A stretch of 61,877 bases of DNA, from positions 1 to 61,877 of the forward strand of contig JAILGH010000023.1 of NCBI GenBank assembly GCA_024697025.1. Reading direction: 5' to 3'. Below, one piece after another: positions 1 through 61,877 of this stretch; positions within the stretch are counted from its first letter, which is position 1; every line of letters starts with the position of its first letter. The notes beneath the pieces are model-generated. The model made no database searches and was not told where the DNA came from. It saw only the letters and a list, made by a program, of their open reading frames with translations. The DNA comes from Pseudobutyrivibrio sp. (GTDB lineage Bacteria; Bacillota; Clostridia; Lachnospirales; Lachnospiraceae). The position numbers and the translations under genes were made by a program.

Positions 1-2303
1 CAATCACGAATCTTTAAAGTTGACATTCTAAAGTTATTACCAAATACGTCTTCACCAATATACTGTAAATTCTCGGAGAATGTTGCAATTCTTAAATACT
101 CGCACCCCAAAAATGTTTCATCAAACAAAATCGTAAGTGGCGCATTGCTATTCAACTCAAATCTCTGAATATTACTATTCTTAAAAGCTCTTTTACCTAT
201 ATATTGCAAAGAACTTGCATTTTCAGCATCTATCACTTCCAAGCCTGATTTTGGCAACAAATATTTTGTATCCGTACTAATAGTACAACTATCAAAAGCA
301 CTTTCACCAATATATTTAAGGGATTGAGGAAGAGTAATCTTCTTTAATGAGCAACACGCCCTAAACGCATTATCACAAATATATTCCAATGTTTGTGGAA
401 TATCGTCCAATTTCAGATTTCTACAACAATAAAAGGCTTCTTTTCCAATTTTTGTTACATTAGATCCAAATCTTACTTCTTCAAGTCCCCCATAAGGCTG
501 GATATTTGGGTCAGTGTCAGGATTAATGGCAAGAGTCGTACCTCCTACGCCAAGTTTGCTTGATACACAGTTCTTAAATGTCTTTTCAGGTATTTCTTCC
601 AGGCAATCAGGCAAGTATGCTTTTTCCAAATTAAAGCAATTTTCAAAAACGCTTTTGCCCATGCTTAATTCTGTACATCTGCTAAGATCAACAAAATCAA
701 TACCTACCAGTCCTGAAAACTCTTTTTCAGTTATACTACTGTTTGGCAGTTCGCTATATGAATAAACTGAAATATCACCGGTAGTATTGAATGATGACGG
801 ATCAGCATATACTAATTTTCCAAAGTAATAATCCTCATTAGAAAGAGAGTAAATATAATACGCCTTTGAACCCGGAAATTTTTCATCCTTTAAAACATCC
901 CAAGAATCAATTCTAGAGTTATAAAGGTTAGTTTTATACTTATCAACTTTACTACAAGACTGGAAAGCACAATCTCCCAACAGCTTTAAATTTTTTGGAA
1001 ATACCAAGCTTCCCAATCGGTTGCATTTTTCAAATGCATACTGATCAATCATAAAAGAAATATTGATGTTATCCTCATTATCCATAGGGAAATCAACTTT
1101 TTCTAATGCTGTTGTAGAGAAACAAGATTTACCAATTCTTTTTTCTTTTTTAGTATCAAGCCCTTCATTGAAATCAGCAATTTCTAATTCTTTCAAATAT
1201 AGGCATGAATTAAAGCAACTGTCACCTACGTATGTCACATTAGGTGGAATATAAGCCTTCTCAACTTTACTTGTTTCAAAACAGCTATCACCAATTGTTT
1301 CAAGTTTATTTAAATTTTTCAAAAAATCAGTATTCAAATATGCACCTGATCTGAAAGCAGCCGTTCCCAAAGATGTTATACCTGATGGTAGTTTGATATC
1401 TGACAAATAATTGCAACCATCAAAAACTGCTTTTTTTATAACTGTAATATTTTGATTTTTAGACAAATCAATTGACAAAAGTCCACTATCTGAAAAAGCA
1501 GTTTCTCTGATATCTGTAATACCTTTAGGAATTACTATACTCTTAAGCATCGTTGTGTTTGCAAAACATCCTGCCGGAATTGTTCTCATTGCCCTTCCAA
1601 GTGTTACAGAGGAAAGTGAAGAACAACCTTTAAAAACATCCGAACCAATACCGTTATCCTTATCCTCATCAGCATTTTCACTCAAGGCATCCAAATTATC
1701 CGGTATTACAATCGACGTTAAAGATTCACACGATTGAAACGCACTATTACCTATTTTCACTAAAGAATTAGGTAATGTTATTCCATCCAAAGATGAACAC
1801 AACGCAAATGCAGTCTGTTTAATTTTCAAAAGACCTTCAGGTAAATTAATAGTTTTCAGATTACTACACTGCTCAAAAGCAGAATCTTCTATTTCTTCTA
1901 CTGTATCCGGAAGAACAAAAGTACTAAACTTACACTTTTTAAATTCTCCTGCAACAATGTAACGAACTTTTGTGTTAGAAATATTTATAGACTTTGCATT
2001 TATTGCATAACCCAAACCTGAAACATCATTTATATTTGGATATGAAGATAAATTAATATTTCCGGAATACGACTTCAATTCACCAAATGTAAAATTATTT
2101 CCTCCTTTAATGATTTTTTTCAGAGCAAATAATAATTCAGAATCTTTGATTATTTCGCCATCTACAATCTTATCATCTGAATAAGCCAATAGATTACCAT
2201 TTGCTTTAACAGTGTTATTATTCTTAATAAAACTACTGCTAACAGGTGAAACCGACAGTGTTGCCACTAACATTAGCGAAATTACTTTTTTAAATACTTT
2301 CAT
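1..2303 (-). CDS. BspA-type leucine-rich repeat surface protein, C-terminus beyond window
   Basis: An open frame runs leftwards from the ATG at 2303 to the window edge, giving 767 codons without a stop. It starts with a signal peptide (MKVFKKVISLMLVATLS) and an A/G-rich ribosome site (AAAGGA). After about 100 residues come repeats of the BspA/TpLRR type, with recurring I..SAF..C..L..I.LP..L..I. These are surface or secreted proteins used for adhesion or host and substrate contact. It is clearly homologous to the next gene (2385-7148) along its whole visible length, including the ENASSLQYIG segment matching KNASNLGYIG there. The ligand is unknown, and any Ig-like or FnIII tail lies outside the window. 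Confidence 0.85.
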   Translation of the reverse strand, partial: MKVFKKVISLMLVATLSVSPVSSSFIKNNNTVKANGNLLAYSDDKIVDGEIIKDSELLFALKKIIKGGNNFTFGELKSYSGNINLSSYPNINDVSGLGYAINAKSINISNTKVRYIVAGEFKKCKFSTFVLPDTVEEIEDSAFEQCSNLKTINLPEGLLKIKQTAFALCSSLDGITLPNSLVKIGNSAFQSCESLTSIVIPDNLDALSENADEDKDNGIGSDVFKGCSSLSSVTLGRAMRTIPAGCFANTTMLKSIVIPKGITDIRETAFSDSGLLSIDLSKNQNITVIKKAVFDGCNYLSDIKLPSGITSLGTAAFRSGAYLNTDFLKNLNKLETIGDSCFETSKVEKAYIPPNVTYVGDSCFNSCLYLKELEIADFNEGLDTKKEKRIGKSCFSTTALEKVDFPMDNEDNINISFMIDQYAFEKCNRLGSLVFPKNLKLLGDCAFQSCSKVDKYKTNLYNSRIDSWDVLKDEKFPGSKAYYIYSLSNEDYYFGKLVYADPSSFNTTGDISVYSYSELPNSSITEKEFSGLVGIDFVDLSRCTELSMGKSVFENCFNLEKAYLPDCLEEIPEKTFKNCVSSKLGVGGTTLAINPDTDPNIQPYGGLEEVRFGSNVTKIGKEAFYCCRNLKLDDIPQTLEYICDNAFRACCSLKKITLPQSLKYIGESAFDSCTISTDTKYLLPKSGLEVIDAENASSLQYIGKRAFKNSNIQRFELNSNAPLTILFDETFLGCEYLRIATFSENLQYIGEDVFGNNFRMSTLKIRD

Positions 2304-2333
2304 CTTTTTTTCCTTTCTTATATTATTTACAAC

Positions 2334-2361
2334 AATCGGGCGGTAATAACACCGCCCGATT
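2334..2361 (-). terminator. Hairpin terminator between the two BspA-like genes
   Basis: An 11-bp perfect stem (AATCGGGCGGT / ACCGCCCGATT) with a 6-nt loop lies just after the stop of the 2385-7148 gene. The following tract on the minus strand (TTGTTGTAAATAAT) is only moderately T-rich, so termination may be partial. Confidence 0.6.
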
Positions 2362-2384
2362 ATCAAGCAAAATAACAATTTACA

Positions 2385-5300
2385 TTATTTTACTTTTACT
2401 TTCTTAGGGCTACTCCATTTGCTGTATATCTTATTTCCACTTGTATTAGTACCATATGCTCTAACTTTGAAATAATAAGTCTTTTTTCTCTTAAGTTTTT
2501 TCTTAACATAACTTACTTTCTTTCCGGATTTTATTAATGCAACTTTTTTGTAACCCTTTTTCTTCTTAAGTGACATCTGAATAATATATCCTGATGCACC
2601 TTTTACTTTATTCCATTTAACAGTTGCTTTTTTCTTTCCGGCTTTTATCTTCTTTAATTTAACTTTTCCAAGTGATTTTCCTGATACTTTGCCGCCATAT
2701 ACATCTTCCCTCTCAACTACTTTGATAGGAATAGATACTTTCATGGTTTTTGAACCACCTTTTATTGAAGCGTTAACTGTAGTAGAACCAACTTTTAAAC
2801 CTTTAACTGATACTGTTACACTTCCGTTTGAAACATCAATTGTAGCATTAACTATATTCTTATCAAATCCGGAAACACTCTCTTTTTCAATAATACAATT
2901 CTCCGGCGAGTAAATAATACTTATCTGACTAGTATCACCCACTGCTATCTGAGTTTCTCCATTATATGAAATATCAGTCAAATCAGGTTTAATTACTGTT
3001 ACTGTACAAGTTGCAGATTTTACTACTACATCTCCGTCATATGCAGTACATGTTATTGTGACTGACTTATTATCATCTTTAATTTTCAATCCCTTAACAT
3101 TACCATATTCATCTACCGATGCAACATCAGGCTCACTTGACTTAAATTCAATTCTATTGTTAGTTAATTTTCTGTAATTAAATGCATTAGCCTCTTTAAT
3201 CTTATTTGAATCAATATTTGGGTCTGAAGAACCTTTATATAAGTCATTTTCCATATAATTGAACACACTTACAGTTGCTTCTAACGGCACAGACGCACCC
3301 TTTAACCCAATACGCTTTACATTGGCATTAACATCAACATACAGTGTCATACCATTATTCTCAGGTGTTCCTGCTGATGGATATAGTACAACTTTTCCGC
3401 TTCCCTGTTTCAATGGAGCAATAGTAACTTTCTTATTGTTTGAATCAACAGTTACAGATACAACTCCATTAGAATCAGTAACATAACTCAAAGCCTTATC
3501 CTGATATCCATTTGTAAATTCATAAGAGAATGCAATCTTCTTATTTCCCTGAATTGATGTTCTTGATCCATCAGATACTACTTCGCCAAAAGAATTCTTC
3601 AATACAGTAGATACGCCATCCATAGCCACATTCACTGTACATTCCTTAACTTTATTTGTTCCCAAAGTTGACACTCTGATTTTGGCTGTTCCTGCAGCTT
3701 TTCCCACAAAATAAATCTTATAAGTTCCATCAGGCTGCATTTCATAATTTGTAACTTCAACTACTGCATTATCTGTTGATGAAACAATAATCGAATCAGG
3801 ATAACTGTTTGCAGCATCAGCATAATCCTTACTATATGTAATATTAGCAGTTATAGAATCTGAGTTTCCAACAAGAACACCCTTTGAAGTTTCACTGAGA
3901 GATATACCGCTTGAAGGAGCACAAACATTCACATAAAATTCTTTTGTGACAGATCCTGCAGTAACAGATACTTTAGCAGTTCCGTAATATGCGCCTGATT
4001 TTTTAGTGATTGAAGCTGATTTAGCCCCATCAGCCACATTCATTTCAATCAAATCACTATTTGTCTCTATATTCCATACAGGTAAATCTGTTATTTCACC
4101 ATCATCATATGTAGGAATAAAATCAGGTTCAACTTTTAATGTTGAATTTGAATTGATTGCGATATTATATTCACTCTTGTCTGAACAGTTTTTAAAGATA
4201 ATATCTTTACATGGGTTAGCTGTAATATTTACATTATACTCAGCACTAGTTGTTCTTATTTGCTCTCCTCCGATAAATCTAAAATGTAATTCACCGGTTA
4301 CAGTAACTTTTTCTTTTCCAACTTCCTTACCAATGAGTTTTGCTGCCCAGGCACTACACTCAATATTCTCATTAGCATTCTTTAAAGTATTAAAACCTGT
4401 AAACTTAAAAGTACTATTAAATACACTAGGTTCAATTTTAGCGTTATCAGAATTACCCTCTAACTCATTTTTTTCGATATTGTAAGTATACTCTCTATTA
4501 CCAATTTTAAGCGTTTTAATACATGTCTTATTGTTCTTTACATAATTAGCTGAAATGTATGGAAGATTCATCTCTCCATTCAATCTAACTGTCTGATTTG
4601 CATCTACATAACTAACTGAAATGACCGGAACTCTTGCTCCATAGATATATTTAGTCGATGTAACTGATTCAGGTAAATATATAGATGCTGTTGAATCATA
4701 ATATTTTGATGTAAAATATCCATCAAACGCGTTAACGTCAATAGTACAAGAATCCGGAACAATCAAAGTTTTCATTCTTGTAGTCTTTGAAAAAGCATTC
4801 GAATTTATCTTTTTAACATTTTTACTCAGTTTTGTTGATTCAAGGTACTGACAATTTGCGAAAGTAGATGTTCTTACATTATATAAAGGTGCATTCTCGT
4901 TCAGATTGAAGGTATCAAGAGCACATCCTTCAAAAGCATTATCACCAATATATCCCAAGTTGCTGGCATTTTTAGCGTCTACTTTCTTTAATCCTATTTT
5001 AGATACCATAAAACTGTCAGCAGTACGTGATGTCTTACAAAAAGCCGAATTACCAATTGCTTTAGTACTGCTTCCGAGTGTTATCTCAGATAATGCTTCA
5101 CAACCATAAAATGCATAATCTTTAAATATTTCTACATTTTTAGGGAATGTATTTTGCTTTGTCAATGGATGAATAAAATTCAAATTATGAGCATCTCTAA
5201 AAGCACTCTCTCCAATTACTTTAGTATAAGGAGATAACTCCACATAACTCAATCCATGATACCATGCCTCTTCAGAATCATTTTTAGCTAAAGATCTTAC

Positions 5301-7148
5301 TGTAGAGTTATTTGCCATTTTTAAATCAACAGAAGTATCTCTGAACATTTCCTTAGGTATTTCAACTAAAGTATCAGGAAGACTTACGCTTTCCAAATTA
5401 ACGCACCCTTTAAATATTCCTTCTCCAAACTGTGTATTTTCACAGTTAGAAAAATCTAAATATTTAATACCAACAAACTCCTGATAATGCATTTTATATT
5501 CATTTGGATAATCACTTAATGCTGACTCTGCAACCTTTTCATGAGGTGTTCTAATATATACTTCAAAGGAATCAACTCCCTTTGGTTTTGATGCATACAA
5601 ATCAGTCGTATCTATATAAGCCTCTGTAGGCTGATAATACTTTTTATCCTGCGTAGTGAATATTACACTAAATGTTGTTCCTGATGCACTATAATCGTAA
5701 ATATTATTAATATTTGTCATATAGTAACGTTTCATAGTGTATCCCGCTTTATCTTTTTCCCAATCTGTGTACGACTTTCCACAATCTGCAAAAGCTTCAT
5801 TGCCAATTTTCAAAAGATTTCTAGGAAATATAATATTTCTTGACAAAGACATACATCCGCTGAATGTTCTGTATCCAATCTCAAATGAACAGTTTGGTCT
5901 GTCTTCACTTTCCAATGGAAATACGATATTTTCAAGTGCATCACAATCCCTAAATGATTCATTACCTATCATTTTATGAATTACTTTTGTGCTTTCAGTA
6001 GGAAAATCAGCAAACTCAAGTCTCTTCAATTGAGAACAACTCTGAAAAGCTCCGGAACCTATATTAACAACATTCTCAGGAATAATAATCTGTTTCAATC
6101 CTGAATTTCTAAAAGCGTTTGCTTTAATGCTCTCTAACAATGTCAGATTCTTAAGCTGATCACCTTTTTCAAAACTAAGACAATTCTCAAATGCACTTTC
6201 ATCTATACTCTTTAAATTTGCAGGGAATTTAACAGTTTGCAAATTGTAACAGTTAGCAAATGATGTTGCCTTAATACTCTCTATACTAAGATTCTTAGAA
6301 AGATCAATACTGTAAATACCACTTCCATAAAATGCTCCCTCATCAATACCAACAATCCAACTAGGAATGTTTACGCTGAGAAGAGAAACTGTATCCTGTA
6401 AAAATGATGCAGGAATTACTGTCATGTTTCTACCAAAAGTAATACTTTCAAGAGATGAACAACCTGAAAAAACATTGACACCTACACCGACTTTAATCTC
6501 GTCTGCTGAGGTCTCAGAAGCTGATTTAATATTATCAGGAATCACAATTGTTTTTATGGATGTACAGTTTGAGAAAGACTCATTTCCTAAGAGTTCAAGA
6601 TTTTCAGGAAACTGTATTGTTTTAAGGCTTTCACACTTATTAAATGCACCTGTATCTATCTTTGTTAAACTTTCAGGCAAATTAATCGACTCCAGCTTTT
6701 TACACTGTGAGAAAGCATGTTCCCCAATTTCTTTTAACCCCTCAGGCAATACCACAGTCTTGAAATTACATTCCATAAATTCATAGTCTTCAATTTTTTC
6801 AACTGAAGTGCCTGTCAAATTTAAAGACTTAGCATTAACTGCATAACCTAATCCTGTCAGATCATGAATGTCTGATCTGCCGGAAAGATCAATATCACCT
6901 GTATAGTTCTTTAAATCTTTTCCTTTAAAGGATTGTCCGTTATTTATTATATCCTTTAAAGCGTTCAACAAATTGGCGTCTCTGATCATTGTATTATTCA
7001 CAGTGACATCATCTTTGTTTTCCCAATCACCGACATTAGAAACTGCGTATACACTTTTTGTTCTGTTTAAATCTGAAACAGAAACTGATGTAAATGTAAC
7101 CGTTGCCACTAACATCACACTTAAAGTTTTCTTGATATATTTATACAT
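2385..7148 (-). CDS. Large BspA-type LRR protein with Ig-like and fibronectin-like domains
   Basis: A 1587-residue exported protein. The start is set at the ATG at 7148, preceded by GAAGGGGG at good spacing; an upstream in-frame ATG at 7205 has no such site. Order: signal peptide (MYKYIKKTLSVMLVATVTF), a 100-residue lead-in, BspA-type leucine-rich repeats to about residue 850, then several bacterial Ig-like segments, ending in a very lysine-rich fibronectin-III-like domain of about 90 residues (W-S-S-P-K-K-V near the end). No LPXTG motif is seen, so the basic tail may bind the wall. Probably a surface adhesin; its target cannot be read from sequence. It is a tandem paralogue of 1-2303. Confidence 0.9.
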   Translation of the reverse strand: MYKYIKKTLSVMLVATVTFTSVSVSDLNRTKSVYAVSNVGDWENKDDVTVNNTMIRDANLLNALKDIINNGQSFKGKDLKNYTGDIDLSGRSDIHDLTGLGYAVNAKSLNLTGTSVEKIEDYEFMECNFKTVVLPEGLKEIGEHAFSQCKKLESINLPESLTKIDTGAFNKCESLKTIQFPENLELLGNESFSNCTSIKTIVIPDNIKSASETSADEIKVGVGVNVFSGCSSLESITFGRNMTVIPASFLQDTVSLLSVNIPSWIVGIDEGAFYGSGIYSIDLSKNLSIESIKATSFANCYNLQTVKFPANLKSIDESAFENCLSFEKGDQLKNLTLLESIKANAFRNSGLKQIIIPENVVNIGSGAFQSCSQLKRLEFADFPTESTKVIHKMIGNESFRDCDALENIVFPLESEDRPNCSFEIGYRTFSGCMSLSRNIIFPRNLLKIGNEAFADCGKSYTDWEKDKAGYTMKRYYMTNINNIYDYSASGTTFSVIFTTQDKKYYQPTEAYIDTTDLYASKPKGVDSFEVYIRTPHEKVAESALSDYPNEYKMHYQEFVGIKYLDFSNCENTQFGEGIFKGCVNLESVSLPDTLVEIPKEMFRDTSVDLKMANNSTVRSLAKNDSEEAWYHGLSYVELSPYTKVIGESAFRDAHNLNFIHPLTKQNTFPKNVEIFKDYAFYGCEALSEITLGSSTKAIGNSAFCKTSRTADSFMVSKIGLKKVDAKNASNLGYIGDNAFEGCALDTFNLNENAPLYNVRTSTFANCQYLESTKLSKNVKKINSNAFSKTTRMKTLIVPDSCTIDVNAFDGYFTSKYYDSTASIYLPESVTSTKYIYGARVPVISVSYVDANQTVRLNGEMNLPYISANYVKNNKTCIKTLKIGNREYTYNIEKNELEGNSDNAKIEPSVFNSTFKFTGFNTLKNANENIECSAWAAKLIGKEVGKEKVTVTGELHFRFIGGEQIRTTSAEYNVNITANPCKDIIFKNCSDKSEYNIAINSNSTLKVEPDFIPTYDDGEITDLPVWNIETNSDLIEMNVADGAKSASITKKSGAYYGTAKVSVTAGSVTKEFYVNVCAPSSGISLSETSKGVLVGNSDSITANITYSKDYADAANSYPDSIIVSSTDNAVVEVTNYEMQPDGTYKIYFVGKAAGTAKIRVSTLGTNKVKECTVNVAMDGVSTVLKNSFGEVVSDGSRTSIQGNKKIAFSYEFTNGYQDKALSYVTDSNGVVSVTVDSNNKKVTIAPLKQGSGKVVLYPSAGTPENNGMTLYVDVNANVKRIGLKGASVPLEATVSVFNYMENDLYKGSSDPNIDSNKIKEANAFNYRKLTNNRIEFKSSEPDVASVDEYGNVKGLKIKDDNKSVTITCTAYDGDVVVKSATCTVTVIKPDLTDISYNGETQIAVGDTSQISIIYSPENCIIEKESVSGFDKNIVNATIDVSNGSVTVSVKGLKVGSTTVNASIKGGSKTMKVSIPIKVVEREDVYGGKVSGKSLGKVKLKKIKAGKKKATVKWNKVKGASGYIIQMSLKKKKGYKKVALIKSGKKVSYVKKKLKRKKTYYFKVRAYGTNTSGNKIYSKWSSPKKVKVK

Positions 7149-7303
7149 AAATATACCCCCTTCTTTCTTTTTTGCACTAAAATGCATCTTATTAGATAAT
7201 ATCATAAAAAATCATTCATAACAATAGGCGTATATTCCTTTTTAAGGTTCATTTTTCCTATTATTATCACGAATTAGAGCACATCAATTCGCTAAAACAC
7301 GAT

Positions 7304-7330
7304 AAAAAAAACTGCCGCAAAAAAAGGCAG
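7304..7330 (-). terminator. Intrinsic terminator after tRNA-Thr
   Basis: On the minus strand a CTGCC/GGCAG stem with a T-rich loop is followed by a run of eight T, directly downstream of the tRNA. Confidence 0.8.
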
Positions 7331-7338
7331 TAAAAAAA

Positions 7339-7410
<72 letters not shown>

Positions 7411-7574
7411 TTTTTAACAGAGTTCATGATATCATATTTAATATTTTTTTTCAACAATAAAATGTGCATTTTAATTATTAAAAGTTCCATTTATATCACA
7501 AACAATTTATTAATAATATATACAAATATACAATTAAGCATCATATCCTATAATTATTCAATTCCTGAATGCTA

Positions 7575-8315
7575 TCAATTCATCCTCTGTCTGACAATCT
7601 CAAAAGCAAGAACTCCCGTTGCCACAGATGCATTAAGAGAATCAATATTTCCATGCATAGGAATAGACGCAACAAAATCACATTTTTCTTTAACTAATCT
7701 GCTTACACCTTCGCCCTCATTACCTATTACCAGTCCAATAGGTCCTTTTAAATCCAAATCGTACATAGATGTTCCACCCATATCTGCACAGACAAACCAT
7801 ATTCCCTGCTTCTTTAACTCTTCTATTGTCTTTGAAATATTTGTCACTTTCGCTACAGGTGTAAAGTTAAGAGCCCCGGCAGACGTTCTTGCAACTGTTG
7901 CAGTTAACCCTACTGCTCTTCTTTTTGGAATAATAACTCCATGCGCTCCCGCAAGATTTGCAGTTCTGATAATCGCCCCAAGATTATGTGGATCTTCTAT
8001 ATTATCAAGAACGATAATAAAAGGGGCTTCCTGCTTGTCAGCTGCATTCTCGAGAATATCCTCAACTGTTGCATACTCATAAGCCGCTGCATAAGCTATT
8101 ACACCCTGATGTTTTTTTGTTTTGGACATCTGATCCAGACGTTCTCTTTTCACAAAATTCAGAATAACATCATTTTTCTTTGCTTCTCTTATTATAGTCT
8201 GAATGCTTCCATCCTCATTTCCCTCAGCAACAAAAAGCTTATCAATTGTCTTTCCTGAGCGAAATGCTTCAAGTACAGCATTTCTTCCCTCTATTGTAAA
8301 TTCTTCGTATCTCAT
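7575..8315 (-). CDS. rlmB: 23S rRNA 2'-O-methyltransferase RlmB/TrmH family
   Basis: A SpoU/TrmH-family SAM-dependent RNA 2'-O-methyltransferase of 246 residues, the usual length. An N-terminal substrate-binding domain (about 1-75) precedes the SPOUT knot domain. All three family motifs are present: motif 1 around DNIEDPHNLGAIIRTA, motif 2 as GLVIGNEGEGVSR, and motif 3 as SLNASVATGVLAFE. RlmB normally methylates G2251 in the 23S rRNA peptidyl-transferase loop; family members can differ in target, so the exact site is inferred. It follows mrnC by 36 nt with an AAGGAT ribosome site, in the common Firmicutes order cysS-mrnC-rlmB. Confidence 0.92.
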   Translation of the reverse strand: MRYEEFTIEGRNAVLEAFRSGKTIDKLFVAEGNEDGSIQTIIREAKKNDVILNFVKRERLDQMSKTKKHQGVIAYAAAYEYATVEDILENAADKQEAPFIIVLDNIEDPHNLGAIIRTANLAGAHGVIIPKRRAVGLTATVARTSAGALNFTPVAKVTNISKTIEELKKQGIWFVCADMGGTSMYDLDLKGPIGLVIGNEGEGVSRLVKEKCDFVASIPMHGNIDSLNASVATGVLAFEIVRQRMN

Positions 8316-8351
8316 ATTAATCCTTGATAAATTATTAAAACAAACTATCGG

Positions 8352-8813
8352 TTACTTTAATTGGTTATCGTCATTACTCTCAATCAGTTCAATCCCTTTT
8401 CTGATAATGTACATCATCCTGTCAGTCTGCTTTGCAAAATATAAATATCCAATCAATGCCTCAAATCCTGTTGCATTTCTGTAATCAGAATATGTTGCAT
8501 TCTTTGCTTTTGAGTATGATTTTGCATTCCTTCCACGTTTGTATACCTTCATTTCATTTTCTGTCAGTTCCTCTGACAGGGCGTGAATAATATCAGCCTG
8601 TGCTTTTGCCTTTACCAACTTAGTACTGCTTTTATGGAGTTTGTTAACACTCATATTCGCCTCACACACAACTACAGTCCTTACGACCATCTCATATACG
8701 GCATCTCCAACGTAAGCCAATGTAAGAGGAGAATAATTAACCAATTCAATTTCATTAATATCCATTAATCTGCTTACAGCAGTAAACAAATCAACATTTA
8801 TGCTTTCGTCCAT
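8352..8813 (-). CDS. mrnC: Mini-ribonuclease III
   Basis: A 153-residue RNase III catalytic domain without a double-stranded-RNA binding domain, as expected for Mini-III, which matures 23S rRNA ends in Firmicutes. The catalytic helix reads LAYVGDAVYE with the metal-binding Asp, and the second half carries the conserved Y-R-N-A-T-GFEALIGYLY segment with the acidic residue of the second motif. The reading frame overlaps the end of cysS by 16 nt, which implies translational coupling and fits the conserved cysS-mrnC pairing. Confidence 0.95.
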   Translation of the reverse strand: MDESINVDLFTAVSRLMDINEIELVNYSPLTLAYVGDAVYEMVVRTVVVCEANMSVNKLHKSSTKLVKAKAQADIIHALSEELTENEMKVYKRGRNAKSYSKAKNATYSDYRNATGFEALIGYLYFAKQTDRMMYIIRKGIELIESNDDNQLK

Positions 8814-10207
8814 GTCGTACCTTCTCTTGTATCTTTAAGAATAATTCCCTTTGACGCAAGTTCATCTCTAATACTGTCTGCTGTTGCAAAATCCTTTGCT
8901 TTCTTAGCTTCTTTTCTCTTTTCAATCATAGAGTTTATATAGTTTTCCAATTTCTCATCAACATTCGCGTTATTGTCTTCCTCATAAGGGATTGTAAGAT
9001 TCAAAGACAGAACCTTGTCAAACTCATCTATTACAGCAAGCTTAGTTGCATCGTTAATATCATCCTTAAGAACATCATATATTATAGTAATACCGGATGC
9101 AGTATTAATATCATTTCCCACAACTTCTGTAAATTTATTCTTATATGACTCAACTGCCTGTTCATCAATCTCTCCGGCATTTCTGTCTAGAGAAGATATT
9201 CTCTTTCTGAGTTTAATATAGCCTGCTTTAACTGAATCGAGTACCTCGAAACTAAACTCTAAAGGCTTTCTGTAATGAGACTGTAAACAAAACATTCTGT
9301 AAACAATTGGATCATATCCTTTTTCTTCCAAAAGTGAAACTGTAAGGAAGTCTCCTTTCGACTTACTCATCTTTCCCTGCTTATCATTCAGATGATGAAC
9401 ATGGAACCAGTAGTTACACCATTTATGACCAAGAAAAGCTTCACTCTGCGCAATTTCATTTGTATGATGCGGGAATATATTGTCTATTCCACCACAATGG
9501 AAATCAAGTCGCTCTCCTAAATGCTTAATACTGATACATGAGCATTCAATATGCCAACCCGGATATCCCACTCCCCAAGGGCTGTCCCACTTAAGTTCCT
9601 GATCGTCAAATTTAGATTTTGTAAACCACAGTACAAAATCAGTTTTATTTTTCTTATTATTGTCTTCTTCAACATCATCTCTAACACCAACCATAAGATC
9701 ATCGCTGTTATGACTGGAAAGTGTATAATACTCTTCGAGTTTTGATGTATCAAAATATACATTTCCACCTGCTATATATGCGTAATCATCTTCAATTAAT
9801 TTTTCAATCATTTTTATGAACTCATCGATGCAGTTTGTAGCAGGTTCAACAACATCCGGAGTCTTAATGTTAAGTTTTGCGCAATCACTAAAGAATGCAT
9901 CTGTATAGAATTTCGCTATCTCCATGACAGTCTTATGTTCTCTCTTTGCACCCTTTAACATTTTATCTTCGCCTGTATCGGCATCGCTTGACAAATGACC
10001 GACGTCAGTAATATTCATAACTCTTTTTACATTATATCCCTCAAATCTGAGTTCTTTTTCAAGCACATCTTCCATAATATAGCTTCTCAGATTTCCAATA
10101 TGTGCATAGTGATATACCGTAGGTCCACAGGTATACATACTCACATTATTTCCATCAACAGGAACAAATTCTTCTTTTTTCTTAGAAAGCGTATTATAAA
10201 TCTTCAT
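8798..10207 (-). CDS. cysS: Cysteinyl-tRNA synthetase
   Basis: A class I aminoacyl-tRNA synthetase of 469 residues that charges tRNA-Cys. Signatures in order: zinc ligand Cys in [14 protein letters not shown] (the HIGH motif as HIGN), the zinc site continuing in HIECSCIS and the [13 protein letters not shown] segment, KMSKSKGD as the KMSKS loop, and a C-terminal anticodon-binding region ending in GTTWTKA. GAGGAG lies 8 nt before the ATG. A consensus promoter is upstream at 10258-10286, so cysS, mrnC and rlmB probably form one operon. Confidence 0.98.
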
Positions 10208-10257
10208 AAATAAAGCTCCTCATTATACATTTGTTTTTACTTAAAACACTAAAATAC

Positions 10258-10286
10258 AATATAATATAAAAACTGATAAGTATCAA
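10258..10286 (-). promoter_or_regulatory. Promoter of cysS-mrnC-rlmB
   Basis: On the minus strand TTGATA and TATATT are separated by exactly 17 bp, about 50 nt before the cysS start. No T-box leader is recognisable between promoter and gene. Confidence 0.7.
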
Positions 10287-10357
10287 TGCACTTTTTAAAT
10301 ATTTACCCATTCCACCATATGGATACTATAAGTACTATACTGTCATTCGAATTAAAC

Positions 10358-10375
10358 ATATAGATATTCTATATG
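10358..10375 (-). terminator. Possible terminator overlapping the acetyltransferase stop
   Basis: A 7-bp inverted repeat CATATAG/CTATATG overlaps the stop codon and is followed on the minus strand by TTTAATT. It is weak. Confidence 0.35.
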
Positions 10376-11373
10376 TAATCATTAATATAAAAACCTGCCA
10401 TTGTATTAAGTGCAGGGAGTCCATCAAAATGTCTGTATCCCAAACTATACTGAGAAAATTCTCCTATCGACATCTCTACATCGGGATCCTTATCTGTTTT
10501 CTCCCATGTCATTTTTCCCGGTTTGTAATTCCAAATAAATACACCGTTATTGTCAGCTATGATGTCATCGTTAAGTTTCAGCACCACACTTCCTGCGTCG
10601 TTTGTATTAACCATTCCAATCATTTTTTTTGCATTTATAACACGGGCCATAGCATAAGGTTTTGATTTGTAACCTGTCATTTCAAACTGTTTAATCTTAT
10701 CATCTGTTATCTCTTCAATTATTTTTCCGTCTACAATTACCCGGTATCCAAGAATCAATTTATCTTTTAATATAATCTCCACATATCCTTTTTCAGTCTT
10801 CATCAGTTCAATTAATCTCATAAAATATTCTTTTGAGTGAACTACAAATATTCCGTATTTTTTACTTAGAGAATTCTGGGCAAATATCGAAAGTCTGACA
10901 GCATCAGAATTCTCTGCTTTTCTCTGCATAAAAGAGTGACTTGGTCTCTTAATTTTCTCTTTTTGTTTATTCTCATATTTGTCCATTACTGTTTCAAAGC
11001 CAAACTTTCTGTAGTAATTTCTGTTTAAATCCGAATCGGGAATCAAATAAGTAAAAGCCTGTTCTTCATTGTAAAGATTCTCCATAAGAGTCTTTAACAA
11101 TACAGACATTTTTCCCTGGCCTCTCAGTTTTTTTTCAGTGGCAACTCCATAAAGATAATAACAATCACATCTTGTCCTGCCAACATTTATCTCTTTTGGA
11201 ATCAAAGTAATCATACTTTGTATTTTTTTTAACGAATCAATATCAGCAATTATATCAGCTTGCGGAATCACCGTATTGTAGAAAAATTGACAATAATCAT
11301 AATCATCCTGAAAAGTTTCTTCATACAAAGGTGAAATATTCATTTTTTCAAATTCATTAAGATATCTAATCAT
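10369..11373 (-). CDS. GNAT-family N-acetyltransferase, Eis-like architecture
   Basis: A 334-residue protein whose first half is a GNAT domain: the acetyl-CoA loop reads RGQGKMS after YLYGVATEKKL, followed by the fold's NRNYYRKFGFE segment. The remainder, with a second partial GNAT-like region and a C-terminal sterol-carrier-like portion (YSLGYRHFDGLPAL), resembles the Eis layout. Eis-type enzymes acetylate amines, including aminoglycosides, but the substrate here is unknown. It lies 49 nt after the DUF2156 gene on the same strand; the two probably share a transcript. Confidence 0.75.
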   Translation of the reverse strand: MIRYLNEFEKMNISPLYEETFQDDYDYCQFFYNTVIPQADIIADIDSLKKIQSMITLIPKEINVGRTRCDCYYLYGVATEKKLRGQGKMSVLLKTLMENLYNEEQAFTYLIPDSDLNRNYYRKFGFETVMDKYENKQKEKIKRPSHSFMQRKAENSDAVRLSIFAQNSLSKKYGIFVVHSKEYFMRLIELMKTEKGYVEIILKDKLILGYRVIVDGKIIEEITDDKIKQFEMTGYKSKPYAMARVINAKKMIGMVNTNDAGSVVLKLNDDIIADNNGVFIWNYKPGKMTWEKTDKDPDVEMSIGEFSQYSLGYRHFDGLPALNTMAGFYINDYI

Positions 11374-11422
11374 ACTTATCCCCTCATGTACAGTTTAATA
11401 ACTTTGTATTAGTTTATTAACG

Positions 11423-12346
11423 TCACTTTTGTATAACCGTATACTTCTCAACTAACTCAATCGGATTAAGCGACAATTTTGCCTGTCTCAACCCTTCAAG
11501 ACCCATATCATCTTCTCTGTTCACTCTGGATGCTTCAGGAAAAGCTTCCCTTAAAAACTTACTGCAAATGTACGCATAAATTCCACGAAACTGACTATTT
11601 GCTTTTTCAACAGGTACATAAACCACATCTTCGGTCTCGTAATATTTTCCGATTGAAAACGCCTCCAGATTATTATCAATAAACAATCCACCAATCTTAA
11701 AATCTATTACATTCTGCCACTTCATGATTTTCTCAATACCTGATATTTCGTAATCTATATATTTGCTCATGGATGTTTCCGTCTTATCTTTTCTCCATTT
11801 TTCAAGGAAATCGGATATCAGTTTACAATCATCAGTTCCCAGCATTTTAAACTCATATCTGCCGGCATAACTTTTTCTGAATGCATTTAAATGATTCTTC
11901 TTTTTGTGATATTTTCTTCCCGGATATGATTTCAATTTATCAGATTCATAAATATAATCAAACAAATCTCTTTCCTCTGTTATCTCAAACTCTTCTTCAG
12001 GCAAAGACAAAATATCAATGGCTTCCCTGTCCGCTACGTAAATTATTAATTCCTGCTTAAAATGATTATTAAATAATTCTTTAAGGAAAAAGAAACTCTC
12101 CCTCAAATCTTCTTTCTTGCAAAATGGCATCATCGAGCAGTATTTTCCATCTTCCATTCCAAGTACTATTAAGCATTTCTCTGTGATAAGAATTTTAGAC
12201 GGATAACAATCATTCCACAAAAACAAATCCAACACATTTCCGTCAGCCGCAGATGTTCTTCGTAAATTATAATAGTAGTTTATTATTTCAAAATCTTCTA
12301 TTAACAAATCTTTTATTAATAAATCTTTTATTTCAAGTTCTTTCAA
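11423..12346 (-). CDS. DUF2156 family protein (MprF C-terminal domain-like)
   Basis: A 307-residue soluble protein with the double GNAT-like fold of DUF2156, related to the lysyl-phosphatidylglycerol synthase catalytic domain. The hallmark basic patch is visible as SYPGRKYHKKKNHLN near residue 140, and the later segment G-L-F-I-D-N-N-L-E-A-F-S-I-G matches the family. No membrane segments are present, unlike MprF, so it is not a lipid flippase; stand-alone members are uncharacterised. The N-terminus contains a short tandem duplication (KDLLIKDLLIEDF). It starts 9 nt after the ispF stop. Confidence 0.8.
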   Translation of the reverse strand: MKELEIKDLLIKDLLIEDFEIINYYYNLRRTSAADGNVLDLFLWNDCYPSKILITEKCLIVLGMEDGKYCSMMPFCKKEDLRESFFFLKELFNNHFKQELIIYVADREAIDILSLPEEEFEITEERDLFDYIYESDKLKSYPGRKYHKKKNHLNAFRKSYAGRYEFKMLGTDDCKLISDFLEKWRKDKTETSMSKYIDYEISGIEKIMKWQNVIDFKIGGLFIDNNLEAFSIGKYYETEDVVYVPVEKANSQFRGIYAYICSKFLREAFPEASRVNREDDMGLEGLRQAKLSLNPIELVEKYTVIQK

Positions 12347-12355
12347 TTAATTTTG

Positions 12356-12829
12356 CTACCTTTCTATCAGTAAAGTAATCGCCTGTGCAGATATTCCAAG
12401 CTGTTGGCCAGTAAATCCCAACCCCTCTTCAGTGGTTGCTTTTATACCAACCTGATTTTCGTTTATTTCCAATGCACTTGCTATATTACGAACCATCTCT
12501 TCTCTGTATGGCGCAAGTTTTGGTCTCTGTGCAATTATTGTTGCATCAATATTTCCAATTGCATAATTGTTATCATTCAATACTTTTCCTACATGTTTCA
12601 GCAAAGTTATGCTTGATATTCCCTTGTACTGCGGATCAGTGTCAGGAAACAACTTACCGATATCTCCCACTGCAGCAGCTCCCAAAAGAGCATCCATAAT
12701 AGCATGAACAACAACATCAGCATCTGAATGTCCATCAAGCCCCATTGTATGTGGAATATCCACTCCACCAAGAATCAATTTTCTCCCTTCAACAAGTCTG
12801 TGAACATCATATCCCATTCCAATTCTCAT
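12356..12829 (-). CDS. ispF: 2-C-methyl-D-erythritol 2,4-cyclodiphosphate synthase
   Basis: A methylerythritol-phosphate pathway enzyme for isoprenoid precursors, 157 residues, the normal family length. The start is the ATG at 12829 with AAGGAG before it; a longer frame from 12943 would overlap tRNA-Met and is rejected. Metal ligands appear in the first motif MGYDVHRL and in [14 protein letters not shown]; the C-terminus has the signature [12 protein letters not shown]. IspF acts as a zinc-dependent homotrimer in the cytosol. ispD is not in the window. Only 46 nt separate it from the tRNA terminator, so its transcription may depend partly on read-through. Confidence 0.97.
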
Positions 12830-12870
12830 ACGAACTCCTTTTATCCAAAAGCAAATCATTAACCCAGCAA

Positions 12871-12906
12871 AATTAAAAAGTCCAAAGGTATTACCTTTGG
12901 ACTTTT
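12871..12906 (-). terminator. Intrinsic terminator after the tRNA-Val/tRNA-Met unit
   Basis: A perfect 14-bp stem AAAAGTCCAAAGGT/ACCTTTGGACTTTT with a 3-nt loop, followed on the minus strand by TTAATTT, lies 5 nt past tRNA-Met. Confidence 0.85.
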
Positions 12907-12910
12907 CAAG

Positions 12911-12984
12911 TAGCGAAGGGGGGATTCGAACCCTCGACACCACGGGTATGAACCGTGTGCTCTAGCCAACTGAGCTATCTCGCC
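12911..12984 (-). tRNA. tRNA-Met (anticodon CAT), acceptor and T stems with mismatches
   Basis: Minus-strand cloverleaf with D arm GCTC...GAGC and anticodon arm CACGG-TTCATAC-CCGTG. The anticodon stem lacks the three G-C pairs of initiators, so it is an elongator-type Met tRNA (or a CAT-anticodon Ile tRNA). The 5' acceptor strand is GGCGAGA but the 3' strand is CTTCGCT, giving G1-U72, G6-U67 and a 7-66 mismatch. T stem GAGGG/CCCCC has one mismatch. It may still function, but it is atypical. Confidence 0.85.
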
Positions 12985-13029
12985 AAAGTCATATTAATGT
13001 AAACCAACTAAATTATTAATTAGTTTAAA

Positions 13030-13102
13030 TGGGACCTACAGGGCTCGAACCTGTGACCCTCTGCTTGTAAGGCAGATGCTCTCCCAGCTGAGCTAAGATC
13101 CC
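13030..13102 (-). tRNA. tRNA-Val (anticodon TAC)
   Basis: Minus-strand cloverleaf with acceptor GGGATCT/AGGTCCC, anticodon arm TCTGC-CTTACAA-GCAGA and T arm ACAGG-TTCGAGC-CCTGT. No CCA is encoded. It lies 45 nt upstream of tRNA-Met in the same unit. Confidence 0.97.
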
Positions 13103-13143
13103 AGAGCTTTAAGCATTTTGTTACTGCTTCAAGCGACTTGATA

Positions 13144-13172
13144 AATATATCAAAGGTTTGGCGTGTTGTCAA
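13144..13172 (-). promoter_or_regulatory. Promoter of the tRNA-Val/tRNA-Met unit
   Basis: On the minus strand TTGACA and TATATT with a 17-bp spacer, about 40 nt before tRNA-Val. Confidence 0.8.
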
Positions 13173-13285
13173 CTGGAAAAACAATATTCGCAATACTTTT
13201 TTTAAATTGTATAATTGGCTGAAAATCAGCGTCTAGGGATGATACGATAGAAGAGATTTTCTTATAAAAAAATTCAATTTTGGTA

Positions 13286-13313
13286 TTGCAAAAAATAAAA
13301 GACGTGGTACAAT
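13286..13313 (+). promoter_or_regulatory. Promoter of the Pr6Pr gene
   Basis: TTGCAA and TACAAT with a 16-bp spacer, followed by an about 90-nt leader containing the hairpin at 13322-13358. The rest of the 13103-13408 gap holds only the divergent tRNA promoter and no gene. Confidence 0.6.
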
Positions 13314-13321
13314 CTAATTGC

Positions 13322-13358
13322 GAACAATGAAATGCCATGAGGGGGCAAATCATTGTTC
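13322..13358 (+). promoter_or_regulatory. Stable leader hairpin upstream of the Pr6Pr gene
   Basis: A 9-bp perfect stem GAACAATGA/TCATTGTTC, a symmetric AA/AA internal loop, then TGCC/GGCA with loop ATGAGGG. There is no T tract, so it is a leader structure or an operator rather than a terminator. Confidence 0.5.
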
Positions 13359-13408
13359 ATTTAATGATGGAGTATAAATAATTAATAAGGGAATATTCGA
13401 GGTGTATT

Positions 13409-14095
13409 ATGACTAATTTGTCGCCAGTTCAAAAGGCTATGAGCTACTTTCTAAAGATTACTGTGATTGTGGCTACTATAATTGGAGTTGGCCATTCCAT
13501 ATATATAAGTAGCATGACATCTTTAGGCGGGCAGTCATCATTGATGTTTTTCACTACTCAGTCCAATATTGGTATTGCAGTTGTCTGTTTTATAGGATGT
13601 TTCTTAATGCAGGGGCATAAGCCGGTTAGTAGAGTATGGCATGTAATTAAGTTTGTCAGCACAGTTTCAATAACCCTTACCTGTGTTGTGTTTGGATTAA
13701 TCCTTGCTCCAACTCTTGGGGCGGAGGCTTGGAATGTGGGCAATACCCTTACCCATTTAATTGTTCCTATGGCTTCGGTTGCAGACTTTTTCGTGGTTGG
13801 CACAGGAACAAGGATTAATAATGATGAGATTGTTTATGTAATCATTCCACCTCTTCTTTATTCTATCTATGCATCGGTTGGTTATGCTAATGGTTGGGAA
13901 TTTGTTGAAGGCTATAATTACCCATACTTTTTCCTTAACTGGGGTAGCAAGGCTGGTGCTTTTGGAATCACAGATGAATTGCCATTTATTGGTACCGCAT
14001 GGTGGATACTTGTACTTTTTATTTTCTTGATGTTTGTCGGCTACATTTACGTTTTGATTTCAAAAAAGGTTGATGCTGTAGAAGATTACATATAA
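13409..14095 (+). CDS. Pr6Pr-family integral membrane protein
   Basis: A 228-residue membrane protein with about six hydrophobic segments. The Pr6Pr signature FFTTQSN follows the first helix pair, and the family's conserved histidine sits in LTHLIVPM; a Y-PYFFLNW stretch precedes the last helix. The family (related to FAR-17a/AIG1 membrane hydrolase-like proteins) is widespread in bacteria with no established function. It stands alone between its own promoter and a terminator. A GAGGTG site precedes the ATG. Confidence 0.8.
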   Translation: MTNLSPVQKAMSYFLKITVIVATIIGVGHSIYISSMTSLGGQSSLMFFTTQSNIGIAVVCFIGCFLMQGHKPVSRVWHVIKFVSTVSITLTCVVFGLILAPTLGAEAWNVGNTLTHLIVPMASVADFFVVGTGTRINNDEIVYVIIPPLLYSIYASVGYANGWEFVEGYNYPYFFLNWGSKAGAFGITDELPFIGTAWWILVLFIFLMFVGYIYVLISKKVDAVEDYI

Positions 14096-14143
14096 TGGGA
14101 TTATAGATTAACCGCATTTTTTATAAAACAAGAAATGAACCTC

Positions 14144-14188
14144 AAAGGCTCGCAAAGCGCGTAACTACGCTGCATTGCGGGCCTTTTG
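14144..14188 (+). terminator. Intrinsic terminator after the Pr6Pr gene
   Basis: Long imperfect stem AAAGGCTCGCAA/TTGCGGGCCTTT, with one internal mismatch, followed by TTTTGG. Confidence 0.7.
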
Positions 14189-14266
14189 GTTGTTTTGAAA
14201 GTGATTAACTGTTACTATTATTTTGGTAAAAAATGACAAGGAAAAGGGAGATTAACAAATACTGAT

Positions 14267-15007
14267 ATGCTAAAAGATAAAGACATTCGAGAGTCCTTAT
14301 TTGACTTTCTAGAACTAAAATATCATAAGGCCAGATTTTACCAAGAGAAGATGATAGGTAAATCTAGGGCAGATGTTTTTATGGTAATAACTGAGGGGCT
14401 GGTAGGCATCGAAATCAAGTCCGATGCGGATACCTACACTAGACTAGATGGACAAATTAAGGATTACGACAAATATTTTGATTACAACATGGTTGTGGTT
14501 GGTAGCAGCCATGCTCTTCACATTGAGGACCACGTGCCTGAGCACTGGGGCATTATCACAGTAGATGAAGTGGAAGGAGCTCCAGATTTTTATATTTTAA
14601 GGCAACCCACACTTAACACTAAGGTTAAGCTTGATAAGAAGCTTGAGCTGCTTTGGCGGCCAGAGCTTGCGGCCTTGTTAGAGCGTTTTGATATGCCTTC
14701 CTACAAAAGTCAGAGCAAGCCTTTTGTCAGGAAAAAGCTTATTGAGTGGACCAAGACGCCACTTGCAAATGCGGAGGTTACAAGGATTAAACGGGCAGCC
14801 AAGGAAGTGGGAGAGGAGCCTGTTATTCCGGAGACTAAGTTAGATCCGATGGCTCTAAACCTTGAAATAAGCGAGTTGTTATTTGAACGAGATTATGAAA
14901 AGCTGCTTTCAGATATCGATGAGTATCGCAAGGAGAATAATCCGAGGAAGCGGGGACCCAAGAAATCTACAAGTGTCAGACGCGTTAGAAGACGCTCGAA
15001 GAAATAA
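14267..15007 (+). CDS. sce7726-family PD-(D/E)XK nuclease-like protein
   Basis: A 246-residue soluble protein. Residues about 25-65 read SRADVFMV then GIEIKSDADT, which is the D...ExK core of a PD-(D/E)XK nuclease fold, as in the sce7726/MmcB group. The following KDYDKYFDYNMVVVG segment matches restriction-endonuclease-like folds. The C-terminus is strongly basic (about 20 Lys/Arg in the last 30 residues), suggesting nucleic acid contact. Members occur near mobile or defence genes and in stand-alone contexts, and the role is unsettled. No strong ribosome site is seen; the GGGAG is 16 nt from the ATG, so the start is uncertain. Confidence 0.65.
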   Translation: MLKDKDIRESLFDFLELKYHKARFYQEKMIGKSRADVFMVITEGLVGIEIKSDADTYTRLDGQIKDYDKYFDYNMVVVGSSHALHIEDHVPEHWGIITVDEVEGAPDFYILRQPTLNTKVKLDKKLELLWRPELAALLERFDMPSYKSQSKPFVRKKLIEWTKTPLANAEVTRIKRAAKEVGEEPVIPETKLDPMALNLEISELLFERDYEKLLSDIDEYRKENNPRKRGPKKSTSVRRVRRRSKK

Positions 15008-15021
15008 GTCAATATATTATA

Positions 15022-15049
15022 TTGATAAAAAATTAAATTGTGATATTAT
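15022..15049 (+). promoter_or_regulatory. Promoter of the amino-acid ABC transporter operon
   Basis: TTGATA and TATTAT with a 16-bp spacer, about 38 nt before the ATG at 15087. Confidence 0.6.
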
Positions 15050-15086
15050 ATTCGAATAAAAATACGATGCGAGGGAATAAATATAC

Positions 15087-16592
15087 ATGAAGAAGAAATT
15101 ATCTTTACTACTTCTTGCAATAGTTTCTGCAATGTTATTAGGTTGCGGACAAAAGGCGGAAGAGACAGGCAAAATTGTTAAAACTATCGACGACTTAGAA
15201 GGTTCTAAAATCGGCGTGCAGCTTGGAACCATCGGCGACATCTATGCTTCAGATTATGAGGGTGATGAAGCCGGTACAACTATAGAGCGTTACAACAAAT
15301 TGGCTGATGCAATGCAGGCGTTAAGACAGGGCAAGATTGACTGCGTCATTGTTGACGAGCAGCCAGCTATTGCATGCACCAAAGGTGAAAAATCACTTGT
15401 GATTTTAGATGAGCCATTTACACTTGAGGATTATGCGATTTGCATTGCAAAGGACAACGAAGAGCTTTTGAACAAAGTAAATGGTGCTTTGGAAGAGCTT
15501 AAAGAGGATGGCACAATTGAGCAGATTACCGCCAACTACATTGGTGATGACACCAAGGGTACATGTCCTTATGTTACTCCAGAGGGTACAACCTATGATA
15601 GTGGCAAGCTGGTTGTTGCTACAAATGTAGCTTTTCCTCCTTATGAGTTCTATGACAAGGGCGAGCCTGTTGGTATCGATATGGAGCTTATTAAGGCAAT
15701 CGGTGACAAGATTGGTATGGATGTTGAGATTGAGGATATGGAGTTTGACAGTATCATCAATGCAGTAGATTCTCACAAGGCTGATCTTGGAATCGCTGGA
15801 ATGACAATGACTGAGGAGCGACTTAAGTCCATTAACTTCTCGGTACCTTATGTCACAACTAAGCAGGTTATAGTTTCAATAAATCCAGACGCCGAAGGCA
15901 GGGGCCTTGGATTGGTTGAGAACTTTAAGAGAAATTTCATAGATGACGATAGATGGCAGTACCTTGTAAAGGGCTTGGAGAACACAATTATTATTGCTGT
16001 TTGTGCAGTTTTTGCAGGTATGTTTATTGGATTCTTGGTTGCAATCGTCAGAGTTACTTTTGACAAGACAGGCAAGCTTTCTTTACTAAATAAAATATGT
16101 AAGCTGTATTTGGCAATCATTCGTGGAACGCCAATCATGATTCAGCTTTTGATAATTTTCTACGTAGTATTTAAGTCGGTTAATGTGCCAAAGCTTCTTG
16201 TAGCTATTATCGCATTTGCGATAAATTCAGGTGCTTATGTGGCAGAAATTATGCGTGGCGGAATCATGTCAATTGATGATGGTCAGATGGAGGCAGGACG
16301 AAGCCTTGGCCTTTCTTACCGTCAGACAATGGTTTCAATAATTTTGCCACAGGCAATTAAGAACGTGCTTCCAGCTCTTGCTAACGAGTTTATTTCTCTT
16401 ATCAAGGAGACATCAATCTGCGGATACATTGGTCTTATGGATTTGACTCGCGGTGGCGATATCATCAGAAGTATTACATACGAAGCACTATTACCACTTG
16501 TTGGCGTAGCAATAATCTATCTTATTATTGTTCAGCTTCTTAACTTAGGTGTTGGAAAGTTAGAAAAGAATCTTAGAAAGAGTGAGCAGTAA
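15087..16592 (+). CDS. Polar amino-acid ABC transporter, binding domain (permuted) fused to permease
   Basis: A 501-residue lipoprotein-permease fusion. Residues 1-20 are a lipoprotein signal ending in LLGC. Residues 33-153 match the C-terminal part of SBP_bac_3 proteins (IDDLEGSKIGVQLGT ... LEELKEDGTIEQI). A linker of about 19 residues follows, then residues 173-265 match the N-terminal part (KLVVATNVAFPPYEF ... FSVPYVTTKQVIV). The canonical order is the reverse. Residues 290-501 are a HisM/GlnP-type permease with the EAA loop (EAGRSLGLSYRQT). With the next gene it should import a polar amino acid such as glutamine; the exact substrate is inferred. Confidence 0.85.
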   Translation: MKKKLSLLLLAIVSAMLLGCGQKAEETGKIVKTIDDLEGSKIGVQLGTIGDIYASDYEGDEAGTTIERYNKLADAMQALRQGKIDCVIVDEQPAIACTKGEKSLVILDEPFTLEDYAICIAKDNEELLNKVNGALEELKEDGTIEQITANYIGDDTKGTCPYVTPEGTTYDSGKLVVATNVAFPPYEFYDKGEPVGIDMELIKAIGDKIGMDVEIEDMEFDSIINAVDSHKADLGIAGMTMTEERLKSINFSVPYVTTKQVIVSINPDAEGRGLGLVENFKRNFIDDDRWQYLVKGLENTIIIAVCAVFAGMFIGFLVAIVRVTFDKTGKLSLLNKICKLYLAIIRGTPIMIQLLIIFYVVFKSVNVPKLLVAIIAFAINSGAYVAEIMRGGIMSIDDGQMEAGRSLGLSYRQTMVSIILPQAIKNVLPALANEFISLIKETSICGYIGLMDLTRGGDIIRSITYEALLPLVGVAIIYLIIVQLLNLGVGKLEKNLRKSEQ

Positions 16593-16610
16593 TAAAGGAG
16601 AGAATTAGAT

Positions 16611-17348
16611 ATGAGTAACGATATATTAATAAAAGTAGAAAACCTTTCAAAGTCATATGGGGATAACGAGGTTCTCTTAAATGTAAATATGCAAATTGAA
16701 AAGGGAGAGGTGATTGCCATTATCGGACCGTCTGGTTGTGGTAAGTCAACTTTTATTCGTACCCTTAATCAGCTTGAGGAGGTTACTTCTGGAACTATCT
16801 ATGTTGATGGTGAAGATATAACAAAGCCGGGAGTTGATTTGAATGATGTAAGACGTAGAGTGGGAATGGTTTTCCAGCATTTCAATTTGTTCCCTCATCT
16901 TACTATCAAGAAAAATCTCACACTTGCCCCTGTAAAGCAAAAGCTTATGACTCAAGAAGAGGCAAATAAAAAAGCAGAAGAGTTGCTTGAGAGAGTTGGA
17001 CTTGCAGATAAGGCTGATGCTTATCCAGACAGCCTTTCAGGTGGACAAAAGCAGCGAATTGCTATTGCACGTACACTTGCAATGAACCCAGAGGTGATTC
17101 TTTTTGACGAACCAACATCTGCACTTGACCCTGAAATGGTAGGAGAGGTTTTAGCTCTTATGAAGGAGCTTGCTGATGATGGAATGACTATGATTGTTGT
17201 AACTCATGAGATGGGCTTTGCAAAGGAAGTGGCAGATAGAGTTATGTTCTTTGATGAGAAGGGAATTCTTGAGGAAGGTACCCCTGCGGAGATATTTAAT
17301 TTCCCTAAGAGTCAGCGACTTCAGGATTTCTTGTCTAAGGTGCTCTAG
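16611..17348 (+). CDS. glnQ: Polar amino-acid ABC transporter ATP-binding protein
   Basis: A 245-residue ABC ATPase that energises the fused permease just upstream (18-nt gap). Walker A is GPSGCGKST, the Q loop follows in [10 protein letters not shown], the signature is LSGGQKQR, Walker B is [13 protein letters not shown], and the switch histidine is in VVTHEMGF. The PAAT-family features ([22 protein letters not shown]) place it with GlnQ/HisP-type ATPases. GGAG precedes the ATG. The gene symbol reflects family membership; glutamine specificity is not proven. Confidence 0.93.
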
Positions 17349-17410
17349 GCGTATTTCATTTTTCTCTTAAATTGATATAATAAGATTAAGTATTTTAGGA
17401 GATGAGAGAG

Positions 17411-18580
17411 ATGGAATCAACACTGAGAAGAACGTGGGCGGAGGTTAATCTTGACGCCATTGCCTACAATTACAAAAAGATTAAAGAAAAGACCGGCGAT
17501 AATGTAAAGTTTCTTGGAGTTGTAAAAGCGGATGCATACGGACATGGTAGTATTCAGGTTAGTCAGCTTTTAGAAGAAATCGGCGCAGATTATTTGGCAG
17601 TCAGCAGTGCCGACGAAGCATTAGAACTTAGAGTTAACGGCATCAAGATGCCGATACTTATATTAGGTCACACCCCAAAAGAGCAGGTTGAGCGACTTAT
17701 ACAATATGATATTACTCAAGCTGTTACTTGCAAGGCAAAGGCTGATGAGTATAGTGCTAAGGCAGTTGAATGTGGTGGCACACTTAAAATCCATATCAAG
17801 GTAGACACAGGAATGTCTCGTTTGGGGTACTTGTGTGACGATGGATATTTTGATACAGGTGTCGATGGAATTGTTGAGGCATGCAATATGCCGGGCCTTG
17901 AAGCCGAAGGTATATTCACTCACTTTGCTGTATCAGATGAGCATGGACCAGAATGTGAGAAATACACCAAGCATCAATTTGAGCTTTTTACTAATGTGAT
18001 TGAAGCAGTTGAAGAAAAGCTTGGTCGAAAGTTTAAGCTTAGACATTGCGCTAACACAGGTGCCGTTGCCAGATATCCTAAGACTTATCTAGATATGGTA
18101 AGACCTGGATTGTTGTTATATGGATATGGCGAGTTTGCCAAGGAGATGGGGCTTCGTCCAGCCATGACAATGAAGACAACAGTCAGCACAATCAAGATAT
18201 ATCCGGCAGGTACAGCCATTAGCTACGGCGGTATTTTTGTTACAGACAAGACCACTCGTATTGGCGTATTGCCTTATGGATATGCCGATGGATTTTTACG
18301 AAGCCTTTCCAACAAGTGTAGTCTTATTACCAAGGAAGGCCCTGCAAAGCTCAGAGGCAAGATATGCATGGATATGTGCATGATAGATATTACAGATATG
18401 CCTACTGTCGATGTTGGCAGTGAAGTAGAGATATTTGGAGAGAATAATGATATTGACCAGTTGGCTAATTTAGCTGGTACAATTCCCTATGAATTAACTT
18501 GTGCTGTTAGCAAGCGTGTTCCTAGAGTTTATTATTACAATGGCAAAGTCATCGACAAAGAGTTGATGCTTAGAATGTAA
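17411..18580 (+). CDS. alr: Alanine racemase
   Basis: A PLP-dependent racemase that makes D-alanine for peptidoglycan. The start is set at the ATG at 17411, 9 nt after AGGAG; the ATG at 17402 touches the ribosome site and is rejected, giving 389 residues. The PLP lysine is in VVKADAYGHG, the barrel contains KVDTGMSRLG, and the second catalytic tyrosine is in ISYGGIF. RPGLLLYGYG is also typical. It is followed after 5 nt by an EAL-domain gene, so the two are probably cotranscribed and translationally coupled. Confidence 0.96.
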   Translation: MESTLRRTWAEVNLDAIAYNYKKIKEKTGDNVKFLGVVKADAYGHGSIQVSQLLEEIGADYLAVSSADEALELRVNGIKMPILILGHTPKEQVERLIQYDITQAVTCKAKADEYSAKAVECGGTLKIHIKVDTGMSRLGYLCDDGYFDTGVDGIVEACNMPGLEAEGIFTHFAVSDEHGPECEKYTKHQFELFTNVIEAVEEKLGRKFKLRHCANTGAVARYPKTYLDMVRPGLLLYGYGEFAKEMGLRPAMTMKTTVSTIKIYPAGTAISYGGIFVTDKTTRIGVLPYGYADGFLRSLSNKCSLITKEGPAKLRGKICMDMCMIDITDMPTVDVGSEVEIFGENNDIDQLANLAGTIPYELTCAVSKRVPRVYYYNGKVIDKELMLRM

Positions 18581-18585
18581 AGTCA

Positions 18586-19776
18586 ATGAAGTCAGATTTA
18601 TTTTTTCAAATTATAAATGCATTAGAGACCCATGAAATCAAGGCGTACTACCAGCCTCAGTATGATTCTAATTCTGGTCGTTTGGTTAGCGCCGAGGCCC
18701 TTGTGAGGTGGGAGAGAGAAGACGGCACTCTAGTTATGCCCGATGATTTTGTTCCACTTCTTGAGGAGTCAGATGCCATATGTACTTTGGACTGGTTTAT
18801 GGCAGAGGAGGTGTGTAAGACACTTCGTGAAATGGGGGAGAATGCAATTCCTATAGCTGTTAATTTTTCAAGATGGCACATTAGGGAAAATGATTTTTGC
18901 AGAAAGCTTAATGGCTTGTTGCAGACTTACGGCATCAACCCAAAGCTATTTGAAGTTGAGATAACCGAATCTGCACTTTCCGAAGAAGACTTCTGTGTTG
19001 TGGAACGTTGGGTATACGGTATTGCAGATCTTGGAGTTAGAATTGCTATTGATGATTTTGGCGCCGGCTTTACTTCCTTACAGTTTGTTAAGGATTTACC
19101 GGTAGATTTTCTAAAGATAGACAAGGCCTTCTTGGCAGACAATTGTCAGAACGAGCGAGGCCGCGGCACATTAGAGACAGTATTCTTTTTTGCCAGCAAG
19201 TTACATTTACACACAATAGCTGAAGGCGTTGAGACAATTGAACAGCTTAAGTTTTTACAGAACATGGACTGTGATAGAGTTCAGGGATACCTTTTCTCAA
19301 AGCCTCTTCGCAAGGAGGATTTTATTGTAATAGCTCTCTTTGACAATGAGCCTGCAGTGGATGAAAAGGATATATATCTAGAGACATTTAGTTCTAATAG
19401 AGCTCTTTTAGATACAATTAAGAAGGAATATCAGATTGTTATTTTTGGAAACCTTTTCAAGAATAGCTACTATTTGATGCATCAAGCCCCAGAGATGGAC
19501 TTTGGCGCACCTACCGCGGGTGTCATTGATGACATGACCGAAAACGCCATGGCTCAGTCCCCTAAGGGTTATGACAAGAAGTACTTTGATACGTTGTCGA
19601 GGGAAGCACTTATCAATGCCTACAACGAGGGCAAGAGGCGTGTAGAGGTTGAGGTTAAGCAAAAGGTTGAGGACGGTATGATTCTCACCTTATACACAGT
19701 GGTTCATTTATCTAAGCATCCATATAGAGATGATATTTTAATGGTAGGTATGTCTCGAGTGATAAGCAAAGAGTAA
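18586..19776 (+). CDS. EAL-domain cyclic-di-GMP phosphodiesterase with PAS-like C-terminus
   Basis: A 396-residue cytosolic protein. The EAL domain fills residues about 10-255 and keeps the catalytic set: AEALVRW, the Asn of AVNFSRW, EITES, IDDFGAG, the Lys of FLKIDK, AEGVET and RVQGYLFSKP. It should therefore cleave c-di-GMP, not merely bind it. No GGDEF or membrane part is present. The last 130 residues look like a sensory PAS-type domain but carry no recognisable ligand motif. There is no clear ribosome site of its own; translation probably follows alr. Confidence 0.88.
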   Translation: MKSDLFFQIINALETHEIKAYYQPQYDSNSGRLVSAEALVRWEREDGTLVMPDDFVPLLEESDAICTLDWFMAEEVCKTLREMGENAIPIAVNFSRWHIRENDFCRKLNGLLQTYGINPKLFEVEITESALSEEDFCVVERWVYGIADLGVRIAIDDFGAGFTSLQFVKDLPVDFLKIDKAFLADNCQNERGRGTLETVFFFASKLHLHTIAEGVETIEQLKFLQNMDCDRVQGYLFSKPLRKEDFIVIALFDNEPAVDEKDIYLETFSSNRALLDTIKKEYQIVIFGNLFKNSYYLMHQAPEMDFGAPTAGVIDDMTENAMAQSPKGYDKKYFDTLSREALINAYNEGKRRVEVEVKQKVEDGMILTLYTVVHLSKHPYRDDILMVGMSRVISKE

Positions 19777-19793
19777 TTTCAATACAAAAGAAG

Positions 19794-19841
19794 AACCGGT
19801 CTTCAAGGTTAGATTAATGCTAACTGTGGAGGCCGGTTTTA
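19794..19841. terminator. Terminator shared by the EAL gene and the convergent YgjV gene
   Basis: A long stem starting AACCGG/CCGGTT, continuing CTTCA/TGGAG and GTTAG/CTAAC, with T runs on both sides, sits between the two convergent stops. Confidence 0.85.
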
Positions 19842-19847
19842 AAATGT

Positions 19848-20363
19848 TTAAATTGGGGAAGGGTTGTTTTTATCCTTTAGTATTCGATAAACGCCAATGA
19901 TGCTGGTGACAAACGAGAAGCAGTCAAAGGCAAATACAACCCAGTTTTGTAAATTAAAATCGTACAGTGCAAAGCAGATTATACTGCCTATGCAACCAAG
20001 CTTGATAACCAAATCGCTCTTGGAACTAAGAGAAATGGTAATTAATGAGGCTGCCAAAAATGGAAGCCAGTCTATCCATCTGTTTTGGGTGGTTATGTAG
20101 GTAAACACTCCCTGAAAAGCTATAAAGAAAATCTTAAGCGGGGTGTTTAGATTCCATTTAAGACAGATGAGATTCCTAAGGAAGCTAACCATATTGCCTA
20201 CAACGGCAGCGATGCCTCCTAAGCAAGCGTAGGAAATGGAAAATAAAATAAACTGCACATTTTGCGCCCAAAGCACATGCTTTTTATGTTTGATGTAGCC
20301 TATGCACACCATAAGTGTACAGGCAAGGACAGAAAATATTCGTCCAACAAGAATTAAATTCAT
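19848..20363 (-). CDS. YgjV-family inner membrane protein
   Basis: A 171-residue membrane protein with five or six hydrophobic segments. The start is taken at 20363 because GAGGAG lies 6 nt before it; the upstream ATG at 20381 has no site. The recurring pattern I-L-F-S-I-S-Y-A-C-L-G-G followed by R-N-L-I matches the YgjV/Imp-YgjV family, whose function is unknown. It is a single-gene unit converging on the EAL gene. Confidence 0.75.
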   Translation of the reverse strand: MNLILVGRIFSVLACTLMVCIGYIKHKKHVLWAQNVQFILFSISYACLGGIAAVVGNMVSFLRNLICLKWNLNTPLKIFFIAFQGVFTYITTQNRWIDWLPFLAASLITISLSSKSDLVIKLGCIGSIICFALYDFNLQNWVVFAFDCFSFVTSIIGVYRILKDKNNPSPI

Positions 20364-20520
20364 TGTATACTCCTCATCCATTAAATATCATTATTAATAA
20401 TAATATAAAGAATATAATTTTTCATTAGGAAAACAGTAATTGTGATTTACCTCTTTAACTGACTAAAGAATTGATGTAAAATATGTTGAACCATAGAAAA
20501 TTTATGTACTAGGAGGACTT

Positions 20521-20988
20521 ATGGGTAAAGTATTTAGATTTCACAAAGATGTAGATACAGATCAGATTATCGCTTCACAGTATCTACTATTTCCAACAAT
20601 AGATGAGATGAAGGTACATACCTTCGAATCACTTAATTCTGACTTTGCCAACCAGGTTAAGCCTGGAGATTTTGTTGTGGCAGATGAGAATTTTGGCTGT
20701 GGCTCATCAAGAGAGCAGGCGCCTAGCGTACTAAAGGCTCTTGGAGTAAAGGCAGTAATCGCCAAATCCTTTGCCCGTATTTTTTATAGAAACTCTATCA
20801 ACATTGGCATGCCAGTTATCGTTAGCAAGGAGCTTTACGATGTGGTAAAGGATGGAGACGACATGGAGCTTGATTTGCTTTCTGGCAAAATTACAGCAAA
20901 TGGCAAGGAGTATTCCTGCACCAAGCTTCCTGAAAAGATGCAGGAGATTTTGGATCAGGGTGGACTAATAGCTTCATTAAATAAATAA
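20521..20988 (+). CDS. Isopropylmalate isomerase/homoaconitase family small subunit (pair 1)
   Basis: A 155-residue swivel domain of the aconitase superfamily, in the leuD class. D-V-D-T-D-Q-I-I opens the protein, ENFGCGSSREQAP is the family loop, and KSFARIFYRN follows. The specificity loop reads YLLF (residues 21-24), without the arginine found in homoaconitase loops, so a hydrophobic side chain on the malate substrate is likely. AGGAGG precedes the ATG. It pairs with the large subunit 23 nt downstream. Whether it serves leucine synthesis or another 2-alkylmalate pathway is open, because leuA and leuB are absent here. Confidence 0.85.
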   Translation: MGKVFRFHKDVDTDQIIASQYLLFPTIDEMKVHTFESLNSDFANQVKPGDFVVADENFGCGSSREQAPSVLKALGVKAVIAKSFARIFYRNSINIGMPVIVSKELYDVVKDGDDMELDLLSGKITANGKEYSCTKLPEKMQEILDQGGLIASLNK

Positions 20989-21011
20989 TTAGATTTTTAG
21001 GAGATAATACA

Positions 21012-22259
21012 ATGGGAATGACAATGGCGGAAAAGATTATCGCAGCCGCAGCAGGCAAGGAAAGCTGCAAGGCCGGCGATATCGAGACTGTTACAGTAGA
21101 TAAAATGATGAGTAACGACGGTACAACTCATCTTACAATTGACATGTACAACAACTTAAAGAATCCACACATCGCAGATGTAAGCAAGTTGATTTGGATT
21201 ATCGATCACAATATTCCAGCGGATAGCCCAAAGACTGCAGCCTCTCACAAAAAGATGAGAGATTTTGCAAAGGCTAACGGCATCACTTTCTATGAGGGTG
21301 AGGGTGTGTGCCACCAGGTCATGATGGAAAATCACGTTAGACCTGGTGAGCTTATTTTTGGAGCTGACAGTCACACATGTGCTTACGGTGCCCTTGGTGC
21401 TTTTGGTACAGGTGTAGGTTGTACTGATTATCTTTATTCAATGGTTACAGGTACATCTTGGTTGCTTGTTCCAGAGACAATCAGATTTAACCTTCATGGC
21501 AAGCTTAAGTCTGGTGTTTATGCTAGGGATGTTATCCTTACAATAATTGGCAAGATTTCAGCAAATGGTGCCAACTATAAGGCAATGGAGTTTGCAGGTG
21601 AGGGCCTTCACGATTTATCAATTGCAGACAGAATTGCAATCTGCAACCTTTGTGTAGAGGCTGGTGCCAAGACTGCACTTATGGAAGTAGATGATGTTGC
21701 CATGGATTACTTGAAGGAACATGGAAGAGAGCCAAAGGCAATTTTCAAATCAGATGATGACGCGGTATTTGCTCAGGTTATCGACATAGATTTATCAGAG
21801 ATAGAACCAGTAGTTGCAAAGCCTCATTTTGTTGACAACATTGCCCCAGCAAGGGAATGCAGCGATGTTAAGATTGACGAGGCATTCCTTGGAAGCTGTA
21901 ACAATGGTCGTATTGAGGATTTACGCGCAGGGGCAGCTGTTATTAAGGGCAAGCATGTGGCTCCAAAGGTAAGATTTTTGGTAGTTCCAGCTAGTCGCGC
22001 TGTGTATAAGCAGGCTTTAAAGGAAGGTCTTTTAGATATCTTTATGGAGGCAGGCGCTATGGTTATGAACCCTAACTGTTCAGTATGTTGGGGCGCATGC
22101 CAGGGTGTAATTGGAGAAGGTGAGACACTCATCTCCACAGGAACACGTAACTTCAAGGGACGTGCCGGCCACAAGGATTCTTTCGTGTACCTTGCCAGCG
22201 CTGCTACAGTAACTGCATCTGCTATAACAGGTCATATTACTGTAGCAGAGGATTTGTAA
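21012..22259 (+). CDS. Isopropylmalate isomerase/homoaconitase family large subunit (pair 1)
   Basis: A 415-residue [4Fe-4S] hydro-lyase subunit. Cluster ligands are in FLGSCNNGRIEDL and in the NPNCSVCWGACQG stretch; ADSHTCAYGALGAF is the active-site segment. The usual SCTNGR is SCNNGR here, and CGxC is CSVC, so it is not the ordinary LeuC type. It forms a heterodimer with the small subunit at 20521-20988 and would interconvert 2- and 3-substituted malates through an alkene intermediate. AGGAGA lies upstream. A second, distinct large subunit is at 23147. Confidence 0.85.
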   Translation: MGMTMAEKIIAAAAGKESCKAGDIETVTVDKMMSNDGTTHLTIDMYNNLKNPHIADVSKLIWIIDHNIPADSPKTAASHKKMRDFAKANGITFYEGEGVCHQVMMENHVRPGELIFGADSHTCAYGALGAFGTGVGCTDYLYSMVTGTSWLLVPETIRFNLHGKLKSGVYARDVILTIIGKISANGANYKAMEFAGEGLHDLSIADRIAICNLCVEAGAKTALMEVDDVAMDYLKEHGREPKAIFKSDDDAVFAQVIDIDLSEIEPVVAKPHFVDNIAPARECSDVKIDEAFLGSCNNGRIEDLRAGAAVIKGKHVAPKVRFLVVPASRAVYKQALKEGLLDIFMEAGAMVMNPNCSVCWGACQGVIGEGETLISTGTRNFKGRAGHKDSFVYLASAATVTASAITGHITVAEDL

Positions 22260-22351
22260 AGCGCATTACGCTATAACCAATTTACAAATCTTTTGGAAAC
22301 AATATTTAGAAGCTTTAGTTCTAGAGTTTATAGTTAGAATCTATTTAATTA

Positions 22352-22560
22352 TTAGATAACCTTTAGAGCAAAATCTTATAACAGAGTGATATGTTTTTGA
22401 AAGACATATTATTTTGAAATCGTATTATTTAGATAACCTTTAGAGTAAAATCTTATAACAGAGTGATATGTTTTTGAAAGATATATTATTTTGAAATCGT
22501 ATTATTAGATAACTTTTAGAACAAAATCTCCTTAACAATGTATTATTGTTTTGAGGGAGA
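22352..22560 (+). repeat. Tandem 77/76-bp intergenic repeats with hairpin potential
   Basis: Two nearly identical units start with TTAGATAACC at 22352 and 22429 (77 and 76 bp). A third, shorter and diverged unit starts at 22505. Units 1 and 2 contain ATATGT...ACATAT or its wobble form; unit 3 has AACAAT/ATTGTT nested in TCTCC/GGGAGA and then CATTTTT, like an attenuator. The 22260-22645 gap holds no gene; a TATAAT at 22590-22595 may be a promoter element for the next pair. Confidence 0.8.
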
Positions 22561-22645
22561 CATTTTTAGTCGACCGAAAAATTATAATATATTGTGAAGG
22601 TAAGATTTTGCCCACAACCTACATTACACAGAAAGGGCCTTATAT

Positions 22646-23131
22646 ATGTTTACTGCAAAAATTTGGAAATTGGGGGACGATATTGATACGGATATTATCC
22701 TTCCTACAGAATATTTAGCCTTTGAGACGGTGCAGGAAATGAAGCCTTATGCTTTTTCTCCACTTCGTCCAGATTTGGCAAGCAAAATTCAGCCAGGAGA
22801 TATGATAGTAGCAGGCAATAATTTTGGCTGTGGCTCATCAAGAGAGCAGGCTCCAGAGGTGGTAAAGGCACTTGGGGTATCATGCATCGTGGCCAAGTCT
22901 TATGCCCGCATTTTCTTTAGAAATGCCATCAACAATGGTTTGCTTTTGATTGAGCAACCAGATTTGTTTGACGAGGTAAACGAGGGTGATATTGCAGAGG
23001 TTACACCTGGCAAAGAGATTAAAGTAAATGGAAAGAGCTATGATATTGCGTCATTACCTCAGAATCTTACAGATATTTTGGACGCTGGCGGTTTGGTTAA
23101 GGCTATGAGAAAACGCAACGGATTAGATTAG
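22646..23131 (+). CDS. Isopropylmalate isomerase/homoaconitase family small subunit (pair 2)
   Basis: A 161-residue leuD-class swivel subunit with the loop NNFGCGSSREQAP and the motif KSYARIFFRN. The specificity loop is YLAF (residues 23-26), again hydrophobic and again without arginine. It differs throughout from the pair 1 subunit, so it is an older paralogue rather than a recent copy. Its partner starts 16 nt downstream. The GAAAGGG site before the ATG is weaker than in pair 1, and the upstream gap carries the 77-bp repeats, suggesting separate regulation. Confidence 0.85.
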   Translation: MFTAKIWKLGDDIDTDIILPTEYLAFETVQEMKPYAFSPLRPDLASKIQPGDMIVAGNNFGCGSSREQAPEVVKALGVSCIVAKSYARIFFRNAINNGLLLIEQPDLFDEVNEGDIAEVTPGKEIKVNGKSYDIASLPQNLTDILDAGGLVKAMRKRNGLD

Positions 23132-23146
23132 TTTTGGGAGATAATA

Positions 23147-24388
23147 ATGGGACACACACTTATTGAAAAGATAATTGGAAAAAAAGTAGGACATGATGTA
23201 AAGCCTGGCGATATTGTTACAGTTCCGGTTGACTGGTGCATGGTTGATGACATCATGGTTCCTTTTGCTGTACAAAAATTTGAGGAAATGGGATTTCAAA
23301 AGGTATACGATCCAAACAAGGTTGTCTTGATTTATGATCATTTCCTCCCAGCTACTCAGACAGACGACTCAAGACATTTTAGAGTTGGAGATGAGTTTGC
23401 AGACAAGTACGGAATCAAAAATGTTCATAGAACTGACGGTATCTGTCATCAGCTTATGACAGAGGCAGGTTATGTTAAGCCGGGTGATATTGCTTTTGGT
23501 ACAGATAGCCACACTGTTACCTATGGATGCGTTGGCGCATTTTCTACTGGTATCGGATATACGGAGATGGCTGGAATTCTTGGTACAGGAGAGCTTTGGA
23601 TAAAGGTTCCTGAGACAATCAAGATTGAGATTGATGGCACAGTGCCAGGTAACGTTACATCTAAGGATATTATTCTTAGAATTATTGGAGATTTGACGGC
23701 ATCAGGTGCTACATATAAATCTCTTGAGTTTACCGGAAGTACAGTAGAGGCAATGAGCGTTGCTAGCCGTATGACAATGTCCAACATGTCAGTAGAGGCT
23801 GGTGCTAAGTGTGGACTTTTTGCTCCAGATGACAAGACTTGTGATTACTGCAAGATTCCTTACGATGATGAGATGAGAGAACTTCACGGTGATGACGATG
23901 CCAACTACTCACAGATTCTCAGATACAGAGCGGAGGACTTTGTGCCTGTTTGCGCATGCCCATCACTTGTAGACAATATTAAGCCGGTCTCTGAGCTTAA
24001 AGGAACCAAGGTTAACCAGGTATTTCTTGGCTCATGTACTAACGGTCGTCTTGAAGATCTTAGAACAGCGGCTACTATTCTTAAGGGCAAGCATGTTGCT
24101 CCTTACGTTAAGTTGATAGTTACACCTGCTAGTAGAAAGGTTTACCGCGCAGCTCTTGCTGATGGTACTTTGGAAATTCTTTCTGATGCTGGCGCTATTA
24201 TCACAACTCCAGGCTGTGGCCTTTGCTGCGGTAGAGGCGGCGGAATCCTCTCAGATGACGAGGTGGTAGTAGCTACCAACAATCGTAATTTCCTAGGCAG
24301 AATGGGTACTAGCAAGGTTAAGATTTATTTGGCTAGTCCTGCCACAGCAGCTGCTACAGCTATAGCAGGAGAGATTACAGAGGCATAG
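23147..24388 (+). CDS. Isopropylmalate isomerase/homoaconitase family large subunit (pair 2)
   Basis: A 413-residue Fe-S hydro-lyase subunit. Cluster cysteines are in FLGSCTNGRLEDL and in TPGCGLCCGRGGG; TDSHTVTYGCVGAFSTG is the active-site stretch. The residues following the second cysteine pair (CCGRGGG) differ from the common CLG-HMG form. The N-terminal half (DWCMVDDIMVPFA) also differs from pair 1. It should form a heterodimer with the protein at 22646-23131; the substrate is probably a substituted malate. It is followed after 3 nt by a CobW-type GTPase, so all three are likely one operon. Confidence 0.85.
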   Translation: MGHTLIEKIIGKKVGHDVKPGDIVTVPVDWCMVDDIMVPFAVQKFEEMGFQKVYDPNKVVLIYDHFLPATQTDDSRHFRVGDEFADKYGIKNVHRTDGICHQLMTEAGYVKPGDIAFGTDSHTVTYGCVGAFSTGIGYTEMAGILGTGELWIKVPETIKIEIDGTVPGNVTSKDIILRIIGDLTASGATYKSLEFTGSTVEAMSVASRMTMSNMSVEAGAKCGLFAPDDKTCDYCKIPYDDEMRELHGDDDANYSQILRYRAEDFVPVCACPSLVDNIKPVSELKGTKVNQVFLGSCTNGRLEDLRTAATILKGKHVAPYVKLIVTPASRKVYRAALADGTLEILSDAGAIITTPGCGLCCGRGGGILSDDEVVVATNNRNFLGRMGTSKVKIYLASPATAAATAIAGEITEA

Positions 24389-24391
24389 TTA

Positions 24392-25324
24392 ATGATTAAA
24401 GTTGATTTGATTACAGGCTTTCTTGGAAGCGGCAAAACTACATTTCTAAAAATGTACGCCAAGCATTTTATGGATAAGGGACAGCGCATCGGTATTCTTG
24501 AAAATGATTACGGTGCTGTCAATGTAGATATGCTGCTTTTGAACGAGCTTCGCGGTGATAATTGCGAGCTTGAGATGGTGGCGGGCGGTTGCGATGCTGA
24601 CTGTCACAGGAGGCGCTTCAAGACCAAGCTTATTGCCATGGGGATGAGTGGTTACGATAGAGTGATTATTGAGCCATCTGGAATTTTTGATGTAGATGAG
24701 TTTTTTGATGCTTTAAGAGACGAACCCCTCGATAGATGGTACGAGATAGGAAATGTAATCACTATCGTAGATGCGAATTTGGAAAATGATTTGTCGGATG
24801 TATCGGATTATTTTCTTGCATCACAGATTGCAAATGCAGGGCTTGTAGTTCTTAGCAAAGCGCAGCTTACAAGTGATGAACAGCTTGCAGCTACAATAGA
24901 GCACCTAAAGGTTGCAGCTAAAAAGGCTCAGCTTCAAAAAGATATTGATTCAATTGTCTTTGCCAAGGATTGGTTCAATATGGATGAGGAAGATTTTAAT
25001 ACACTTTCTAGTGCAGGCTATTCCATGGCTTCCTACGTTAAGAAGCATGGAGTTGATGGAGGCGGTTACAAGACGGTATATTTTCTTGAACTTCCTATGA
25101 CTAAAGCTTCCATAAAACAAAAAATAAATACCCTTATGACTACAGAGGATTATGGCAAGATTCTTAGAGCAAAGGGCTTCTTTAAAGAAGGTGATACTTG
25201 GTATCAGTTCAATGCTACTAGCAAAGAATTTGAGCTTACCGAAATGTCTGTAGGCCAAGAGGTATTTATTGTAATAGGCGAAGATTTAGACTCTGATAAG
25301 ATTAAATCATTCATGACAAGCTAA
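24392..25324 (+). CDS. CobW/COG0523-type GTP-binding protein
   Basis: A 310-residue G3E-family GTPase, a group of metallochaperones and metalloenzyme insertion factors. Walker A is GFLGSGKTT, the family ENDYG replaces ENEFG, and EPSGIFDVDEF matches the switch region. The metal motif, normally CxCC, is GGCDADCH, so two cysteines lie four apart. The C-terminal CobW domain is present. Its position 3 nt after an Fe-S hydro-lyase suggests it serves that enzyme, by inference. Its stop overlaps the convergent ClC gene's stop by 4 nt. Confidence 0.85.
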   Translation: MIKVDLITGFLGSGKTTFLKMYAKHFMDKGQRIGILENDYGAVNVDMLLLNELRGDNCELEMVAGGCDADCHRRRFKTKLIAMGMSGYDRVIIEPSGIFDVDEFFDALRDEPLDRWYEIGNVITIVDANLENDLSDVSDYFLASQIANAGLVVLSKAQLTSDEQLAATIEHLKVAAKKAQLQKDIDSIVFAKDWFNMDEEDFNTLSSAGYSMASYVKKHGVDGGGYKTVYFLELPMTKASIKQKINTLMTTEDYGKILRAKGFFKEGDTWYQFNATSKEFELTEMSVGQEVFIVIGEDLDSDKIKSFMTS

Positions 25325-26598
25325 TGTACATGCTTGTCTATATAATTGCTACGATATTTGCTGTACACAATCTTTTGAGATTTGTACAAGCCGGTGTATC
25401 CAGATACCCAATAGCTAAATGCCACTGCAAGAAGGAAATAAGGCATTGGCTTGTAGCCGAACAATTCAAAGCAAATCAAAAGGCTTGAGATAGGGCAGTT
25501 TGTAACACCACAGAACAGTGCACCCATGCCGACTGCCGCCATAAGTGATGGTGGCATACCGATAATTGGTCCCATGGCAGCACCGAAGGTTGCACCTATA
25601 AATAACGTTGGAACGATTTCACCACCTTTATATCCGCAGGATAGTGTGAGGGTGGTGAATATTATTTTAAGTAAGAAATATTCAAGACCGATAGCAGCGC
25701 CAGTAAAGCAGGATGCAATTATTGCAGAGCCAGTACTGTTAAAATCCTGAGAGCCAACAATCAAGGTGAGAAGTAGAACGCTGCATCCACCGATAAATCC
25801 TTTTAGGTAAGGGTTCTTAAGCTTGTCACTAAGAAAATCTTCGTAGGTATGAAGGGCTGTGCAAAATAGCATAGATACAAGTCCGCAAAGTATGGCGAAA
25901 ATACATATAGTGATAGCAGTCTTTATACCAAACTTTGGAAGTTCGCCGATAACAAATTCTTCAGCACCAAGTCCAAAGTGGGCTGCTACAGCTCTTGCTA
26001 CAAGTGAGGCAATGACGCATGGTACCAAAGCAGCGTAGTGCATGATACCTACGGATATAACCTCCATAGAGAAAATAGCAGCTGCCATAGGTGTACCAAA
26101 TAAAGCGGAAAAGGCAGCACTCATGCCACACATAATCATGGTTTTTTTGTCAGTTGGAGAAAGTTTAAATATTCGTCCTAAACCATTTCCAATGGCGCCG
26201 CCCATTTGAAGAGCTGCACCCTCACGACCAGCAGAACCACCTATTAAATGAGTAATGCAGGTGGCAACAAAAATAAGTGGAGCGAGCCTAGCTGGCAGCT
26301 TTTCATCTGATTGGATTGCTGCTATGACGGTGTTAGTACCACTGTCTTTAGTTTTCAAAACTTTTTTATAAATGAATGTGATTATAATTGCACCAAAAGG
26401 TAGTAGATAGATAAGCCATGGATGGGTTTCTCTGGTCTGTATCATATACCGCATAGAAACGCCAAAGGCTGTAGAAAATAAACCAACAACAAGACCAATA
26501 AGGATTGAGCCTGCAGTCCAACCAATAACGGAAAGAACGCGTTTGCTGTTATGATCTATTTTATGAAGAGCTAATTCTTTGAATTCTTCTGATATCAT
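25321..26598 (-). CDS. ClC-family anion transporter
   Basis: A 425-residue membrane protein with ClC topology, about 10-12 helices. The gating glutamate is in GGSAGREGAALQMGG, so it is probably a proton-coupled antiporter. The chloride-site GSGIP motif is replaced by DSGTN, the P after GREG is A, and the third motif reads ALFGTPMAAAIFSMEV. These departures resemble the fluoride/proton (CLC-F) branch, though this is a tentative reading by eye. No fluoride riboswitch is visible upstream. It converges on the CobW gene and diverges from the lipid kinase. Confidence 0.8.
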   Translation of the reverse strand: MISEEFKELALHKIDHNSKRVLSVIGWTAGSILIGLVVGLFSTAFGVSMRYMIQTRETHPWLIYLLPFGAIIITFIYKKVLKTKDSGTNTVIAAIQSDEKLPARLAPLIFVATCITHLIGGSAGREGAALQMGGAIGNGLGRIFKLSPTDKKTMIMCGMSAAFSALFGTPMAAAIFSMEVISVGIMHYAALVPCVIASLVARAVAAHFGLGAEEFVIGELPKFGIKTAITICIFAILCGLVSMLFCTALHTYEDFLSDKLKNPYLKGFIGGCSVLLLTLIVGSQDFNSTGSAIIASCFTGAAIGLEYFLLKIIFTTLTLSCGYKGGEIVPTLFIGATFGAAMGPIIGMPPSLMAAVGMGALFCGVTNCPISSLLICFELFGYKPMPYFLLAVAFSYWVSGYTGLYKSQKIVYSKYRSNYIDKHVH

Positions 26599-26656
26599 AG
26601 GGGTTACCTTTCTTTTATTAACTTTGCTCTTATGCTATCATAAGTAACAAAAGTCG

Positions 26657-26681
26657 AAAAGTGTTTTATTTCAACACTTTT
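26657..26681. promoter_or_regulatory. Inverted repeat between ClC and lipid kinase genes
   Basis: A 9-bp inverted repeat AAAAGTGTT/AACACTTTT with a 7-nt spacer lies in the divergent intergenic region. It could be an operator; no regulator is known. Confidence 0.35.
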
Positions 26682-26710
26682 ATTAAAATAATATTTAGAT
26701 AGAGGTATCT

Positions 26711-27640
26711 ATGAAAAACGTATTTATTGTAAATAAGGCATCAAGAACTGGAAGAGCTGCACTTGTTTGGCAGGAGTTAGAGGAGTATTTAAATAATAAC
26801 AATATTTCTTATGAGGCAAACTTTACTACAGGTCCTTTCGATGCGACGAGATTTGCAAAGGAGGCCACAAGCACAGGTGAGAAAGTTGCCTTATTCGTAA
26901 TGGGAGGGGACGGTACCTTAAACGAAGCCTTAAATGGTATACAAGATTTTGAAAACACCATCTACACACCGCTTCCATCTGGCTCAGCCAACGATTTCGT
27001 ATATGGCCTTGGAATGGAAGGGACTGCTGTTGAAATTTTGGACCGAGCCCTTGCTACAGATAAATACAAAAGCATTGATATAGGAAAAGTGATTTATCCA
27101 GAAGGGGAAAGGTTATTTGGCGTCAGCTCAGGCATAGGTGTAGATGCTTACGTATGCCTTCAGGCTTTGACTAGTAAGCTTAAGAAGTTTTTAAACAAAT
27201 TTCATCTTGGGGCTGCCACCTATGGCATTCTCACGGTAGGGGATATTTTTTCGATGCCATTTTCAGATGGTAAGATAACTACACATTTTGAGGGCAAGGA
27301 AACTAAAAAGAATGTTAGGCGTACTATTTTTGCTGCAGCTATGAACTGCAAGGCTGAGGGTGGTGGAGTAACTATGGCTCCAAAAGCTAAGCCAGATTCA
27401 GGTCACTTAACCGCTTTTTGTGCCCATGATATAAGTAGACTTAAATGCTTCTTGTTGCTTCCACTTTTAGTAGCTGGAAAGCACGAGGGTAAAAAAGGGT
27501 TTGATTTAATTGATTTTGACAAGATAGATATAGAGTTAAAGGACAAGATGTGTGTACATGCTGATGGAGAGCATGTAGGTTTCTACGATAAAATCAGCTT
27601 TGAATGTCTACCGAAACATTTGAAAGTTCGCGGCTTCTAA
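26711..27640 (+). CDS. Diacylglycerol kinase-family lipid kinase
   Basis: A 309-residue protein of the DagK/YegS/LCB5 fold. The nucleotide motif GGDGTLNEALNG and the partner LPSGSANDFVYGLG are intact, and the C-terminal half carries CVHADGEHVG. Such enzymes phosphorylate diacylglycerol or related lipids at the membrane surface, recycling lipid from teichoic acid synthesis, but substrates vary. The N-terminus starts directly with the ATP-binding strand (KNVFIVNKAS). It is a single gene with its own AGAGG ribosome site. Confidence 0.9.
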   Translation: MKNVFIVNKASRTGRAALVWQELEEYLNNNNISYEANFTTGPFDATRFAKEATSTGEKVALFVMGGDGTLNEALNGIQDFENTIYTPLPSGSANDFVYGLGMEGTAVEILDRALATDKYKSIDIGKVIYPEGERLFGVSSGIGVDAYVCLQALTSKLKKFLNKFHLGAATYGILTVGDIFSMPFSDGKITTHFEGKETKKNVRRTIFAAAMNCKAEGGGVTMAPKAKPDSGHLTAFCAHDISRLKCFLLLPLLVAGKHEGKKGFDLIDFDKIDIELKDKMCVHADGEHVGFYDKISFECLPKHLKVRGF

Positions 27641-27675
27641 CACTAAATCTATACAGTTTTTTCACATTTGAAGCG

Positions 27676-27703
27676 TTGTAATTTCCTCCCCTAGGGCTAT
27701 AAT
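27676..27703 (+). promoter_or_regulatory. Promoter of the DUF5692 gene
   Basis: TTGTAA and a perfect TATAAT with a 16-bp spacer. The predicted transcript starts near 27711, just before the leader hairpin. Confidence 0.7.
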
Positions 27704-27716
27704 AAAAACTGTAGTG

Positions 27717-27736
27717 GGGAGAACGAGTTTTCTCCC
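27717..27736 (+). promoter_or_regulatory. Leader hairpin at the 5' end of the DUF5692 transcript
   Basis: GGGAGAA/TTCTCCC with a 6-nt loop, within about 6 nt of the predicted transcript start; it may protect the mRNA 5' end. Confidence 0.5.
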
Positions 27737-27764
27737 TAACATATTACATAATGAGGAGGAGATT

Positions 27765-28877
27765 ATGATTTTTCAAATTAGCAATCTGTGGCAGATTCTA
27801 GGCTGGTGTCTTGTGTTTGCTGGACTGATTCTCTTGAATGAGCTTGGTCGACGTACAAAAACGGGTGGGTTGATTATCTTCGTAATCATTCCTGCAATTC
27901 TAACACTTTATTTCATCCTGATTCACTGTGGATTATTAGGTGGTGCTAGCAATCCAACAATGGCATACATGGATGGATGGTTCCACTATTTCAAGTTATA
28001 CGCAGCAGATATCGGTTGCGTTGGTTTCATGATGATTAAGTACAAATGGGGCCTTGGCAAAGAAAAATGGTTCGCTTGGTGGCCATGGTTTATTGTTGCT
28101 GCAAACATCATGATTGCAAACGTTTCTGATATGGAGTCAGCTCTTGCAGCTTACAGCATCACTGGAGATTTCTCAGGTGCATGGTGGGCTTCAAACGAAG
28201 GCGTATTCATCTATGGTGGATGGTGGAACGTTGTTAACGCTATTGCAGGACTTATAAATATTTTCTGTATGACAGGATGTATTCATCTTTACACATCTAG
28301 TGACAAGAACAAATCCGATATGCTTTGGCCGGATATGACAATCTGGTTCATCACCGCATATGATGTTTGGAACTTTGAGTATACATATTTGAATCTTCCA
28401 ACACATACATGGTACTGCGGTTTTGCACTTTTACTTGCTCCTACATTTGCAAATGCACTTTGGAACAAGGGTGCCTGGATTCAGAACCGTGCAAACACAC
28501 TTGCAATCTGGTGCATGTGGGCACAGGTAGTGCCTCTTTTCCAGCTCAAGGGTAAGTTTGCAGCAGTTCTTCCAAGTGTATACGGCGGAGCAGTTGAAAA
28601 CGGTGTTACAACAATGGCACTTTATGAGAAGGCTATCGCTTTGTACCAGGCAGGACAGGGCAAGACAGCAGCAGCCGGCGAGGCAATTGCAGCTATGGGT
28701 ATCACAGCAGACCCTAGAATGCAGGGCTTTGTAGCTATGTTGGCACTTGGCGCAAACGTTCTTTGCATCTCTATAATTATCAGAAATGCAATCAAGCTTG
28801 GAAAGAATCCATATTCAAACGAAGTATTCGTTGGAACAAAGGATTACGAAGAGGCACTTGCTCGCGCGGCTAAGTAA
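27765..28877 (+). CDS. DUF5692 family membrane protein
   Basis: A 370-residue, tryptophan-rich multi-pass membrane protein, with about 9 hydrophobic segments. The ATG at 27765 is preceded by GAGGAG; the earlier in-frame ATG at 27714 lies inside the leader hairpin region and is rejected. I recognise it as DUF5692, a family of unknown function in Clostridia. Notable stretches are the GWFHYFKLYAADIGC segment, the TAYDVWNFEYTYLN segment and a C-terminal soluble tail. Its perfect -10 box and strong ribosome site suggest high expression. It is a single-gene transcript with a strong terminator. Confidence 0.7.
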   Translation: MIFQISNLWQILGWCLVFAGLILLNELGRRTKTGGLIIFVIIPAILTLYFILIHCGLLGGASNPTMAYMDGWFHYFKLYAADIGCVGFMMIKYKWGLGKEKWFAWWPWFIVAANIMIANVSDMESALAAYSITGDFSGAWWASNEGVFIYGGWWNVVNAIAGLINIFCMTGCIHLYTSSDKNKSDMLWPDMTIWFITAYDVWNFEYTYLNLPTHTWYCGFALLLAPTFANALWNKGAWIQNRANTLAIWCMWAQVVPLFQLKGKFAAVLPSVYGGAVENGVTTMALYEKAIALYQAGQGKTAAAGEAIAAMGITADPRMQGFVAMLALGANVLCISIIIRNAIKLGKNPYSNEVFVGTKDYEEALARAAK

Positions 28878-28904
28878 TTTTCTTCATACTTTTTTAAGAT
28901 TTAT

Positions 28905-28940
28905 AAGGCTCAGACGTGTTTTCATGTCTGAGCCTTTTTT
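28905..28940 (+). terminator. Intrinsic terminator after the DUF5692 gene
   Basis: AAGGCTCAGACGTG/CATGTCTGAGCCTT (14 bp with one G-T pair), 4-nt loop, then a T run. A TATAAT for the next operon lies at 28943-28948. Confidence 0.95.
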
Positions 28941-28984
28941 GCTATAATATGGAAAGAGTAAAGAGTATGACACGAGGAATAGAA

Positions 28985-29746
28985 ATGTACAAGATTTATT
29001 ACATCATGCATAGTTGCTTTCTTGTAGAGCTGTCAGATAGATATTTGCTATTTGATTATTTCGATAAAAATGTTATTGGAGATGTGGTTCAGTATCACGG
29101 CAGCCTGCCACAGCTGGATGCCGACAAGTATTTATATGTATTTGCCAGTCATAGCCACAAGGACCATTGGTGGTTGGAGTGCCTTAGATGGGCGGATTCA
29201 AGGGACAATATCAAGTTTATACTTTCAAAGGATATTAGATTGGGCCGCAATTATTTGACCAGAAATGGTTTTGATTTATCCATCAAGGACAAGATACAGT
29301 TTGTTACCTCAATGAAAAAATACAAGGTTGATGATATGGAAATCGAAACCTTAAGGTCTACAGATGCCGGTGTTGCCTTTGCAATTAAGGTGGGGGACAA
29401 GAGCTTTTACCACGCAGGAGATTTAAACTGGTGGAATGCCGAAGGGCGAGGCGAACTTTTCGGAGAGGTTTATGGCAGAGAGTACAAGCGTGCTTTAAAG
29501 GCCATTATAAATAGACATTTTGATGCAGCCTTTGTTGTGCTTGATTCGCGAATGGGGGAGGATGGTTACTTCCTTGGCATGGAATATTTCGTGCAAAAGA
29601 TTGAGTGCGACAATATCTTCCCAATGCACACCTGGGGAGATTACAAGTGGATAAAACGATTCAAGGAACGTCCTAGTATAGCCAATCTCAAGGATAGAAT
29701 CGTAGATATTGATCAGGAAAATATGCTTTTTGAAATAGAGGACTAG
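28985..29746 (+). CDS. Metallo-beta-lactamase-fold hydrolase (UlaG-like)
   Basis: A 253-residue cytosolic MBL-fold protein. The start is the ATG at 28985 with GAGGA upstream; a GTG at 28916 would fall within the preceding terminator. Metal-binding motifs: ASHSHKDHWW (the HxHxDH motif), HAGDLNWW with the bridging acid, and MHTWGDY near the C-terminus. This UlaG/YtnP-type subgroup covers lactonases and phosphodiesterases; the substrate is unknown. It heads a four-gene run (28985-32244) with gaps of 1, 3 and 22 nt. Confidence 0.85.
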   Translation: MYKIYYIMHSCFLVELSDRYLLFDYFDKNVIGDVVQYHGSLPQLDADKYLYVFASHSHKDHWWLECLRWADSRDNIKFILSKDIRLGRNYLTRNGFDLSIKDKIQFVTSMKKYKVDDMEIETLRSTDAGVAFAIKVGDKSFYHAGDLNWWNAEGRGELFGEVYGREYKRALKAIINRHFDAAFVVLDSRMGEDGYFLGMEYFVQKIECDNIFPMHTWGDYKWIKRFKERPSIANLKDRIVDIDQENMLFEIED

Positions 29747-29747
29747 A

Positions 29748-30587
29748 ATGGTTTTTAGCAAATGCCTTTCGGCAGAGGAGTTTGACCCTGAAGTTATTAT
29801 GAATTCAGGTCAGGTCTTTCGAATGAAAAAGGAGACAAAGGGTGCAGATGGTATGCCAGATACTTACAGTGCCTGCTCCGGTGATAACGATATATACTTT
29901 TATTTGAATAAAGATAAGGATACATGGGATTTTGCCTGCGAGAAAAGCCAGTGGGATTTTTGGCAGAGGTATTTTGATTTTGATACCGACTATGTGGCTT
30001 TCAATAGGCAGATTCGACAGAGCGACGATAGCTTTTTAAAGGACGCTCTAAAGGATTCATTTGGAATGAGAATCCTCAGACAGGATTTGTGGGAGGTGTT
30101 TATTTCCTACGTCATTTCCCAAAACAACAACATACCCAAAATCAAGAAGTCAATTCAGATTTTGTGTGACAGGTATTCAGACGGGATTCATTTTCCAAAG
30201 CCTGACTGCCTTGCTTACATTCCGAAGCAGGAGCTTATGGAGGGCACGGCTTTAGGCTACAGGGCAGATTATATTATTGGGATATCAAAGGCTGTTTTAG
30301 ATGGACAGCTTGATATAGAGGCAATCAGCAAGCTTCCTTACGACCAGGCCTTAAGCAGGCTTTTGGAGGTAAAGGGAGTGGGACCAAAGGTTGCCAATTG
30401 TATTATGTTGTATGGTTTCCATTTTATGGAAAGCTATCCAATAGATACTTGGATGAAAAAGATAATTACAGAAGATTACAGCAGTTATTCTAAGGATGAA
30501 TATATTTCCTACATCAACAAAGCCTACCCGGGCTTTCAGGGATATATTCAGCAACTTCAGTTCTATCACAAAAGAAAGAAGAAATAG
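29748..30587 (+). CDS. 8-oxoguanine DNA glycosylase (OGG1/AlkA-like, HhH-GPD)
   Basis: A 279-residue base-excision repair glycosylase. The helix-hairpin-helix reads LLEVKGVGPKVANC, with the Lys that in OGG1 forms the Schiff base, and the catalytic Asp is in YPIDTWMKK, 20 or so residues later. The N-terminal OGG domain begins with the S-G-Q-V-F-R-M segment. It should remove 8-oxoguanine opposite cytosine and cleave the strand. ATG begins 1 nt after the MBL stop, so translation is coupled. No iron-sulfur cysteine cluster is present. Confidence 0.9.
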   Translation: MVFSKCLSAEEFDPEVIMNSGQVFRMKKETKGADGMPDTYSACSGDNDIYFYLNKDKDTWDFACEKSQWDFWQRYFDFDTDYVAFNRQIRQSDDSFLKDALKDSFGMRILRQDLWEVFISYVISQNNNIPKIKKSIQILCDRYSDGIHFPKPDCLAYIPKQELMEGTALGYRADYIIGISKAVLDGQLDIEAISKLPYDQALSRLLEVKGVGPKVANCIMLYGFHFMESYPIDTWMKKIITEDYSSYSKDEYISYINKAYPGFQGYIQQLQFYHKRKKK

Positions 30588-30590
30588 AAA

Positions 30591-31307
30591 ATGCTTAATG
30601 TCTTAAAATCATTTGTAAACGCCTTTTCAGCATATTCATGTATACCTTTGCCTTACTATGAAGATGAGGGTGATAGGTATAGACTAGCCTTTGTGCCATT
30701 GGTGGGAGCCGTTATTTACTGGATTTCCTACGGATGGTTTCTCTTGGGCTGGTATAGGCGTTTCAATGATGTGGCTGTCAGCTTTGGTATAATTTTGATA
30801 GCCGCTATAGTCACTGGTGGTCGTCATGTCCTTGGCTTTGTAGCTTACGTGGACGACATTCCAACCTACAAATATCGATTTGATAGTTGGAGCAAGAGCC
30901 GTGATAGAGGCGTGTTAAGATTTCTTGTGGTAATGTCTATTTGGTTTATTGCAATGCTTAACACCTATGATTTTTATTTCAGACTTGTTTTTCTAGGATT
31001 TATCTTTTCAAGAATATTCATGGGATTGCTTTCTTCATTATTTAATGAGGGAGCAAACCAATCAAAAGCAGTAATTGTACTTTTGATAATAGAATTCTGC
31101 ATCCTTACCTACGCAGGCTTTAATGAATATGAGCTTTTGATGGCAGGGCCAATTTTGGCAACCTTCATTACTTTTTTGTGTTACATAAATGCATTTAGGC
31201 GCTCAACTGAAGAAGCATTATGTCTGCTTGAGGATGACTATATTATAACAGCGGAAACAGCATGGATTTTTTCAGTGGCAATTGTTTGCCTCATAAGGTC
31301 TGTGTAG
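30591..31307 (+). CDS. Diverged CobS-like membrane protein
   Basis: A 238-residue membrane protein with the outline of adenosylcobinamide-GDP ribazoletransferase: FVNAFSAYSCIPLP at the start, then FVPLVGAVIYW, then TGGRHVLGFVAYVDDI. Ordinary CobS has GGxHxDGxxDxxD there, with acidic residues that bind the metal of the substrate diphosphate. Here the first two aspartates are gone. It is therefore a family member that may have lost or changed activity. It lies beside an equally diverged CbiB-like gene, with no other cobalamin gene in the window. Confidence 0.7.
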   Translation: MLNVLKSFVNAFSAYSCIPLPYYEDEGDRYRLAFVPLVGAVIYWISYGWFLLGWYRRFNDVAVSFGIILIAAIVTGGRHVLGFVAYVDDIPTYKYRFDSWSKSRDRGVLRFLVVMSIWFIAMLNTYDFYFRLVFLGFIFSRIFMGLLSSLFNEGANQSKAVIVLLIIEFCILTYAGFNEYELLMAGPILATFITFLCYINAFRRSTEEALCLLEDDYIITAETAWIFSVAIVCLIRSV

Positions 31308-31329
31308 CAATATTTGAAAGGGCGGTTTA

Positions 31330-32244
31330 ATGTTTAAATATCATATTTTTGCACTGTTACTAGGTACTATTTTGGAGATTTTTCTTGGCAGATTATACAC
31401 CTGCTGGAATCCATTTGACTCCATTAGAAACTGGGTGAAGTTTTTGGATAGAGCACTTTTGGGAGATGAGTTGATTCTCTTAGAGCCTTCCAAACAAAAG
31501 TCCTTTGGACTGTGGCTTTTGGTTTTGACGTTACTTCCAGTATTTATAGTAGTTACCTTTTTTACATTATTGTGTTATGAGATTACGCCAGTGCTTGGCA
31601 TCATATTTGAAGCTATAGCCACTTATTTGTGTCTGGACGCTAACTATACTTATTTTACCGCAAAGGGGATTATGGCATCTTTTTACGGAGACGGTGTTGA
31701 TGCCATGAGAAATGAGGTTCAGGTCTTTACAAAGGCGGACACAGATGGCATGGATGAAGAGCAGTTGACCAAGCTTACAATCACAAAGGTTGCGAATGAG
31801 GCGGGGGATTCCTCGGTATCAGCAATTGTGGCAATGTTTTTGTTTGGGCCTGTAGGCGGATTTTGTTATCGCACGCTGGATTTAATCGATGAAATAGTAG
31901 GTCACAAGGATAGCAGATATGAGCATTTTGGCTATTATCCAGCTAGGCTTAATAGATTCATAGATTACATACCAGGGGGCTTCAGTGGTTGGCTAGCTGT
32001 ATTGTGCGCTCGTCATACCTTTGGTGGTTTCAATGGGAGAAATGCTAGATATATTCACCTTAGAGACAAGAACAAAGCTATATCAGCTTTTGCCGGTGCC
32101 CTTGAAATAACACTTAAGGATGGCACGGTTGGAGATGACGACAAGACAGCAAAGGCAAGCCTAATTAGAGGCGCCATAACTCTACTGAGAAATATGTTTA
32201 TTTTTTGCCAGTGTATTTTATTGATTTTGTTATTATTTTTCTGA
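31330..32244 (+). CDS. Diverged CbiB/CobD-like membrane protein
   Basis: A 304-residue membrane protein with CbiB organisation: opening helix then the GR-LYTCWNPFDSI stretch where CbiB has GDP...HPV, the middle segment VANEAGDSSVSAIVAM in place of the conserved AENTSDG, and RYEHFGYYPARLNRFIDYIP matching CbiB's RYexFGxxaARLDDlxNyIP. CbiB attaches aminopropanol to cobyric acid. The C-terminal SPNaGwPe motif is missing. Substrate use is therefore uncertain. The gene is last in the run starting with the MBL hydrolase. Confidence 0.7.
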   Translation: MFKYHIFALLLGTILEIFLGRLYTCWNPFDSIRNWVKFLDRALLGDELILLEPSKQKSFGLWLLVLTLLPVFIVVTFFTLLCYEITPVLGIIFEAIATYLCLDANYTYFTAKGIMASFYGDGVDAMRNEVQVFTKADTDGMDEEQLTKLTITKVANEAGDSSVSAIVAMFLFGPVGGFCYRTLDLIDEIVGHKDSRYEHFGYYPARLNRFIDYIPGGFSGWLAVLCARHTFGGFNGRNARYIHLRDKNKAISAFAGALEITLKDGTVGDDDKTAKASLIRGAITLLRNMFIFCQCILLILLLFF

Positions 32245-32327
32245 AATTCTGGTAGAATTTAAAAAGGCTTTGCATTATAATTTATAGCGAGTATGCACTA
32301 AATATTTGAAAATTAGGAGGAATTGCT

Positions 32328-32489
32328 ATGTCTGCATTTTTATCTAGTTTTGCAAGTTATTTAATAAAAATGATCATACTAATTGCTTTAGGCATTATGG
32401 GCGGATTCATTGGTATCAAGATTCGTCAGGCCAGCAATAGGAAGAAAGGGATTGATGATACTTCATCAGCGCCTTCTTCTGAGGAATAA
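32328..32489 (+). CDS. Small single-helix membrane protein (53 aa)
   Basis: A 53-codon frame (MSAFLSSFASYLIKMIILIA...SSEE) with a near-perfect AGGAGG 7 nt before its ATG. Residues about 10-31 form one transmembrane helix containing G-I-M-G-G-F-I-G-I, followed by a basic cluster and an acidic tail, so the N-terminus probably faces out. The gene ends 20 nt before alaS and likely shares its transcript. No function can be assigned. Confidence 0.75.
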   Translation: MSAFLSSFASYLIKMIILIALGIMGGFIGIKIRQASNRKKGIDDTSSAPSSEE

Positions 32490-32509
32490 TCTTTTGGAGG
32501 AATGTTGTT

Positions 32510-35161
32510 TTGAATACCGGTGTTAATGATTTACGACGCGCCTACTTGGAGTTCTTTGAGAGCAAGGATCATCTTTGCCTCAACAGTTTTTCTCTTGTAC
32601 CTCACAATGATAACAGCTTATTGCTTATCAATGCTGGTATGGCTCCACTCAAGCCATATTTTACAGGTCAGGAGATTCCACCTCGTAGACGCGTTACCAC
32701 ATGTCAGAAATGTGTTAGAACAGGTGATATTGATAATGTAGGTAAGACGGCTCGCCATCTTACTTTTTTTGAGATGTTAGGTAACTTCTCATTCGGTGAT
32801 TACTTCAAGCACGAAGCTATCGCTTGGTCATGGGAATTCCTTACAGAGGTTCTCGGCCTTGACCCAGACCGTCTCTATCCATCTATCTACGGAGAGGATG
32901 AAGAGGCATTTGAAATCTGGACTAAAGAGGTTGGAGTAGCTCCAGAGCGAATCACTCGTTTCTATCGTGATCCAGAGACAGGTGAATGCGACAACTTCTG
33001 GGAGCATGGCGCAGGTCCTTGCGGTCCATGTTCAGAGATTTATTACGACCGTGGAGAGAAATACGGATGTGGCAAGCCTGATTGTAAGGTTGGTTGCGAT
33101 TGCGACCGTTACATGGAGGTTTGGAACAACGTATTCACACAGTTCAACGGTGATGGTCATGGCGGTTACGAGGAGCTTGCTCAAAAGAACATCGATACAG
33201 GTATGGGACTTGAGCGTCTTGCAGTTGTTATGCAGGATGTGGATTCTGTATTTGATATCGATACTATGAAGGCTATTCGTGACAAGATTTGTGAGATGTC
33301 AGGCAAGAAATACCAGGTAGATGCTCTTGATGATGTTTCTATCCGTCTTATCACAGATCATATTCGTTCATCTACTTTCCTTGTATCTGATGGTGTTACA
33401 CCTTCAAACGAGGGTCGTGGATACGTACTTCGTCGTCTTATTCGTCGTGCTGCAAAGCATGGTCGTGCACTTGGCATTAAGGGTACTTTCATGGCAAAGC
33501 TTGCCGAGACAGTTATCAACGAGTGCAAGGACGGCTATCCAGAGCTCTTCGAGAAGAGAGAGTACATCTTCAAGACTCTCACAGCAGAGGAAGAGCAGTT
33601 CAACAAGACAATCGACAAGGGACTTGAGATTCTTGCCGGCATGGAAGAAAAGCTTGTTGCATCAGGTGCAAAGGAGCTTTCTGGCGAGGATACATTCAAG
33701 CTTTACGATACTTACGGATTCCCTGTAGACCTTACAGCAGAAATCCTTGAGGAAAAGGGCTTCACTTATGATGCTGCAGGTTTCGAGGCTTGCATGGAGC
33801 ACCAGAGACAGACAGCTCGTGCAGCTCGTAAAGAGACAAACTACATGGGTGCAGATGCATCTGTTTACGATGATATCGATCTTTCTGTTACATCTGAGTT
33901 CGATGGCTATGACAAGACTTCAGCTGAGTCTACAGTTACAGTTCTTACTACAGAGACAGAGATCGTTGATACACTCGCTGAGGGCATGATTGGTACAATC
34001 ATTGTTCCAAAGACTCCATTCTACGCTACCATGGGTGGTCAGATTGGCGATACAGGTGTTATCTCAACAGCCAATGGTGAGTTTGAGGTTAAGGATACAA
34101 TCAAGCTCAAGGGTGGCAAGATTGGTCACGTGGGAGAAATGAAGTCCGGCATGATTAAGGTAGGCGAGACTGTTACACTTACAGTTGATGCTGCAAGACG
34201 TGCTCGTATCTGCAAGAATCACTCGGCTACTCACCTTATGCAAAAGGCACTTCGTGAGGTGCTTGGTACACACGTTGAGCAGAAGGGTTCTTATCAGGAT
34301 GCTGACAGAACTCGTTTCGATTTCTCTCACTTCTCAGCTATGACAGCAGAGGAGCTTGCCAAGGTTGAAAAGATGGTTAACGACAAGATTGCAGAAGGTC
34401 TTGCTGTAGAGACAGCCATCATGTCAATCGATGAGGCAAAGAAGAGTGGTGCTATGGCCCTCTTTGGTGAGAAGTACGGCGACACAGTTCGCGTAGTAAA
34501 GATGGGAGATTTCTCAGTTGAGCTTTGCGGTGGCACACATGTAAAGAACACATCCGAGATTTCTGCATTCAAGATTTTATCAGAGTCAGGTGTTGCTGCC
34601 GGTACACGTCGTATCGAGGCAATCACAGGACAGGCTGTATTTGAATATTACAACGACCTTGAGGCAAAGCTTAATGCTGCAGCTGCTGCTCTTAAGTGTA
34701 AGCCAGCAGAGGTTGAAGAGAAGATTGCACATCTTCAAAAGCAACTTAAAGAAGCTAACTCAGAGCTTGATTCTATGAAGGCAAAGGCAGCTCAGGCTGC
34801 AGTTGGCGATGTAATGGATTCAGTAGTCGAGGTTAAGGGAGTTAAGCTTCTTGCGACATCGGTAGCAGGCGTTGATATGAACGGACTTCGTGACCTTGGC
34901 GATGATCTTAAGAACAAGCTTGGGGAAGGCGTTGTTGTTCTTGCATCAGAAAACGATGGCAAGGTTAACCTTGTGGTTATGGCCACAGATGGTGCACAGG
35001 CTAAAGGGGCTCATGCAGGCAACCTTATCAAGGCTATCGCACCAAAGGTTGGCGGTGGCGGCGGTGGTCGTCCAAATATGGCTCAGGCCGGCGGCAAGAA
35101 CCCTGCAGGTATTGCAGATGCTCTTTCTGAAGCCAAAACAGTGCTTGAGGGCATGATATAA
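32510..35161 (+). CDS. alaS: Alanyl-tRNA synthetase
   Basis: A class II synthetase of 883 residues that charges tRNA-Ala and edits mischarged Ser and Gly. Translation starts at TTG, since GGAGG lies upstream and no ATG is nearby; the next residues L-R-R-A-Y-L-E-F-F match the family start. The aminoacylation core contains RVTTCQKCVR; the editing domain has HSATHLM and LCGGTHVKNT with zinc ligands; the C-terminal DHHA1 domain ends in GGGGGGRPNMAQAGG. An inserted Cys/Asp-rich loop near residue 185 (CGKPDCKVGCDCD) is seen in related Clostridia. Confidence 0.98.
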   Translation: MNTGVNDLRRAYLEFFESKDHLCLNSFSLVPHNDNSLLLINAGMAPLKPYFTGQEIPPRRRVTTCQKCVRTGDIDNVGKTARHLTFFEMLGNFSFGDYFKHEAIAWSWEFLTEVLGLDPDRLYPSIYGEDEEAFEIWTKEVGVAPERITRFYRDPETGECDNFWEHGAGPCGPCSEIYYDRGEKYGCGKPDCKVGCDCDRYMEVWNNVFTQFNGDGHGGYEELAQKNIDTGMGLERLAVVMQDVDSVFDIDTMKAIRDKICEMSGKKYQVDALDDVSIRLITDHIRSSTFLVSDGVTPSNEGRGYVLRRLIRRAAKHGRALGIKGTFMAKLAETVINECKDGYPELFEKREYIFKTLTAEEEQFNKTIDKGLEILAGMEEKLVASGAKELSGEDTFKLYDTYGFPVDLTAEILEEKGFTYDAAGFEACMEHQRQTARAARKETNYMGADASVYDDIDLSVTSEFDGYDKTSAESTVTVLTTETEIVDTLAEGMIGTIIVPKTPFYATMGGQIGDTGVISTANGEFEVKDTIKLKGGKIGHVGEMKSGMIKVGETVTLTVDAARRARICKNHSATHLMQKALREVLGTHVEQKGSYQDADRTRFDFSHFSAMTAEELAKVEKMVNDKIAEGLAVETAIMSIDEAKKSGAMALFGEKYGDTVRVVKMGDFSVELCGGTHVKNTSEISAFKILSESGVAAGTRRIEAITGQAVFEYYNDLEAKLNAAAAALKCKPAEVEEKIAHLQKQLKEANSELDSMKAKAAQAAVGDVMDSVVEVKGVKLLATSVAGVDMNGLRDLGDDLKNKLGEGVVVLASENDGKVNLVVMATDGAQAKGAHAGNLIKAIAPKVGGGGGGRPNMAQAGGKNPAGIADALSEAKTVLEGMI

Positions 35162-35183
35162 TTTGTAAATTATGTAAAAGTAG

Positions 35184-35211
35184 TTGACGAATGCATTTTT
35201 TATGCTATAAT
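35184..35211 (+). promoter_or_regulatory. Promoter of rpsU
   Basis: TTGACG and TATAAT with a 16-bp spacer, 22 nt after the alaS stop. It is one of the strongest promoters in the window. Confidence 0.85.
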
Positions 35212-35277
35212 ACACGTTAGTGCTTTTAGAGTAAATGAGTACAAATCCCCAAGATGGAGGGAGGTTAGGATTAGACT

Positions 35278-35454
35278 ATGTCAAGTGTTGTAGTTAAAGA
35301 GAATGAGACATTAGACAGCGCTCTTCGTAGATTCAAGAGAAACTGCGCTAAGGCTGGTATTCAGCAAGAGATTCGTAAGCGCGAGCACTATGAGAAGCCT
35401 TCAGTAAGACGCAAGAAGAAGTCTGAGGCTGCAAGAAAGCGTAAATATAACTAA
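35278..35454 (+). CDS. rpsU: 30S ribosomal protein bS21
   Basis: A 58-residue protein matching bS21 throughout: [20 protein letters not shown], then [20 protein letters not shown] and a Lys/Arg-rich C-terminus. bS21 sits on the 30S platform and helps start translation. GGAGG lies somewhat far upstream of the ATG, in a 60-nt leader. It has its own strong promoter and terminator, fitting a highly expressed single gene. Confidence 0.98.
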
Positions 35455-35479
35455 TTACGTTTAAATTTATGAAATCATG

Positions 35480-35508
35480 GCCTATACCGTAGGGTATAGG
35501 CTATTTTT
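35480..35508 (+). terminator. Intrinsic terminator after rpsU
   Basis: GCCTATACC/GGGTATAGGC with a short loop, followed by TATTTTTC. Confidence 0.9.
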
Positions 35509-35540
35509 CGGTCAAGATGATATTATTTTTTGGAGGAAAC

Positions 35541-37130
35541 ATGGCTTATTCAGTAGAAGAAGAGATAAAGAGACGTCGTACCTTTGCGATTATTTCCCAT
35601 CCCGATGCAGGTAAGACTACACTTACAGAGAAGTTTTTGCTTTACGGTGGACAGATTAATCTTGCTGGTTCAGTAAAGGGTAAGGCTACAGCTAGACATG
35701 CTGTTTCCGATTGGATGGAAATCGAGAAGGAGAGAGGTATTTCTGTTACTTCTTCAGTTCTTCAGTTTGAGTATGATGGTTATTGCATCAATATTCTTGA
35801 TACACCAGGTCACCAGGATTTCTCTGAGGATACATACCGTACACTTATGGCTGCGGATTCTGCTGTAATGGTTATTGATGCTTCAAAGGGTGTTGAGGCA
35901 CAGACTAGAAAGCTTTTCAAGGTCTGCGTTATGAGACACATACCTATTTTTACATTCATCAACAAGATGGATAGAGATGCAAATGATACCTTTGAGCTTT
36001 TAGATGATATTGAAAACGAGCTTGGTATAGCCACAGTTCCTGTTAACTGGCCAATCGGATCAGGAAAGGGCTTCAAGGGTGTATACGATAGGAATGAGCG
36101 TACAGTTCGCATGTTCTCTGATACTCAAAAGGGTACCAAGCAGGGTGAAGAACGCATCCTTTCAGTTGACGACCCAGCATTATTAGAAGAGATAGGACAG
36201 GAAAAGTATGATCAGCTTATGGAAGAGCTTGAGCTTATCGATGGCGCAGGTGCTGAGTTTGATCAGGAAAAGGTTACAGCCGGAGAGCTTTCACCAGTAT
36301 TCTTTGGTTCGGCTCTTACCAACTTTGGTGTAGAGACATTCCTTGAGCATTTCCTTAAGATGACATATTCACCACTTCCAAGAAAGAGCGATGCTGGTGA
36401 AATCAGCCCATTTTCAGAGGATTTTTCTGCATTTGTATTTAAGATTCAGGCCAACATGAACAAGGCTCACCGTGATAGAGTTGCCTTCCTTAGAGTTTGC
36501 TCAGGTACATTTGATGCATCCAAGGAATATTTACATGTTCAGGGCAATCGCAAGGCTAAGCTTTCTGCACCTCAACAGATGATGGCTGACGAGCGAAAGA
36601 TAGTAGACAAGGCTTATGCCGGCGATATCATTGGTATTTTTGATCCAGGTCTTTACAGTATCGGTGATACGTTTACATCAGCTAAAAAGCCTTTTAAATT
36701 CGAGGGAATTCCTACCTTCGCACCAGAGCATTTTGCCAGAGTACGTCAGATGGATACCATGAAGCGTAAGCAATTTATGAAGGGGATCACACAGATTGCT
36801 CAGGAAGGTGCCATCCAGATTTTCCAGGAGTTCAACACCGGTATGGAAGAAATAATCGTAGGAGTTGTTGGTGTTCTTCAGTTTGATGTATTAAAATATA
36901 GATTGAACAATGAGTACAACGTAGAAATCGGTCTTGAGAATCTTCCTTATGAACACATCAGATGGATTGAGGGAGACTACGATATCAACAAGATTTCTGG
37001 TACTTCAGATATGAAAAAGATTAAGGATTTAAAGGATAGACCATTGCTTTTGTTTGTTAACTCATGGTCTGTTGGAATGGTTTTGGATAGAAACGAGGGA
37101 TTGGTTCTCTCTGAATTTGGAACTAACTAA
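35541..37130 (+). CDS. prfC: Peptide chain release factor 3
   Basis: A 529-residue translational GTPase that recycles RF1/RF2 from the ribosome. The ATG at 35541 follows GGAGG; an in-frame ATG at 35517 lacks a site. G1 is SHPDAGKTT, the switch II motif is DTPGHQDFSEDT, and NKMDRD is G4. The family pattern continues with EIEKERGISVTSS and the C-terminal VGVVGVLQFDVL. Only about 20 nt separate its stop from the following acyltransferase start. Confidence 0.97.
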   Translation: MAYSVEEEIKRRRTFAIISHPDAGKTTLTEKFLLYGGQINLAGSVKGKATARHAVSDWMEIEKERGISVTSSVLQFEYDGYCINILDTPGHQDFSEDTYRTLMAADSAVMVIDASKGVEAQTRKLFKVCVMRHIPIFTFINKMDRDANDTFELLDDIENELGIATVPVNWPIGSGKGFKGVYDRNERTVRMFSDTQKGTKQGEERILSVDDPALLEEIGQEKYDQLMEELELIDGAGAEFDQEKVTAGELSPVFFGSALTNFGVETFLEHFLKMTYSPLPRKSDAGEISPFSEDFSAFVFKIQANMNKAHRDRVAFLRVCSGTFDASKEYLHVQGNRKAKLSAPQQMMADERKIVDKAYAGDIIGIFDPGLYSIGDTFTSAKKPFKFEGIPTFAPEHFARVRQMDTMKRKQFMKGITQIAQEGAIQIFQEFNTGMEEIIVGVVGVLQFDVLKYRLNNEYNVEIGLENLPYEHIRWIEGDYDINKISGTSDMKKIKDLKDRPLLLFVNSWSVGMVLDRNEGLVLSEFGTN

Positions 37131-37152
37131 ACAATCTTTATATGGTGGAATA

Positions 37153-38226
37153 ATGACTATTAACGAAGCTGCTATTGATAGAAAAAACAACCTAAATCTC
37201 ATCCGACTTATAGCCAGTTTGATGGTTGTGTATATGCATGCCTATGCTATCAGTATTGCTGATCAGTCTAAGGATGTTTTTTATACACTTACCAACCACA
37301 AGGATTTGGCCGGTGGAATTGCGGTGTACATTTTCTTCATCATTAGTGGCTTTTTAATTTGCCGGAGCTTTGACAGAAGCAAGAGCGTTGGTTCATATTT
37401 TAAGGCGAGATTCTTAAGAATATGGCCACTGTATTTTGTTGTGATAATGGTATGTACTTTTATCTTAGGGCCGATGTTATCTGAGCTTTCCTATCATAAG
37501 TACTTGGAAAGTGGTGCTTTAGATTATCTTAGAAATCTATATTTTGACCCAAGATTTTCCACTCTTCCAGAGGTATACAATTATCATTATAACCACAGCA
37601 TAAATGGGTCAATTTGGACTCTTATGTATGAGGTTATTTGCTATATGATTGTGGCTGTTTCTTCACCAATATGGAAAAGGCGGAAGGGAAGTGGCCTTGT
37701 TGCTGCCGTAGGTTTAGGTGTTCTTTATGCTGCAAGAACTTACTTTGGACTTATAGACTGTTCACTTTTTCAGTCGGAGTTTATAGGCAATTTTATTAAG
37801 CTTGGATTTTTCTTTGCCATAGGAATGTGTTATTACCTTTATGGGGATAAGATAAAGCTTTCACTTAAATTATTTTTAATGGCAGTAGTGGCACTTATCT
37901 TGGCAATATTATTTGCAGATTTTATTGTTGGATTTGGAATTGCCGGCTCCTATATAATTTTCTATTTGGCTTTCCAAAAGAGATTTGTGGCAAGCTGGTA
38001 CGACAAGGTGGGGGATTTATCCTATGGAATATACATCATGTCTTTTCCAATTCAGCAAACCTTAGTGGAAAAACTAGGGAAGCCAACGGAGATGTTTAAC
38101 ACCTTATCCATGGAACCACTAAAGAATTTAGGGCTTACCCTTTTAATAGTGATACCATTGGCGTGGTTTAGTTGGCACTTAATTGAAAAGCAGTGCTTGA
38201 AATTAAAGGCTTCCAAAAATAAATAG
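37153..38226 (+). CDS. Acyltransferase 3 family membrane protein
   Basis: A 357-residue membrane protein with about 10 helices. The start is taken at 37153 (GGTGGA upstream); a longer frame from 37054 would overlap prfC. The motif N-L-I-R-L-I-A-S-L-M-V-V-Y-M-H-A near the N-terminus carries the catalytic His, and FFIISGFLICRSF and RFLRIWPLYF are the classic family blocks. Such enzymes O-acylate cell-surface glycans such as exopolysaccharide or peptidoglycan. No glycan gene cluster adjoins it, so its target is unknown. Confidence 0.9.
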   Translation: MTINEAAIDRKNNLNLIRLIASLMVVYMHAYAISIADQSKDVFYTLTNHKDLAGGIAVYIFFIISGFLICRSFDRSKSVGSYFKARFLRIWPLYFVVIMVCTFILGPMLSELSYHKYLESGALDYLRNLYFDPRFSTLPEVYNYHYNHSINGSIWTLMYEVICYMIVAVSSPIWKRRKGSGLVAAVGLGVLYAARTYFGLIDCSLFQSEFIGNFIKLGFFFAIGMCYYLYGDKIKLSLKLFLMAVVALILAILFADFIVGFGIAGSYIIFYLAFQKRFVASWYDKVGDLSYGIYIMSFPIQQTLVEKLGKPTEMFNTLSMEPLKNLGLTLLIVIPLAWFSWHLIEKQCLKLKASKNK

Positions 38227-38279
38227 CAATAGTTTTGAAATATACTTGACTAAAGGCTATTATGGCATGTATAGTTAAA

Positions 38280-38307
38280 GGCGGTGACGGTCGTCACTGT
38301 CTTTTTT
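38280..38307 (+). terminator. Intrinsic terminator before recA
   Basis: GGCGGTGAC/GTCACTGTC with G-T pairs and loop GGTC, followed by TTTTTTATTTTTT. Confidence 0.85.
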
Positions 38308-38337
38308 ATTTTTTCGAATTTTTATCCCAATTTGTTG

Positions 38338-38366
38338 TTGACTTTTTAAATAGGTTTCACTATTAT
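38338..38366 (+). promoter_or_regulatory. Promoter of recA-recX
   Basis: TTGACT and TATTAT with a 17-bp spacer; predicted transcription start near 38373. Confidence 0.85.
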
Positions 38367-38379
38367 TATATTAAAAGAA

Positions 38380-38393
38380 CGAACAGTTGTTCC
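38380..38393 (+). promoter_or_regulatory. LexA (SOS) box upstream of recA
   Basis: CGAACAGTTGTTCC matches the Firmicutes LexA consensus CGAACRNRYGTTYC at 13 of 14 positions. It sits just after the predicted start site, where repressor would block elongation or open complex formation. Confidence 0.85.
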
Positions 38394-38411
38394 GAACGGA
38401 GGTTTTATAAA

Positions 38412-39467
38412 ATGGCAAATGAAGATAAATTAAGAGCATTGGATGCTGCGATTTCCCAAATTGAAAAGCAGTATGGTAAGGGCTCAGTTATGAAGCTTGG
38501 CGAGGGTGCAGATATCAAGGTGGAGACAGTTCCTACTGGTTCAATCAGCTTGGATATAGCTCTTGGACAGGGCGGTTTCCCTAAGGGACGTATCATCGAG
38601 ATATACGGTCCTGAGTCATCTGGTAAGACTACACTTGCTCTTCACGCAGTAGCAGAGGTGCAGAAGGCAGGCGGTATTGCAGGCTTCATCGATGCAGAGC
38701 ATGCTCTTGATCCTAAATATGCAAAGGCTATCGGCGTTGATATTGATGATTTATATATTTCTCAGCCAGACAACGGCGAGCAGGCATTAGAGATTACTGA
38801 GACTATGGTTCGCTCAGGAGCTATGGATATCATCGTAGTTGACTCAGTTGCAGCTCTTGTACCAAAGGCCGAGATTGATGGTGATATGGGTGATTCTCAT
38901 GTAGGTCTTCACGCACGTCTTATGTCACAGGCTATGCGTAAGCTTACAGGTATCGTTTCTAAGACTAACTGCGTGGTTATCTTTATCAACCAGCTTCGTG
39001 AGAAGGTTGGTGTTATGTTTGGTAACCCAGAGACTACTACAGGTGGTCGCGCTCTTAAGTTCTATGCATCAGTACGTATCGATGTGCGCCGTATTGAGGC
39101 TCTCAAGCAAAACGGCGAGGTTATTGGTAACAGAACACGCGCCAAGATTGTTAAGAATAAAGTAGCACCTCCATTTAGAGAGGCAGAGTTTGATATTATG
39201 TTTGGCGAAGGTATATCTCGTGAGGGAGATATCCTTGATGTGGCAACTAATCTTGATATCGTTCAGAAATCTGGTGCATGGTATGCATACCTTGGTGAGA
39301 AGATTGGTCAGGGGCGTGAGAATGCCAAGCAGTATCTCAAGCAGAACCAGGATGTATGCGAGGAAATCGCAGATGCTATTCGTGATCATTACGCAGAGGC
39401 TGATGAGAGCGAAGTTGGTTTAGTTGGTGGCGAAAAGGCTGATATACCTACAGAGGTTATTGAATAA
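38412..39467 (+). CDS. recA: Recombinase RecA
   Basis: A 351-residue recombinase. The start is the ATG at 38412, preceded by GGAGG; a longer in-frame reading from 38262 crosses the promoter and LexA box and is wrong. Walker A is GPESSGKTT, Walker B is [11 protein letters not shown]1 and L2 loops follow ([30 protein letters not shown]). RecA catalyses strand exchange and triggers LexA self-cleavage. The acidic C-terminal tail is present. recX follows after 2 nt. Confidence 0.99.
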
Positions 39468-39469
39468 TT

Positions 39470-40063
39470 ATGGAAATCAAGTCTCTTGTTAAGTTAACAA
39501 AGGGAAGAGCTAAAATCTGTCTCGATAGCGGGACAGATTTTGTTCTATATAAAAAGGAATACGAAAACTATGGCATAGAGGAGGGGGCTGACTTGTCTCA
39601 GGCAGATTATGAGGAAATCTGCCGCGATATCCTCATACCTAGATGCAAGAAGCGAGCTTTGCACCTACTTGAGAAGCAGGATAGGTCTGAGAAGAATTTG
39701 CGAGATAAGCTTAAAGAAGGGGGCTACCCTTCAGATATAATCGATATTGCTATCGACTATATCAATGACTATGGCTATATTAATGATGCTAGGATGGCGG
39801 CCAGTCATATACGTTTTTATCAGGATAGTCGCAGTCGCAAGCGCATCAAGCAGGATTTGATGGGCAAGGGCATCGCGGCCGATGTAATAGAGCGAGTATT
39901 AGAGGAAGAATATACAGCAGATGAGACGGAGCTTATTGCAAAATTAATGGATAAAAAGCACTATGACAAGGAAAGTGCAAGCTACGAGGACAAGGCCAAG
40001 ATGTATAGATTTTTGGCAGGTAGAGGCTTTTCGTCAGAGGCCATTAACAGGGCTCTAGGCTAA
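39470..40063 (+). CDS. recX: RecA regulator RecX
   Basis: A 197-residue, charged all-helical protein that modulates RecA filaments. The repeat blocks typical of RecX are visible: ALHLLEKQDRSEKNLRDKL, then YINDYGYINDARMA and the SRKRIKQDLMGKGI block. Its start is 2 nt after recA with no strong site, implying translational coupling. The length falls in the usual 150-270 range. Regulation should follow the recA promoter and LexA box. Confidence 0.93.
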   Translation: MEIKSLVKLTKGRAKICLDSGTDFVLYKKEYENYGIEEGADLSQADYEEICRDILIPRCKKRALHLLEKQDRSEKNLRDKLKEGGYPSDIIDIAIDYINDYGYINDARMAASHIRFYQDSRSRKRIKQDLMGKGIAADVIERVLEEEYTADETELIAKLMDKKHYDKESASYEDKAKMYRFLAGRGFSSEAINRALG

Positions 40064-40119
40064 TTTTCAATAGCTTTTAGATATAGGATTTATAACCACT
40101 AGATATAGTGCACATTCTC

Positions 40120-40148
40120 TTGACAGACGCCTAGTATAAAGTTAAAAT
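40120..40148 (+). promoter_or_regulatory. Promoter of rny
   Basis: TTGACA and TAAAAT with a 17-bp spacer, leaving a leader of about 130 nt. In that leader AAATATTCAA/TTGAATATTT (40210-40233) can form a hairpin followed by TTG. Confidence 0.75.
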
Positions 40149-40283
40149 TTATTTGTTGAGATTAAAAATGAGAGCCTAATAGCTTTTATTTAAATCATTT
40201 GGCAGTAATAAATATTCAAGTTTTTGAATATTTTGTCTGTGGGATGATTATTCAATTAAAAAATTAAATAAGGAGGTGCTCCT

Positions 40284-41837
40284 GTGGACGCAGTAACGAT
40301 TGCGATAGTAGGGATTATCGTTGCAGTAGTTGCAGTTGCTATCACACTGGCTATATCAAATAGTTATCACAAGGCCCAGTCTAAGAAGAAGATTGGTTCT
40401 GCCGAGGAAAAGGCACGTGAGATTATTGATGAAGCAGTAAAGAGCGCGGAAGCTAAGAAGCGTGAGGCTATGCTTGAAGCTAAAGAAGATGCTATCAAGC
40501 AGAAGAACGACTTGGATAAAGAAATCCGCGAGCGTAGAGCCGAGATTCAGAGAAGCGAGCATAGAATTTCTCAAAAGGAAGAGAACCTTGAAAAGAAATT
40601 AGAGGCTTGTGAAAAGAAAGAGGCAGAGTTTACACGCCAGGAACAGCAGCTTAACAAGCAGCGAGAAGAAGTAGCAAAGCTTAATCAACAGCGTATACAG
40701 GAACTAGAGAGAATCTCAGGACTTACCTCCGAACAAGCAAAAGAACAACTTTTAAAATCTGTAGAAGAAGACGTCAAATTAGACGCAGCTAAACTTATTA
40801 AGGAAAGCCTTGCACAGGCAAAGGATGAAGCTGAAAAGAAGGCACGTGAGATTGTTGTCAGCGCTATTCAAAAGTGTTCAGCTGATCATGTTGCAGAGAC
40901 AACTATTTCTGTAGTGCAGCTTCCTAATGACGAAATGAAGGGGCGTATCATTGGTCGTGAAGGTCGAAACATCCGTACCTTAGAGACTATGACAGGCGTA
41001 GAGCTTATCATCGATGATACTCCAGAAGCAGTTATTTTATCTGCTTTTGATCCAGTAAGACGTGAGATTGCACGTATTGCTTTGGAGAAGCTTATTGTAG
41101 ATGGACGTATTCATCCAGCTAGAATCGAAGAGACAGTCGAAAAGGCTAAGAAGGAAGTAGAACAGCAGATTCGTGAGGAAGGCGATGCAGCCGCTCTCGA
41201 GGTTGGTGTTCAGGGTATTCACCCAGAGCTTCTTAGACTTCTTGGAAAGATGAAATTCAGAACTAGCTACGGACAGAATGTTCTTAAACATTCTATCGAG
41301 GTTGCTCAGTTATCAGGATTACTTGCTGCAGAGCTTGGTCTTGATGTTAGAGTAGCTAAACGTGCTGGTTTACTCCATGATATTGGTAAGGCGGTGGATA
41401 GAGAGCAAGAGGGTACACACGTACAACTTGGTGCCGACCTTTGCCGTAAGTACAAAGAGTCTCAGACAGTTATCAATGCTGTAGAGGCACATCACGGCGA
41501 TGTAGAGCCAGAAACTCTCATTGCATGTGTGGTTCAGGCTGCTGATACAATCAGCGCAGCTAGACCAGGTGCTCGTCGCGAGGCTATGGAGACTTACACA
41601 AGCAGATTAAAAGAACTTGAAGAAATTTCAAACGGATTTAAGGGTGTAGAAAAATCTTTTGCTATTCAAGCAGGTAGAGAGATTCGAATCATGGTGGTTC
41701 CTGAACAGGTAACAGATGCCGATATGGTCATCATGGCTAGGGATATTTCAAAGCAGATTGAATCACAGCTTGAGTATCCTGGACAGATTAAAGTCAATGT
41801 TATTCGTGAGTCACGAGTTACAGATTACGCAAAGTAA
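40284..41837 (+). CDS. rny: Ribonuclease Y
   Basis: A 517-residue membrane-anchored endoribonuclease that starts bulk mRNA decay in Firmicutes. Translation starts at GTG after AAGGAGG. One N-terminal helix (residues about 5-25) is followed by a long coiled coil rich in Lys/Glu to about residue 195, the KH domain with [15 protein letters not shown], and the HD domain with [12 protein letters not shown] and [10 protein letters not shown]. The long leader may allow control of its own mRNA, but nothing specific shows that. Confidence 0.98.
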
Positions 41838-41844
41838 ATTAATG

Positions 41845-41871
41845 GCGGCTGGATTTTCCAGCCGCTTTTTT
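41845..41871 (+). terminator. Intrinsic terminator after rny
   Basis: GCGGCTGGA/TCCAGCCGC perfect 9-bp stem, followed by TTTTTT. Confidence 0.95.
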
Positions 41872-41971
41872 GTGTTTTATTAGGATATTTTGGTTTTCAT
41901 AGAGTGTTATGTTATATTATTAGGTAATTTAATTTTAAATAGATTTTACAGTAGGAGAATAATGATAAGTT

Positions 41972-42742
41972 ATGGTAAAGAAAGTAAAAGTAATAATTTT
42001 ACTAATGGCTATGTCGGTAGGTGTATTCTATAATAGCATTTATTGCTGTGCTTCTACCGCGAAGAAAAGTGGAAATAATAAACTTAATGATAGGCAAGTG
42101 GCTATATTAGAAGAGTTGAAAATGCCGACTGACTGGGATGAGTTGGATGGCGAACAACGGTATTGTATAACATCTATTGAAGATATGCTTGTATATTTGG
42201 AAGACAAGTATGGCAAGGAGTTCTGCTTCGGTGCTTACCAAGCTGCTGATGAGGATAGTAATACTAAGGAAGAATTATTAGCCTATGCAAAGGGGGATAG
42301 TCGAAAGACAGATTGCTTTAGAGTCAGACCAATAACATCTGGTTATTATGATGACTATCCGAAAGTATATCTATGGCCAAAGTACTGCGAAAAATATAAT
42401 AAGCAGATAAAAAAGATAGTCGGAGATAAAGTGTTTTTATGCTATCCGGTAATAGGTACAAATGATGGGAAAAAGGCATATCATACTAGTGTAAGGATTA
42501 TTCTGTCTTATTCCAAGAATTATAGGAAATTGGGAAAGAAAATATATAAAAAACTGATTAGTAATGATGAGGTCGATCAAGTTGAGCTTGTAGTTGAGGA
42601 AAGAAATTTTATAGAAGGTAGAGACTTTTCTAATTGGGATTATCTATTTGATGATAATGTTAGAATTGATGGCTTTTGTTGTGATAAATATGATGAAAAT
42701 TTTAGGGAAATTAAATGGGAAAAAGACCAGGATGTTTTATAG
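41972..42742 (+). CDS. Exported protein of unknown function
   Basis: A 256-residue protein beginning with a signal peptide (KVKVIILLMAMSVGVFY) and then a Cys-Cys pair. The mature part is rich in Tyr, Lys and Asp and includes L-Y-L-E-D-K-Y-G and a DDYPKVYLWPKYC segment. I recognise no family. The base composition is lower in GC than recA or rny next to it, as in the 42-46 kb stretch generally. No strong ribosome site is seen, and the gap to rny contains no clear promoter. Probably a secreted or surface protein of a lineage-specific family. Confidence 0.65.
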   Translation: MVKKVKVIILLMAMSVGVFYNSIYCCASTAKKSGNNKLNDRQVAILEELKMPTDWDELDGEQRYCITSIEDMLVYLEDKYGKEFCFGAYQAADEDSNTKEELLAYAKGDSRKTDCFRVRPITSGYYDDYPKVYLWPKYCEKYNKQIKKIVGDKVFLCYPVIGTNDGKKAYHTSVRIILSYSKNYRKLGKKIYKKLISNDEVDQVELVVEERNFIEGRDFSNWDYLFDDNVRIDGFCCDKYDENFREIKWEKDQDVL

Positions 42743-42923
42743 CATTGAATAAGGATGATGAATAATTGAACAGATTAAAAGATATTAATGGCTTTATTAA
42801 TTATGTTATGTTACATTCTACAGAGAAGAATTTAAAAATAATAACGGTTACATAGGAAACGTTTTTGAGTAAACTTGTTAACCAAAAAGTTATTAAGTGA
42901 TTTTGGATTATAATGGAGACACA

Positions 42924-43466
42924 ATGGAAGAAATTAAACGAATTAAAAGAGAACTGAAACACAGTGGTTCTATACTTGATATTTATGAGGATACTATGTT
43001 GCTTCCTGATGGTAGGGAGGCAAAGTGGGATTTTGTCAGTCATCGTACTGGTGCAGCCTGCGTGCTTGCGATAAAGCCAAACGGAAAGATTATCATGGTA
43101 CGTCAGTTTAGAAGTGCTTTAGATAGAATTACACTTGAGGTACCTGCTGGAAAGCGTGACTCAGTTAATGAGGACACCAAAATCTGTGCAGCTAGAGAAC
43201 TGGAGGAGGAGACTGGGTATCGAGCAGGCAAACTGGAGAGACTGTTATCCCTTAAATCTACGGTGGCATTTTGCGATGAGTTGATAGATGTTTATCTTGC
43301 CACAGACCTTCAGAAGGTTGGAGACCAGAACCTCGACGATGATGAGGAGCTTGATATCGAGGAATATGACTTAGAAGAGCTTATGGACATGTGCTATGCA
43401 GGTACTCTTCAGGACTCCAAAACTGTTGCGGCTATTATGGCATATGCAGCAAGGAAGAATAGATAA
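42924..43466 (+). CDS. NUDIX hydrolase, ADP-ribose pyrophosphatase type
   Basis: A 180-residue hydrolase of nucleoside diphosphate derivatives. The NUDIX box is intact (CAARELEEETGYRAG with the required acidic residues), and IMVRQFRSALDRITLEVPAG is the ADP-ribose pyrophosphatase signature preceding it. The start at 42924 follows GGAGA; the ATG at 42897 is rejected. Such enzymes clear ADP-ribose from NAD turnover. Upstream, ACTTGTTAAC/GTTATTAAGT (about 42872-42897) is an imperfect inverted repeat that may be regulatory. Confidence 0.9.
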   Translation: MEEIKRIKRELKHSGSILDIYEDTMLLPDGREAKWDFVSHRTGAACVLAIKPNGKIIMVRQFRSALDRITLEVPAGKRDSVNEDTKICAARELEEETGYRAGKLERLLSLKSTVAFCDELIDVYLATDLQKVGDQNLDDDEELDIEEYDLEELMDMCYAGTLQDSKTVAAIMAYAARKNR

Positions 43467-43541
43467 CTATTCCATGGGTTTTTATAACTGTGCACAGTAA
43501 TATTTGATTAGCAGATTATGAAAAAATAGTGAATCTGGTTA

Positions 43542-43570
43542 TTGCAATTAAAAAATAATTATAGTATTAT
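43542..43570 (+). promoter_or_regulatory. Promoter of the hairpin RNA upstream of DUF2339
   Basis: TTGCAA and TATTAT with a 17-bp spacer; predicted start about 43577, at the base of the first hairpin. Confidence 0.65.
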
Positions 43571-43576
43571 TTCATA

Positions 43577-43722
43577 TGACAATGGTGTCAAGGTAAAGTC
43601 TCTAGGAACCTAGAGGTTTTGTTTTGGCACCATTTTTTCATTTCTAATTTGCTTGCCCACTTTAGAAATGGGAATGGCGTATACCTATTTGCTTGCCCAC
43701 TTAGGTATACGTCAGTTTTTTT
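43577..43722 (+). ncRNA. Candidate structured RNA with two identical-loop hairpins
   Basis: Three hairpins follow a consensus promoter. HP1 (43580-43632) has TGGTGTCAA/TTGGCACCA outside and CTCTAG/CTAGAG inside, followed by TTTTTT. HP2 (43639-43670) is CATTTCTAA/TTAGAAATG; HP3 (43678-43711) is CGTATACCTA/TAGGTATACG. HP2 and HP3 have the same 14-nt loop, TTTGCTTGCCCACT, with unrelated stems. HP3 is followed by TTTTTTT. No frame fits. It is either a trans-acting small RNA or a leader for the DUF2339 gene. The rest of the 43467-43838 gap holds nothing else notable. Confidence 0.65.
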
Positions 43723-43838
43723 GCTCTTTTTTAAATATTTTTAAAAAGTTATTTCAGATATTTGACATATTGTGGCGAAAGTAGTAGCATACTACCTATA
43801 CACTGTGTTTTAATCATATTGAATTTAGGGAGGACAAT

Positions 43839-46136
43839 ATGACTGAAGAGCAATTGCGTCTATTGCAATCTATAGAGGCTAAGATTAGTAATCTCGAAGT
43901 AGGATTACAATCAACTAGTGATGAACTATCAAATATAAAAAAATCTGTTGAAATTATAAAAACATTAGAGGATATTCAACCTGCGGAGTCGGAAGTAGCA
44001 CCTGAAGCGGTGACTACATCGGAAACTAATATGTTGGTTCCAGTGCTTTCGGAGAATATTACTGATGAATTTACATTTATTCCTGAAGTAGCTAATGCGG
44101 GAGCTGCTTTGGAGATTCAATCTGCGGAAAAATCTTTAAGCACAAGTATGCTTGAAAGTGCGAATGAAGATTTTAATCACGGGTCTGAGGCTAATTCTGA
44201 GCCAGCTTACACATACACTTATGACTCAACTGCACATGAACATAAGGCAAGGGACATAGAGGCGCTGCTTGGCAAGAATACTATGGCTATAGGTGCGTCT
44301 TTGCTTATTTTTATTGCTATTGCCATGTTTGCAAGTGTTATTTCACCATATCTTACAGCTGGAATTAAGATGGCGTTGATGTTTGGATTCAGCCTTGCTT
44401 TTGTTGGAGCAGGTGAATTATACGAGAGAAGAAAGAGCAATAGAAACTGGGGCATGGCGTTGTCTGGCTGTGGTATTGGTGCTTTGCTAATATCATTGTT
44501 TGTTTCTTTTGGTTATTTTAAGGCATTTAATTTGGGTGTGTTGTACACAGCAGTTACAGTTCTCACCCTCTATATATGTTATCTAGGCAAGAAAAGGTCA
44601 TTCGTTTTTTCGATTATTGGCCAGCTTGGAATACTTATTTCTTTAATTTTTAGTTTGGAGTTGATAGGTGAGGATTACGCATTTGCGGTAGTAATGACAC
44701 TTCTTCTTTTGATGGAGTTACCTTACTTTATCTCGGATTGGTTTGACCGTAGGATGTCTAGTGTTATTATCACTTGGGCAGGTACAACCGGTTCTGTATT
44801 TTTATATACGCTTATCTATATTATAGATACTCATTTGACTTTTAATCGCCCTTATCCTATTGGGCTTGAGTGGATAGGATGGGCTATTTCTTTGGTAATG
44901 GCTTTGTATGCAACATATGCATCTGGTAGATCTATAAAAAGCGATTCTGGAGAGCATGCTCACTGCGTCCAGGTGATTATTAATACACTTATATGCGGAT
45001 TTGCGATTATTGGTTTCGTTCATGGAGCACATGGTACTGTCGATTTCAGAAATGAGTTTTGGATTTTAGCGGTGGCGCTGTTTGTGTTTAACATCTTTTA
45101 TTTTGAAAGATTTTTACGAATTGGTGTTGGCTTAAAGTATACATTTCAAGGTACATTAATGGGGCTTGTGATAATAAGTTTGATTAACAATAATCAGAGT
45201 ATTGCCTGCATTTTGGCGCCTGCATTAATGATAGGATTGCTTGTCTATTACTATCGCACCAAGAATGTTTTTTATAGATATATAGCACTTTCCCTTGTTA
45301 TTCATTCTATTACTAAATTTGCCGAGCATAATCCAGTTAGATATGTTGAAATCGGATTGATGATTGCAACCTTTATCGTTGAGGCAATAATTCGTTCTAA
45401 GAAGCAAATGGAAAAGGACTGGCTTTTCAACAACATTCTTTATGTACTTTGCATGTCTAGCGTAGTGGATATTTGTGCGTCAAGCTATTACGAGCTTCCA
45501 TTTTCAGCAGATGCCAAAATGCTAATCATGGTATTTTTGCTCTTTGTGGTGCAGCTAGCCGTTGTGCTTACAAAGTGGGTAGAGAAGGATGGTCAGTTAA
45601 AATATAATGCAGTCTACTATATTGGTCATGTTTTGATTACCGTATATTCGATATTTGTATTGTTTAACGTAAAGGGAACTTTAGCATTTACTCTTGCAAG
45701 TATATTTCTGCTTGCCCTTTGTTCAATGAACAACAAGGTTATTTTGAAGGAATCAGGCAATAACATGGTTTATATAGCCATACAATACACTATTGCATTT
45801 TTGTTTATCCTAAACACCTCTCATGTAAGTGGTGTAGGGTTCAGCATTACTTTTCTTATTCTTGCGATTCTTTCAATCGCCTATGGATTTATTAAAGATG
45901 ATAAGTCTATTCGTATTTACGGATTGGTAACATCTTTGTTTAGCATTGTGAAGCTGATTTTATGGGATATAACCTACAAGGGAACAGCAGTAAGAGCCCT
46001 TGGATTCCTTGTTTGCGGTATGCTTTGCTTTGGAATTAGCTATATTTACCACAAGGTGGATTCGCAGGAGGTGAAAGCCATTTTCAAGAAGATGGCAAAG
46101 GAATCTGTAGAAGAGGAGAAATCTGCGGATAATTAA
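43839..46136 (+). CDS. DUF2339 family multi-pass membrane protein
   Basis: A 765-residue membrane protein. Residues 1-30 look like a coiled coil (RLLQSIEAKISNLEVGLQS), followed by an acidic soluble linker to about residue 145. From EALLGKNTMAIGASLLIFIA onward about 18 hydrophobic segments fill the rest. This layout, with an N-terminal coiled coil and a very long TM region, matches DUF2339, of unknown function and common in Clostridia and Proteobacteria. GGAGG precedes the ATG. The gene stands alone downstream of the hairpin RNA. Confidence 0.8.
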   Translation: MTEEQLRLLQSIEAKISNLEVGLQSTSDELSNIKKSVEIIKTLEDIQPAESEVAPEAVTTSETNMLVPVLSENITDEFTFIPEVANAGAALEIQSAEKSLSTSMLESANEDFNHGSEANSEPAYTYTYDSTAHEHKARDIEALLGKNTMAIGASLLIFIAIAMFASVISPYLTAGIKMALMFGFSLAFVGAGELYERRKSNRNWGMALSGCGIGALLISLFVSFGYFKAFNLGVLYTAVTVLTLYICYLGKKRSFVFSIIGQLGILISLIFSLELIGEDYAFAVVMTLLLLMELPYFISDWFDRRMSSVIITWAGTTGSVFLYTLIYIIDTHLTFNRPYPIGLEWIGWAISLVMALYATYASGRSIKSDSGEHAHCVQVIINTLICGFAIIGFVHGAHGTVDFRNEFWILAVALFVFNIFYFERFLRIGVGLKYTFQGTLMGLVIISLINNNQSIACILAPALMIGLLVYYYRTKNVFYRYIALSLVIHSITKFAEHNPVRYVEIGLMIATFIVEAIIRSKKQMEKDWLFNNILYVLCMSSVVDICASSYYELPFSADAKMLIMVFLLFVVQLAVVLTKWVEKDGQLKYNAVYYIGHVLITVYSIFVLFNVKGTLAFTLASIFLLALCSMNNKVILKESGNNMVYIAIQYTIAFLFILNTSHVSGVGFSITFLILAILSIAYGFIKDDKSIRIYGLVTSLFSIVKLILWDITYKGTAVRALGFLVCGMLCFGISYIYHKVDSQEVKAIFKKMAKESVEEEKSADN

Positions 46137-46145
46137 TTGATATAA

Positions 46146-46171
46146 AAAGCTCCCTAAGAAGGGAGCTTTTA
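46146..46171. terminator. Bidirectional terminator between DUF2339 and aroF
   Basis: AAAGCTCCCT/AGGGAGCTTT with loop AAGA and A/T runs on both sides, between convergent stops. Confidence 0.9.
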
Positions 46172-46183
46172 GTATGCCGTAAA

Positions 46184-47215
46184 TTAGTTTCTCTCTGCGA
46201 TGGTGTAGAGCAAGTGACGTGTGTCTTCCCAGCCAAGGCAAGGGTCAGTGATTGACTGGCCGTAAGTCTGGTGGTCAGAGATTGGCTGATTGCCCTCTAC
46301 AAGGTAGCTTTCAATCATGACACCCTTAACAAGGTTTCGAATCTCGTCTGAGTGCTTGCGATTGTGCATAACTTCCTTGACGATACGAATCTGCTCCTTG
46401 TACTGCTTGTTAGAGTTAGAGTGATTTGCATCGATGATGCAGGCTGGATTTATAAGATCCATCTCCTCGTACATGTTGTGAAGACGGATTAAGTCCTCGT
46501 AGTGATAGTTTTGAGTGCTGTTGCCGTGCTTTGAAACAGCGCCTCTTAAAATTGTGTGAGCAAGTGGATTTCCGCTTGTCTTTACCTCGTATCCAGAGAA
46601 TGTAAAGTGATGTGGATGCTGGGCTGCGTAAACAGAATTAAGCATAACGCTGAAGTCACCGGATGTAGGGTTCTTCATACCTGAAGCAACATCAAAACCG
46701 GAAACAGTGAGACGGTGGTGCTGATCCTCAACTGAACGTGCACCGATTGCAACGTAAGAGAGGAGGTCATCAACGTAGCCCCAGTTTTCTGGATAAAGCA
46801 TCTCGTCTGCAGGTGTAAGGTTAGACTCTTCCATGGCACGGATGTGCATCTTTCTCATGGCGATAAGTCCTGCCACCATATCAGGTGCTTCATTTGGATC
46901 TGGCTGAGAAGCGATACCCTTGTAGCCGCTACCTGTTGTACGAGGCTTGTTGGTGTAGATACGTGGCACTACAAGTACCTTGTCCTTAATATCCTCGGCA
47001 ACTCGAGAAAGTTTGTTAATGTACTCGCAAACTGCATCCTCGTTGTCAGCCGAACATGGTCCGATGATGCATAAGAAACGGTCATCCTTACCAGTGATGA
47101 TGTCGGCGATTTCCTGATCGCGCTGCTTTTTAAGAGCCTGAACCTTTTCAGGAACAGGAAGCATCTGTTTAATTTCTTCTGGTGTAGGCATGGCCTTTAA
47201 GTAAGTGAAACTCAT
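46184..47215 (-). CDS. aroF: 3-deoxy-7-phosphoheptulonate synthase, class I
   Basis: A 343-residue DAHP synthase, the first enzyme of the shikimate pathway, joining PEP and erythrose 4-phosphate. The PEP site opens in LCIIGPCSA, continues in KPRTTGSGYKG and GARSVEDQ, and metal ligands are in IIDANHSNS and the C-terminal DPCLGW. Its class I type is the AroFGH form usual in Enterobacteria and Clostridia, probably regulated by an aromatic amino acid. The stop-start gap to aroE is 1 nt, so they form an operon. The symbol denotes family, not which amino acid inhibits it. Confidence 0.94.
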   Translation of the reverse strand: MSFTYLKAMPTPEEIKQMLPVPEKVQALKKQRDQEIADIITGKDDRFLCIIGPCSADNEDAVCEYINKLSRVAEDIKDKVLVVPRIYTNKPRTTGSGYKGIASQPDPNEAPDMVAGLIAMRKMHIRAMEESNLTPADEMLYPENWGYVDDLLSYVAIGARSVEDQHHRLTVSGFDVASGMKNPTSGDFSVMLNSVYAAQHPHHFTFSGYEVKTSGNPLAHTILRGAVSKHGNSTQNYHYEDLIRLHNMYEEMDLINPACIIDANHSNSNKQYKEQIRIVKEVMHNRKHSDEIRNLVKGVMIESYLVEGNQPISDHQTYGQSITDPCLGWEDTRHLLYTIAERN

Positions 47216-47216
47216 T

Positions 47217-48077
47217 TTAGTCCTCCGTAAAGCATTTTTCTTTAATCAAATCTATAGGCATATCCTGGCCAGTCCAGATTTTGAACGCGGCGGCACCTTG
47301 ATAAAGGAGCATGTATTTGCCGTTCATTACTTGGCAGCCAATGGATTTGGCATCTTGTAAAAGTCTGGTGTAGGCAGGATGATATATTACATCTGTAACA
47401 ATCAAATCCTTGTATAAAAATTCCTTTGGAACAAGTGAAGTGTCGTCATCGCCCATACCAACGTTGGTGCCGTTAATAAGGATGTCACTTTCCTGTAGAC
47501 AGAACTCTAAAAGGCCCATGTCTGCCATGTCGTAAACAAACACGTCGCAGTCGGTAGAGTGTGTGACAGAATCTGCAAAATCAACAATTTTATCGAAGGA
47601 AGCATTTTTCCTTTTGAAAATGTTGATTTTCTGAACCCCGTCAAGAGCTGCCTGAACAATGATAGAAGTGGCAGCACCGCCTGCACCAAGAATGGTAATA
47701 ACCTTGTCCTTGTAATCGATTCCGCTGTCTGTCATGGCTTCCATAAAACCAATACCGTCTGTAGTATGACCTATTAGCTTGCCATCTTCAAACACGCAGG
47801 TGTTGACAGAATGAGACAAGCGAGCAGCCTCAGACATCTCGTCCAAATAAGGAATGATGGCTGTCTTTAATGGCATGGTGAGATTGAAACCACGGCAATT
47901 AAAAAGTTTTAAAGCATCCACAGCAGCCTTGATATTGTCCTCGGAAACATCAAAGGCCATGTAGCTATAATCAAGGCCAAGTGCTTCAAAAGAGATGTTG
48001 TGCATTGCAGGTGAAATACTGTGACTAACTGGGCTGCCAAGAAGGCATGTCAATCTAGTTGTTCCAGAAGGATTCAT
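47217..48077 (-). CDS. aroE: Shikimate dehydrogenase
   Basis: A 286-residue NADPH-dependent oxidoreductase reducing 3-dehydroshikimate. The substrate motif is SHSISPAMHN, the catalytic Lys is in NLTMPLKT (usually NVTxPxK), the Asp partner is in HTTDGIGF, and the nucleotide-binding loop is ILGAGGAATS. GAGAGGA precedes the ATG. It is transcribed first, with aroF behind, divergent from aroD-aroK, so four of the seven shikimate steps lie within 3.4 kb. aroB, aroA and aroC are not here. Confidence 0.95.
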   Translation of the reverse strand: MNPSGTTRLTCLLGSPVSHSISPAMHNISFEALGLDYSYMAFDVSEDNIKAAVDALKLFNCRGFNLTMPLKTAIIPYLDEMSEAARLSHSVNTCVFEDGKLIGHTTDGIGFMEAMTDSGIDYKDKVITILGAGGAATSIIVQAALDGVQKINIFKRKNASFDKIVDFADSVTHSTDCDVFVYDMADMGLLEFCLQESDILINGTNVGMGDDDTSLVPKEFLYKDLIVTDVIYHPAYTRLLQDAKSIGCQVMNGKYMLLYQGAAAFKIWTGQDMPIDLIKEKCFTED

Positions 48078-48173
48078 ATTTGCGTCCTCTCATTTTATCA
48101 ATAAGTCCTTGTTAGTTGTAACTAAAAATCTATCTTATTGTATGTAAAATGGCCACTTTAGTCAACTAAACTA

Positions 48174-48202
48174 TTGCTTATAATATTAGCTTGAATTATA
48201 CT
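48174..48202 (+). promoter_or_regulatory. Promoter of aroD-aroK
   Basis: TTGCTT and TATACT with a 17-bp spacer. The leader then contains GATTCTT/AAGAATC (48213-48230), a hairpin ending just before the ribosome site. Confidence 0.55.
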
Positions 48203-48245
48203 TTTATGTGTCGATTCTTCATAAAGAATCAGTTTGGAGAGTGTT

Positions 48246-49013
48246 ATGTCTAAGAAAATTTTTATTAAGGATAGATATCTTTCATCAGACAAGATGACTG
48301 TATGTGTTCCTGTGGTTGCTACCACCAAGGAATCAGTTATCGAGCAGGTTAAGAATTCTATAGCAGCTTCTGCGGAAATGATTGAGCTTAGAGCCGATTA
48401 TTTTTCATTTTTATATGACAAACAGGAGCTTTCTGAGGTTTTGGAGACTGTTGCTGAGATTGCAAAGTCTACAATTATTCTTTTTACAATTCGTACTTCA
48501 GTTGAGGGTGGTCAGATAGACATCTCAGAGGAAGATTATAAAAACATCCTTTTATTTGTTTCAACAACAGGAAATACTGATATAATTGATGTTGAGAGTT
48601 CTCATATTAGCGAGTGCACTCATTTTGTGAATATGCTTCACAACAATGGCGTTTATGTGCTGGCATCTCACCACGATTTTGACAGCACTCCTGAGCTTCT
48701 TGATATGACAGATATGTATGACAAGATGCAGGAGACTGGAGCGGATATTTTAAAGCTTGCTGTTATGCCTAAGGATTCTTCAGAGGTTATCAGAGCGCTT
48801 AAGGCAGCTGATATTGCCAACGAGGATTACGACGAAGAGCTTGTTGTAGTGATTTCTATGGGCAAGATTGGAATGTTTTCTAGAATAGCAGGTTCGTTGG
48901 TTGGTTCATGCATTACCTTTGCAGCACTTGAACAGTCATCTGCGCCAGGTCAAATTGATTTTGAGGATATGAACACCATTATAAGAATACTTGATAAAAA
49001 CGGAGAAAATTAG
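48246..49013 (+). CDS. aroD: 3-dehydroquinate dehydratase, type I
   Basis: A 255-residue Schiff-base dehydratase. The ATG at 48246 follows TTGGAGAG; a TTG at 48234 overlaps that site and is rejected. Type I residues are all visible: the Glu and Arg in IELRADYF, the His pair in VLASHHDFD, the Schiff-base Lys in DILKLAVMP, and SMGKIGMFSRI near the end. It converts dehydroquinate to dehydroshikimate. Its stop is 1 nt before the aroK start. Confidence 0.96.
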   Translation: MSKKIFIKDRYLSSDKMTVCVPVVATTKESVIEQVKNSIAASAEMIELRADYFSFLYDKQELSEVLETVAEIAKSTIILFTIRTSVEGGQIDISEEDYKNILLFVSTTGNTDIIDVESSHISECTHFVNMLHNNGVYVLASHHDFDSTPELLDMTDMYDKMQETGADILKLAVMPKDSSEVIRALKAADIANEDYDEELVVVISMGKIGMFSRIAGSLVGSCITFAALEQSSAPGQIDFEDMNTIIRILDKNGEN

Positions 49014-49014
49014 C

Positions 49015-49533
49015 ATGAATAACATATATTTAGTTGGCTTCATGGGCACTGGTAAATCAACCATTGCTAGACGCCTGCAAAAGTTTCTTCCATTTCAGAT
49101 AGTGGAGATGGATGAGGCGATTGAGCGTGTGGAGGCCATGACTATCCCTGAGATTTTTGAAAAGAAGGGGGAGGAGGGATTTCGCAAAGCGGAGTCGCAG
49201 CTTCTTGCAATAATTGCAAAAGAAAAAAATCAAATTATTTCTTGTGGCGGAGGAATTGTTTTAAAACCAGAAAATATTGCTATAATGAAAGAGTCGGGAA
49301 CAGTTGTTAGACTCACATCATCAGCAGAGACAATTTTTGAGAGAGTCAACCGTAACAATAACCGGCCTCTTGTAAAAGGAAAGGGTTTATCAGACATCCA
49401 AAAAATGATTTCTGATAGAGAAAAATATTACGCTGATGCCGCTGATATAGTTGTTGATTCTGGGGAGCAATCACCGGATGAAGTTGCTTCAGAAATAGTA
49501 AAACAACTCGCTTTAGCAGGCCGTCTTAATTGA
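49015..49533 (+). CDS. aroK: Shikimate kinase
   Basis: A 172-residue P-loop kinase phosphorylating shikimate at O3. The start is the ATG at 49015 with GGAG upstream, inside the end of aroD; a start at 48991 is not supported. Walker A is GFMGTGKST, the shikimate-binding Asp is in VEMDEAIE, FRKAESQ provides the Arg of the substrate site, CGGGIV follows, and NRPLVKG is in the lid. The tRNA-Arg promoter begins within its stop codon. Confidence 0.95.
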   Translation: MNNIYLVGFMGTGKSTIARRLQKFLPFQIVEMDEAIERVEAMTIPEIFEKKGEEGFRKAESQLLAIIAKEKNQIISCGGGIVLKPENIAIMKESGTVVRLTSSAETIFERVNRNNNRPLVKGKGLSDIQKMISDREKYYADAADIVVDSGEQSPDEVASEIVKQLALAGRLN

Positions 49534-49558
49534 CTTTAGACCATGGCTTTGTTACAAT
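49530..49558 (+). promoter_or_regulatory. Promoter of tRNA-Arg
   Basis: TTGACT and TACAAT with a 17-bp spacer, the -35 box overlapping the aroK stop. Confidence 0.8.
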
Positions 49559-49577
49559 AATTCGGCAAGTTTATTTA

Positions 49578-49651
49578 GTAGGCGTAGCGTAGTTGGATAA
49601 CGCATCGGACTCCGACTCCGAAGACCGCCGGTTCGAATCCGGCCGTCTACA
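49578..49651 (+). tRNA. tRNA-Arg (anticodon CCG)
   Basis: Cloverleaf with acceptor GTAGGCG/CGTCTAC, D arm GCGT...ACGC, anticodon arm TCGGA-CTCCGAC-TCCGA and T arm GCCGG-TTCGAAT-CCGGC. No CCA is encoded. The next gene starts 24 nt later, on the same transcript. Confidence 0.96.
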
Positions 49652-49675
49652 GTTGTTCAACAGTTTGGAGGACAC

Positions 49676-50980
49676 ATGAATTTTCAGGACTTTAAAGAAA
49701 AATTTAAAAATATAATAGATATTTGTTTAGATTTTATTTTCAGACACAAGAGAAATTTTTTAGCAGTTATTATTTTTGCAGCAATGGCGGTGGTGTTATT
49801 CGTTGGCACCAATCCTAAATCAGAAAACAGTAAATCTTCATCAGGTGTTTACAAGTCATACAAGTTAAATAAAAAGGGCGAGCTTAAAGCTTTAGTAGAT
49901 GACTACTATGAGGCTTATGCAAATGGTGACACAGAAAAGCTTAAAGCAATTGCCACACCAATTTGTGATAAGGAAATTAGTTACATTCAGATGTACAGCA
50001 AGTACATTGATAATATTTCAGATGTTAAGGTATTTTCTAAGCCAGGACTTACTAACGGCTCATATCTAGTTACTACAGAGTTTACTCTTAAGTATGTAGA
50101 TATCGAGACACCTGCTCCAGGACTTGATTTCTTATATGTAGAGACCAACAAGGAAGGCAAGCTTCAGATTAACAATATTTACGGTTCATTCAACCAGAAC
50201 AATAATGTTTACGAGATGGACCCAGAGATTTCTGATTTGTATGCTACATTCGCTTGTCAGCAGGACCTCTTAGAGAAGAGAAAGGATGTTCAGAGCAAGT
50301 ACGATGCAGCTATTGCTGATGACCCAGGCTTGAAGGTGTTCATGACAGAGACACTTAAGAGTGCAATCAGTAAGTGGCATGCTGATTATGAGGCACAGGT
50401 TCAGGCAGATGCAGAGGCAGCAGCTTTGGCGGAGCAAGAAGCACAGGCTCAAGCGGAAGCAGAGGCTCAAGCCGCGGCTGAGGCACAGGCTGCAGAGGAA
50501 GCCGCAGCAGCAGAAGCAGCGGCAGCTGAGGAGGCACAGGCCAACTCATATACAGGTAAGATTAATTCTAAGGCCAATGTTAGAGAGCAGGCCAATAAAG
50601 ATAGCAACAAGCTTGGTTCTTTGGATTCAGGAACAGCCATTACAATTTATGGTGAGGAAGGCGACTTCTACAAGTTTGATTACAACGGTACACAGGCATA
50701 TGTAACTAAGGAAGCTGTTACACTTGATTCTGAGGCAGGCGGCAACAATGAGACAGCGGAAGAGGCAGCACCAGCAAATACATCAGGACTTGCTGAAGGC
50801 ACAGAGGTTAAGGTTTCTTCTACTTTGAATCTTCGTTCTAAGATGGATGCAAATTCATCGAAGGAAGCAGTTGTTTACGCTGGCGAAAAGGTTACAGTTG
50901 TTATGAGTTATGCAGAGGGTTGGACCAAGGTTAAGTACAAGAACAAAGAAGGTTACATAAGGACTGATTTATTACATTAA
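49676..50980 (+). CDS. Membrane-anchored protein with two SH3 domains
   Basis: A 434-residue protein with a cytosolic N-terminus, one TM helix at about 27-45, an extracellular NTF2-like segment of about 130 residues, an alanine/glutamate/glutamine-rich coiled coil at about 235-290, and two SH3b domains (S-K-A-N-V-R-E-Q and STLNLRSKMD start each). SH3b domains often bind peptidoglycan stems, so a role in wall sensing or anchoring is plausible. No catalytic domain is visible. GGAGG precedes the ATG just after tRNA-Arg. Confidence 0.82.
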   Translation: MNFQDFKEKFKNIIDICLDFIFRHKRNFLAVIIFAAMAVVLFVGTNPKSENSKSSSGVYKSYKLNKKGELKALVDDYYEAYANGDTEKLKAIATPICDKEISYIQMYSKYIDNISDVKVFSKPGLTNGSYLVTTEFTLKYVDIETPAPGLDFLYVETNKEGKLQINNIYGSFNQNNNVYEMDPEISDLYATFACQQDLLEKRKDVQSKYDAAIADDPGLKVFMTETLKSAISKWHADYEAQVQADAEAAALAEQEAQAQAEAEAQAAAEAQAAEEAAAAEAAAAEEAQANSYTGKINSKANVREQANKDSNKLGSLDSGTAITIYGEEGDFYKFDYNGTQAYVTKEAVTLDSEAGGNNETAEEAAPANTSGLAEGTEVKVSSTLNLRSKMDANSSKEAVVYAGEKVTVVMSYAEGWTKVKYKNKEGYIRTDLLH

Positions 50981-50993
50981 GATAAGTATATTG

Positions 50994-51018
50994 ATGGAGA
51001 CCAGCAATTGGTCTCCAT
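50994..51018 (+). terminator. Weak terminator after the SH3 protein gene
   Basis: ATGGAGACC/GGTCTCCAT with a 7-nt loop but only TCTAG after it, so read-through into the next gene is likely. Confidence 0.5.
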
Positions 51019-51041
51019 TCTAGTATAAGTGGGAGGACTTT

Positions 51042-51767
51042 TTGAGTCAGGAGCTATTTAGATTAAATAAATATCTTAGCGATGCTGGCGTGTGTAGCAG
51101 ACGAGCTGCAGATGCTGCAATCGAGGCTGGCAAGGTGACTGTTAACGGTCAGATAGCCCAGATGGGGATGAAGGTTTCTTCTGATGATTTGGTCATGTTT
51201 GAGGGTAAACCTGTTTCTAATCAGGGGAAGCGGCAGATACTTATTGCATATAACAAGCCCGCTGGTATTGTTTGCACTGCCGAAAAGCGTGAGAAGAACA
51301 ATATTGTGGACCATATTAATTATCCCGAGCGCATTTATCCTATAGGACGTCTTGATAAGGATAGCACAGGGCTGATTTTGCTTACGAATCAGGGCGAGTT
51401 GGTTAATAAAATTATGCGTGGCGTCAATGCTCACGAAAAGGAATATATAGTTACAGTGGACAAGGATATCAATGCAGATTTTATTAAGAAAATGCAGGCT
51501 GGTGTATATCTTGATGAGCTAGAAGTAACTACTAGAAAGTGTCAGGTAACTAAGCTTGGACCTACCAAGTTTAAAATAATCTTAACTCAGGGGCTCAATC
51601 GCCAGATTAGGCGAATGTGTCAGGCTCTAGGTTACAGAGTTCATTCTCTAAAGCGCGTTAGGATTATGAATATTAACTTAGGGGATTTAAAGGAAGATAC
51701 TTACAGGGATGTGAGTTTACATGAGCTAAAGGTGCTTAATAAAATGCTTGAAGGCTCAAAAAATTAA
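51042..51767 (+). CDS. 23S rRNA pseudouridine synthase, RluB/RluF type
   Basis: A 241-residue RsuA-family pseudouridine synthase starting at TTG after GGGAGGA. An S4 RNA-binding domain (LNKYLSDAGVCSRRAAD) comes first; the catalytic Asp is in IGRLDKDSTG, and QGLNRQIRRMC is the family's third motif. The absence of RluB's C-terminal extension and the NAHEKEYIVTV stretch favour RluF, which modifies position 2604 of 23S rRNA. Exact site assignment is an inference. Confidence 0.88.
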   Translation: MSQELFRLNKYLSDAGVCSRRAADAAIEAGKVTVNGQIAQMGMKVSSDDLVMFEGKPVSNQGKRQILIAYNKPAGIVCTAEKREKNNIVDHINYPERIYPIGRLDKDSTGLILLTNQGELVNKIMRGVNAHEKEYIVTVDKDINADFIKKMQAGVYLDELEVTTRKCQVTKLGPTKFKIILTQGLNRQIRRMCQALGYRVHSLKRVRIMNINLGDLKEDTYRDVSLHELKVLNKMLEGSKN

Positions 51768-51781
51768 GACTTTTCTTTTGA

Positions 51782-51850
51782 AGGGATGAGATATTATCTG
51801 CCGCCATGGCGAAGGTACGAGATGATGCATTAGCATTATCTCATCTCTGG
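51782..51850 (+). promoter_or_regulatory. Structured leader upstream of ligA
   Basis: An outer stem AGGGATGAG/CTCATCTCT (one G-T pair) can enclose CGCC-AT-GGCG and GAGATGATGC/GCATTATCTC, a three-way junction. No T tract follows; ligA's ribosome site (GAGGTG) is 20 nt on. Confidence 0.4.
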
Positions 51851-51874
51851 CGAGGGGAATCGAATGAGGTGTAA

Positions 51875-53881
<2,007 letters not shown>

Positions 53882-53980
53882 AGGATTTTCAGCTTATTTG
53901 CTTTACAAGTTGGAAAAATAGTATAAGAATATTAGCTTAATATATTGAAAAGCTAGAAATTATCTTAACAGGAGGCAGCT

Positions 53981-54904
53981 ATGCCAATTAGAACACAAAA
54001 TGATTTGCCAGCAAAGGCAATACTTGAGCATGAAAATATATTTGTGATGGATGAGAATAGGTCAACTCATCAGGATATTCGACCTATTACAATCGGTATT
54101 TTGAATTTGATGCCACTAAAGGAAGCTACAGAATTGCAGTTGCTTCGTTCGCTTTCAAATTCTCCATTGCAGGTGGATGTGACTTTCCTTACTGTAGGTA
54201 GCCACGAAAGCAAGAATACAAGCAAGACACATTTAGATACTTTCTATGAAAAGATAGAGGATGTTTATGATAGATTCTTTGATGGTTTGATTATTACAGG
54301 TGCACCACTTGAGCAGATGCCTTTCGAAGAGGTAGATTATTGGGATGAGCTTTGCAAGGTTTTTGAGTGGACCAAGACCCATGTTACATCGACTCTTCAT
54401 CTTTGCTGGGGATGCCAGGCTGGACTATACTATCGCTACGGTATCGATAAGTACGATTTGCCAGAGAAGAAGTTTGGTATTTTCCCTCACACAGTTTTGA
54501 ATAGAAAGATTCCGCTTGTTAGAGGATTTGATGATATTTTTTATGCTCCGCACAGCCGTCATACTGGCGTTAGAACTGAGGATATCGAGGCGTGCTCCGA
54601 TTTGATTGTGTGCGCTAAGGGCGAGGAAGCTGGCGTGTTCCTTTGTATGTCCGCAGACGGCAGCAATATATTTGTTATGGGCCATCCTGAGTACGATCGC
54701 TTCACCCTTGATAGTGAATACAAGCGAGACAAGAGTAAGGGCTTGCCAATATCTCTTCCAAAGAATTACTATCCAAATGATGACGAAAACGAGAGACCAT
54801 TGCTTCAGTGGAGAAGCCATGGAAATATTCTTTATTCAAATTGGCTTAATTACTACGTGTACCAGAATACTCCTTATGAATGGAACAAGATTAGTGAGAA
54901 ATAA
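53981..54904 (+). CDS. metA: Homoserine O-acetyltransferase (MetA family)
   Basis: A 307-residue MetA-type acyltransferase for methionine synthesis. The catalytic Cys is in HLCWGCQAGLY, the His and Glu are in VMGHPEYD. The residue governing acyl choice is Glu (GAPLE at about 108-112), which in this family goes with acetyl-CoA, whereas Gly goes with succinyl-CoA, so acetyl transfer is predicted. No SAM riboswitch is visible in the 99-nt leader. AGGAGG precedes the ATG. Confidence 0.93.
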   Translation: MPIRTQNDLPAKAILEHENIFVMDENRSTHQDIRPITIGILNLMPLKEATELQLLRSLSNSPLQVDVTFLTVGSHESKNTSKTHLDTFYEKIEDVYDRFFDGLIITGAPLEQMPFEEVDYWDELCKVFEWTKTHVTSTLHLCWGCQAGLYYRYGIDKYDLPEKKFGIFPHTVLNRKIPLVRGFDDIFYAPHSRHTGVRTEDIEACSDLIVCAKGEEAGVFLCMSADGSNIFVMGHPEYDRFTLDSEYKRDKSKGLPISLPKNYYPNDDENERPLLQWRSHGNILYSNWLNYYVYQNTPYEWNKISEK

Positions 54905-54917
54905 AGGGGGTGAAGTT

Positions 54918-54945
54918 GTCGCAAGTTTTGCGACCACCATTTTTA
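54918..54945 (+). terminator. Intrinsic terminator after metA
   Basis: GTCGCAA/TTGCGAC with loop GTT, flanked by further pairing, then CATTTTTAAT. Confidence 0.8.
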
Positions 54946-55012
54946 ATCTCAACGTAAATACGATATAATGGCGGAAACAACACGCAAAAAGTGCGTATCG
55001 ATGGAGGGGTGA

Positions 55013-55531
55013 ATGAAAACAGTTGTATTACTTTATGAAACTTGTTGTATCTATGAAATTGTTATTACCAATTATTTTCTCCAATGTTGTGGCCACGAAT
55101 TAGTATTTGCTACTGTAGATGGCAACGCTGTTACAGCTCAGGAAAAGTTTTCGATGAATGCAACTTGCGCACTAAAGGATATTGATCCAAATGAAGTAGA
55201 ACTACTTTTGGTGCCAGGTGGAGATATTTCATCTATTGCAAATGAAGAAGTATATTCTTTTATTCGTGCAGTAGTGGATAATAAGCAGCTAGTTGCTGGA
55301 ATATGCAATGGTGCAGATGAGCTTGAAAATGCAGGTGTGCTTGATGGGATAGAATCAACACATTCTTGTAATGAATCACTTGTAGTTGGTGATTGTGTAA
55401 TAACTGCAAGAGCTAATATGTACGTTGATATGGCTATAGCCATTGGAAAGAAAATGAATTTATTTGCAGATGAAGCAGATTTACAGGAGACTATTGATTT
55501 TTGGAAGCTTCATAAGACTTTATATATATAA
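55013..55531 (+). CDS. DJ-1/PfpI family protein
   Basis: A 172-residue member of the DJ-1/PfpI glutamine-amidotransferase-like fold. The nucleophile elbow is GICNGA with Cys, and LLVPGGDI is the preceding motif. Such proteins can act as glyoxalases, chaperones or hydrolases; the next residue after the nucleophile is Asn, not His, so a classical His partner is not obvious and the role is open. A TATAAT at about 54963-54968 may be its promoter. Confidence 0.82.
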   Translation: MKTVVLLYETCCIYEIVITNYFLQCCGHELVFATVDGNAVTAQEKFSMNATCALKDIDPNEVELLLVPGGDISSIANEEVYSFIRAVVDNKQLVAGICNGADELENAGVLDGIESTHSCNESLVVGDCVITARANMYVDMAIAIGKKMNLFADEADLQETIDFWKLHKTLYI

Positions 55532-55537
55532 AAAATG

Positions 55538-55566
55538 TTGTAATAGAGTTTTATAGATGTTACTAT
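55538..55566 (+). promoter_or_regulatory. Promoter of the small-RNA candidate at 55573
   Basis: TTGTAA and TACTAT with a 17-bp spacer, beginning 7 nt after the DJ-1 gene. Confidence 0.55.
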
Positions 55567-55572
55567 GAAAAC

Positions 55573-55660
55573 AAGAAGAGGCATTAATGCTTCTGGGCTG
55601 GTCGAAAGACCCGGGTCCACCCAAAAGCGGGTAAGACACCCGCTATTTTTTTATCTGATA
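55573..55660 (+). ncRNA. Candidate 88-nt small RNA upstream of abiE
   Basis: Three hairpins in a row: AGAAG/CTTCT enclosing GCAT/ATGC, then GGG...CCC enclosing GGTC-GAAA-GACC (a GNRA tetraloop), then AGCGGGT/ACCCGCT followed by an A and TTTTTTT. The last is a strong terminator. There is no open frame. With the promoter just upstream this looks like a free-standing transcript; I do not recognise the family. Confidence 0.6.
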
Positions 55661-55661
55661 A

Positions 55662-55735
55662 AACGTTCTTTAAAAATATAAAAATAAAGAATGATATCTT
55701 TGAAAACGTTCTTTAATGTGATAAAATTAAAGAAT
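55662..55735 (+). promoter_or_regulatory. Operator repeats in front of abiEi
   Basis: Two copies of AACGTTCTTTAA (55662-55673 and 55705-55716, 43 bp apart) are each followed after 11-12 bp by the inverse (T)TAAAGAAT. Two such inverted repeats fit the known negative autoregulation by AbiEi antitoxins. Confidence 0.6.
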
Positions 55736-55756
55736 GAAAAGAAAGGAGCGTAATAT

Positions 55757-56353
55757 ATGGATTATTCAGTAGATGCTATTAAGGCAGTGATTGAGTCGTT
55801 TGGCGGTATTGCATCTGCAAGCCAGCTTTCAGAAAATGGTATATCGCGCTTGATTTTATATCACGGATTATTAAGTGGTGTGATATCTAAGGAATCGCAT
55901 GGAAACTATGTAGTTACAGATAATCAGCCAGATGAATATACTATGATACAGAATCGCTCTGAGAAGATGATTTTTTCGCATGCAACTGCTTTGTATTTAC
56001 ATGGATTATCCGATAGAGTGCCACATGAATTAGATATTACAGTTCCACAAGGAGATAATGTTTCTCGGATAAAAAGAGATTATGAAAATACAAAATTTCA
56101 TTATTGTAAAAAAGATATATGGAATTTGGGGATTATAGATGCTGTGACTCCACAAGGATATACAGTGAAAATATATGATGTTGAACGTTGCATATGTGAT
56201 TTGATACGAGATAAGAAATCTGTAGATAACCAGATATATACGCAAGCGATTAAGGAATATTTTTCTGGGAAATACAATCCTAGAAAAATAGTTAAATACG
56301 CTAGACAGTTTAATATTGAGTCTAAAGTAAGAACTTATATGGAGGTTTTATAG
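55757..56353 (+). CDS. abiEi: AbiEi-type antitoxin (type IV toxin-antitoxin)
   Basis: A 198-residue AbiEi family protein: an N-terminal winged helix (about 1-55, with GGIASASQLSENGISR) for operator binding and a C-terminal antitoxin domain containing MIFSHATALYLHGLSDRVP. It represses its own operon and neutralises AbiEii without a stable complex. The operator repeats upstream fit. The stop codon overlaps the GTG start of the toxin gene. The composition is AT-rich compared with ligA or metA, in keeping with acquisition. Confidence 0.9.
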   Translation: MDYSVDAIKAVIESFGGIASASQLSENGISRLILYHGLLSGVISKESHGNYVVTDNQPDEYTMIQNRSEKMIFSHATALYLHGLSDRVPHELDITVPQGDNVSRIKRDYENTKFHYCKKDIWNLGIIDAVTPQGYTVKIYDVERCICDLIRDKKSVDNQIYTQAIKEYFSGKYNPRKIVKYARQFNIESKVRTYMEVL

Positions 56354-57198
56354 TGATAGAACGTACTCCGGAGCAGTTAAAAGGCCAGATTAGACATTTC
56401 GCTACTGAAAGGGGGCTACAACCCCAAGAGGTGTTCCAGATGTTCTTTCTTGAAAGAGTATTGGACAGAATGTCAAAATCAGACTATTCTAGAAATTTTA
56501 TTTTAAAAGGCGGAATGTTGATTTCATCTATGATGGGAATTATAGAAAGAACTACCATGGATATTGACACAACAGTAAATGGAATCAATATGGATGAGAC
56601 AGAGATAAGTAACATCATAAAAGAGATTCTATTGATTGATGTTGGAGATGGGATAGAGTTTGAGTTTGAAAAGCTAGAGCCTATTCGTGAGGATGATGAC
56701 TACAACAATTATAGAGCATATTTTACGGCGCATTACGGTAAGATCGCTAATAAGATGAAAATTGATATTACTACAGGAGATGAAATCACTCCAAGAGCTA
56801 TTAATTATGAATATAAGACAATCTTAGATGATGACGTAATTGATGTTGTGGCTTACAATTGTGAAACAATCCTTGCTGAAAAATATGAGACCATTATTCG
56901 AAGAAACATCGGTACATCAAGAGCCAGAGATTTTTATGATTTGCATATGTTCTTTCATATGTATGATTACAAGATTGATTATAATATTTTGGAAGAAGCA
57001 ATTCATAGAACAGCACGTAAACGAGGTTCTGAAGGCGAATTGAAAGAGTGGAAAGAAATCTGTGAGGATATGCGCCTAGATGAACCGCTAAAGGCTTTAT
57101 GGTACAATTATCAAAAGTCTAATAAATTTGCAGAGTCTGTTGATTTTGATTCAACGATTGATACGGTAGAGGAAATTTCAAGAAAAACCAATATGTAA
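56353..57198 (+). CDS. abiEii: AbiEii/AbiGii-type nucleotidyltransferase toxin
   Basis: A 281-residue toxin of the AbiEii family. The nucleotidyltransferase motif reads LKGGMLISSMMGIIERTTMD, with the GG and the two Asp of MDIDTTV; later, the AEKYETIIRR and SRARDFYDLH motifs are intact, so it looks active. Relatives add nucleotides to tRNA acceptor ends and stop translation, giving phage abortive infection. It starts at GTG overlapping the abiEi stop, with GGAGG upstream. Confidence 0.9.
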   Translation: MIERTPEQLKGQIRHFATERGLQPQEVFQMFFLERVLDRMSKSDYSRNFILKGGMLISSMMGIIERTTMDIDTTVNGINMDETEISNIIKEILLIDVGDGIEFEFEKLEPIREDDDYNNYRAYFTAHYGKIANKMKIDITTGDEITPRAINYEYKTILDDDVIDVVAYNCETILAEKYETIIRRNIGTSRARDFYDLHMFFHMYDYKIDYNILEEAIHRTARKRGSEGELKEWKEICEDMRLDEPLKALWYNYQKSNKFAESVDFDSTIDTVEEISRKTNM

Positions 57199-57203
57199 TA
57201 ATT

Positions 57204-57386
57204 CTGCAAAAAGCACTGGAGGAAAGCGTAGATTTAGTTATACTTCAATCAAGAAGTCCTTCTTGTGGAGTGAAACAAGTATATGATGGAAGTTTCTCAG
57301 GAAAACTAGTTGATGGCCGTGGAGTATTTGCAGAATTGTTGTTTCAGAATGGAATTAATGTTTTAGATGTTGAGGATCTATTTTGA
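57204..57386 (+). pseudogene. C-terminal remnant of a DUF523 gene
   Basis: Translating from the CTG at 57204 gives 60 residues with VILQSRSPSCG, YDGSFSGKLVDGRGV and AELLFQNGINV, then TGA. This is the C-terminal third of DUF523 proteins (LKxxSPSCG...YDGtFsGklv.GxGvtaalL). The N-terminal part and any start codon are missing, and abiEii ends only 5 nt upstream. It therefore seems to have been cut when the AbiE module was inserted. Confidence 0.8.
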
Positions 57387-57402
57387 TTAGAAATAGAAAT
57401 TT

Positions 57403-57475
57403 CGGGGTGTGGCTCAGATGTTAGAGCGCTACATTCGGGATGTAGAAGTCGCGTGTTCAAATCACGTCAATCCGA
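57403..57475 (+). tRNA. tRNA-Pro (anticodon CGG), possibly degenerate
   Basis: Acceptor CGGGGTG/CAATCCG has one mismatch (5-68) and a G-T pair. D arm GCTC-AGATGTTA-GAGC lacks the usual second G of the GG pair, the anticodon arm CTACA-TTCGGGA-TGTAG gives CGG, and T arm is GCGTG-TTCAAAT-CACGT. It ends A-CTT, so no CCA is encoded. Identity is clear, but integrity is doubtful. Confidence 0.7.
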
Positions 57476-57491
57476 CTTAATGGAGGTACAT

Positions 57492-57698
57492 ATGGAGAGA
57501 GAATTTCTTGAAGAGCGTGAACTTAAAAACTTAATGCCGGGAAAGAAATACAAGATTTACTACGAGGCAAATGACTGCGTGATTGCTGAGACAGAAAAGT
57601 GTGATGTAGTTATCGCTTTTAGTCAGTATGAATATTATTCCATGAGCAATGAGGAAATTGAAAAGCGTATATATGATGGAATAATGCAAAACAAATAA
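57492..57698 (+). CDS. Small protein of unknown function (68 aa)
   Basis: A 68-residue acidic protein (MEREFLEERELKNLMPGKKY...) beginning with the ATG at 57492, 6 nt after GGAGG. A longer frame from 57453 would overlap tRNA-Pro. It has no signal peptide or membrane helix and no recognisable motif; V-V-I-A-F-S-Q-Y-E-Y-Y-S-M-S is its most distinctive segment. It lies 16 nt after the tRNA and may be cotranscribed with it. The good ribosome site supports it as real. Confidence 0.65.
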   Translation: MEREFLEERELKNLMPGKKYKIYYEANDCVIAETEKCDVVIAFSQYEYYSMSNEEIEKRIYDGIMQNK

Positions 57699-57733
57699 TT
57701 GGTATTTAATTGCGTTAGAAAGAAGGAATCAAC

Positions 57734-57946
57734 TTGAAGTATATTGTTAAGAAAATACAGGAGGCAGATTTTGGATGTGAGGAGCGCCCAGCTGGGTATG
57801 TGCCACAAGTGCTGCTTAGACTTCGTGACGAAGACGGTCACGATGTTGACATGGAGGTAGCGGATGCAGAACTGTTAGCCAAGGACATTAACGAAGGCAA
57901 CTGGGTATTCTTTGATGATGCTAATAATATTTTTAAGTGTGTGTAG
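57734..57946 (+). CDS. Small acidic protein of unknown function (70 aa)
   Basis: A 70-residue soluble protein, starting at TTG 7 nt after AAGGA. Two Cys (positions 15 and 69) and a strongly acidic middle (LRDEDGHDVDMEVADAELL) stand out. No family is recognised. The segment from G-Y-V-P to F-F-D-D reads like a compact beta fold. It follows the previous small gene by 35 nt on the same strand; with weak promoter evidence between them, they may share a transcript. Confidence 0.6.
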   Translation: MKYIVKKIQEADFGCEERPAGYVPQVLLRLRDEDGHDVDMEVADAELLAKDINEGNWVFFDDANNIFKCV

Positions 57947-58040
57947 ATATATTTCATAAATGAGTTAAGCACAATGAGTTAGACATAACTAACCGAATAT
58001 GCTATACTAAAGTTGGGAGAAAGAATAGGGGGTGCGTGAT

Positions 58041-58127
58041 ATGACAGTAAAACAGATTATCGCGATTCTATTTCTTATTTTTGCATTAGTATGGCAGTTG
58101 ATTTATAAGCATAACCATAAGTTATGA
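58041..58127 (+). CDS. Very small membrane protein (28 aa)
   Basis: A 28-codon frame, MTVKQIIAILFLIFALVWQL then IYKHNHKL, with one helix covering most of it and a positively charged His/Lys tail. A G-rich site (AGGGGGTG) precedes the ATG. The gene ends 25 nt before the next. Small enough to be missed, but the composition and site suggest it is translated. Function unknown. Confidence 0.55.
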   Translation: MTVKQIIAILFLIFALVWQLIYKHNHKL

Positions 58128-58152
58128 CGCTTACTATTGGAGGACAAAAAAC

Positions 58153-58797
58153 ATGATGAAATATAAAGGGACCTATATAACACTGTTCTCCATAATGCTT
58201 AAGAGATTTCTTAGGGAGCAGTATGGTGTTGAAGTAGCACGTAAGGCTTTAAAAGGCGCGAAATCTATCTATAAAAGCATGCTTGAAAAGGTAGATGATA
58301 TTGGTGACGATAATCCTATGGCTAATAATATCTATATGTGCTTTGTTTTTCTTGCAATATGGAATGCTGCTGAAGGTGCAATAGATGTAGAAAGTTATAG
58401 AGCTGTAATTAAAAGGTTCATGAAGAGTCCTATGGTTTTAAAAATCATGGGTAGCATTGATTTAAATAAGCCTAAAGATTTGCAAAAGATGAAGGATAAT
58501 TTTCGTGCGATGCAGGCGTGGGTTGATGAACATCCGCAGTACAAGGATAAAACCTGGGATTTCAATTTTGATGAGACAAAGCATAAGGATGGTAGTTACT
58601 ATCATTTTACTAGATGCCCGATTGAAGCATTTGCAAGAAAGTATGGATACTTAGAGGTATTACCTGTATGTTGCGAGATAGATTATTATACAATGGAAGC
58701 ACTTCATGGAGTACTTCATAGAGATTATACGTTGGCGACTGGAGGCAGTATTTGCGATTACTGGATTGTGCCTGATAAGATAGCAAATCCTGAGTAA
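58153..58797 (+). CDS. L-2-amino-thiazoline-4-carboxylate hydrolase family protein
   Basis: A 214-residue protein of the ATC-hydrolase family. The C-terminal half carries the recognisable block YHFTRCPIEAFARKYG, then LPVCCEIDYYTMEALHG and GGSICDYWI, with conserved Cys, Asp and His. The founding enzyme makes L-cysteine from a thiazoline, but most gut homologues are uncharacterised, so cysteine synthesis is only a possibility. GGAGG lies 9 nt before the first of two adjacent ATG codons. Confidence 0.82.
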   Translation: MMKYKGTYITLFSIMLKRFLREQYGVEVARKALKGAKSIYKSMLEKVDDIGDDNPMANNIYMCFVFLAIWNAAEGAIDVESYRAVIKRFMKSPMVLKIMGSIDLNKPKDLQKMKDNFRAMQAWVDEHPQYKDKTWDFNFDETKHKDGSYYHFTRCPIEAFARKYGYLEVLPVCCEIDYYTMEALHGVLHRDYTLATGGSICDYWIVPDKIANPE

Positions 58798-58866
58798 AGC
58801 GGACCAACCTGCGTGGATGAGATTATTAGAAAATAGAACGGGGTTAAGATGTATAAAGGGAGAAAA

Positions 58867-59652
58867 ATGATAGATGGACACATTCATATTGAGCGTGGGG
58901 ACTACACTTTGGAGTGGATTCAGAGGTTTGTGGATAGGGCTGTGGAAATGCAGCTTGATGAGATTCGTTTGCTTGAACATAACTTTATGTTTAAGGAATT
59001 TTCTCCTATGTATGATAGAGTCTGCGCTCATAGTGATTTTGTAAATGATTGGTTTCATAGAAAAGCCGGATTGAAGAACTATGATGAGTATCTAGAACTG
59101 ATAGATAAAGTCAGGAGCAGAGAATATCCTATTGAAATCAAGTTTGGTCTTGAGGTATGTTATTTTAAAGACTACGAGGATTTGATTGTGGAGCAGACTA
59201 AGGGCAAGGGCTTTGATTTTTTGCTGGGAAGTGTTCATTTTGTTGATGATTTTGCTTTTGATCACACCAAGGAGCTTTGGGAAGGAATAGATGTTGACGA
59301 GATTTATCAGCACTACTTTGAGGATTCGTTTTCCCTGGCAAAGAGCAGGATATTTGATGGAATAGGCCATCCGGACACCATTAAGCTGTTTGGACACAGG
59401 CCATCCTTTGCGTTGACTGACTATTATGAGAGATTGGCCTTGGAGCTGGCGAGAAACAACGTATATGCGGATCAAAATAGTGGTGCGGAGCGTAGATGCC
59501 CTCAGACGGCAGGTTTAGGAATAGATTCTGAGTTTCTAAGAGCTCTTAAAAAACATAATGTGGAAATTATAACTTCTTCAGATGCACATTGTCCCGAGGA
59601 TGTAGGTTATAAGATTCGAGAATTAAATGAGTGTGTTGAAAGAGCTGAGTAA
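58867..59652 (+). CDS. PHP-domain phosphatase, histidinol-phosphatase-like
   Basis: A 261-residue PHP-fold metal phosphoesterase. The ATG at 58867 follows AAGGGAG; the ATG at 58849 is an alternative. Metal ligands are in MIDGHIHIE, LEHNF, GLEVCYF, GSVHFVDD, IGHPD and SSDAHCPED. This set matches HisK-type histidinol-phosphatases, but no his gene adjoins it, so other phosphoester substrates are possible. It stands alone behind the ATC-hydrolase gene, separated by 69 nt. Confidence 0.85.
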   Translation: MIDGHIHIERGDYTLEWIQRFVDRAVEMQLDEIRLLEHNFMFKEFSPMYDRVCAHSDFVNDWFHRKAGLKNYDEYLELIDKVRSREYPIEIKFGLEVCYFKDYEDLIVEQTKGKGFDFLLGSVHFVDDFAFDHTKELWEGIDVDEIYQHYFEDSFSLAKSRIFDGIGHPDTIKLFGHRPSFALTDYYERLALELARNNVYADQNSGAERRCPQTAGLGIDSEFLRALKKHNVEIITSSDAHCPEDVGYKIRELNECVERAE

Positions 59653-59677
59653 ATGGTAAAATGTTTAGGGGAATTTT

Positions 59678-59706
59678 TTGAATGAACTAAAAACTTGAAC
59701 TATAAT
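59678..59706 (+). promoter_or_regulatory. Promoter of the small-RNA candidate at 59713
   Basis: TTGAAT and a perfect TATAAT with a 17-bp spacer, 25 nt past the PHP gene. Confidence 0.75.
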
Positions 59707-59712
59707 ACGTAA

Positions 59713-59777
59713 ACAGAGAAGTAAGATTAAGCTCGATTCATATCAATGAATTCCTGATATTTGCAGACTTCTTTTTT
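59713..59777 (+). ncRNA. Candidate 65-nt small RNA
   Basis: The transcript from the promoter just upstream would begin at about 59713. AGAAGT (59717-59722) pairs with ACTTCT (59767-59772), enclosing ATTCAT/ATGAAT, and a TTTTTT tract follows at once, like a terminator. No open frame with a ribosome site is present. I do not recognise a family. Confidence 0.6.
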
Positions 59778-59873
59778 GATGGATTTATTGCTGATATATT
59801 GGTTCAGTCCAAAATCAGTGAGGGAAAGAGACAATCATTATATATTATGAAATACAACTAAATAATCGAGTAT

Positions 59874-59940
59874 AAAATCACATATATTGTACTTAAACGT
59901 TATCAATTAACAATTTAAACACAATATATGTGATTTTTTT
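59874..59940 (+). terminator. Long perfect hairpin with T tract
   Basis: A 17-bp perfect stem (AAAATCACATATATTGT and its complement) with a 30-nt loop, overlapping a T run at 59934-59940. It is 96 nt past the previous terminator, so it may end a second transcript or be a mobile-element relic. Confidence 0.5.
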
Positions 59941-60104
59941 GTGAGCTTGGCAGGAAGTGACATGATTAGGCATTAACGTACTTGAAAAAACATTAGTTGA
60001 ACACAAATGGCAGATAGGATATGAAAAATAAAAATTCTATTGTTACTAGAAATCCCCTCACGGAACCATAGCGGTTTTAGTGATTCCAAGAAAGGAGGAT
60101 TAAC
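59941..60104 (+). other. Leader region of the repeat protein gene
   Basis: No open frame. Near the gene, TCAC-gg-AACC/GGTT-tta-GTGA (60058-60083) can form a nested hairpin 10 nt before AAAGGAGG. No consensus promoter is evident. Confidence 0.4.

Positions 60105-61877
<1,773 letters not shown>

Follow-up and report, generated by a model that had tools for sequence, protein, structure and literature searches.

A predicted ABC importer with a circularly permuted SBP_bac_3 domain joined to its permease in Lachnospiraceae

The window analysed here, a whole stretch of 61,877 nucleotides of DNA from Pseudobutyrivibrio sp., a bacterium of the rumen/gut type, contains on its + strand a 501-aa open reading frame (15087..16592) that profile and PDB-sequence matches identify as an SBP_bac_3 binding protein (SBP) fused to an ABC permease. 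The alignments confirm that the SBP halves of this chain, the query, stand in circularly permuted order, the C-terminal half (C) before the N-terminal half (N), joined to the permease (P). The query very probably belongs to a type I ABC importer with a naturally permuted, single-flytrap binding domain (SBD), both termini of which would lie in lobe II; the substrate class is most likely polar amino acids. The permuted order is not peculiar to the query: permuted SBPs are common in Lachnospiraceae.

Results

Domain order of the query

In a Pfam search PF00497 matched the 501-aa ORF as two stretches (E 3.3e-36), the best of which aligns residues 175-264 with profile positions 1-91, and TIGR01096 aligned positions 121-250 of its 250 with residues 29-152, so that the C-terminal half sits N-terminally. 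In a phmmer search against the PDB, query residues 173-263 corresponded to 10-101 of the chain of 4zv1, the solved AncQR, and residues 30-153 to 108-232; the alignment with Thermotoga ArgBP (6svf) is reversed likewise. Because profile and solved-homologue alignments both run in reversed order, we conclude that the halves are swapped relative to the canonical N-half-then-C-half order of SBP_bac_3. Both halves are homologous to SBP_bac_3 (PF00497); of the five Pfam families matched at E 1 or better, no other is an SBP family.

The original prediction, made from the letters of the DNA alone, was of a single permuted SBP_bac_3 domain fused to an ABC permease, and the PF00497, TIGR01096 and 4zv1 alignments bear it out. 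The chain is not a tandem-domain GlnP, as had also been argued, since HMM domain order (C-N-P) gives each half once in the ORF. The ranges proposed for the halves, 33-153 and 173-265, were correct to within a few residues. The PF00497 domain search gave split hits, with canonical order of both halves not found, and segment 33-153 aligned to SBP_bac_3, with alignment to another family not found.

All features of the locus lie on the + strand. A signal peptide (15087..15146) carries, by its sequence, a lipobox-like LLGC at Cys20 of the 501-aa ORF, from which we presume a lipid anchor. The SBP C-terminal half ('S2'-like, residues 30-153, 15174..15545) carries T48 and D90. A linker that closes the ancestral termini (residues 154-172, 15546..15602) leads to the N-terminal half ('S1'-like, residues 173-265, 15603..15881), which carries R245. 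A short tether (about residues 266-275) and the permease's native N-terminal helical segment (to residue 290) together span 15882..15956, and the GlnP/ArtQ-type permease domain follows (15957..16589; PF00528 at residues 311-497, TIGR01726 at 291-391, best PDB match 4yms_D at E 5.9e-43). The next gene in the ORF list, for a GlnQ/ArtN-type ATPase (16611..17348), has a homologue after 56 of 59 permuted fusions, and an ATPase gene also comes next after 64 of 75 stand-alone permuted units. The layout is of the GlnP type, with an SBD ahead of an amino-acid permease in one chain and a GlnQ-type ATPase adjoining. By eye, a putative alanine racemase ORF (17402-18580 of the window) lies directly downstream of the ATPase gene.

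Predicted fold

From 70 of the 81 available rows, AF2 predicts that the SBP halves of the query fold into one compact domain (residues 22-272, pLDDT 92.2, pTM 0.86); a structure prediction had been proposed at the outset as a check. With this model Foldseek, which aligns in chain order, retrieved 517 solved chains at E<=0.001. Its match to 4zv1 was confined to a single half (85 columns, 0.8 A, 52% identity, TMq 0.33), and that to the tandem 6h30 extended across 241 columns at 19.9 A, so that the close homologues appear to behave as expected for a permutant. Whole-length chain-order matches were to distant periplasmic-binding folds (9-16% identity, TM 0.4-0.6; 7v5v TMt 0.61), which we read as probable out-of-register superpositions of the lobes. 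The full-length AF2 model was weak (pLDDT 76.9, pTM 0.56), and for this reason nothing is drawn from it on docking or tether geometry.

Alternatively, the halves could be swapped between two chains on a homodimeric permease, each C-half pairing with the N-half of the partner chain, and no single chain would then make a permuted flytrap. One permease gene with one ATPase gene, as found here, suggests a homodimer with two SBPs, as is usual in the family, and the monomer prediction is also compatible with swapping between the two SBPs of such a dimer. In the C-N-C-N-P proteins L121 and L149 the middle N and C could pair canonically, and swapping is known in a relative, TmArgBP, which exchanges its C-terminal helix (PMC4022495). 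However, 75 permuted units have a stand-alone SBP, and the monomer model is confident with a linker of 17-19 residues. We therefore regard a swapped pair as unlikely and favour a flytrap made within a single chain.

Relatives and their architectures

A scan of genome contigs gave 201 relatives, and the best 80 of the 201 were kept. All 80 have the C-N order in an ORF, 35 of them fused to a permease and 45 unfused, so the order seen in the query is not due to chance. Most of these best 80 are named Lachnospiraceae, isolates included, of the genera Pseudobutyrivibrio, Butyrivibrio, Roseburia, Blautia, Kineothrix, Lachnospira and Agathobacter. Fused C-N chains occur in Butyrivibrio fibrisolvens 16/4, Pseudobutyrivibrio xylanivorans DSM 14809 and MZ8 and P. 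ruminis DSM 9787, and a stand-alone C-N SBP in Roseburia hominis An869. A survey of Lachnospiraceae homologues, also suggested at the outset, thus finds the same order in many relatives.

Contiguous C-N matches were rejected as sole proof of permutation, because canonical tandems, namely 6h30, L118, L152 and L253 (the last of which turned out to be N-C-N-C), give them too. With a 70-row profile 118 PDB sequences passed E 1e-5, and among the 60 matches listed of these the only best stretch that spans both halves was in 6h30, the SBD1-SBD2 tandem of GlnPQ. Domain order was instead read per ORF by HMM in 247 loci, which gave 248 permease units; the query itself served to collect this set, and certain loci in it overlap, such as L001 and L138, so the following counts are not frequencies. 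A canonical N-C SBP lies beside the permease in 88 units, a stand-alone permuted C-N SBP in 75 (57 of these SBPs with a lipobox-like motif), and a permuted fusion, C-N-P, was found in 59. Other cut sites (C-N-C) account for four units and C-N-C-N-P for two; the canonical fusions are N-C-P (two), N-C-N-C-P (one) and N-C-N-C-N-C-P (one); ten units are a permease alone, and six are partial or cut by a contig end.

In the family sample 176 of 200 genomes matched at E<=1e-30. Units were taken from 119 such genomes: permuted SBPs, whatever their cut site, occur in 47 and canonical ones in 64, three genomes having both (paralogues counted), and 11 genomes have neither. In the phylum sample 297 of 398 genomes matched; outside the family, among the contiguous matches listed and checked, L141 is C-N, L149 is C-N-C-N-P, L147, L153 and L254 are C-N-C, L152 and L253 proved to be tandems of canonical order, and a contig end truncates L156/L257.

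Several further architectures were observed. One 1149-aa chain (L121:1088-4534, genome G012) is a whole importer, C-N-C-N-P-A, with two permuted SBP domains, permease and ATPase, and the 900-aa L119 is C-N-P-A. Divergent permuted SBP-permease fusions comprise L119, L121-L124, L135, L136 and L149, with L255 and L256 placed there by architecture; genome G094 holds both the divergent type (L122) and the main type (L010). In L020:514-2970 (G112) two consecutive permuted SBP genes lie upstream of one permease. L118:1413-4331 (G195, 973 aa) has three canonical SBP domains in tandem and a permease of the same family.

Position of the cut

In TmArgBP, lobe I comprises residues 23-110 and 210-231 and lobe II residues 116-203, with connectors at 111-115 and 204-209 (PMC4022495), and the D1 construct is 20-114 plus 207-233 (PMC7589609). 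Numbering the query by alignment to TmArgBP (6ggv, residues 20-233), with an offset good to one or two, places the end of the N-half at about 118-123 and the start of the C-half at about 128. By this alignment both new termini are in lobe II, a few residues beyond the hinge. It had been proposed that the chain leaves the domain at the hinge; the exit is indeed near the hinge, but appears to lie a few residues past it, inside lobe II. With the cut there, both termini, and with them the lipid anchor and the permease tether, would move from lobe I to lobe II, and the membrane anchor seems to have shifted from one jaw of the binding domain to the other. As first proposed, an exit of this kind might alter how binding couples to transport.

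The old lobe-I termini are closed by a linker of 17-19 residues (17 in the query by HMM borders). Between the N-half and the permease domain, fusions have 18-33 residues (median 19, n=63, HMM borders), part of which is the permease's own N-terminus, common to stand-alone relatives; by eye the added tether is about 8-10 residues. The SBD2-TMD linker of GlnPQ has 19 residues (PMC8025302) and would start from the other lobe than the query's tether.

Five relatives (L144, L147, L153, L219 and L254) are permuted at two further sites inside the C-half. L147, L153 and L254, all of family code f77, start some 30 positions inside the C-half and carry the missing 30 at their end; L219 and L144 follow the same pattern with the cut at about C-half position 62-73. 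By our reading of the alignment, both of these cuts also lie in lobe II, near TmArgBP 154 and 195. In the four other-cut SBPs inspected, a lipobox-like Cys comes just ahead of the cut. Of 250 family genomes searched for further SBPs with the L219 site, four have a match at E<=1e-62, and of these four matches only that of L219 itself is full-length and not a tandem.

Ligand-site residues

Prokaryotic glutamate receptors have a carboxylate-binding residue in S1 and an Asp in S2 that binds the alpha-amino group (PMC2950845); in the alignments, R245 and D90 of the query match these alpha-carboxylate-binding and alpha-amino-binding residues. Conservation was counted over 227 SBP rows, identical rows having been removed. 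With the divergent clade set apart, all 121 site-A rows have Arg245, as do 4 of 4 other-cut rows, 10 of 10 divergent rows and 91 of 92 canonical rows. The corresponding counts are 121/121, 4/4, 7/10 and 91/92 for Asp90, and 121/121, 4/4, 4/10 and 83/92 for Thr48. The ligand site is thus less conserved in the divergent fused clade, which may therefore bind a different ligand.

Evolutionary history

In a midpoint-rooted SBP tree of 65 rows the main permuted clade, which includes the query, has 24 rows (98/95) and stands beside 24 canonical rows, a 4-row site-A clade and L219 (98/95). Descent of every permuted SBP from one origin was rejected by the AU test (p 1.2e-7), as was one clade of the main and 4-row clades with L141 and L147 (p 1.2e-4); the groups tested were named after the first tree was seen, and some rows are long-branched. 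These rejections imply at least two origins, with three cut sites. The test did not reject joining the main and 4-row clades (p 0.38), adding to these two either the divergent fused clade (p 0.06) or L219 (p 0.07), or uniting L219 with L144 (p 0.16). By eye the linker of the 4-row clade resembles that of the main clade, which makes one origin of the two quite possible. Single-half trees rest on few columns, and in the N-half tree neither clade was recovered as one side of a branch.

In the permease tree the 24 main permuted permeases, 20 canonical ones and those of the 4-row clade and L219 form one clade (SH-aLRT 95), within which 23 of the 24 main ones share a branch with a single canonical row. 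For site-A rows outside the divergent clade, the fused and split states require four changes on the best tree, with three forced by the starred branches for the fused label; fusion or fission therefore occurred more than once. Most likely, as the relatives suggest, the fusion arose when the gene of a stand-alone permuted SBP was joined to that of the neighbouring permease. Fused units are more numerous among permuted than among canonical SBPs (23/52 vs 2/65, Fisher p 7e-8) in the family loci, a few of which overlap. The idea that permutation favours fusion was set aside, since independent tree pairs gave it no support (three starred pairs, median p 1) and the fetch leaned to the fused query.

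An origin from a duplicated domain whose outer halves were lost, as first proposed, is possible. L118, with its three canonical domains ahead of a permease of this family, fits this route, but no intermediate was found among the relatives gathered. That the query is itself a decaying or non-functional remnant of a tandem GlnP without its outer halves is quite another matter. Canonical tandems fused to permeases do occur (N-C three times before P in L118, twice in L152). L118, however, groups with a canonical row and away from the permuted clade, and the permuted chains occur in many species with intact frames, invariant ligand residues and a conserved operon, which makes a remnant very improbable. 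An assembly artefact or mis-called frame, conceivable in a window from a 110-contig assembly, is virtually refuted by the C-N order in independent records, including isolates of Butyrivibrio, Pseudobutyrivibrio and Roseburia.

Discussion

We favour a functional importer built on a permuted flytrap. By homology and prediction, the two halves of one chain would form one ordinary two-lobed Venus flytrap. From the lobe borders published for the homologue, the lipidated N-terminus and the permease tether would both hold lobe II and leave lobe I free, whereas ordinary SBPs and GlnP would be held by lobe I. As in the family, ligand binding would close the flytrap, which would dock on a homodimeric permease carrying two SBPs, and the GlnQ-type ATPase would drive import. 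More tentatively, and with chances we put somewhat below even, permutation occurred repeatedly in Lachnospiraceae and other families of the phylum, at the three cut sites, all in lobe II, because it transfers the point of membrane anchoring, whether by lipid or by permease, to lobe II from lobe I. If so, the same permease family would serve a permuted importer and canonical SBPs.

SBP_bac_3 is a widely used binding fold, found in biosensors, in GlnPQ and in kin of glutamate receptors. Related permeases paired across genera with canonical, permuted or permuted-fused SBPs offer a natural experiment on whether the choice of anchored lobe makes a difference, and the evolved cut sites and linkers a resource for sensor design. 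In profile searches permuted SBPs show up as no more than split hits, which makes them easy to miss in annotation. Among the papers listed in a light search of the open-licence literature, no description of a permuted SBP_bac_3 protein was found.

A permuted SBP was known before in another fold, and the nearest described precedent found is Tp0684 (MglB-2) of Treponema pallidum, classed as 'Type Ic / Cluster Bc' (PMC4990184). Like the query it is a natural circular permutant of an ABC-importer SBP and a tethered lipoprotein; Cluster Bc homologues occur in Gram-positives, and anchoring has been suggested as a possible driver (PMC4990184). Unlike the query, Tp0684 has the sugar-binding Type I/Cluster B fold and not SBP_bac_3, and its cut differs, with N-lobe strands moved to the C-terminus and a fourth cross-over (PMC4990184). 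The query does not have that fold, PF00497 being its only SBP family, and its permease fusion has no counterpart described for Tp0684 in the excerpt available (PMC4990184). GlnPQ of Lactococcus lactis (SBD1-SBD2-TMD) likewise joins its SBDs to the permease in a single chain, with GlnQ as partner, but carries two canonical N-C domains in tandem, where the query has one C-N domain (PMC8025302); the adjacent C1-N2 halves of that tandem (6h30) mimic a permutant in searches. The permease of 4yms is homologous to that of the query, and 4zv1 and TmArgBP are homologous to both SBP halves, with ligand residues kept; unlike in the query, the order is canonical. 4yms is the Art(QN)2 homodimer, whose SBP is a separate protein.

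The ligand-binding domain of ionotropic glutamate receptors (GluR0) consists of S1 and S2, the same halves as the query's. In the receptors S1 and S2 flank membrane helices (PMC2950845). In receptor and query alike, the chain thus passes from S1 to the membrane at roughly the same point. The receptor's exits to the membrane leave from lobe II. PF10613, which covers the receptor S1 region, aligned positions 56-110 of its 115 with query residues 208-263 at 27.1 of 30 bits, below the Pfam cut-off, and this sub-cut-off match ends about where the query's N-half ends. The receptor runs S1-channel-S2 with a pore loop, whereas the query runs S2-linker-S1-permease and has no pore; the Pfam search found no channel family in the query beyond the PF10613 match, and the permease follows S1. 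The receptor likeness of the query is confined to topology. If the proposed anchoring is correct, the permuted importers would be tethered by lobe II like ionotropic glutamate receptors, and the anchored and the moving jaws would have exchanged roles.
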